Shown here one piece after another: positions 1 through 36,222 of a stretch of DNA of 36,222 nucleotides. Position 1 is the first letter of the stretch. Each line of letters opens with the position of its first letter. A program made the position numbers and the translations under genes. The DNA is from Candidatus Sulfotelmatobacter sp. (lineage in GTDB: Bacteria; Acidobacteriota; Terriglobia; Terriglobales; Acidobacteriaceae): the NCBI GenBank assembly GCA_025928375.1, contig JAICJP010000005.1:1-36222 (forward strand), written 5' to 3'. The notes beneath the pieces were generated by a model. It was not told the DNA's origin. It did not search any database and saw only the letters and a list, made by a program, of their open reading frames with translations.

Positions 1-1
1 G

Positions 2-3000
2 CGCTACTCCGGCGGCGTGATTACGATGAATACAAAGAGCGGCACCAATCAGTACCACGGCCGCCTTTTCGAATACTTCCGAAACCAACTGCTCAATGCC
101 AACAGCTGGTCGAATAACTCGTTGGGGGTGGACCGCCAGGCATTCCACCAGAACAACTACGGCTTGTCGGTCGGCGGGCCGGTGTCGATTCCGCATGTTT
201 ACAACGGCTCGAACCGAACATTTTTCTATTTCGGATGGGAAGGGGAGCGCTATAACACCGGACAAACGGTAACCACGACGGTTCCGACCGCACTGCAGCA
301 GCAAGGCGACTTCTCGCAGACCATCATCGATTTTCCCAACGGGGTGGGCGGCACTCCGGATTACGCTGCCATCTTCGATCCCTTTCACCTGGACGCAAGC
401 GGGAACCGCATGGCCTATGGTTCGGTTCCCGGAGCACCGGTAGGAGCGAACGGATTATCGGGAAGCAAAATCTGCTCGCAGGCGGATATAACAGGCGGGA
501 CCTGCCCGGCTCAGAGCCAGGGTCTCTCGCTCCAGAGCGCGACCTTTGCGCACTACATGGCGCTCTATCCGCAACCGAACAATACGCCGGGAGCAGACGG
601 CTACAGCAACAACCGCCTGGATACCATTGCTGTTACGCGTCCGACCGATCGCTTCTTCCTGCGTATTGATCACAATCTCTCGAACAGCCAGCGCTTCAAT
701 TTGAGCATCAGCCGGACCCACATGAGCAACAACATCCCGGCGCCCTGGCTGCACGCGGCCCGTTCCTACACTTATGATCACGACGTGACCGGCTCTTTGC
801 AGTACAACTGGGTCGCATCGGCAACGTCAATTCTAGATGTGCATCTTGGATTCGGAGTGGCAAAACTTTACAGCGACGGTGTTTCGGGCGATGGATCGCA
901 AGCGGATCCGAACATCGACACCACCACGTGGGGTTTCGATCCGCTGGTCGTGAATAATCCGTCGCGGACCACCAATCAAATTCCTCCGGTACTCAACATT
1001 GCTCAGGTCGGTGCGACTGGATCACCGGCGTTTTCCAACGTAGGAGGATCGCAGTTCGATACCTTTATCAACCAGACCGAGAATGGAACCGTTTCGTTCA
1101 CCAAGGTGATGGGAAGGCACACCATCAAAGTTGGGTACGAGCAGTACTACTACCGCTTTAATGAGAACGGCGGAGATCACACGGGAGTGGCATGGATCAA
1201 CAATGGAGGCGGTTCACAGCAGGATTGGGGGAATCCCAGCGATCCCACGACCGGCTTCCCCCTCGCGGAACTTATGATGGGCTCATCCAAAGTGTTTCAA
1301 TGGGGCAACTGGAACATCTCGCCTTATGGATTCAATGAGGCCGCATATGCGATGGATGACTGGAAGGTCAACCAGAAATTAACGGTGCAAATCGGTCTAC
1401 GCTGGGATCATGACGGCGCGCGCTCACCGAAGAGTTTCGCCCCGGGCCAGTCATCGCCGCTGATGTACGACATTAACGCGAAGAATGTGCTCACACCGAA
1501 CCCTGGTTGGGATTGGAGCCAGGTGACGTCCCAATTGCCGCAACTCGCCGGTCTTCCGGATCCCGCCTGGATTTCGCAGGGAGCCACCGGGCGCATCGTG
1601 CTGCTGCACACGCCCGAGTATCCGCAGAAAAATCTGTACAACACCGACTGGAAGAATTTCCAGCCGCGGCTTGGAATCGCTTACGCAATCAATGACAAGA
1701 CAGTGCTGCATGCCAGCGCCGGCATCATCGATGAAGGCTTGAACGGGCTCTCCACCGACTGGTTCAGCTTCTACTACAACACCATCGTCCTCAACCAGCA
1801 GCCGACGCTCGACAACCAGCACTGGATCAGCGAACTCAGCCCCCAGGATCACGGGTTGGGTACATTCCCGTTGCAAGCTTCCGGCGCTCATCTGGGCTAC
1901 TATCCACCAATCACTACGAATCAGGATTACGGATTTCAGACATTCGGGCAATCGGCGAATCCGAACCAGGGCGGAGCCTCGACGATTAACCATTTCCAAA
2001 GTCCGACGGACTACACATGGGACGTCAGCGTGCAGCGGCAACTGGGCCGCAGTTGGGTAGCGACGGCGGATTACACCGGTGTTCGCGGTGTGCATCTGCT
2101 GATGCCACTCTGGGGATGGAGCCTGAACAATGTTCCGCTCGGTTACTACGCGTCGGGAGCACAGTATGCTAAGACGCATGGTGGAGAGAACATTTTTACT
2201 GCAGAGTCGGTGCCCAATCCGTTCTTTGGGCAATCGCAGACGTTTGCCAGCGAGCCAACGGTTCCTCTGGGGCAGTTAATGGGGCTCTCCCCGCAGTACA
2301 CGAATGTCACACCCGGGCAAGCGACTTGGGGCCGGTCGTTTGCGAATTTCCTCAACTTGCAAATCCAGAGCCGCGGATACCATGGATTAACCTTGCTCGC
2401 CGCTTACAACATTCGCAAGACTCTCACCAATAGCTGGGGAAAGGACATCCAGCACAGCGGTCCGGCGGGCAGGGGCTTGCTGCAGGACCCTCATAACATC
2501 ATGGAAGCGTATGGCGTGGCGGGGTATGAGATGCCACAAACGCTGTTGCTGAATTACTCCTATGAACTGCCGTTCGGCCGTGGCCGACAGTTTATGAACC
2601 GGCACGATACCATGGGCGCCAAGATCCTGGACCAGGTCATCGGTGGCTGGAGCATCGCGGGTGTGAGTACGTGGAATCCGAAAGGCACTCCTGTGCTGAT
2701 GCCGGATGTTTCTGGCGGTGTAACTGCTCCGGGAGCGGCCTTGCGCTACTCGCTGGCGCCGGGGGTTAAGGTGGTGCAGTCGAAGGATTACTCGGCGGCG
2801 CTGGCGAATCCGAACACCGGGACGTTTATGTCCAGCAGTCCGAAGCCGGTGCTGAACTCTGCGGCATTCGTTCAGACGGCGCCTTTCACGCTCAGTAATG
2901 CTGCGTTCGTTTTTCCGAACGTGCGAAATCCCGGGGCGTTCTACACCGATGCGACCTTGCTCAAGAAGTTTCCCCTTTCTGCGGAGGGATCGCGATACTT

Positions 3001-3163
3001 CGAGCTTCGACTGGAGGCACAGAACGTCTTCAACCACGCGAACTTCAACCAGATCGATAACAATCCGACCGATGCCACGTTCGGGGCCGTGCTGGGAAAG
3101 GGCGGTCTAACGGGCGAAACTAACCAGCGCATTATGCAGGTCGGAGCGCGCTTCTTCTTCTAA
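2..3163 (+). CDS. TonB-dependent receptor (Acidobacteria-type, Oar-like), 5' truncated by window edge
   Basis: Open frame continues upstream of the listed GTG at 17 to the window edge; plug-domain-like motif 'YSGGVITMNTKSGTNQYHGRLFEYFRN'; beta-barrel-like sequence ending '...NQRIMQVGARFFF' with terminal Phe. Confidence 0.9.
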   Translation, partial: RYSGGVITMNTKSGTNQYHGRLFEYFRNQLLNANSWSNNSLGVDRQAFHQNNYGLSVGGPVSIPHVYNGSNRTFFYFGWEGERYNTGQTVTTTVPTALQQQGDFSQTIIDFPNGVGGTPDYAAIFDPFHLDASGNRMAYGSVPGAPVGANGLSGSKICSQADITGGTCPAQSQGLSLQSATFAHYMALYPQPNNTPGADGYSNNRLDTIAVTRPTDRFFLRIDHNLSNSQRFNLSISRTHMSNNIPAPWLHAARSYTYDHDVTGSLQYNWVASATSILDVHLGFGVAKLYSDGVSGDGSQADPNIDTTTWGFDPLVVNNPSRTTNQIPPVLNIAQVGATGSPAFSNVGGSQFDTFINQTENGTVSFTKVMGRHTIKVGYEQYYYRFNENGGDHTGVAWINNGGGSQQDWGNPSDPTTGFPLAELMMGSSKVFQWGNWNISPYGFNEAAYAMDDWKVNQKLTVQIGLRWDHDGARSPKSFAPGQSSPLMYDINAKNVLTPNPGWDWSQVTSQLPQLAGLPDPAWISQGATGRIVLLHTPEYPQKNLYNTDWKNFQPRLGIAYAINDKTVLHASAGIIDEGLNGLSTDWFSFYYNTIVLNQQPTLDNQHWISELSPQDHGLGTFPLQASGAHLGYYPPITTNQDYGFQTFGQSANPNQGGASTINHFQSPTDYTWDVSVQRQLGRSWVATADYTGVRGVHLLMPLWGWSLNNVPLGYYASGAQYAKTHGGENIFTAESVPNPFFGQSQTFASEPTVPLGQLMGLSPQYTNVTPGQATWGRSFANFLNLQIQSRGYHGLTLLAAYNIRKTLTNSWGKDIQHSGPAGRGLLQDPHNIMEAYGVAGYEMPQTLLLNYSYELPFGRGRQFMNRHDTMGAKILDQVIGGWSIAGVSTWNPKGTPVLMPDVSGGVTAPGAALRYSLAPGVKVVQSKDYSAALANPNTGTFMSSSPKPVLNSAAFVQTAPFTLSNAAFVFPNVRNPGAFYTDATLLKKFPLSAEGSRYFELRLEAQNVFNHANFNQIDNNPTDATFGAVLGKGGLTGETNQRIMQVGARFFF

Positions 3164-3175
3164 GCATGTGCGGGG

Positions 3176-3196
3176 CCGGATCGTCCAATGATCCGG
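3176..3196 (+). terminator. Intergenic hairpin CCGGATC-N7-GATCCGG between receptor and GH36 (possible weak terminator/attenuator)
   Basis: Perfect 7-bp stem, 7-nt loop, followed by pyrimidine-rich 'ttctgccttcctt' but no true U-tract. Confidence 0.35.
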
Positions 3197-3225
3197 TTCT
3201 GCCTTCCTTGCGGAGCCCAGACCTA

Positions 3226-5394
3226 ATGTCCAGAAAAACCCGCGCCGGCGCTCTGGTTTCGCTTCTCTTCGTTTCGCTTTGCACACTGGCGCAAAACAAG
3301 GCGCAACTCCGAACTAGCGACACGGAAATAACGCTCGAAGCTTCGGACGACGCTCCTCGTCTGACGAAATTCGCTTTTCCCGGGCAACCTGAATGGCAGA
3401 ACCGGAACTCGGAGGCGCTGATCCCGTTCGTTGTGATTGAGGGACAGCAGACGCCCTGCGCGTGGAAACTCAATTCCGAAGCCAGCAAGGTAAGCGAACA
3501 TCAGGTTGTCTTCGTGTACGAGTCTCAGTCGCCGCATTTGCGGTTGAGTTGGGAGTGGCGTACTCGGCAGACGTTCGGTCCTCTCGAGCACCAGATTCGC
3601 ATCGAAAACCTGGACACCCGCGAAATCTGGATTCCCATGCAGGATGCTCTGGCCGTCGACTGGCAGGTTGACGCCAAACAGCCATTGCAGCAGATCTTCG
3701 TGGAAAAAGGCGCGAATACGCCTTCGAACATAGGGACGCACGACGTTCCAATCGCCGATGGATTTCACTGGACAGGCACATCAAGCACCTACGGGGACCT
3801 GTTTGAGAACCAGCCGCGTGAAATCATTCCGTGGACGTTGGTGCAGAGAAATGATTCGGCACACAGTGGCTGGTATGGCGGCATTGAGTTCAGCGGACGA
3901 ACTCGCATTTCTATCAAACGCGAAAAGGATTCGCTCAAAGCCGTCTTCGGCCTCAATCCCGACCCGGGTCCGTTTCACAGTCGCCTGAAGCCCGGTGAGA
4001 CGTTCGAATCCCCCATCGTTTTCTTCGGAGGATTCCGCGATGGTCCGGACGGGGCGGGAAACATCCTGCGCCCCTGGGTGCGCGCCGTGCTCGGGAACCC
4101 GGAAACCTGGAAAGATCCCAACTACCCGCTGGTCGTGAACAACAGTTGGGGCGGAGGCATGCAGGTCAACGAAGAGATTGCCGAGCGCATGATTCGCGAC
4201 TCCGCCGAGCTCGGCGTAGACATGTTTCACATTGATGCCGGATGGTTTCGCGATGTAGGCGATTGGTATCCGAATCCGCAGAAATTTCCGCGAGGTCTTG
4301 CGGTAATCTCCGATGACGCACACAAGCATGGATTGAAATTCGGTATCTGGGTGGACTGGACGCAAGCCGGATTATCCACGCAGCCGGGAGCACTGAACGC
4401 GCGCGATCCCAAGGTGCGCGACTGGATGGTTACCGACATTCCCGCGGATTGGAAGCCGGAGCCCTTTAAAGGTCAGACCATCGATATCGGAGATCCAGAA
4501 GCCAAGCAGTGGGCCGAGCATGAGGTGGACCGCATCATTACCGATTATCACCTCGACATGCTGGAACACGATGGTTATCTAGTGGCGCATGGCTGTGACC
4601 GCACCGATCATCCGCATGCGGCACCCGATCCGCTGAACAAATGTGTGTACAAAAGTTCCGGCGCATACTTTGTGGATAGCACGAACTCCACCGACGTGAG
4701 TTATCACGCGGTGCGCGCCTATTACGAGATCTATTCGGAGATGCGTAGGAAGCATCCCGGACTGTTGCTCGAGATCTGCAACGATGGCGGACGCATGGTC
4801 GACTTCGGGACCGCGGCGCACGGGGACTATTTTTCAATCACCGACACCTATGATCCACTCTCAAACCGGCGCGCGTTTTACGACACCAGCCACGTCCTCC
4901 CAGCTGCCATGCTGGAAAGCTACGTGGAGAAGTGGCCGACGCCGCGCATCGAAAATTTCCGGTACATGCTGCGCAGCGGCATGATGGGCTGGCTCACGAT
5001 CATGCTCGATACCAGTGCCTGGTCCGCCGAACAACATGCCGAAGCCAAAGAAGAAATCGATCTGTACAAGAAAGAACTTCGTGGCCTGATTCGCGATGGC
5101 AGCCTCTATCATGTCTCGCCTCGTCCCGATGGAGTTCACTGGGATGGAATTGAATACTGGGATGCGGCACGAAAGAAGGGCGTAGTGTACGCTTTCCGCG
5201 GCAGCAGCGAGGCAGAAGAGACACACGCATTTATGCTGCAAGGTCTTGATACCACCGCTCGTTATCGCGTCAAGTTCCACGATAGAGGGGCTGCCGAAAC
5301 CGCAACTGGCCGGGATCTGATGGGCGCCGGGCTCAAACTTACGCTGAGCCAGCCCAACAGTTCAGAGCTGGTCTTCATCGAACTTGCAAAGTAG
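3226..5394 (+). CDS. Secreted GH36/GH27-like alpha-galactosidase
   Basis: ORF 3166-5394; preferred start ATG 3226 gives signal peptide MSRKTRAGALVSLLFVSLCTLAQ; motifs 'VNNSWGGGMQVNEE', 'DMFHIDAGWFRDVGDWYPNPQKFPRGL', 'HGLKFGIWVDW' typical of clan GH-D. Confidence 0.85.
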   Translation: MSRKTRAGALVSLLFVSLCTLAQNKAQLRTSDTEITLEASDDAPRLTKFAFPGQPEWQNRNSEALIPFVVIEGQQTPCAWKLNSEASKVSEHQVVFVYESQSPHLRLSWEWRTRQTFGPLEHQIRIENLDTREIWIPMQDALAVDWQVDAKQPLQQIFVEKGANTPSNIGTHDVPIADGFHWTGTSSTYGDLFENQPREIIPWTLVQRNDSAHSGWYGGIEFSGRTRISIKREKDSLKAVFGLNPDPGPFHSRLKPGETFESPIVFFGGFRDGPDGAGNILRPWVRAVLGNPETWKDPNYPLVVNNSWGGGMQVNEEIAERMIRDSAELGVDMFHIDAGWFRDVGDWYPNPQKFPRGLAVISDDAHKHGLKFGIWVDWTQAGLSTQPGALNARDPKVRDWMVTDIPADWKPEPFKGQTIDIGDPEAKQWAEHEVDRIITDYHLDMLEHDGYLVAHGCDRTDHPHAAPDPLNKCVYKSSGAYFVDSTNSTDVSYHAVRAYYEIYSEMRRKHPGLLLEICNDGGRMVDFGTAAHGDYFSITDTYDPLSNRRAFYDTSHVLPAAMLESYVEKWPTPRIENFRYMLRSGMMGWLTIMLDTSAWSAEQHAEAKEEIDLYKKELRGLIRDGSLYHVSPRPDGVHWDGIEYWDAARKKGVVYAFRGSSEAEETHAFMLQGLDTTARYRVKFHDRGAAETATGRDLMGAGLKLTLSQPNSSELVFIELAK

Positions 5395-5416
5395 CACACG
5401 GAGAAAGTGGTAAGGG

Positions 5417-6220
5417 ATGTCGCTGATGGATAGGAGCAACGGTTCGGGTCGCCTGCCTGGCCGAGTGGCCCTGATTACGGGAGGCGCGCAGGGCATCGGG
5501 CGAGCCATTGCCGCCCTTTTTCAGCGCGAGGGTGCCTGCGTTTTCATACTGGACTGCGATAGCAAAGCGGGCAGCCATACTGCAGCAGAGTTGACTGCGC
5601 GGAATTCATCCTTGCCGGTCAGGTTCATCGCCGCCGACTTGGGAAAACCTGCCGAGATTCAAAACGCGGTGCGAGCCATGCAACAGTTTCATGATCACGT
5701 CGACATCCTGGTGAACAATGCAGGCATTGAACTCGACAAAACCCTGAACACTCTGACTTTTGCCGATTGGGATCTGGTGATGAACGTGAACCTGCGCGGC
5801 GCCTTCCTGCTGGCCAAAGAACTGCTTCCGTTCTTCCCGCCATCTGGAGCCAGCATCGTGAATATCAGCTCGGTTCATGCGAGTCATGCCTTCCCGGATT
5901 CCATTCCCTACGCCTGCTCGAAAGCGGCAATGGTCGCGCTTACTCGCAATCTAGCTCTGGACTTGGCCAGCCGGCATATACGCGTGAATTGCATTTGCCC
6001 GGGGTACATCGATACGCGTCTCTGGGAGCACTATCTTCAGAGTTCGGCCAACCCCGCCCAGGTGGCGCAACAGACCGCGGCTCTCCATCCTGTGGGGCGC
6101 CGCGGGGTCCCGAACGATGTAGCCGAAGCCGCTGTATTCCTCGCGTCGGACAGTTCTGCTTTCATCACCGGAACTGACCTGGTCGTAGACGGAGGACTTA
6201 CGGTTCGCGCCCATCCCTAG
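5417..6220 (+). CDS. SDR-family NAD(P)-dependent oxidoreductase
   Basis: TGGAQGIG cofactor motif, NNAG, YACSK catalytic YxxxK, C-terminal 'ITGTDLVVDGGLTV'; start could also be ATG 5426. Confidence 0.92.
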   Translation: MSLMDRSNGSGRLPGRVALITGGAQGIGRAIAALFQREGACVFILDCDSKAGSHTAAELTARNSSLPVRFIAADLGKPAEIQNAVRAMQQFHDHVDILVNNAGIELDKTLNTLTFADWDLVMNVNLRGAFLLAKELLPFFPPSGASIVNISSVHASHAFPDSIPYACSKAAMVALTRNLALDLASRHIRVNCICPGYIDTRLWEHYLQSSANPAQVAQQTAALHPVGRRGVPNDVAEAAVFLASDSSAFITGTDLVVDGGLTVRAHP

Positions 6221-6304
6221 AGCGAAATTTCATTGCTTCAGTTGAAATAACGATGGTTGCTGTCGTTTTAAGCATGAACTCCGCCAAGTGTTTGTACTAA
6301 AATC

Positions 6305-6324
6305 GCTCCCCGTCTGGGGGGAGC
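6305..6324 (+). promoter_or_regulatory. Hairpin GCTCCCC-GTCTGG-GGGGAGC ending just before the GTG start of the regulator gene
   Basis: Perfect 7-bp stem, 6-nt loop; contains the only purine-rich SD-like stretch (GGGGGGAG) next to GTG 6326. Confidence 0.5.
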
Positions 6325-6325
6325 T

Positions 6326-8245
6326 GTGAAAAAAGCATCGACCGCATTGAGCGGCGCGTTGAAAGGTGAATTCCGGAAAGACCTCGAGCTGTTCAAGCAC
6401 TTTCTTCTTCTTCTGAACGACACCAGTCCAATTCGCAATGTGGAATTAATGTGGCACGAAGAGGGCGAAGAACTTGATCCCACGAAAGTGAAATTCAAGA
6501 GCCGCGTCGGCACAGAGGACGCGCTGGTCCAACTCCAGCCTGCCGGAAGCCCTGAGGGAAACCGGCTTTCTCCCAGCACATTGTTCTGCGATCTGGTTCA
6601 CGGATTCGGCGCGCATGAGGAAGAAACCTGCGCTCGTTCCGATGTTCCGGCTAAACATCGATGCCGGGCCACAGGGTGTACCCAGGTTTATTCCTGTCAC
6701 GTGGGTCTGACGGACATTGCGGTGCCGGTGATCTGCGATGGTGATTATCTGGGGACGTTGTTCTCGGGGCAGGTTCTGACCACTCCTCCTACGGCGCAAG
6801 GCTTCAAGGTGGTGCGCGAGACCTTGTCCGGACAGAAACACATCAACTTGAGCAGCCTCGAAGATGCTTATTACCGGGTTCCGGTCGTTACTCAGGCGCA
6901 AGTCGCAGAGAGCGTCAGAATCCTGGAACTGTTTGCGCGATATATTTCGAATTCCTGGAAACGCCTGCAACTCATCAGCGAATCGCAACGGCAGCAAGAC
7001 CGCGAGCTGAGCCTTGATCGTAAGGAACTGGCATCGATTTTACTTTCGGGAGAAATCGGCGACCTTGAAGAACTGAAGCATCTGGCGCGTCGAGCGGGAT
7101 TGCAGAGGATTCCGGACCGTGTTCTGGTGCTACAGATCGAGCAACTGGCGGCGGAAGCAGCGCGCCAGACAACAGTGCCAACACTGAATCGGATTTCTCA
7201 CGTCGTAGAGGATTGGTCTCAGAGTCTGCCGGATTCGCTGGCGACAGTGGTCCGTCCTGGGGAGATATGCATTTTCACCAGCCAGGAAGTTCGCAACCGC
7301 AGCCACGAGCGGCTTACGTTGCAGGAAATGGCGGAAAGCATTCTGGGCAAGGTGCGATCGCAATATCGCGCAAGCGTGCGTATCGGGATCAGCGAGGAGC
7401 ATCGCCAGCCGGGGGAATTGCTCAAAGCCTACCAGGAAGCCTGTGCGGCGCTGGACGAGGGCGGTTCGAGCGTTTCGTTCTATAGCGACCCGATGCCGCA
7501 GAAAGCCCAGGTCGCGGATGTAATGGCACGATTGCTGAAAGCGTTCCGGCAGGGCAGCAATGTGTCGACGGCATTGCGGGAATTTCTCGCACTGGCCATG
7601 CCGACGGATCATTCGGCGGGCGAGATTCAGCAGTCACGCGCGATGCTCACCTGGGCCATCGAGCACATGGCGCTTGAAACTCTGAGCTCCGGCATCGATG
7701 GTCTTCAGATCCAGATGGCGAAACAAAAAGCCACCAGCGGCGTCTTACATGCTCCCAGTCCGTTCGCGGCGGGTGAGGCATTTCGCCGCTTTGCCGATCT
7801 GATCTCTGAACAAATGGCAACCGCGTTCAGCCAGCGTGAACACAAAATTGTTCTGGCGGTCAGCCGGGTGGTGGAAGAGCGCGGCGCGGCCCATGTCAGC
7901 ATTCAGGATCTTGCCGATGCGGTTCATCTCTCATGTGGACATTTGAGCCGGGTGTTCCGCAAGACGACGGGAATCACGCTGGAGCAATACCTCATTCAGC
8001 AGCGCGTGGAGCTTGCCAAGCGTGCATTGCTGGATCCGCGGCTGAACGTGGCGGAGGTGGCCGAGCGCTGCGGGTTTTGTAATCCCGCGTATTTTGCCTC
8101 GGTTTTCAAGAAGCACGTGAAATGTACGCCGCGCGAGTTTGCCAGCCAGCCGCATCGTTGGGAACCGGCAGTTACATCACCGCTCTGGCCCGCTATGGCC
8201 GGAGCAGTAGCGCCAAGGTCCGAGCGAGTGCCGGGATCAGACTAG
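6326..8245 (+). CDS. AraC-family transcriptional regulator with N-terminal PocR-type sensory domain
   Basis: PocR-like Cys-rich segment 'LFCDLVHGFGAHEEETCARSDVPAKHRCRATGCTQVYSCHVGLTDIAVPV..GDYLGTLFSGQV'; C-terminal double HTH 'VHLSCGHLSRVFRKTTGITLEQYLIQQRVELAKRALLDPRLNVAEVAERCGFCNPAYFASVFKKHVKCTPREF'. Confidence 0.9.
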   Translation: MKKASTALSGALKGEFRKDLELFKHFLLLLNDTSPIRNVELMWHEEGEELDPTKVKFKSRVGTEDALVQLQPAGSPEGNRLSPSTLFCDLVHGFGAHEEETCARSDVPAKHRCRATGCTQVYSCHVGLTDIAVPVICDGDYLGTLFSGQVLTTPPTAQGFKVVRETLSGQKHINLSSLEDAYYRVPVVTQAQVAESVRILELFARYISNSWKRLQLISESQRQQDRELSLDRKELASILLSGEIGDLEELKHLARRAGLQRIPDRVLVLQIEQLAAEAARQTTVPTLNRISHVVEDWSQSLPDSLATVVRPGEICIFTSQEVRNRSHERLTLQEMAESILGKVRSQYRASVRIGISEEHRQPGELLKAYQEACAALDEGGSSVSFYSDPMPQKAQVADVMARLLKAFRQGSNVSTALREFLALAMPTDHSAGEIQQSRAMLTWAIEHMALETLSSGIDGLQIQMAKQKATSGVLHAPSPFAAGEAFRRFADLISEQMATAFSQREHKIVLAVSRVVEERGAAHVSIQDLADAVHLSCGHLSRVFRKTTGITLEQYLIQQRVELAKRALLDPRLNVAEVAERCGFCNPAYFASVFKKHVKCTPREFASQPHRWEPAVTSPLWPAMAGAVAPRSERVPGSD

Positions 8246-8334
8246 CCGGTTCCTCAGGATGGGAGCTGGAACTTTGCCACCTGATGAAGCATTCGCGCGG
8301 AATCAGAGTTTTCCTGGCCACGTAGGTAGAGGGA

Positions 8335-10671
8335 TTAGCGGCTGTTATCGCCTGCGACGATCCTAACCTGTTCGCTTTGCTGAATTGTGAAGGACAGAGA
8401 GGCATGCCTGTCGTGTTCCCCCGGCATCACGCGAACTGGAACTTCTTTTCCATTAAGAAAGCCGCGAACTCGATCGCCGGAAAACAATAGCTGAGGAACG
8501 AACTCCAGGTCGAATGGCTCGCCGGTGTTCGCTACCGACAGTTCTATCCCGCTCGAACTATGCTGCAAGGTGAACTGCAGGGTTCTGGAGCCGAAACGAA
8601 AATTATGAATAGTTACGTTGTTCAGTTGCGGCGGCAGATGCGGTTGGAAGCGCAGCTTATTGCCAGGGACGTCCGGATCCAGACCGAGAATTCCACGCAC
8701 GGTCGCGGTCATCAGTGCCGCTGAGGACCATGTTTGTTCCGGCACCGAGACCCCGAGTGGCACATTTGCAGTTCCCGACAGCACTTCCGGGATGTGGCCG
8801 GGGGATCCGATAAAGGAATCCTTCACTAGCGAGTACCACATAGGCCACGCCTGTTCCGGCCGATGCGCCACGAGTGTAGCCAGAATGTAGGTTTCTGTGC
8901 CAACCGGCCACACGCTGCCATGGGCGTACGAATCGGGCTGGTAAGCTGGATCGTCGCTCGGAATGCTGCGCAGGCCCCAGTCGGTTCGAAAAGCGGGCTG
9001 GGCGAGCCGATCGAGAACGAGCTCTCGCTCTCTAGCTGGGAACAAGCGTTGCGCGACTCCCCAGGCGGGTGACGCCATCTGCTGCTGCAGAGGCCGTTTG
9101 TCGGCCCGCAATCCCTCGAAATAGTAATTTCGCTCCGGATCCCAGAACTCTTTCAAGGAAGCACGGGCGCGTGTCGACGCCGAACGCCCTTGTTCACTTT
9201 CGGATGTATGTCCCGTGACAGCAGACAGTTCGGAGAACGCGTCTGCGCCCGCGGCCCAGACAAGCTCAAGCGGCAACTCTTTTTGGGTTCGATCCGCTTC
9301 GTTTTCGTTGACGCCGGACTGTTCTGGAGGGATCACCATCAGCCCATCTTCGGGATCCAGATGCTCGAGGCAGAATCGCCAGGCTGCTTCGAGCGATGGC
9401 CAGCTTGTATCGAGCAGGGAACGGTCACCACTCGATTCCCAGATATTACGCATGGCCAGCAGGTAGAGCGGGCTGATGTCGGTGTGGCGATAAATGTAGG
9501 GATACAGATGGAACCAATCCACAAATGAGGCACTCTGCGAAATCTCGTGCCAGATAGCGCCACTGTTGCGGTCCTGATACTTGCGGATGAAGCTCAAGGC
9601 GCGCACCGTTTCTTGGTGAGCGCCTTCGGCTTCCAAAGCCCAGGAAGTGACCAGCGCATCGCCGGCGAAGAACCAGGCGTATTGCGGGCGTCGAGTATCC
9701 CACGTTGGGCCATACCCGGCGAGCAGCCCACATCCGAGATCAGGATTGCAGCCCTCCGCCTCGTCCAGAGCGACCGTTGCCCAGGCAAGGGCTTTATCGA
9801 TCTCAGGATTGCCGGTGATGATTTGAAGGCTATTGTCTCGAAGGGTGCGATAGTGCGCGTCCGCCTGCTGCATCCATGATTCGTATTGCCTGCCTGCCGC
9901 TTCATAGACTTCGAGATCGTCATATTGCTTCGGAAGACGGATGGTTGCAATCAGCCGGACGACTGTGTGGGGCAATGCATGTAGACGAAGCGAGAGGACC
10001 TTGTCGGTAATCCATGGCTGCCTTCGATCGGCGGGGTCGGAATGCCCGACAATAGCAGGGGAACCAATGCGGGCGCGATATCTGCTGCTGGGTTCTTCAA
10101 TCAGAAAGCTTTTGTGAGCTTCTTCCCACGAATAAGTCTGCCCACCCATGCCGGCGGGCCACATCAAATCCATATCCGGCCGTAAAGTTACGTTGATATC
10201 GACCGGTTCTGCTGAATCGACTTCATAGGTGATGATCAGTGCCGGTTCATCCAGCGGCACGAAAAGCGTCTCGCGCACTGCGAGTCCATCTGCAATGTAG
10301 TGACGAGTGATGGAACTGGGAGTGACGGTGGCTGTCCGGGCACATTCACGACCCTCAACAATCTTCTCGCGCGCCGCAATCTGAAAAGTCACTCGAAGGT
10401 CGTGAAACATGCGGAATGGATAAAGGTATCCTTCCGCTCCCTCTGGCCCAATCGTAAAAAGAAATCCGCGCTTGCCGATGGAGGATAGGAAACGGTGCTC
10501 CAGGGTGCCTTCCCAAGTCAATGGTGAGCTCGTCGCATTCGCCGGATGAGCCTGGTCCCCGCTCGAGGCCTCTGCGGTGCCGAGTATGGCTGGACAAAGA
10601 AGCAAGGCAGTGATGAGGACGAGCTTTGAAAACACCACTGCGTCGCGGGACCGTTCCCTTTGGTTCATCAC
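8335..10671 (-). CDS. Secreted six-hairpin glycosidase / amylo-alpha-1,6-glucosidase-like protein
   Basis: Signal peptide near N-terminus; '(alpha/alpha)6' style motifs 'YGPTWDTRRPQYAWFFAGDALVTSWALEAEG', 'DWGLRSIPSDDPAYQPDSYAHGSVWPVGT'. Confidence 0.75.
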   Translation of the reverse strand: MMNQRERSRDAVVFSKLVLITALLLCPAILGTAEASSGDQAHPANATSSPLTWEGTLEHRFLSSIGKRGFLFTIGPEGAEGYLYPFRMFHDLRVTFQIAAREKIVEGRECARTATVTPSSITRHYIADGLAVRETLFVPLDEPALIITYEVDSAEPVDINVTLRPDMDLMWPAGMGGQTYSWEEAHKSFLIEEPSSRYRARIGSPAIVGHSDPADRRQPWITDKVLSLRLHALPHTVVRLIATIRLPKQYDDLEVYEAAGRQYESWMQQADAHYRTLRDNSLQIITGNPEIDKALAWATVALDEAEGCNPDLGCGLLAGYGPTWDTRRPQYAWFFAGDALVTSWALEAEGAHQETVRALSFIRKYQDRNSGAIWHEISQSASFVDWFHLYPYIYRHTDISPLYLLAMRNIWESSGDRSLLDTSWPSLEAAWRFCLEHLDPEDGLMVIPPEQSGVNENEADRTQKELPLELVWAAGADAFSELSAVTGHTSESEQGRSASTRARASLKEFWDPERNYYFEGLRADKRPLQQQMASPAWGVAQRLFPARERELVLDRLAQPAFRTDWGLRSIPSDDPAYQPDSYAHGSVWPVGTETYILATLVAHRPEQAWPMWYSLVKDSFIGSPGHIPEVLSGTANVPLGVSVPEQTWSSAALMTATVRGILGLDPDVPGNKLRFQPHLPPQLNNVTIHNFRFGSRTLQFTLQHSSSGIELSVANTGEPFDLEFVPQLLFSGDRVRGFLNGKEVPVRVMPGEHDRHASLSFTIQQSEQVRIVAGDNSR

Positions 10672-10734
10672 GGTTTTCGAATATCGCCTAATCAGTTGGA
10701 CTTAGAATGCAGCCTCTTTAACCTTCGCCGCTTT

Positions 10735-12675
10735 CTACGTGGCCTTGTTCGAGACTTTCCAGTAGACGGCATATCGGTTATGCATGACCTGATACAGAGG
10801 AACCATACTGATCGGTTGCGACTGCCCGACGGTCTGAAAGGTGAGCGGCTGCCGGGCGTCGGGTTCAATCCATGCAGTGGGATTGGACGCGTCGGCGACG
10901 ATATCCGGCACCTTATGCTCGGCTCCAGCTTTCGGGCCGGGGTCGCCGTAGCTCATCTCGTTCGGCACCGCATCGAAACGGCCGGCAAGCACAAGGGGGC
11001 CGTACATAGCGGCCTGAATCGTTTCGTTGTCTGGCATTGCATCGATGTGCAAATCCATTGGCAGGTTCAGCTCGATCTTGTCTCCACTTCTCCAGGTGCG
11101 GTTCAGGCTCAGATAGCTGCTTGGACTTGCGAAAGCGGGTAGAGCCGTTCCGTTGATCTTCACGCTGCCTCCGCGTACCCAGTACGGAATACGGAGATTC
11201 ACTGCCAGTTGTGCCGGTTTATCGGCGAGAACGGTGATGGTCGTCCCCTGCTGCTGGGGGAAGCGAGTCTCCTGTTTGAAGCGCAGGCCCTTCTCGGGCC
11301 ACTGCACCTGAGAGTCGATATAAAGATTGACGTAGATTGAATCGTCATCGTGGAAATAGATCGTATCGCCCAGCTTGGCGTATTCCTCAGAGCCGGTTCC
11401 GGTGCAGCACCAGAAAGCGTCGAGCGGCTTCCCGAACGTCTTCCAATAGCCGGACGCCAGCGGCAGGTAGTACATCATGGTGCCGTCTTCCGGATTGATT
11501 GTGCCCAGGCGATGGTTGAATACGAGTCGCTCGTAATAATCCATGTAGCGCGCCTCCGGCGACCAGCCGAACAGATGGCGCGTGAGCTTCATCATGTTGT
11601 AGGCGCAACAACACTCTGCCGTGGTTGGCCCCAGATCGCCAGAAAGTTTTCCCGGCTGGGTGTTCCAGGTTTCTCGGTTGCTTGTGCCCCCGGTGCAGTA
11701 CGAACGCTCATTGACCACTTCGTCCCAGAAATATTCTGCGATGTCGCGGTAGCGCCGTTCACCCGTGAGTTCGTAATAACGGGCGGCGGCAATCACCTGC
11801 GGAATGTGCGTATTCACGTGCAGACCTTTGAGTTCATCGCGGTGCTCGGCGAGTGGGTCGAAGAATGCCTTTTTGTCAAAGCGTTGCGCCATTCTCAGGT
11901 AATACTCTTTGCCGCTGACGGCGTACAGGTTCGATAGCACCTCTCCCATGCCGCCAAACTCGGTACCGAGCACCCGCTGCATGTGCTCATAGCTGAGCGA
12001 TCCGGTATAGCTGCCCACCCAGTCCGCCATCTTTTCAGCCGTATCGAGGGCTTGCTCGTTACCGCAGTAGACGTACATATCGAGCAGGCCGGCCATGATT
12101 TTGTGGATGGTGTAAAAAGGCGCCCAGACTTCTTGCCGTTCGCGGAGGCGGTCGAAGAACTCGATCGGGAACGCGCTCAGATAGCCGCTCTTCATCGACG
12201 TCTGACACTTTGCGAGTTCGGAAACGACCAGGGCCGCGTTCTTGTTGAGGTCCTCATCTCCGGTGCTGGCGTACATCAAGGCGCAAGCGGAGAGATAGTG
12301 GCCACCGGCATAATGCCCACGAAGCTCGCAGTCCGGAGCCTCCCACCCGCCCAACGGCTGTGAAGTGGAGGGGAGGCCAGCGTTGATGCGGAACGTGTGC
12401 AAGAGGCGATCGGTAGGCAACGATCGCAGATACTGCCGGTCGGCTTCCATCGCTATCGTGCAGGGGCCGTTCCCCAGGCGCACTTGTGTCAGGGGAAAAG
12501 GAACTGCCTTCCACGAAACTTTCTCCCGGGCGGTGGGCTTCCCACCGAGCTTCGGATCCGGCTTGGCATCTACGACCGGATCTTGCGGGAACCCTATCGC
12601 AACTCGAGGTAGTATCGCGGTACTGGCGACTGCCGCGGCGCTCGTCATGAAATGCCTGCGTGAGAATTGAGTCAC
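10735..12675 (-). CDS. GH127-like glycoside hydrolase (beta-L-arabinofuranosidase family), Tat-exported
   Basis: Twin-Arg leader MTQFSRRHFMTSAAAVASTAILP; motifs 'TAECCCAYNMMKLTRHLF' and 'AFWCCTGTGSEEYAKLGDTIYFHDDDSIYVNLYI' matching the Glu/Cys zinc-site pattern of GH127; GTG start preceded by GGGAGG SD. Confidence 0.88.
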   Translation of the reverse strand: MTQFSRRHFMTSAAAVASTAILPRVAIGFPQDPVVDAKPDPKLGGKPTAREKVSWKAVPFPLTQVRLGNGPCTIAMEADRQYLRSLPTDRLLHTFRINAGLPSTSQPLGGWEAPDCELRGHYAGGHYLSACALMYASTGDEDLNKNAALVVSELAKCQTSMKSGYLSAFPIEFFDRLRERQEVWAPFYTIHKIMAGLLDMYVYCGNEQALDTAEKMADWVGSYTGSLSYEHMQRVLGTEFGGMGEVLSNLYAVSGKEYYLRMAQRFDKKAFFDPLAEHRDELKGLHVNTHIPQVIAAARYYELTGERRYRDIAEYFWDEVVNERSYCTGGTSNRETWNTQPGKLSGDLGPTTAECCCAYNMMKLTRHLFGWSPEARYMDYYERLVFNHRLGTINPEDGTMMYYLPLASGYWKTFGKPLDAFWCCTGTGSEEYAKLGDTIYFHDDDSIYVNLYIDSQVQWPEKGLRFKQETRFPQQQGTTITVLADKPAQLAVNLRIPYWVRGGSVKINGTALPAFASPSSYLSLNRTWRSGDKIELNLPMDLHIDAMPDNETIQAAMYGPLVLAGRFDAVPNEMSYGDPGPKAGAEHKVPDIVADASNPTAWIEPDARQPLTFQTVGQSQPISMVPLYQVMHNRYAVYWKVSNKAT

Positions 12676-12726
12676 AATGGCCTCCCTTGTATGGCGTAAA
12701 TATTGTATGCAGCCGGCGGCGGTTCG

Positions 12727-12740
12727 GGAAATCGTTTACC
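12727..12740 (-). promoter_or_regulatory. Candidate LacI-family-type operator GGTAAACGATTTCC upstream of GH127
   Basis: Pseudo-palindrome centred on CG (GGTAAAC / GGAAATC half-sites, 5/7 identical), about 50-65 nt upstream of the GTG start. Confidence 0.3.
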
Positions 12741-12798
12741 GAGCGTTTCATCGCTGCAGGAGCACCTGTCCTTCATGCCAGAAGGGCGCGGGAGATTT

Positions 12799-14127
12799 CT
12801 ATCCGAGACCCAGTTGTTGCTGAATCTGTTCGAGCGGAATGCCCTTGGTCTCTGGAACCATCGTCTTCACCCAGATGAGTTGCAGCACCATCATCCCGGT
12901 AAAGAAGGAGAACACATATCCCGGCGGCAAAGCCGAAACCAGCTTGGGAAAGAAAGTCGTGAGTGCCGCAGCAAAGATCCAGTGCGTGAAGCTGCCGAGA
13001 GTTTGCCCTTCCGCCCGATGTCGGTTGGGAAAAATCTCGGAGATGAAAACCCAGATCACCGCTCCTTGTCCAATCGCGTGCGCGGCGATAAATGCGAAAA
13101 TGCAGACCGGCACAATGGCGTAGTGCTGGGTGAAAAAAGCCCAAGCCACAAGGCCGAGCGAGAGGATGTAACCGAAGGATCCGATATAGAGAAGAGTTCG
13201 TCGGCCCAGACGGTCAATCAGCCATAGCCCGACGAACGTGAATACCAGGTTGGTGAGGCCGATGCCGATGGACTGCAGCAGCGCTGCTTTGGTTGCCAGT
13301 CCAGTAAGTTCAAAGATGCGGGGAGCGAAATAGAGAATCGCGTTGATGCCTGAAAGCTGGTTGAAAAAGGCGATCAGAAACGCGAGCAGGATCGGCCGTC
13401 TCAATCGCTTGGTCCAGAAATGCCCAGCAGAAACCTGTTCGGCTGAGGAAGCCGCGACGATTTCGTCGGCATCGGCGGCAATTTGTTCCTTGGTGCTCTC
13501 CGGTTCGATTTTTTGCAGAACCGCGAGCCCGCTCGCGCGGTCCCCTTTACGACTTAGCAGCCAGCGAGGACTCTCCGGCAGACCCAGGCAAAACAGTGCA
13601 TACAGCAAGGAGGGAAATGCCGCCACTCCCAACATCCACCGCCATGCGTGCTCGCCGATTCCAGCGAGCAGTGCATTGGAAACGAATGCGATGAGGATGC
13701 CGAAAACGATGTTGAATTGGAACATTCCCGCCAGCCGTCCCCGTTGCTTGGGAGGCGCAATTTCGGAGATGTACATAGGAGCGACAACGGTCGAGATGCC
13801 AATTCCCAAGCCACCTACAACGCGTGCTGCGATAAAGACCGCAACATTGGGAGCCAACGCTGATCCCACGGCACCCAGAAGATAGAGAATGCCGATCCAG
13901 AGCAGCGTAGCTTTGCGCCCAAAGCGATCCGCCGGCCAGCCGCCCAGCAGAGAGCCAACGACGGTGCCATAGAGCGCGGAAGCCATGGCAATGCCATGAA
14001 CGCCCGGTGTAAGACCCCACAACGCCTGAATTGTTTTTTCCGCGCCAGAAATGACGACCGTATCGAATCCAAAGAGGAATCCGGCGAGTGCGGAGGTGAG
14101 TGACCAGAAGAAGATGCGTCCGTTCAT
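12799..14127 (-). CDS. MFS sugar transporter (SP family)
   Basis: Start chosen at ATG 14127 (MNGRIFFWSLTSALAGFLFGFDTVVISGAE); 'PADRFGRKATLL', 'PESPRWLLSRKG', 'LIDRLGRRTLLY', 'VPETKGIPLEQIQ' signatures. Confidence 0.92.
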   Translation of the reverse strand: MNGRIFFWSLTSALAGFLFGFDTVVISGAEKTIQALWGLTPGVHGIAMASALYGTVVGSLLGGWPADRFGRKATLLWIGILYLLGAVGSALAPNVAVFIAARVVGGLGIGISTVVAPMYISEIAPPKQRGRLAGMFQFNIVFGILIAFVSNALLAGIGEHAWRWMLGVAAFPSLLYALFCLGLPESPRWLLSRKGDRASGLAVLQKIEPESTKEQIAADADEIVAASSAEQVSAGHFWTKRLRRPILLAFLIAFFNQLSGINAILYFAPRIFELTGLATKAALLQSIGIGLTNLVFTFVGLWLIDRLGRRTLLYIGSFGYILSLGLVAWAFFTQHYAIVPVCIFAFIAAHAIGQGAVIWVFISEIFPNRHRAEGQTLGSFTHWIFAAALTTFFPKLVSALPPGYVFSFFTGMMVLQLIWVKTMVPETKGIPLEQIQQQLGLG

Positions 14128-14130
14128 AGG

Positions 14131-14205
14131 GAGCTGTGAGCGATGAGCTATGAGCGGCAATGACTTCGTGCGGTAACTGCCTATTGCCCATCGCTCATTG
14201 CTCAC
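14131..14205. repeat. Heptad repeat hairpin: (GAGCNNN)x4 then divergent GAGCNNN units on the other strand
   Basis: GAGCTGT GAGCGAT GAGCTAT GAGCGGC at 14131-14158; reverse-strand GAGCAAT GAGCGAT at about 14191-14204; arms partly complementary. Confidence 0.7.
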
Positions 14206-14249
14206 CGGTCGGCGCGCTGATTCTAGACTGAACTCCCGCGAATTGCGAC

Positions 14250-14627
14250 CTAATCCTTGGTTAGCGGGAAACTCTTTTCCCGCCACCCGCGAATGCCGCC
14301 GTCCATTGAGAGCACGTTGGTGTAACCCATTTTTTGCAGGTTGTCGGCGGCAAGGGCGGAACGGAACCCACCGCCGCAATACAGGATCATCTCAGCACTC
14401 AGATCGGGAACGCGAGCTTCTATATCGCGCTCGATAATTCCTTTACCTAGATGAATGGCGCCCGGCAAATGATCTTTGGCATATTCGCTTTCTTCGCGCA
14501 CATCCACGAGTAGAAACTTGTCGCCACGATCCATTCTTTTCTTCACTTCGTCCACATTGGTCTCGCGCACGCGGGTTTTAGCGTCGTCAACAATCTTCAA
14601 AAACCGGGGAGGATGTTGGTGGGCCAT
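14250..14627 (-). CDS. Rhodanese-like domain protein (single domain)
   Basis: Start ATG 14627 with AAAGGAA SD; 'FLLVDVREESEYAKDHLPGAIHLGKGII', active-site loop 'LYCGGGFRS', 'SMDGGIRGW'. Confidence 0.9.
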   Translation of the reverse strand: MAHQHPPRFLKIVDDAKTRVRETNVDEVKKRMDRGDKFLLVDVREESEYAKDHLPGAIHLGKGIIERDIEARVPDLSAEMILYCGGGFRSALAADNLQKMGYTNVLSMDGGIRGWREKSFPLTKD

Positions 14628-14737
14628 AGCAGGTTCCTTTCTAAATTCGGCGAGGAACATCCTATCAACGCGTACTCATTTTTGCTTGGGCGACCGAGCA
14701 GAAATACTCCGCTGATTTTTCAGCTACGATCAAGACG

Positions 14738-15526
14738 GTGACAAGTGAGCAAAGACGAATCGGGCTGGCGCGTGCGCTTTCGAAACTGGGGTACTGCTCA
14801 CGATCGCGGGCTGCCGAATTCATCCGCAAGGGTCGCGTCCGGCTGAATGGGGCCTTGCGGCGAGATCCGGAAACTCCAGTGCACTTGCAAAAAGACCGCA
14901 TTGAAGTGGACGGGATACTGGTGGAACTGGGTCGCAAAATTTATCTCATGATGAATAAGCCACGCGGCCTGGTTACCACCGCCGCCGATGAAAAAGAACG
15001 AGACACGATCTACTCGCTGTTGCGGAGTGACAATGCTATGCCCTGGCTCGCTCCCGTTGGTAGATTGGATAAAGCCAGCGAGGGCCTGTTGCTGTTTACG
15101 AACGATTCGGAATGGGCCGCGCGCGTTACTGCTCCCGAGACGCACTTGAAAAAAACGTACCAAGTTCAAATCGGGAGGGTAGCCGACCAGGCAGTGATCG
15201 AAGCCATGAAAAGCGGTATTTCGACGAATGAAGAGACCCTGACAGCCCGCCAATGCCGCTTGATTCGATCGGGAGAGAAGAATTCGTGGCTCGAAATTGT
15301 GCTCGACGAAGGCAGAAACCGCCAAATCCGGCGAATGTTGGCCGCTCTCGACATCGAGGTTCTCAGGCTGCTAAGGATTGCCATCGGACCTCTCCACTTG
15401 GGGAATCTGGAGAAAGGGACTTACCGTGCTCTGACGCTCGAGGAAAAGCTCGCATTGGATCACGCGATGGAGTTGAATTCGGGGATGCGACGCCCAAGCT
15501 CCAAGGCCCGATCTTCTCTGTTATAG
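14738..15526 (+). CDS. RsuA/RluB-family pseudouridine synthase
   Basis: S4 domain 'RALSKLGYCSRSRAAEFIRKGRVRLNG'; 'MMNKPRGLVTT', catalytic 'PVGRLDKASEGLLLFTND', 'EGRNRQIRRML'. Confidence 0.92.
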   Translation: MTSEQRRIGLARALSKLGYCSRSRAAEFIRKGRVRLNGALRRDPETPVHLQKDRIEVDGILVELGRKIYLMMNKPRGLVTTAADEKERDTIYSLLRSDNAMPWLAPVGRLDKASEGLLLFTNDSEWAARVTAPETHLKKTYQVQIGRVADQAVIEAMKSGISTNEETLTARQCRLIRSGEKNSWLEIVLDEGRNRQIRRMLAALDIEVLRLLRIAIGPLHLGNLEKGTYRALTLEEKLALDHAMELNSGMRRPSSKARSSLL

Positions 15527-15547
15527 ACTCGAGATTCCTCACTTCCT

Positions 15548-16984
15548 ATGTCCGATCTGACCTTTCTGCCTGCGACCGAGATGGCCGCGCAAATTCGGGA
15601 GAAGAAATTGTCGCCAGTGGACTTGGCGGAAGCGCATCTGGCCAAAATCGAGCGGCTCAATCCCAAGCTGAATGCATTTGTGCAACTCGATCCAGAACGC
15701 GTTCGACGCGAAGCTCGCGAAGCGGACTCCGCGATCGCCAAGGGCAGGGAATTGGGGCCGCTTCATGGCGTTCCGATCACCGTGAAAAGCTCGATTGATG
15801 TTGCCGGAATGAGAATCGAATCCGGAACGCGACTCCGTGCTGGCACCGTGGCCGCGAACGATGCACCTCTGGTCCTGCGTTTGCGCGGGGTCGGGGCCAT
15901 CATTCTCGGGGTCACAAATACTCCGGAGTTGCTGATGGCGTGGGAGACGGAGAATGTTTTGTATGGCCGGACGAACAGCCCTTGGGACTTAGAGCGGACC
16001 CCGGGTGGTTCCAGCGGCGGAGAAGCGGCGGCGATTGCCGCGGGTATGTCGGCGGCAGGCGTGGGCAGCGATGGCGGCGGCTCGATCCGTGTGCCGGCTC
16101 ATTTCAGCGGCATCTGCGGGCTGAAGCCCACACCCGGACGCATTCCTTCGACTGGGCATTTTCCGGCGTCTGGCGGCCCGTTTGCGCTGCTGGGAGTTGT
16201 CGGCCCCATGGCGCGAACAGTGGATGATTTAAAGGTCTTGTTTGAGGTGATGCAAGGCCCCGATGAAGGTGACACTTGTGCGGCACCCGTCCCGCTAACC
16301 TGGACCGCCGATCACGAACTGAGGCGGCGCAAGATCGGCTATTTCGAGGACGACGGCCGCACCTCGGTTGCGCCAGAAATTCGGCGGGCGGTTCGAATCG
16401 CAGCCGATGTGCTAGCGCGCGCGGGGTTCCAGGTTGAGCCTTTCTGCCCCGAGGGCTTAGAGGAAGCGCGCGTGCTCTGGAAACGATTTTTTGTGAAAGT
16501 CGGAGGCATGCTGATCGGGCCGATGTTTCGCGGCCGAGAACAAGATTGCAGCCCCATCTTGAGCCAGTTTCTGCAATGGTCAGCGGCAGAACCCGAATTG
16601 AGCGGCGACTTGCTGCTGGAGTCCTGGTTCCGTCGGGATTCACTGCGCGCCGAACTTCTGGCGCAGATGCGGGAGTACCCGATTTTGCTTTGTCCCCCGG
16701 CAGCCGTCACCGCATTTCGTCACGGAGAAAGAAGTTGGACCGTGAATGGCGAGACTGTCCACTATCTGGACGCGTGGAGTTATGCCGAATGGTTCAATCT
16801 GCTCGGAAATCCTGCGGCAGTGGTTCCGGTGAGCCACTCTGCCGAAGGCTTACCTGTAGGTGTGCAGATTGTTGGCCGCCCATGGGAAGAGGAGTTCGTG
16901 TTGGCAGTGGCTGCGGAGGTAGAGAAGGCTTGCAAGGGTTGGAGAATTCCACCGCTCGCTGAGAAGACTGCCAATCCTGCCTGA
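15548..16984 (+). CDS. Amidase (amidase-signature family)
   Basis: Ser-cisSer-Lys signature: 'PITVKSSIDVAG', 'TPGGSSGGEAAAIAAGMSAAGVGSDGGGSIRVPAHFSGICGLKPT'. Confidence 0.93.
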   Translation: MSDLTFLPATEMAAQIREKKLSPVDLAEAHLAKIERLNPKLNAFVQLDPERVRREAREADSAIAKGRELGPLHGVPITVKSSIDVAGMRIESGTRLRAGTVAANDAPLVLRLRGVGAIILGVTNTPELLMAWETENVLYGRTNSPWDLERTPGGSSGGEAAAIAAGMSAAGVGSDGGGSIRVPAHFSGICGLKPTPGRIPSTGHFPASGGPFALLGVVGPMARTVDDLKVLFEVMQGPDEGDTCAAPVPLTWTADHELRRRKIGYFEDDGRTSVAPEIRRAVRIAADVLARAGFQVEPFCPEGLEEARVLWKRFFVKVGGMLIGPMFRGREQDCSPILSQFLQWSAAEPELSGDLLLESWFRRDSLRAELLAQMREYPILLCPPAAVTAFRHGERSWTVNGETVHYLDAWSYAEWFNLLGNPAAVVPVSHSAEGLPVGVQIVGRPWEEEFVLAVAAEVEKACKGWRIPPLAEKTANPA

Positions 16985-17030
16985 CTTCAGATGGAAAACA
17001 AACGCAGTTTTTGCTTCGCTTTTTGCCAAG

Positions 17031-17071
17031 AGCAGCTCATCCGCATCCTCATCCGAGCTGCTAGTATTTTT
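17031..17071 (+). terminator. Putative Rho-independent terminator after amidase
   Basis: AGCAGCTC-N16-GAGCTGCT stem followed by AGTATTTTT. Confidence 0.5.
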
Positions 17072-17172
17072 GTGCTATTCCGCCTCACGTAACCTCTGTA
17101 TAAGTTTATGGGCATTGGATTTCAGCGTTGTGGGCTGAAGTCTCAGCGGCTTGGACTCAGCGCATTTGGGGA

Positions 17173-20037
17173 ATGTCAATCTCACGCAAATCTGGTCAGA
17201 TATTGTCTTGGCTCGTCGTTTTTCTGGCTATATCCGCCGGTTACCTCTACGCGCTTCCCCAGCCCAACATCTTCTATGCCCTGATCGTTGCTCTGCACGC
17301 GGCTGCAGGCGTGCTGGCAACGATCCTGATAATTCCGGCGCTGTTTCGATTATTCCGCAACGGGAGCGTAGCGGCCAAGGCAGGCTGGTTGCTGATCGCG
17401 GCTGGAGCGTTGCTGGGCATCGTGCTCATCAAGACAGGAACGCCTCGGAGCGAGTGGAACAAGCTGTACTTCCATATCATTCTTTCACTCGGGGGAATTG
17501 GACTACTGGCGGCGGACTGGTGGGGCAGACGCCGCCGCTGGGAATCCGGTGCAGGATCGAAAATTGTTGCCGGAGCCGTCCGGATGGTGCTGTGCCTGGC
17601 AGTTCTTGCCATCATCGGCTACGGCGCGCATTACGTCCGCCAGAGCTGGGAATCGCGCAACCGGATACAGAATCCCGCGATGCCGCCCGGGACCATGAAT
17701 GGCGAGGGTGACGGTCCGCAAGGCGATTTCTTTCCCAGTTCGGCGCAGGTTTACGGCAAACAAAAAATTCCCAGCAAGTTCTTCATGGAGTCCGATTCCT
17801 GCAAGCGCTGCCACGAGGACATTTACAACCAGTGGTACAGTTCGGCCCATCATTTCTCTTCGTTCAACAACCAGTGGTATCGCAAGTCGATCGAATACAT
17901 GCAGGACACCATTGGCACCAAGCCTTCCAAATGGTGCGGGGGATGTCACGATCCCGCGGTGCTGTATGCCGGATTAATGGATACCCCCATCAAGCAGATC
18001 GTGCATCGACCGGAATCGCAGGCCGGGCTCGGTTGCATGATGTGTCATTCTATCGCGCATGTGAAAAGCACCATGGGGCAAGGCGATTTTTATCTGGAAT
18101 ATCCCAAGCTGCATGAGTTGGCGGCGACCAAGAATCCGGTTATGCGGAGCTTGCACGATTTCCTGATCAACCTCAATCCCGAGCCGCACCGGCGCGTTTT
18201 CTTGAAGCCGTTCATGCGCGATCAAACCCCGGAGTTCTGCTCCTCCTGCCACAAGGTACACCTGGATGTTCCGGTGAACGACTACCGCTGGCTGCGCGGG
18301 TTTAATGAGTATGACAATTGGCAGGCCAGCGGAGTTTCTGGGCAAGGCGCGCGCTCGTTCTACTATCCCCCGAAGCCGGCCCAGTGCGCCGACTGCCACA
18401 TGCCGCTGGAATCCTCGAAGGACATGGGGAACGTCAATGGATTCGTGCACTCTCATCGCTTCCCGGCCGCCAATACCGCTGTGCCTACCGCGAACCAGGA
18501 TGCGGCGCAACTCAAGCTGACCGAAGATTTCCTGAAGAACGGGCAGATGAGCGTGGATATTTTTGCGTTGTCGCCCGCGCAAGCTCCACTGAAACCCGGA
18601 GCGGTTTCGCAATCCGACATGTCCACGACCTTCGCGGTGGGCGAGGAAGCCGAGAGCAAAGTGACAGGGGAGAGCGCAGGTGAAGTCGCGCCCATCACTG
18701 CTCCGCTGAATCGCGTGCAGCCGTCGTTGCGCCGGGGCGACACGGTTCGAGTGGATGTGGTGGTGCGCACCAAAAAAGTCGGACACTTTTTCCCCGGCGG
18801 CACAGTGGATGCCTACGATACGTGGCTCGAGTTAAAGGGCACCGACGACAAGGGACAGACCATCTTCTGGAGCGGAATGGTCGAGAATAACGGTAATGGC
18901 CCGGTAGAAAAGGGAGCGCATTTCTACCGCTCGCTGCAGATCGACGCGCACGGCAATCCCATTAACAAGCGGAACGCATGGGCCACTCGCGCCACGGTGT
19001 ACGTTCGCCTGATCCCCCCGGGCGCCGCTGACACCGTGCATTATCGCGTGCACATCCCGGAGAATGCCGGGAACAAGATCACGTTCCATGCACGGCTGTG
19101 CTATCGCAAGTTCACCTGGTATGGAACGCATGAAGCCTTCGCTGGCGTGCCTGATCCCAGCAAACCGAACGCCGTTGCTCCCGATTACGACGATCGTCCG
19201 ACCCTCTTCACGGCGTCCCTGAGCGGAGTTTCGGCTAAAGATGAGAAGATTCCCGAACTGCCCATTGTTGCCCTCGCGGAAGACGAAGTCACGCTCCCTG
19301 TCGTGGCTCATGCTGCGCCCGCGGCCCAACCCAAGACGATGGTGAAGAAAGAAGAGTGGCAACGCTGGAATGACTATGGCATCGGCCTGTTCCTGCAGGG
19401 AGACTTGAAGGGCGCGGCTGCGGCTTTTCAGAAAATCACGGAGGCGGACCCGAGCAATCCCGATGGCTGGGTGAACATTGGTCGCTGTGCTGTGCAGGAA
19501 GGAGACATGGCGCGGGCGCGAACCGTTCTGGAGAAGGCGCTGCAACTCTCTCCCAAACTTGCTCGCGCGAATTTCTTCTATGCCAAGGTGCTCCGCTCTG
19601 ACGGCAACTACGAAGATGCGGCCGCTCGATTGCGCGCGGTGCTCGAGCAATATCCGCGCGATCGCGTAGCGCTGAATGATCTCGGGCGCATTCTGTTCCT
19701 GCAGCGCAAATACGATGAAGCAGTGAAAGTTCTGGAAGGAGTATTGGCCATCGATCCCGAAGACCTGCAGGCGCACTACAACCTGATGCTCTGCTACAAC
19801 GGCATGGGGAAGGAGAAGTTGGCCAAAGAGCACGAGGCCCGTTACTTGCGATTCAAAGCCGACGAGGCATCGCAGGCCATAACCGGCCCCTATCGCCAGC
19901 TTCATCCAGAAGACAACAACGAGAGACAGCAGGTGCATGAGCACGTCTCCGTGCCATTAGCGAACCATGGAGGGACAGCCGCCGCGGCTTTCCGGCCGGG
20001 CGAAGCCCGGTTAGCTTCTGCCGGAGCATCGAAATAG
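17173..20037 (+). CDS. Membrane-anchored pentaheme cytochrome c (c554-like region) with C-terminal TPR domain
   Basis: ORF 17128-20037, preferred ATG 17173; N-terminal TM segments; five CXXCH motifs (CKRCH, CGGCH, CMMCH, CSSCH, CADCH); C-terminal TPRs 'DYGIGLFLQGDLKGAAAAFQKITEADPSNPDGWVNIGRCAVQEGDMARARTVLEKALQLSP...'. Confidence 0.88.
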   Translation: MSISRKSGQILSWLVVFLAISAGYLYALPQPNIFYALIVALHAAAGVLATILIIPALFRLFRNGSVAAKAGWLLIAAGALLGIVLIKTGTPRSEWNKLYFHIILSLGGIGLLAADWWGRRRRWESGAGSKIVAGAVRMVLCLAVLAIIGYGAHYVRQSWESRNRIQNPAMPPGTMNGEGDGPQGDFFPSSAQVYGKQKIPSKFFMESDSCKRCHEDIYNQWYSSAHHFSSFNNQWYRKSIEYMQDTIGTKPSKWCGGCHDPAVLYAGLMDTPIKQIVHRPESQAGLGCMMCHSIAHVKSTMGQGDFYLEYPKLHELAATKNPVMRSLHDFLINLNPEPHRRVFLKPFMRDQTPEFCSSCHKVHLDVPVNDYRWLRGFNEYDNWQASGVSGQGARSFYYPPKPAQCADCHMPLESSKDMGNVNGFVHSHRFPAANTAVPTANQDAAQLKLTEDFLKNGQMSVDIFALSPAQAPLKPGAVSQSDMSTTFAVGEEAESKVTGESAGEVAPITAPLNRVQPSLRRGDTVRVDVVVRTKKVGHFFPGGTVDAYDTWLELKGTDDKGQTIFWSGMVENNGNGPVEKGAHFYRSLQIDAHGNPINKRNAWATRATVYVRLIPPGAADTVHYRVHIPENAGNKITFHARLCYRKFTWYGTHEAFAGVPDPSKPNAVAPDYDDRPTLFTASLSGVSAKDEKIPELPIVALAEDEVTLPVVAHAAPAAQPKTMVKKEEWQRWNDYGIGLFLQGDLKGAAAAFQKITEADPSNPDGWVNIGRCAVQEGDMARARTVLEKALQLSPKLARANFFYAKVLRSDGNYEDAAARLRAVLEQYPRDRVALNDLGRILFLQRKYDEAVKVLEGVLAIDPEDLQAHYNLMLCYNGMGKEKLAKEHEARYLRFKADEASQAITGPYRQLHPEDNNERQQVHEHVSVPLANHGGTAAAAFRPGEARLASAGASK

Positions 20038-21804
20038 ATGGGGAACTCCTTTGCCACAGAGACACGGAGCCACAGAGAATTCGTGTTTACTAAATTCCTT
20101 CAGGTCTCTGTCCCCCTGTGCTTCATCATCGTCTGCCTGACTGAAAATGCTCAGGCCCAAATTCACTTCCAGGACATCACCGCGAAAGCCGGCATTCACT
20201 TCACACATAACAACGGCGCTTTCGGAAAGAAGTGGCTCCCCGAAACCATGGGGCCGGGCTGCGCGTTCATCGACTACGACAATGACGGCTATCCTGACAT
20301 TTTGCTGGTGAACGGGACAGACTTCTCCGGACATCCGCATGCCGGCACGACCACGCCCAAGCTCTATCACAACAATCACGACGGGACCTTCACCGACGTG
20401 ACTCGCCGTGCGGGACTAGCGATCCCGCTATTCGGCTTCGGAGTTGCGATCGGTGACTACGACAACGATGGCTTCGACGACATCTTCATTTCTGCGCTCG
20501 GCCAGAGCCATCTGTTTCACAACAACGGAAACGGCACCTTTACGGAGATGACGAAGTCCGCCGGCATGTGGGGTCCGAATGAATTCTCTACCAGCGCTGT
20601 CTGGGTGGATTACGATCGCGACAGCAAACTTGACCTGGTAGTCGCCAATTATGTGCAATGGAGCGAACAAGGCGATCTCTACTGCACGGTCGACGGCGCT
20701 CACAAATCCTATTGCACTCCTGAATCCTACAAAGGCACTTCAGTTCGTTTATGGCGCAGCTTGGGCAACGGCAAGTTCGAGGATGCGACGAAAAAGGCAG
20801 GCTTGGGAGACCCGACATCCAAGAGCCTGGGAATTGCCATTCTGGATTACAACGACGACGGCTGGCCGGACATCGTCATCGCTAACGACACGCAACCCAA
20901 CAAGCTCTATGTAAATAAAAAGAATGGCACGTTCGAAGAACGCGGCGTGGCTGCCGGAATCGGCTTCAGCGAAGATGGCGTTGCCCGCGCCGGAATGGGC
21001 ACCGATGCTGCGGACTACGACCGCAGCGGCCATGCCAGCCTGATGATCAGCAACTTCGCCAACCAGATGGTGTCGCTTTACCACAACGAGGGCAATGGAC
21101 TCTTCGTGGACGAAGCTCCTCAGTCAGAAGTGGGTCGCTCGACCCTGGTCACGCTGGGTTTCGGCTGCTTCTTTTTCGATTATGACAATGATGGCTGGCC
21201 CGACATTTTTGTGGCTGATGGACATATCGAGGATCAGATCGAGCGCGTGCAGAAGCGTGTCAGCTACGCTGAGCCGCCCCATCTTTTCCGCAATCTGGGT
21301 GCAGGAAAGTTTACGGAAGTTACAGCGCAGATGGGAAAATCGTTTGCCGCGGCGAAAGTGGCGCGGTCGGCGGCGTACGGCGACATCGATAACGATGGTT
21401 TCCCCGATATCCTGCTCACGACCAACTCGGGTCCTGCATATCTGTTCCACAACGAAGGCGGGCGCAATCACAGCCTGCGCATGAAGCTGATTGGCACAAA
21501 ATCCAACCGCGACGGGATCGGCGCTGTAGTGCGCGTGATCTCCGGGGGCGATAAGCAGTGGAAAATGCTGCGCTCCGGATCGAGTTATCTGTCCCAGAGC
21601 GAATTGACCCTGACGTTCGGACTGGCTGCCCAGACAAAAGCTGACGCGGTAGAAATTCAATGGCCCAGCGGCCAGGTTGACAAGCTCTCCAACGTAAATG
21701 CGGGACAAACCGTAACAGTAGAGGAAGGGAAGGGAATCGTCGGCAATCGACCCTATTCGACGCCGCGTGTTGCCGCAAAGCAGCAAGTAGCGCGAAATCA
21801 TTAG
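20038..21804 (+). CDS. Secreted FG-GAP/VCBS-repeat protein with ASPIC/UnbV domain (CRTAC1-like)
   Basis: Seven DxDxDG-type repeats (DYDNDGYPD, DYDNDGFDD, DYDRDSKLD, DYNDDGWPD, DYDRSGHAS, DYDNDGWPD, DIDNDGFPD) and C-terminal ASPIC-like 'MKLIGTKSNRDGIGAVVRVISGG...VEIQWPSGQVDKL'; ATG directly abuts upstream stop; alternative GTG start 20083. Confidence 0.9.
   Translation: MGNSFATETRSHREFVFTKFLQVSVPLCFIIVCLTENAQAQIHFQDITAKAGIHFTHNNGAFGKKWLPETMGPGCAFIDYDNDGYPDILLVNGTDFSGHPHAGTTTPKLYHNNHDGTFTDVTRRAGLAIPLFGFGVAIGDYDNDGFDDIFISALGQSHLFHNNGNGTFTEMTKSAGMWGPNEFSTSAVWVDYDRDSKLDLVVANYVQWSEQGDLYCTVDGAHKSYCTPESYKGTSVRLWRSLGNGKFEDATKKAGLGDPTSKSLGIAILDYNDDGWPDIVIANDTQPNKLYVNKKNGTFEERGVAAGIGFSEDGVARAGMGTDAADYDRSGHASLMISNFANQMVSLYHNEGNGLFVDEAPQSEVGRSTLVTLGFGCFFFDYDNDGWPDIFVADGHIEDQIERVQKRVSYAEPPHLFRNLGAGKFTEVTAQMGKSFAAAKVARSAAYGDIDNDGFPDILLTTNSGPAYLFHNEGGRNHSLRMKLIGTKSNRDGIGAVVRVISGGDKQWKMLRSGSSYLSQSELTLTFGLAAQTKADAVEIQWPSGQVDKLSNVNAGQTVTVEEGKGIVGNRPYSTPRVAAKQQVARNH
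20053..20120 (+). repeat. CACAGAG-type imperfect palindromic repeat inside the 5' end of the CRTAC1-like CDS
   Basis: 'gccacagagacacggagccacagaga' ... 'ggtctctgtccccctgtg', imperfectly complementary arms. Confidence 0.65.
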
Positions 21805-21823
21805 CATCTTCCGTCGCTGAATT

Positions 21824-21859
21824 CCCCTGTGTTCCTGCGTGTCCTCTGTGGTTAAATCT
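21824..21859 (-). repeat. Second CACAGAG-type repeat, opposite orientation, between the two CRTAC1-like genes
   Basis: 'cccctgtgttcctgcgtgtcctctgtggttaaatctt' resembles reverse complement of 20053-20078. Confidence 0.65.
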
Positions 21860-21867
21860 TTACCCAG

Positions 21868-24800
21868 ATGAACCTGAAAATCTCCGCCGTCCTGGTTACC
21901 GCCTTACTTGCGGCCTTTGGCCTGCTGTATCCCACGCCTCAAACCAATTCCATCGAAGCCGCTCGCCTGAACAACCTCGGCTGCGCCTACATGAATCAGC
22001 AACTCTTCGAGAAGGGACTGAACGAGTTCCAGAAGGCGCTTCAGGCCGATCCGAAGTTTACGATTGCGCGCCTGAATGAGGGCGTGGCCTATTCGAATTT
22101 GCAGAAGGTAGATGAAGCCAAGGCCGCTCTCGATGACGCTCTGAAGCAGGATCCCAAGAATCCGAACGCCTGGTATAGCCTCGGCCTGCTGGCCAAGAAC
22201 ATGGGAGACGCACAGGCTTCCATCGACGATTTCAAGCACGTCAGCGAAATTGATCCCAACGACGCCGACACCTGGTACTTCCTGGGCAGCGCTTACGTAC
22301 AGGCCAAGCAGTTTCCGCAGGCCATTGACGCGTTTGAGCATGCGCTGAAAATCAATCCGCTGCATGCTTCGGCAGAATTCGGGTTGTCGCGCGCGTATCA
22401 GCAGTCCTCAGACGTCAGCGACGCCCGCGAGCACTTGAAGAAATTCCAGTACATCACGCAGAACAAGATCGGCGCGCCCATGAGTCTTGCCTACGGCGAG
22501 CAAGGGAAGTACTCGCGTGCAGTGGAGTCGCCGCAAGCTGTCCTGAAAGCCCCCCCTCAGATCAAAGTGCGTTTTGTGGATGTGACGAAGGAAGCCGGAT
22601 TAACTTCGGGGTCTGTTGCTGATCCATCGGACACTTTGGGTACAGGGGCTTGCTTCGTGGATTATGACAATGACGGGAAAATGGACATCTTTCTGCCGGA
22701 CAACGGCGTTCAGGGGATGTCGTTGTTCCACAATGTCGGAGGGGGCAAATTCGAAAATGTGACGGCAAAGGCGGGTCTCGATGTCAGTGTTCACGGCATT
22801 GCTTGCACTGCAGGCGATTATGACAACGATGGTTTCAGCGATCTGGCAGTGACGTCAAAAGACGCTGTCACGTTGCTTCACAACGAACATAACGGCACGT
22901 TCAAGAACGTGGCCGTGTCTGCTGGAATTAAGGGCGCGTGCTGTCCCGCGGGCGTAACTTTTGTCGACTATGACCATGATGGAGATCTGGATTTGTACGT
23001 TGCCAACCGTTCCGGTTCCCTCAGCCAGCATGAAACGGGAAATAGCCGGATGTGGCGCAATAACGGGGATGGGACGTTCACCGACGTTACAGAGGAAACA
23101 GGTTTAGGCGGGAATTCCGGCGCGCACAGTGCGATCGCTACAGACTATAACAATGATCGTGCGATCGATCTGTTTGTAACCAGCAGCGCGCCAGAGATTC
23201 TGGAGAATCCACGCGAGGGGAAGTTCAAAGAACGCCGCCTGTGGCCGGATCCGGTGGGAATGAGCCCCACGGGAGTTTCAATTCTTGATTTTGATCATGA
23301 TGGGTGGATGGATTTCGCATTGACCCATCCCGCCGAGCCGGGCTTAACTCTCTGGCGCAACAACGCTGGGAAATCCTTCGAGCGGGCAGAACTTCCGGAA
23401 ACCAACTGGGTCCGTGCCGGTGGCCTCGCCGCGTTCGACTACGACAACGACGGCTGGGTTGACCTGGTCACTGTCGGCGAGACGAAAGACGGCAAAGGCG
23501 AAATCCGCTTATTCCGCAATCTTGGCCCAGATGGATTCAAAGACGTGAGCGCCGATGTTGGCCTCAATAGTATTCAGCTCAAAGAGCCGCGTGCGATCAT
23601 CACCGGGGACTACGACAATGACGGCGCCACCGACCTGCTCGTCACGCAGAATCATGGTCCCGCCGTTCTCCTGCGCAACGAAGGCGCAACGCAAAATCAC
23701 TGGCTGAAGCTTTCGCTCAAGGGGCTGAACGACAACAAGTCCGCCATCGGCACGAAAGTGGAGGTCTTCTCCGGCGGCAATCGGCAGAAGTTTGAAATCT
23801 ACGGCTCCAACGGCTACCTCGGCCAGAATTCCACCGACATCGTCGTGGGCCTGGGCCAATCGAAGAACGCGGACATTGTTCGCATGCTCTGGCCGAGCGG
23901 CGTGCTGCAGGACGAAGTTGACGAAAATCAGGTTGCCGGTGACAAGCTTCATGAACTTCTTGAAATCGATCGCCGTGGCAGTTCCTGCCCAACGTTGTTC
24001 GCCTGGAACGGCGAGAGGTACGAATTTGTTGCGGATACGCTAGGCGCCGCGGTCGTAGGACACTGGATCGCACCCGGACAACGCGACATTCCGCGCCCAG
24101 TTGAATACATTAAGATTCCGACGGGCCTGCTTCGGGAAAAGTCCGATTCCCATGTCTCGCGAAACCAGCGAGTCATGGGGTACCCCATTCGTGACACCGA
24201 CCAAAATGAGGGTGCCCCACTTCTCGCCGATGTTGCGCGAAGTGGGAATGGCGGCGTTCTGAGCTTCCGGTTCATGGAACCGCTGGAAGAAGCCGTCTAC
24301 CTCGACCGGGTGCGCCTGTTAGCAGTGGATCACCTCGGAGACGAAGACGTCTACCCCAACGAATATTTCGCGTCGAACCCGCCCTATCCGCAATTCAAAG
24401 TCGTAGTGAGCCGCAACGCGCAGCCGCCGGTGGGCGCGTGGGACGAGCACGGCCACAATCTGTTGCCCGATCTGCTGGCGCACAAGTTCGTCGGCGATTT
24501 CGAGATGACCCACTTCCAAGGCTTCGCTGAATCGCACTCTCTCGTGCTTGATTTAGGAGAGCCCTACGGTGGCGGCCCGCTCTGGCTCATGATGCACGGT
24601 GAAATCGAGTACTTCACGGCGAACAGCATGTACGCTGCCGCGCAAGCAAAGTTGGAGCCCATGGCACCTTACGTGGAAGCGCTCGGCGCGGATGGAAAGT
24701 GGAAGCGTGTGATAAATGATCTGGGCTTCCCCGCCGGCGGCCCGCGTACCATGACTGCCGATCTCAGCGGCAAACTTCCTCTGGGCACCAAGAAGATTCG

Positions 24801-25389
24801 CATGACCACGAATCTGCAAATCTACTGGGACAATATCTTGATCAATCGCACGGCGCAGGGGACCCGCGCGCCGAATCACCCACGCTTGCACACGATTCCC
24901 CTGGTGCACGCCGACCTCGAGTTCCACGGCTATCCCTACAAGGTCGAGGGCCTTCCCGCAGGCAATGTTCGATACGTCTACGAGAAGACCAGCGCGACTG
25001 GGCCATATACGCGACCCATTGGCACGTACACAAGGTACGGCAACGTGCTTCCGCTGCTGACCGCCGTCGATGATAAGTTGGCCGTCTTTGGTTCCGGCGA
25101 CGAAGTCCGGCTCGACTTCGATCCCTCAAATCTGCCGGAGTTGCCCAAGGGCTGGGTGCGCGACTATTTCTTCGCCGCAAACGGCTACGAAAAAGATATG
25201 GACTTCTACGCCGCGCGGGGGAACTACGTTGCGCCGCTGCCGTTCCTGAGCATGGGCGACTATCCTTACTCGCCAAAGCAGCATTTTCCAATGGACGACG
25301 CGCACGTGAACTATCTGCTCGAATACAACACGCGGCACATGTCAGGACACGAGCAGCGGGGATACTGGTTCGATTACGGCTCGAAGTGA
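21868..25389 (+). CDS. Large TPR + FG-GAP/VCBS + ASPIC/UnbV (CRTAC1-like) protein with long C-terminal extension
   Basis: N-terminal signal sequence, about 4-5 TPRs, seven DxDxDG-type motifs, ASPIC-like 'LSLKGLNDNKSAIGTKVEVFSGGNRQKFEIYG...VRMLWPSGVLQDE', then 'CPTLFAWNGERYEFVADTLGAAVVGHWIAPG' C-terminal region. Confidence 0.9.
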   Translation: MNLKISAVLVTALLAAFGLLYPTPQTNSIEAARLNNLGCAYMNQQLFEKGLNEFQKALQADPKFTIARLNEGVAYSNLQKVDEAKAALDDALKQDPKNPNAWYSLGLLAKNMGDAQASIDDFKHVSEIDPNDADTWYFLGSAYVQAKQFPQAIDAFEHALKINPLHASAEFGLSRAYQQSSDVSDAREHLKKFQYITQNKIGAPMSLAYGEQGKYSRAVESPQAVLKAPPQIKVRFVDVTKEAGLTSGSVADPSDTLGTGACFVDYDNDGKMDIFLPDNGVQGMSLFHNVGGGKFENVTAKAGLDVSVHGIACTAGDYDNDGFSDLAVTSKDAVTLLHNEHNGTFKNVAVSAGIKGACCPAGVTFVDYDHDGDLDLYVANRSGSLSQHETGNSRMWRNNGDGTFTDVTEETGLGGNSGAHSAIATDYNNDRAIDLFVTSSAPEILENPREGKFKERRLWPDPVGMSPTGVSILDFDHDGWMDFALTHPAEPGLTLWRNNAGKSFERAELPETNWVRAGGLAAFDYDNDGWVDLVTVGETKDGKGEIRLFRNLGPDGFKDVSADVGLNSIQLKEPRAIITGDYDNDGATDLLVTQNHGPAVLLRNEGATQNHWLKLSLKGLNDNKSAIGTKVEVFSGGNRQKFEIYGSNGYLGQNSTDIVVGLGQSKNADIVRMLWPSGVLQDEVDENQVAGDKLHELLEIDRRGSSCPTLFAWNGERYEFVADTLGAAVVGHWIAPGQRDIPRPVEYIKIPTGLLREKSDSHVSRNQRVMGYPIRDTDQNEGAPLLADVARSGNGGVLSFRFMEPLEEAVYLDRVRLLAVDHLGDEDVYPNEYFASNPPYPQFKVVVSRNAQPPVGAWDEHGHNLLPDLLAHKFVGDFEMTHFQGFAESHSLVLDLGEPYGGGPLWLMMHGEIEYFTANSMYAAAQAKLEPMAPYVEALGADGKWKRVINDLGFPAGGPRTMTADLSGKLPLGTKKIRMTTNLQIYWDNILINRTAQGTRAPNHPRLHTIPLVHADLEFHGYPYKVEGLPAGNVRYVYEKTSATGPYTRPIGTYTRYGNVLPLLTAVDDKLAVFGSGDEVRLDFDPSNLPELPKGWVRDYFFAANGYEKDMDFYAARGNYVAPLPFLSMGDYPYSPKQHFPMDDAHVNYLLEYNTRHMSGHEQRGYWFDYGSK
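24149..24246. repeat. Tandem palindromic element (two hairpins flanking a GGGGTACCCC palindrome) inserted in frame in the CDS
   Basis: CCCATG-t-CTCGC-gaaacca-GCGAG-t-CATGGG (24149-24179); ATGGGGTACCCCAT (24175-24188); CCCACTTC-t-CGC-cgatgtt-GCG-c-GAAGTGGG (24216-24246). Confidence 0.75.
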
Positions 25390-25401
25390 GCTCTGCGTCG
25401 C

Positions 25402-25704
25402 CTAGAATCCCGAGGGCCATTTCCTGGCTCCGTGCAACATTGCAACGACCTCGATTCGGCTTCTGCGCACGCGGTAGACCACGATAAAGGGCAAAGGCCG
25501 CGGCACGAGTTCTCTGGTTCCCGGGACACGACCGCTGCGTCCTAGCTCCGGATGACGGCCCAGTAACTCGATCGTTGAGAAAATGTGGTCGAGCATGGAA
25601 TCTGCGGCGCTCTGGGATTTTTCCTCGGTCCAAAACTCATGGGCCGAACGCAAATGGCGTGCCGCACGCCTGGTCCACGTAATTTTCACTTGCGGCGTCG
25701 CCAC
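25402..25704 (-). CDS. ParE/RelE-family toxin
   Basis: 'ITWTRRAARHLRSAHEFWTEEKSQSAADSMLDHIFSTIELLGRHPELGRSGRVPGTRELVPRPLPFIVVYRVRRSRIEVVAMLHGARKWP'; GTG start; overlaps antitoxin 3' end by 19 nt. Confidence 0.9.
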   Translation of the reverse strand: MATPQVKITWTRRAARHLRSAHEFWTEEKSQSAADSMLDHIFSTIELLGRHPELGRSGRVPGTRELVPRPLPFIVVYRVRRSRIEVVAMLHGARKWPSGF

Positions 25705-25928
25705 TTGGACGCCATTGCTTTGACCTTATCGTGACTGACCAGTGCGCCTGCATCCGCTTCGGCAATTCCAGCCTCGATCTGTTCCAGGTGCCAGCGTTGG
25801 GTATCGAGGTATGCGTCGACAGCTTCACTCAGCAAGTACGTTCGATCCCGGGCCAGCGAGTCGGCGAGTGCATCGAGAGCGGCAACTTTATCTGGAGGCA
25901 GGCGAAAGCTAACTATTTGCTTGTCCAT
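25686..25928 (-). CDS. Ribbon-helix-helix (CopG/ParD-like) antitoxin
   Basis: 'MDKQIVSFRLPPDKVAALDALADSLARDRTYLLSEAVDAYL' N-terminal RHH; located directly upstream of toxin. Confidence 0.88.
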   Translation of the reverse strand: MDKQIVSFRLPPDKVAALDALADSLARDRTYLLSEAVDAYLDTQRWHLEQIEAGIAEADAGALVSHDKVKAMASKWRRRK

Positions 25929-25936
25929 ATGCCTAT

Positions 25937-25965
25937 ATAATACGATGAATTACCTCGTATTACAA
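25937..25965 (-). promoter_or_regulatory. Antitoxin-toxin promoter with embedded operator palindrome
   Basis: Minus strand TTGTAA-N17-TATTAT; perfect inverted repeat TAATACGA-N9-TCGTATTA (25938-25962) spanning the promoter core. Confidence 0.7.
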
Positions 25966-26068
25966 AGTGACTTGCCATCAGAGTCGGCCTTCCTGGCTCG
26001 CAGGGCGCACTCGAGAATCGTTTTAATATTGACATTTCCCGGCTGTCCATAATTCAATAGCCGTTCCC

Positions 26069-27463
26069 ATGGAAACCCGCTCCGCCGCTCCTTCTGCCGG
26101 TACAACCGCCGTTCCACGCCTGCGCCGTACCCTGACGCTGTGGGACCTGATTTTCTACGGCATCGTCCTGATCCAGCCCATCGCTCCGGTCCCGCTCTAT
26201 GGCGTGGCGCAGAAGCTTTCCGATGGACACTTTGTCACGATCATCCTGATTGCGCTGTTTGCGATGTTGATCACCGCGGTGAGCTATGGCCGCATGGGCG
26301 CGCTTTACCCCACTGCGGGATCGGCCTACACCTACGTCGGCAAGGGCCTGAACCCGCACCTGGGCTTTCTCGCGGGCTGGGCGATGATTCTCGACTATCT
26401 TCTGCAACCCCTCATCAATACTGTCTGGATCGCGACCGCGCTGCACGAGCGCTACCTGCACCAGGTCCCATTCGTGGCCTGGGCTTTAATTATCGTGGGC
26501 ATTATGACCCTCCTCAACCTGGCGGGCGTGAAATCATCCTCGAACACGAACAAGGTTCTGCTGGCGGTGATGTCGGTCGTGGTGGTGTTCTTCATCGTCC
26601 TAGCGATCAAGTTCTTGTATGGCGGCCAGGGCTGGGCCGGGCTGTTTTCGCTACAGCCGTTGTACGACCCGAAGACGTTCAACTCGCACAAGATTCTCAC
26701 CGCGACCTCATTTGCGGCCCTGACCTATATCGGCTTCGATGGCGTAACTACGCTCGCCGAAGACGTGGAGAATCCCAAGCGCAATGTATTGCTGGCGGTC
26801 GTCCTCACCTGCATTTTTGCGGGCGTGTGCAGCGGAATCGAAGCTTATCTGGGCGCGCGCGTGTGGCCCGACTGGCGCTCGTTTCCCAACCTCGAGACCG
26901 CCTTCATGGACATCTGCAGCCGCGTTGGTGGAGTGCTTCTGTTCAATGCCATGGGGCTGATTCTAATCGTCGCGGCGTTCGGTAGCGGCCTCACCGGCAC
27001 GCTGGGTGCAGCCCGGCTTCTTTTTGGCATGGGGCGCGATGGCGTTCTACCCAAGAAATTCTTCGGGCAGCTGAAGCCCGGCAGCAACACTCCGGTCAAC
27101 AACATTCTTCTGATTGGGGGACTCGCGTTTGTTGGCGCGGTGCTTCTTAACTACATCGGCAGCGCGTACCAACATGCGGGCGAGTTGCTTAATTTCGGTG
27201 CGTTTCTGGCTTTCATGGGCGTCAACTTGGCTTGCTTCTGGCAATTCGGCGTGCGACGCCAGCAAGGATACGAGCGCCGGATTCTTGCCGATGTCGTGCT
27301 GCCGATTATCGGGTTTCTTTTCTGTGGCCTGATCTGGGTCAACCTGAACATTATTGCCAAGACAGTCGGCGGGATCTGGTTCGCAGTTGGTATCCTTTAT
27401 GTTGGTTACAAGACGAATTGGTTCCGCTCCGCCCCGGTGATGATTGACTTCAGAGACTCCTAG
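26069..27463 (+). CDS. APC-superfamily amino acid permease
   Basis: 12-TM-like hydrophobic pattern; 'LTLWDLIFYGIVLIQPIAPVPLYG', 'GALYPTAGSAYTYVGKGLNPHLGFLAGWAMILDY', 'SFAALTYIGFDGVTTLAEDVENPKRN'. Confidence 0.9.
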   Translation: METRSAAPSAGTTAVPRLRRTLTLWDLIFYGIVLIQPIAPVPLYGVAQKLSDGHFVTIILIALFAMLITAVSYGRMGALYPTAGSAYTYVGKGLNPHLGFLAGWAMILDYLLQPLINTVWIATALHERYLHQVPFVAWALIIVGIMTLLNLAGVKSSSNTNKVLLAVMSVVVVFFIVLAIKFLYGGQGWAGLFSLQPLYDPKTFNSHKILTATSFAALTYIGFDGVTTLAEDVENPKRNVLLAVVLTCIFAGVCSGIEAYLGARVWPDWRSFPNLETAFMDICSRVGGVLLFNAMGLILIVAAFGSGLTGTLGAARLLFGMGRDGVLPKKFFGQLKPGSNTPVNNILLIGGLAFVGAVLLNYIGSAYQHAGELLNFGAFLAFMGVNLACFWQFGVRRQQGYERRILADVVLPIIGFLFCGLIWVNLNIIAKTVGGIWFAVGILYVGYKTNWFRSAPVMIDFRDS

Positions 27464-27475
27464 AAAGGCGCCGCC

Positions 27476-27850
27476 GTGCTCGGATCTGCAGGCATCATCG
27501 GCTTCGTGCCCGTCGCTGATTGTGACACGGCAAGGGCATTCTACGAGGGAGTGCTCGGCCTTCGTTTCCTGAAGGACGACGGTTTCGCCGTGGTCATGGA
27601 CGCGAATGGGATCATGCTCCGTCTCGTGAAGGTCCAGGCGGTCACTCCTGCGCAACACACGATTCTGGGCTGGCAGGTGAAAGGAATCGAGAGCACCGTG
27701 CAGCGACTCCAGGCCAAAGGAGTCCAGTTCGTCCGCTACGGATTTTTCAAGCAAGATGACTTAGGAATCTGGACTGCGCCGAATGGCGATAAGATCGCCT
27801 GGCTCAAAGATCCCGATGGGAACACGCTTTCCGTCTCAGAACACATCTAA
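27476..27850 (+). CDS. VOC-family (glyoxalase/bleomycin-resistance-like) protein
   Basis: 'GFVPVADCDTARAFYEGVLGLRFLKDDGFAVVMDANGIMLRL...DPDGNTLSVSEH' ; GTG start. Confidence 0.88.
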   Translation: MLGSAGIIGFVPVADCDTARAFYEGVLGLRFLKDDGFAVVMDANGIMLRLVKVQAVTPAQHTILGWQVKGIESTVQRLQAKGVQFVRYGFFKQDDLGIWTAPNGDKIAWLKDPDGNTLSVSEHI

Positions 27851-27856
27851 GGATCA

Positions 27857-27885
27857 GGAGTGTCCCATTGGAAGTGGGACACTCC
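27857..27885. repeat. Strong palindrome GGAGTGTCCCA-N7-TGGGACACTCC between convergent genes
   Basis: Perfect 11-bp stem with 7-nt loop, no U-tract on either strand. Confidence 0.75.
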
Positions 27886-27887
27886 CA

Positions 27888-27913
27888 AATTACAAAATAC
27901 TCAATTACAAAAT
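27888..27913. repeat. Short direct repeat AATTACAAAAT x2 (15-nt period)
   Basis: 27888-27898 and 27903-27913 identical 11-mers. Confidence 0.7.
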
Positions 27914-27921
27914 GACAAGAT

Positions 27922-30633
27922 CTACTCCGCGTTCCAACCCTTCACTTCCACGCTGGGCTTGGCCGCTCCCAACTCGCTGGCCCGGTAAGTCGCGGTGATC
28001 TCGCGCTTTTCGCCGGGCAGCAGCGAAATATAGTTATCTTCCCAGATGACCGGCAAAATCTCTTCCCCCTTGGGACCCTTATCCACTTTCAGGCGCACGA
28101 AGAACGCGAGACTCTTGCTGGGATTATCGACGGTTACGCGCGTGATTGCGTCCTCGCCCTTGCGCTCGGTGCGCTCGCTAATTTTCAGCTTCACTTTCGG
28201 CAATTCGGAGATAGACGTGTAATCAGCGTAGGAGGAAGTTGGAGTCATCCACCACGTAGTCTTTGCCCAGTCTAGCGTCTCGGGCTTGGTAGAGAGCCAG
28301 TAGAAGTTGGAGCCGACCAGCTTGCCAGTCGAGTCTTGCAAACGCAGCACGAGGAAATACGTGTTGCTCAGGCCGGAGACATCCGGCAGCGTAAAGATCT
28401 TCGCCGTGCTATCTGCCGAGGCATCCACCGGATTGTCCTGAGTGAATTTTTCCGTGCCATCCAGGTTGTAGATTTTCGTGGTCAGCTTCAGACCCTTGGC
28501 GTCTTCGTACTGGCTGCTTACGACCCAAATCGAATGATCGTCATAGCCGTAGATGGGATGCAGGTCTTCCATCGCCCGCTTGGCGCCGAAGTATCCGCCG
28601 CCCGGACGCAGATAGTAGTCGTACAAATGCCAGATCATAGAAGGCCACGCATTGTTCAGCATCCACTGGATCACGCCCGTGGCCTGATATTTGTTCCGGC
28701 TATACGCCTCGTACATTGCGCGCACGCCCTCATAAGTCTGCATCTGTGACTTGATGGCAAAGTCGTCGACGTTGTCTGATTTGCCGTAGCGATTCGCCAG
28801 CGCCTCGCTGAAGACATTAATGGTCTTAAATTCGCCGCCGCCCGCGTGGTAATTCCAAACGTCGTCGATTGGCCACATGTGATCCTTGCCGACCATCGCG
28901 CGAATGCTTTCGACGGGCGGCACGGCAGGTCCCATGCTGGTCTCGGAGTTAAAACCATACCCCCCGCCGCATCCACCGGGATTGCACAACTTGCGTCCGG
29001 GTTGCCCTTCAGGCGTGTCGACCTGCCAGTAGCTGGGGGCGATGTATTCATACGGACCGGACATCTTCATGCCGCTATCCCCAGTAACGCTGGTCTTCTT
29101 CCCGGTGGCCGATGAGACGACCGGATTGGGCCAGAACAAATCTTTTTCGATGTCGAGATACATCTGCTCCACATCCGGCGGCGGCGGATTGTCGCTTCCG
29201 TTCAGCCACATCACGAGGCTCGGATGACTACGAAGCCGGTAGATTTGGTCTCGCAGGGACTGCTTGGCGATCTCGAAATCTTCAGGCTTCCATCGTGGCC
29301 AGCGCTCCCAGAAATCGCAGCAGCACCATCCCGCCATCACCAGAATTCCCTGGCTGTCGGTGAGCTGATAAAACTCCTCCGTCTCCAGCTTGCCCTCCAA
29401 CCGTACCGTGTTCAGCCCCATATCTTTCACGTAACGGATTTCATCGTGTAACCGCTGCGAGTTCTCACGCAGCATCATGTCCGGCGTCCATCCCGCTCCG
29501 CGAATGAGTATGTTCTTGCCATTAATGTGAAACGCGCGTCCGCCAACCGAGTTGAAATCCGATGTGACTTCCCGAATCCCAAATTGCGTCGTCGTCTGAT
29601 CGCTCGCAGAGCCGTTTACGTCGAACTCCATCGCGAGCTTATAAAGTTCCGGCTTGCCCATCTGCGCCGGCCACCACAAGCGCGGATTGGAAACCACCAA
29701 TTGGGAGAATTTGTCGGGCGTGAAGGTCACATCCTTGGCCTCGTTGGGTCCAAGCTCTACCTCCTGGTCGAAATCAATGTTCTCGATTCGGCCTTTGAGT
29801 TTGCCTTTCACCGGCTGATCGGTGCCGTTCTTGACCTGAGCCGTCACTGTCAACTGCGCGCTGTCGTTGGCTGGAAGGTTCAGTTTCGATACCACCGTTG
29901 GGTAGCGCAGCGCGACAGGTCCGCTGGTCGTCAGGTAGACCTCGCGCCACAGTCCCATGTTCTTATCGGGCGGCGCCGGGTTCCAATCCACGAAGGTGAT
30001 TGCCAAATCGTGCTCGGTGGGCGCGAACACCTGAACCGCAAGCACGTTCTCTGCCCCAGGCTTGGTTTCTTTGGTGATGTTGAATTCGTAAGTTCGCCAG
30101 GCCCCGGCAACCTCGTCCGACTTCGCCACCTGCTTCCCGTTCAGCCAGATGTTGGCGCGATAGTTGATGCCGTTAAATTTCAGCCAGACGGTCTTTCCTT
30201 TATAGGACGGGGGCACTGCGAATGTCTTCCGGTACCACCACGAGACAGCATACGGGCTGTCCGGTGCCATCGGGATGTTGGAAAAATTACCGCCAATGGG
30301 ATAATTCACTCCAGGCAAACTGCGCAGATTCATTCCAAAATAAGGATCGGGGAAGATCTTGTCTTTAACTTGCGCCGCCACTACGGTGGTCGGAACAGTC
30401 ACTGGCATCCAGCCTTTCGCGGCAAACTGCGGACTGGAAATGACCTCGGGCTTGGCCTCGACCTTCGCAGAGGTCTGCAATGACCACCCTTCGTGCAGCA
30501 CCAGCCTCGCTTCCGCGGGGTGCGTCGAGGGATGTGAGGCTGCCGTTTTTTCCTGAGCTACGAGGGCTGAGACGAGGACGAACGGAATGACAAGGAAGAA
30601 TGAAAGAACTGCCTGTCGCTTGCCTGAATTCAT
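27922..30633 (-). CDS. Secreted GH2-family glycosidase (exo-glucosaminidase/mannosidase-like)
   Basis: ORF 27922-30702, preferred start ATG 30633 with signal peptide; 'WWYRKTFAVPPSYKGKTVWLKFNGINYRANIWLNGKQVAKSDEVAGAWRTYEFNIT', 'NTVRLEGKLETEEFYQLTDSQGILVMAGWCCCDFWERW', 'SHPSLVMWLNGSDNPP'. Confidence 0.88.
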   Translation of the reverse strand: MNSGKRQAVLSFFLVIPFVLVSALVAQEKTAASHPSTHPAEARLVLHEGWSLQTSAKVEAKPEVISSPQFAAKGWMPVTVPTTVVAAQVKDKIFPDPYFGMNLRSLPGVNYPIGGNFSNIPMAPDSPYAVSWWYRKTFAVPPSYKGKTVWLKFNGINYRANIWLNGKQVAKSDEVAGAWRTYEFNITKETKPGAENVLAVQVFAPTEHDLAITFVDWNPAPPDKNMGLWREVYLTTSGPVALRYPTVVSKLNLPANDSAQLTVTAQVKNGTDQPVKGKLKGRIENIDFDQEVELGPNEAKDVTFTPDKFSQLVVSNPRLWWPAQMGKPELYKLAMEFDVNGSASDQTTTQFGIREVTSDFNSVGGRAFHINGKNILIRGAGWTPDMMLRENSQRLHDEIRYVKDMGLNTVRLEGKLETEEFYQLTDSQGILVMAGWCCCDFWERWPRWKPEDFEIAKQSLRDQIYRLRSHPSLVMWLNGSDNPPPPDVEQMYLDIEKDLFWPNPVVSSATGKKTSVTGDSGMKMSGPYEYIAPSYWQVDTPEGQPGRKLCNPGGCGGGYGFNSETSMGPAVPPVESIRAMVGKDHMWPIDDVWNYHAGGGEFKTINVFSEALANRYGKSDNVDDFAIKSQMQTYEGVRAMYEAYSRNKYQATGVIQWMLNNAWPSMIWHLYDYYLRPGGGYFGAKRAMEDLHPIYGYDDHSIWVVSSQYEDAKGLKLTTKIYNLDGTEKFTQDNPVDASADSTAKIFTLPDVSGLSNTYFLVLRLQDSTGKLVGSNFYWLSTKPETLDWAKTTWWMTPTSSYADYTSISELPKVKLKISERTERKGEDAITRVTVDNPSKSLAFFVRLKVDKGPKGEEILPVIWEDNYISLLPGEKREITATYRASELGAAKPSVEVKGWNAE

Positions 30634-30865
30634 AGTGCTCCTGTGGGCGCGTAACCAGCCATCCGGGACGGTTGGAAATCTCCCGACCAGAATGGATAAC
30701 ACTTCTATTAATTCGTTTCAATAGCCGAATTCAGCTGGATGCAACGCGGGGGCCCAGCCGGCATCTGCGCCGTCGGGTCCTGCAACAGCTCTGGCCCATG
30801 CGCCGCGCCGCGTCCCCCATCGTTTATAATGGGTGCTTCGTCCCTATCCTTGGAGTGATAAGAAC

Positions 30866-32854
30866 ATGATTCGATTTCTGCAACAGTCTGGCCAGACGAC
30901 CAAGTATGTCTTAGGAGGCCTCCTGCTGATCATCTGCGCGTCCATGGTGATCACCCTCATCCCCGGCGGACTGGGGGGAGAGGTCTTCGGCGGCACGCCC
31001 GGGAAGGGCATTGTCGCCAAGGTGAATGGCGAGGACATCACTGCCGACGAGGTGCGCCAGACCGCCCGCCAGATGCTCCAGCAGCAGATGCCGCAGGGCA
31101 GCACTGCCAATATGAGTATGCTGTTGCCGTTTTTCACCCAGCGCGCGGCCGAGCAACTGATTACCCGCCAGGCATTGATTACCGAAGCCGGCCGAATGGG
31201 ACTGCGCAGCAGTCCGGAAGAAATCAAGAATGAGTTGCAGCACGGCCGCTATGCGGCAACTTTCTTTCCGGGAGGCACCTTCATCGGCCAGACCGAATAC
31301 GAAGACATGCTGCAGCGCGCGAATCTGACGCCTGCGAAGTTCGAAGAAGCCGTGGGCAATGACATCCTTCTGACCAAGTTGCAAGCCTTGATTTCCGGCA
31401 GCGCCAATGTAAGCGACGCTGAGATCCACGAGCAATTCGTCAAGCAGAACACTAAAGTCAAATTTGAATACGCGGTTCTCAAGCAGGACGATATTAAGAA
31501 AGGCCTGCACCCTACGAACGAGGAACTCAAGGCTTACTACGAGGGTCACAAAGCGACCTATGCCAATTCAATCCCCGAAAAGCGCCAGGTCAAGTACGCG
31601 GTGATCGACGTAAACAAGCTCGAGTCCAGCGTCCAGGTGACGCCCGACGATCTCCGGAAGTATTACGACGAACATCGCGATCAGTACCGCGTTCCCGAGC
31701 AGGTCAAGGTCAGTCACATCCTGATTAAGACCCCTCTCCCCGGACCTGACGGCAAGGTGGACGAGAAGGGCGCCGCCGAAGCCCAGCGCCGCGCCGAAGA
31801 TCTGCTCAAGCAGGTCAAGTCGGGTGCGAATTTTGAAGAACTCGCAAAAAAGTATTCCGAAGATCCCGGCAGCGCCAAGCAGGGTGGATCTCTGGGATGG
31901 ATCGGCAGAGGCCAGACCGTGCCCGAGTTCGAAAAGACCGCCTTTTCTCTGCCCAAGGGACAGATCAGCGATTTGATCAAGAGCAGTTACGGCTTCCACA
32001 TCATCCGCGTGGACGACAAGCAGGACGCCCACATGAAGTCGCCGGACGATGTGAAGAGCGAGATCGAACCGATCCTGAAGCACCAGAAGGCACTGCAGGC
32101 GGCCCAGAAGAAAGCGGACGACCTGCTCGCACAAGCTCGCAAGCAGAGCCTCGATGCCGCCGCGGCCGCACAGGGCGTGCCGGTGATTACCTCTGATTTC
32201 TTCTCTCGCAAAGATATGCTCCCCGGGCTTGGCCCGGCGCCGCAGTTTATGGACGCCGTCTTCACCGAACAGGAAAAATCTCCGCCCGACGAGGCTTCCT
32301 CCTCGCAGGGAATCGTCATCTATCAGTTGCTGGCAGTAAAGCCCGCAGCAACACCCAGCTTTGAGGAAATCAAGAGCCGCGTGGAAGATGAATTCAAGAA
32401 TGAGCGTTCTAATGTGCTGCTCACGCAAAAAGCGCAGGAACTCTCCGATCGCGCCAAGGCGGAGCACGATCTGAAACGCGCCGCTAAGGAACTGGGCGCG
32501 ACGATGAAGACCAGTGATCTCGTTGCTCCTGAGGGCCAGGTTCCCGAGGTGGGCTCGATGTCCGGGCAGGCTGCGGTGGCGTTCACCATGAAGCCCGGAG
32601 AGATTACCGGTCCCATCAACAATGGAAGCGACGCTTCGGTGCTTCAGATCCTCCAGCTCGAGCAGCCTTCGGAGGCCGAATACGCCGCGAAAAAAGATCA
32701 AATTCGCGATCAGTTGTTGCAGCAGAAACAGCAGGAGCGCTTCGGACTATTCGTCAGCAACGTAGTCGACCAGATGACCAAATCCGGCAAGATCCGCCGG
32801 AACGACGACGAACTCAAGGCGCTCAGCCGCAGCGGCAGCGAGCAAGGAATGTAA
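30866..32854 (+). CDS. PpiD/SurA-like membrane-anchored peptidyl-prolyl cis-trans isomerase
   Basis: N-terminal TM 'YVLGGLLLIICASMVITLIPGG', SurA-N-like region, parvulin domain 'VKVSHILIKT...ANFEELAKKYSEDPGSAKQGGSLGWIGRGQTVPEFEKTAFSLPKGQISDLIKSSYGFHIIRV'. Confidence 0.9.
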   Translation: MIRFLQQSGQTTKYVLGGLLLIICASMVITLIPGGLGGEVFGGTPGKGIVAKVNGEDITADEVRQTARQMLQQQMPQGSTANMSMLLPFFTQRAAEQLITRQALITEAGRMGLRSSPEEIKNELQHGRYAATFFPGGTFIGQTEYEDMLQRANLTPAKFEEAVGNDILLTKLQALISGSANVSDAEIHEQFVKQNTKVKFEYAVLKQDDIKKGLHPTNEELKAYYEGHKATYANSIPEKRQVKYAVIDVNKLESSVQVTPDDLRKYYDEHRDQYRVPEQVKVSHILIKTPLPGPDGKVDEKGAAEAQRRAEDLLKQVKSGANFEELAKKYSEDPGSAKQGGSLGWIGRGQTVPEFEKTAFSLPKGQISDLIKSSYGFHIIRVDDKQDAHMKSPDDVKSEIEPILKHQKALQAAQKKADDLLAQARKQSLDAAAAAQGVPVITSDFFSRKDMLPGLGPAPQFMDAVFTEQEKSPPDEASSSQGIVIYQLLAVKPAATPSFEEIKSRVEDEFKNERSNVLLTQKAQELSDRAKAEHDLKRAAKELGATMKTSDLVAPEGQVPEVGSMSGQAAVAFTMKPGEITGPINNGSDASVLQILQLEQPSEAEYAAKKDQIRDQLLQQKQQERFGLFVSNVVDQMTKSGKIRRNDDELKALSRSGSEQGM

Positions 32855-32862
32855 GCTGCTTC

Positions 32863-34359
32863 ATGTCTCTTCCGCGCGCCGCTGGTATTCTGCTTCATCC
32901 CACTTCGCTGCCTTCGCATGGCGGGGTGGGAGATTTCGGCCCGGCGGCTTATTCCTTTGTCGACTTCCTGGCGGCCGCGCGGCAGGGTATCTGGCAGGTG
33001 CTGCCACTTGGTCCTCTTGGCTACGGCAACTCGCCCTACTCGGCCACTTCAGCCTTTGCTGGAAACCCCATCCTGATCAGTTTGGAACGCCTTGCGGATC
33101 AGGGCTGGATCGATCGCACGCAACTTGCGCACCTGGATGCTGCGTCGGGTCCCGTCGACTACGATCGCGTGTTCCACCAGAAAATGCCTCTCCTGTTCGA
33201 AGCGGGAAGAGCATTTCTGAGATCCGCCTCGGGCGACTCTTTGCGCCGCTTCGAATCGTTCTGTTCGGAAAATTCCTGGTGGCTCGACGACTTCGTTCTT
33301 TTCGACGCCTTGCGTGCCAAGCACAAGCTGGCCTGCTGGAATCAGTGGCCGCACGAGTTGGCGCATCGGGAGCCCCCGGCGTTGGCCCAGGCTCGTAAAG
33401 AATTGGCCGACGACCTGAGAATACGACGCGCGCTGCAGTTTGCGTTTTACGAGCAATGGGCCGATCTTCGGCGCTACTGCCGCGAGCGGAACATTCGCAT
33501 CGTCGGCGATGTTGCAATCTTCGTGAACCACGACAGCGCCGACGTCTGGGTGCATCGCGAGTTGTTTCGCCTGAACGGCAATCTGGATCCAGAAGTCGTT
33601 GCCGGCGTTCCCCCGGATTTTTTCAGCAAGACGGGACAACGCTGGGGCAATCCCCTCTACCGCTGGGAGGTGATGAAAGAGCGTGGCTACCAGTGGTGGA
33701 TTCAGCGCTTACGCTGGGCCACGCGCAATTGCGACTACATCCGCCTCGACCATTTTCGCGGCTTCGACCAGTTCTGGGAAATTCCCGCGGGTGATGTTAC
33801 CGCCGTAAACGGCCGCTGGGTCGATGGCCCTCGCGACGACTTATTCTTGAAGCTGCGCGAAGCTCTGGGCGGGTTGCCGTTCTTTGCCGAGGATCTTGGT
33901 TTCATTACACCCGAGGTGCATGCGTTGCGGGATCGGCTGCAAATCCCTGGCATGGCTGTCCTGCAATTCGGCTTCGGGGATGAAGGCGCGCACATGTACC
34001 TGCCGCACCGTGCTGCCGGAAAAGTTATGTACACCGGCACGCATGATAATGATACGGTGGTCGGATGGTGGAATTCCGGCGCCGCAGATCACGAGCGCCG
34101 CAATGCTGAAGCCTATGTCGGCGCCAGCGATGATGGAATCCACTGGGCCTTCATCCGTGCAGCTGTCTGTTCACCCGCGAGTTTAAGCATCGTCCCGCTG
34201 CAAGATGTTTTCGGTCTGGGCAGCGATGCCCGCATGAACACTCCCAGTCTGGACAACGGGAACTGGCGCTGGCGTTTCCAGCAATCGCAACTGAAGGATG
34301 AATTCGCCGCGAAATTAGTCCACCTTGTCGAACTGAGCGATCGCGTTCCCAGACAGTAG
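32863..34359 (+). CDS. malQ: 4-alpha-glucanotransferase (GH77)
   Basis: 'RAAGILLHPTSLPSHGGVGDFGPAAYSFVDFLAAARQGIWQVLPLGPLGYGNSPYS', 'RLDHFRGFDQFWEIP', 'FFAEDLGFITPEVHALRD', 'GTHDNDTVVGWW'. Confidence 0.95.
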   Translation: MSLPRAAGILLHPTSLPSHGGVGDFGPAAYSFVDFLAAARQGIWQVLPLGPLGYGNSPYSATSAFAGNPILISLERLADQGWIDRTQLAHLDAASGPVDYDRVFHQKMPLLFEAGRAFLRSASGDSLRRFESFCSENSWWLDDFVLFDALRAKHKLACWNQWPHELAHREPPALAQARKELADDLRIRRALQFAFYEQWADLRRYCRERNIRIVGDVAIFVNHDSADVWVHRELFRLNGNLDPEVVAGVPPDFFSKTGQRWGNPLYRWEVMKERGYQWWIQRLRWATRNCDYIRLDHFRGFDQFWEIPAGDVTAVNGRWVDGPRDDLFLKLREALGGLPFFAEDLGFITPEVHALRDRLQIPGMAVLQFGFGDEGAHMYLPHRAAGKVMYTGTHDNDTVVGWWNSGAADHERRNAEAYVGASDDGIHWAFIRAAVCSPASLSIVPLQDVFGLGSDARMNTPSLDNGNWRWRFQQSQLKDEFAAKLVHLVELSDRVPRQ

Positions 34360-34400
34360 AGAGTTTCCGTATCCGCTGCTGTTTAGCGCGCGCCGGCAAC

Positions 34401-34895
34401 TTACTTCAGCGGTCGCAAGCGAGTAGTTGCAGAAGGCAATCGACAAGCTTCCTCGCTGTCCTTCAATGCGGACTGGAGTTTGCTGCCCAAAATCCCGAGT
34501 TCTTCAATACTCAGCAACTGCTGCATGCGCTCAAAGAGTTGGCGCTCCTCCGTTCGAATATGTGTGGAAAGGCTACGCGCGAGAACTAAAATCTCATTTG
34601 AAGATAGACTGTCCTCCTGCGCGTTGGCGAACATGGTGCGCAGGTTTGCGTGCTCAGAAATCAGCTGCCTCACGAGTGCTCTCAACTCCTCAAACTTTTC
34701 CGCCGCAGGGAAAACAATCTCCTCCTCGGCCGCGAAATGAACCGCTATTTCGCTCTGAACCAGGTGTGCAACCTCCGCTTGCCACGCGCCCAGATCGTTC
34801 TGCGGAATGGGCGAGGCGCGCTCGATTCTTACGCACAGTGCCAGTGCGCGCTGGTGCTGGTGCGATAACGGAATCAGGCTTTTGTCGCGCAGCAT
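34401..34895 (-). CDS. Hemerythrin HHE-domain protein
   Basis: His/Glu ligand spacing 'SHQHQRAL', 'HFAAEEEIVFP', 'EHANLRTMF', 'STHIRTEERQLFERM'. Confidence 0.85.
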   Translation of the reverse strand: MLRDKSLIPLSHQHQRALALCVRIERASPIPQNDLGAWQAEVAHLVQSEIAVHFAAEEEIVFPAAEKFEELRALVRQLISEHANLRTMFANAQEDSLSSNEILVLARSLSTHIRTEERQLFERMQQLLSIEELGILGSKLQSALKDSEEACRLPSATTRLRPLK

Positions 34896-34899
34896 GGTG

Positions 34900-35757
34900 C
34901 TAGGTCCTCGCGCTTTCCAGTTTGGCCTCGGTCTTCACGCCTTCTTCCGGAGTGAACTGGGCGGCGGGGCGCACGGTCAGCCAATCCGTGCGCACGCGCT
35001 CCCACTCCTGGATCAACATGTGGTTAGCTTCAAAAAGGCTGCGGATGCGATAGCGCTCCCATCCCGCAATCTCCTCCAGAATCGGTGCCAGTACGGCCAG
35101 CGCGCTGGTGCTCAAAACGGTCCGTTTGGCGACTTGGGATACGTTCGGCGCCTCGGAGACCGCGATGGTCAGCCCATCTCGCGCGTTGATGTGCAACATG
35201 ACGTGAATATCGGAACTGCCGTCTCCCGTGTACACGACGTGGTCGGGCCCGGCCACCTTCTCAACCAACAATTTGTCGAGCACTGCGACTTTTCCATATC
35301 CCGCCGTGGCGCGGATGATCGTATCGATCTCGCCCGAAGACTTGTAGCGAAACTCCGTGCCATAGATATGATCCGGAGGAACAATGTCCTCCAATGCCGA
35401 TCGGACGATTTCCACCGGTGCGGCAGAGAGCACATAAAAATCAAACTGATGTCCGTCAATACCTGTATCGAGCAACTGATATAGCAGCTTGATGTCGCTC
35501 TTCAGACGGATACGCCTGCCGACTTCGCGAAGGTGTTCTTTGCGAACCTTCTGGCGGAATTCAGGATCGTGAAGCAGCAAGTAGGCTAATTCCGCTCCCT
35601 GCTGTACCAGGTTGATTTTGGCCATGCCCTTGGACTTGCGGGCGAACTCCTCTATCGGAATGCCGACCAGTTCGGCCAATACATATCCGGAATCGTTAAA
35701 CGTGAGCGTCTGATCGAAGTCGCTCGCGAAAATATACTTTTTCAGAATGTCTGCCAT
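34900..35757 (-). CDS. HAD-superfamily phosphatase
   Basis: Motif I 'FASDFDQTLTFND', motif II-like 'FYVLSAAPVEIV', motif IV-like 'VVYTGDGSSDIHVM'; stop is 4 nt before hemerythrin start (operon). Confidence 0.82.
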   Translation of the reverse strand: MADILKKYIFASDFDQTLTFNDSGYVLAELVGIPIEEFARKSKGMAKINLVQQGAELAYLLLHDPEFRQKVRKEHLREVGRRIRLKSDIKLLYQLLDTGIDGHQFDFYVLSAAPVEIVRSALEDIVPPDHIYGTEFRYKSSGEIDTIIRATAGYGKVAVLDKLLVEKVAGPDHVVYTGDGSSDIHVMLHINARDGLTIAVSEAPNVSQVAKRTVLSTSALAVLAPILEEIAGWERYRIRSLFEANHMLIQEWERVRTDWLTVRPAAQFTPEEGVKTEAKLESART

Positions 35758-35862
35758 GCCATATTCGATTCACGCGCGCTTTCGATGCGCCATTAAAAGA
35801 TTTGATTGCGGCCATGGCCCTCGTAAGTTCCTGATTATAAGCGCAGTCTACCGGATCGACGA

Positions 35863-35912
35863 CACCTCCAAGCTGTTCAGGGCTGCGAACCCAACGGTAT
35901 AGCTTGGAGGTG
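35863..35912. repeat. Perfect 12-bp inverted repeat CACCTCCAAGCT-N26-AGCTTGGAGGTG
   Basis: 35863-35874 and 35901-35912 exact reverse complements; nested GTTC...GAAC in the loop. Confidence 0.7.
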
Positions 35913-36148
35913 AACCAGCATAAACACGCATAATAGTTGCGAGCTTTTTGTGTAATCACGACCCCGATTCGGGCAAGACTTCAGCACTCCAAGGCCTCGC
36001 AGTCGGAGAGAATCAGCCCTCGCGGGAACCCGCACGTGCGCTAACATCGAGCCGACCAGAGTGTCGTACAAAAACGATTTGAAGAGCAGACTGGCGCTGC
36101 TTCAAGGGAGATCTTTAAGCGAATCGCCCTGCTATGCTGAGTTCCATT

Positions 36149-36165
36149 TTGGCACAAGTAGTGCC
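36149..36165 (+). promoter_or_regulatory. Candidate sigma-54 promoter TTGGCACAAGTAGTGCC
   Basis: GG-N10-GC spacing with TGGCAC -24 box; also reads as GGCAC-N5-GTGCC palindrome. Confidence 0.35.
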
Positions 36166-36171
36166 TCGTCT

Positions 36172-36187
36172 TGTGATTCGAGTCACA
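36172..36187. promoter_or_regulatory. CRP/FNR-type operator TGTGATTCGAGTCACA
   Basis: Exact TGTGA-N6-TCACA. Confidence 0.5.
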
Positions 36188-36222
36188 GACCCGCCCTGCA
36201 GGTTCCCGCACTATTCCTACAC

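Follow-up and report, generated by a model that had tools for sequence, protein, structure and literature searches.

A gene for a TPR/CRTAC1-type protein of Candidatus Sulfotelmatobacter very probably carries an inverted pair of copies of REP-A, a REP-like hairpin, which was copied into the gene from a repeat family most likely spread by a RAYT-type transposase, is now read as a surface loop of about 36 residues, and lies at a site that has been occupied recurrently. In the window, by which we mean the whole stretch of 36,222 nucleotides analyzed, the gene encodes a protein of 1173 residues with a signal-like segment at its N-terminus and Pfam matches to FG-GAP_3 (9e-44), UnbV_ASPIC (9e-13) and TPR. 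By its named homologues, the host belongs to the Acidobacteriota near Candidatus Sulfotelmatobacter, from soil and peat. A paralogous FG-GAP/CRTAC1-type gene lies directly upstream (20038-21804), and many relatives likewise have a paralogue upstream. The features discussed below are collected in Table 1.

Table 1 Features of the host gene, of the captured doublet and of the related transposase genes (window positions unless a locus is named).
Feature	Position	Strand	Remarks
Host gene, TPR + FG-GAP/VCBS + ASPIC/UnbV (CRTAC1-type) protein	21868..25389	+	ORF, 1173 aa
REPIN-like palindromic doublet of 104 nt, probably captured; in-frame residues ~760-794	24146..24249	+	Covariance model matches to both units; missing in about half of homologues
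Unit 1, reverse orientation, arms 24149-24160/24168-24179, encodes SHVSRNQRVMGYP	24146..24186	-	Covariance model R1, 54.1 bits, E 4.1e-9
14-nt perfect palindrome ATGGGGTACCCCAT, 3' arm + head of unit 1	24175..24188	+
Spacer, 22 nt, separating the units	24187..24208	+
Unit 2, forward orientation, arms 24216-24227/24235-24246, encodes EGAPLLADVARSGN	24209..24249	+	Covariance model R1, 62.8 bits, E 3.7e-11
Site 2, second variable loop of the host protein, residues ~1003-1010	24874..24897	+	Short in the window; other repeat-derived inserts in ~30/81 homologues
RAYT genes of relatives with their own in-frame REP-A, more copies nearby	L263 934-1584, L264 566-1270, L265 1751-2332, L266 1032-1874	-

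The element consists of one unit of about 41 nt present twice in opposite orientation, with the heads pointing inward and the ends reading ATTCCC...GGGAAT. The two hairpins of identical layout with 7-nt loops that had been noted from the sequence were recovered at the same positions, each with 11 of 12 arm positions paired; the frame across them is open, with the peptide as quoted earlier. The preliminary description required adjustment: the element is real but slightly wider than the proposed 24149-24246, and the 14-nt palindrome between the hairpins, although perfect, is not a separate component but the arm and head of unit 1. Its perfect symmetry results from a single substitution, GGGGTACCCC in the window copy against GGGGTGCCCC in the consensus. 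The consensus of the REP-A unit is GGGGTGCCCCAC[T/G]TCTCGCCGATGTTGCGAGA[A/C]GTGGGAAT. Codon-shuffled copies of the host gene contained a mean of 0.085 such hairpins, compared with the 2 observed. Further strong hairpins at 9596, inside ORF 8335-10671, and at 27856-27858, between genes, gave no match to the REP-A model.

Searches of the host genome (4.49 Mb in 484 contigs, 84% complete) established that the element is multi-copy, as the first reading of the sequence had anticipated. By blastn, more than 20 further significant copies were found, and over 32-53 nt unit 2 is 81-94% identical to copies elsewhere in the genome; a control on 170 kb of reversed sequence gave 0 hits. With a covariance model trained on 28 copies, 45 copies were detected at E<0.05, of which 43 reached E<=0.001. 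With the same model, REP-A was present in all 25 genomes of the genus including the host (3-141 copies in each of the 24 genus-mates) and in 0 of 16 genomes outside it; every genome compared is a metagenome assembly. Like REPs, REP-A is an imperfect palindrome of 20-45 nt (a 41-nt unit) with a shared sequence and many copies (43-45 in the host), mostly extragenic, with 5 of 44 host copies in frame within 4 genes, and associated, in relatives, with a RAYT gene. Its hairpin foot is GTGC, the consensus head GGG-GTGC immediately preceding the stem CCCAC. The foot tetranucleotides GTAG (or GTGG) and CGTC are absent from the consensus, and REP-A was not filed in those superfamilies. Further stretches resembling repeats (CGGCTGTCCGG...) lie close to REP-A copies on host contig C157 (L019) and at L010 and L016, which suggests more repeat families in the host genome.

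Alignment of homologues revealed that the insert interrupts an otherwise compact turn, designated site 1. The homologues align on both sides of it and many are empty, reading IREKDGK/LSFRFMEPL across the junction (slash). Among 82 readable homologues, the short turn (IREKDGKLSF) is found in 43, and 39 carry extra residues; no conserved sequence spans residues 755-797, and, measured against empty homologues, the insert adds a net length of about 36 codons (residues ~759-795). Together with the dispersed copies, these empty homologues support the initial proposal of a REP-like mobile palindrome captured as a peptide insert. The spacing between flanking anchors, measured without assuming that the frame is open, was a multiple of three and free of stops in 83/83 loci, 41 of which were longer than the empty state. 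The sister loci L103 and L110 differ by 39 nt, present in L103 as one perfect 12-bp hairpin, and further filled/empty sister pairs are L140/L102, L070/L086 and L085/L081. No clear target-site duplication was seen in these empty-site pairs, whose flanks have diverged.

In-frame REP-A copies in the host genome lie in the window gene, a GT2 glycosyltransferase, an alpha/beta hydrolase and the linker of a GAF-type protein, as judged by open frame and inspection; homologue alignment confirms the first three genes, and the GAF-type linker is a candidate. Compared with genus-mates, the GT2 and hydrolase loops are empty or short in some species and filled in others, the fillings being REP-A peptides (FSQKAREMGHP, VSQKVRDMGHP, FPVLATSARSGAP) or other repeats. 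The alpha/beta hydrolase at L253 (genome G001) contains near-identical NEVAPPVSRSLRQGG-type repeat peptides in tandem, in the loop occupied by REP-A in the host. Several long open frames over other REP-A copies, for example on C25, C461 and the minus strand of C157, were rejected as spurious by composition.

REP-A adjoins, and sits within, RAYT (Y1 transposase) genes of four relatives (G011, G014, G015 and G016); the copy inside the gene keeps the frame and separates the HUH motif from the tyrosine region. The model for REP-associated tyrosine transposases, NF047646, scored above cut-off in both genes scanned (G014 and G015). Of the cognate type of transposase, the host genome retains fragments only, one of them interrupted by a stop, and the repeats beside them look like a sister family of REP-A; the mobilizer in the host is therefore deduced from the relatives. 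The only host Y1_Tnp gene above cut-off is cut by the end of contig C252 (L067), and copies of another palindrome, TGTAGGGGCGGACGCCTCGTCCGCCCC, with a GTAG start, lie near it. This fragment was discarded as the mobilizer, since it looks like a different subfamily beside another repeat.

From the gene arrangement in relatives, we infer that REP-A is mobilized by a RAYT-type enzyme, most likely a REP-associated tyrosine (HUH/Y1) transposase that would act in trans on hairpins formed by single strands. In the proposed pathway, a pair of these genus-specific hairpins would have been copied into the codons for a tight beta-turn, at the Asp-Gly of the empty gene, and would now be read as a loop of about 36 residues. 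Survival inside a gene would require a net length that is a multiple of three, absence of stops in the frame used, and a loop tolerant of extra residues. Most REP-A copies (22/28) lack stop codons in every one of the six frames, compared with 28% of dinucleotide shuffles, which would help them survive in genes. The host's only doublet among 44 copies is that in the window, so it could represent two separate single insertions; the same layout recurs at this locus in L068, L085, L112 and L135.

In other species, the junction at site 1 also receives other inserts, of the CHPERSEG...AQDD, TSDLGPQ and VGAG types, some in tandem or nested with REP-A, a feature that the first reading of the sequence had not noticed. 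These families and REP-A are mutually unrelated in sequence and, judged on that basis, cannot derive from one event. Because REP-A and unrelated palindrome families fill the same turn, it appears to be a permissive, recurrently occupied site. The CHPERSEG-type repeat gave 7-51 genome matches in each of 6 carriers searched. At site 2, the VAPPSRR-type repeat gave 31-77 genome matches in each of 4 carriers, and frame and absence of stops were kept in 80/81 loci. Across both loops, three families are confirmed as multi-copy (REP-A, CHPERSEG-type and VAPPSRR-type). In L048 and L135, a further short repeat (CCTGCCCTGAGCTTGTCGAAGGGT, ALSLSKG) appears to be nested in the right arm of REP-A at site 1, still in frame.

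In an AlphaFold model of 574 residues (mean pLDDT 70), the insert (model residues 162-194, corresponding to 761-793) has pLDDT <50 and forms a loop between strands 146-151 and 198-204. A PDB fold search with the C-terminal half returned no reliable match. Comparison with the 90%-identical homologue L068 gave a dN/dS of ~0.50 for the insert and 0.09 elsewhere, the former a very imprecise value from 35 codons; faster evolution of the insert is as expected of a tolerated spacer. The alternative that the loop peptide has been recruited, its sequence or length selected for a particular role, for instance as a binding surface or a spacer, appears unlikely. Such selection could account for the filling of the loop in about half of homologues, for a dN/dS of about 0.5 rather than 1, and for the recurrence of the frame S-H-x-S-Q-N...G-H-P in single REP-A inserts at site 1 and in the GT2 gene; however, the recurrent frame may equally be explained by tolerance of a hydrophilic peptide, and unrelated inserts of about 6-73 residues are interchangeable at a loop that is often absent. 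The insert peptide is probably functionally neutral.

Loop states were mapped on a tree built with both loops masked, a quick tree on which gene exchange is possible. The site-1 loop state requires 30 changes, presence versus absence 15, and REP-A alone 15, of which 13 are forced by well-supported branches. A single ancestral insertion, inherited and diverged so that the different peptides are its decayed versions, could explain the doublet shared by the window and L068, as well as the reverse-then-forward doublets with a similar spacer start in L112, L135 and L085. We regard it as improbable for the site as a whole, because the families there are unrelated, REP-A and the CHPERSEG-type repeat already exist as separate dispersed repeats in the genomes, REP-A inserts differ in their stem arms with pairing intact, and filled species alternate with empty ones across well-supported branches. 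In the clade of 13 species around the window, one doublet may go back to a common ancestor, as its layout is shared by L068, L085, L112 and L135. How many captures were independent is uncertain, given the quick tree, possible gene exchange and this possibly ancestral doublet.

Skipping of the hairpins by the ribosome, or a role of the insert solely as an RNA element in the mRNA and outside the protein, would suit the strong predicted folding of the message (-59.7 kcal/mol for a 132-nt region) but is highly improbable, as skipping would not require the frame and absence of stops that are kept at both sites. Capture of REP-A as a peptide loop is the preferred reading, and the insert is probably translated.

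Several known systems resemble this arrangement. The Rickettsia palindromic elements (RPEs) are multi-copy palindromes found in frame in unrelated protein genes and in intergenic DNA, and in one case that was assayed, the enzyme bearing an insert retained its activity (PMC2229807, PMC10969869). REP-A likewise inserts in frame in conserved protein genes and is absent from orthologues. Compared by description, RPEs are elements of 105-150 bp in Rickettsia, whereas REP-A belongs to Acidobacteriota, has units of ~41 nt (104 nt as the doublet), is RAYT-linked, and lies mostly outside genes. The comparison with RPEs made at the outset is therefore sound as an analogy, REP-A itself being a different family. 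Intragenic GTAG/CGTC REPs, as monomers and dimers, encode 20-30 residues inside genes of several genera, and two Xanthomonas species carry different REPs at roughly one shared position in recB (PMC3733652). In the present case, by contrast, the foot is GTGC, and one loop in dozens of species holds several unrelated families. RAYT-like genes with inverted repeats have been recorded in Acidobacteria, for example Koribacter (PMC3733652). REPs inserted in the transposase gene itself characterize TnpA-REP subclass 2.4, described mainly from Cyanobacteria and Bacteroidetes (PMC6006769), and the in-frame REP-A between the HUH motif and tyrosine of the relatives' RAYT genes resembles this arrangement. 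The doublet is similar to a REPIN in having one REP twice in opposite orientation with a short spacer, and differs in that only one such inverted pair exists among the 44 host copies. No report of the REP-A family or of the site 1 loop was found in the open-licence literature searched. In-frame capture of REPs is already known; what is new is the group of hosts, the family of repeats, and the filling of a single loop by different families in dozens of species.

The loop looks like a recurrent landing site through which mobile DNA becomes protein, since relatives carry unrelated repeated hairpins there. We lean slightly towards a broader view, in which the two turns are standing landing sites that unrelated palindromes enter, replace and leave in frame across the lineage, producing species-specific loop peptides. 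If true, this would be a general route from repeats to new protein loops in Acidobacteriota. Earlier examples of in-frame palindrome capture were mostly isolated ones; the present loop is orthologous across more than 80 species and can be examined there in its empty, filled, nested and seemingly replaced forms, so that the rate at which mobile DNA becomes protein, its decay and any recruitment become measurable. Recurrent odd peptides in the protein predictions of this group (SHVSQNQRDMGHP, CHPERSEGS, GAPLLADVARSG) are explained as repeat-derived.
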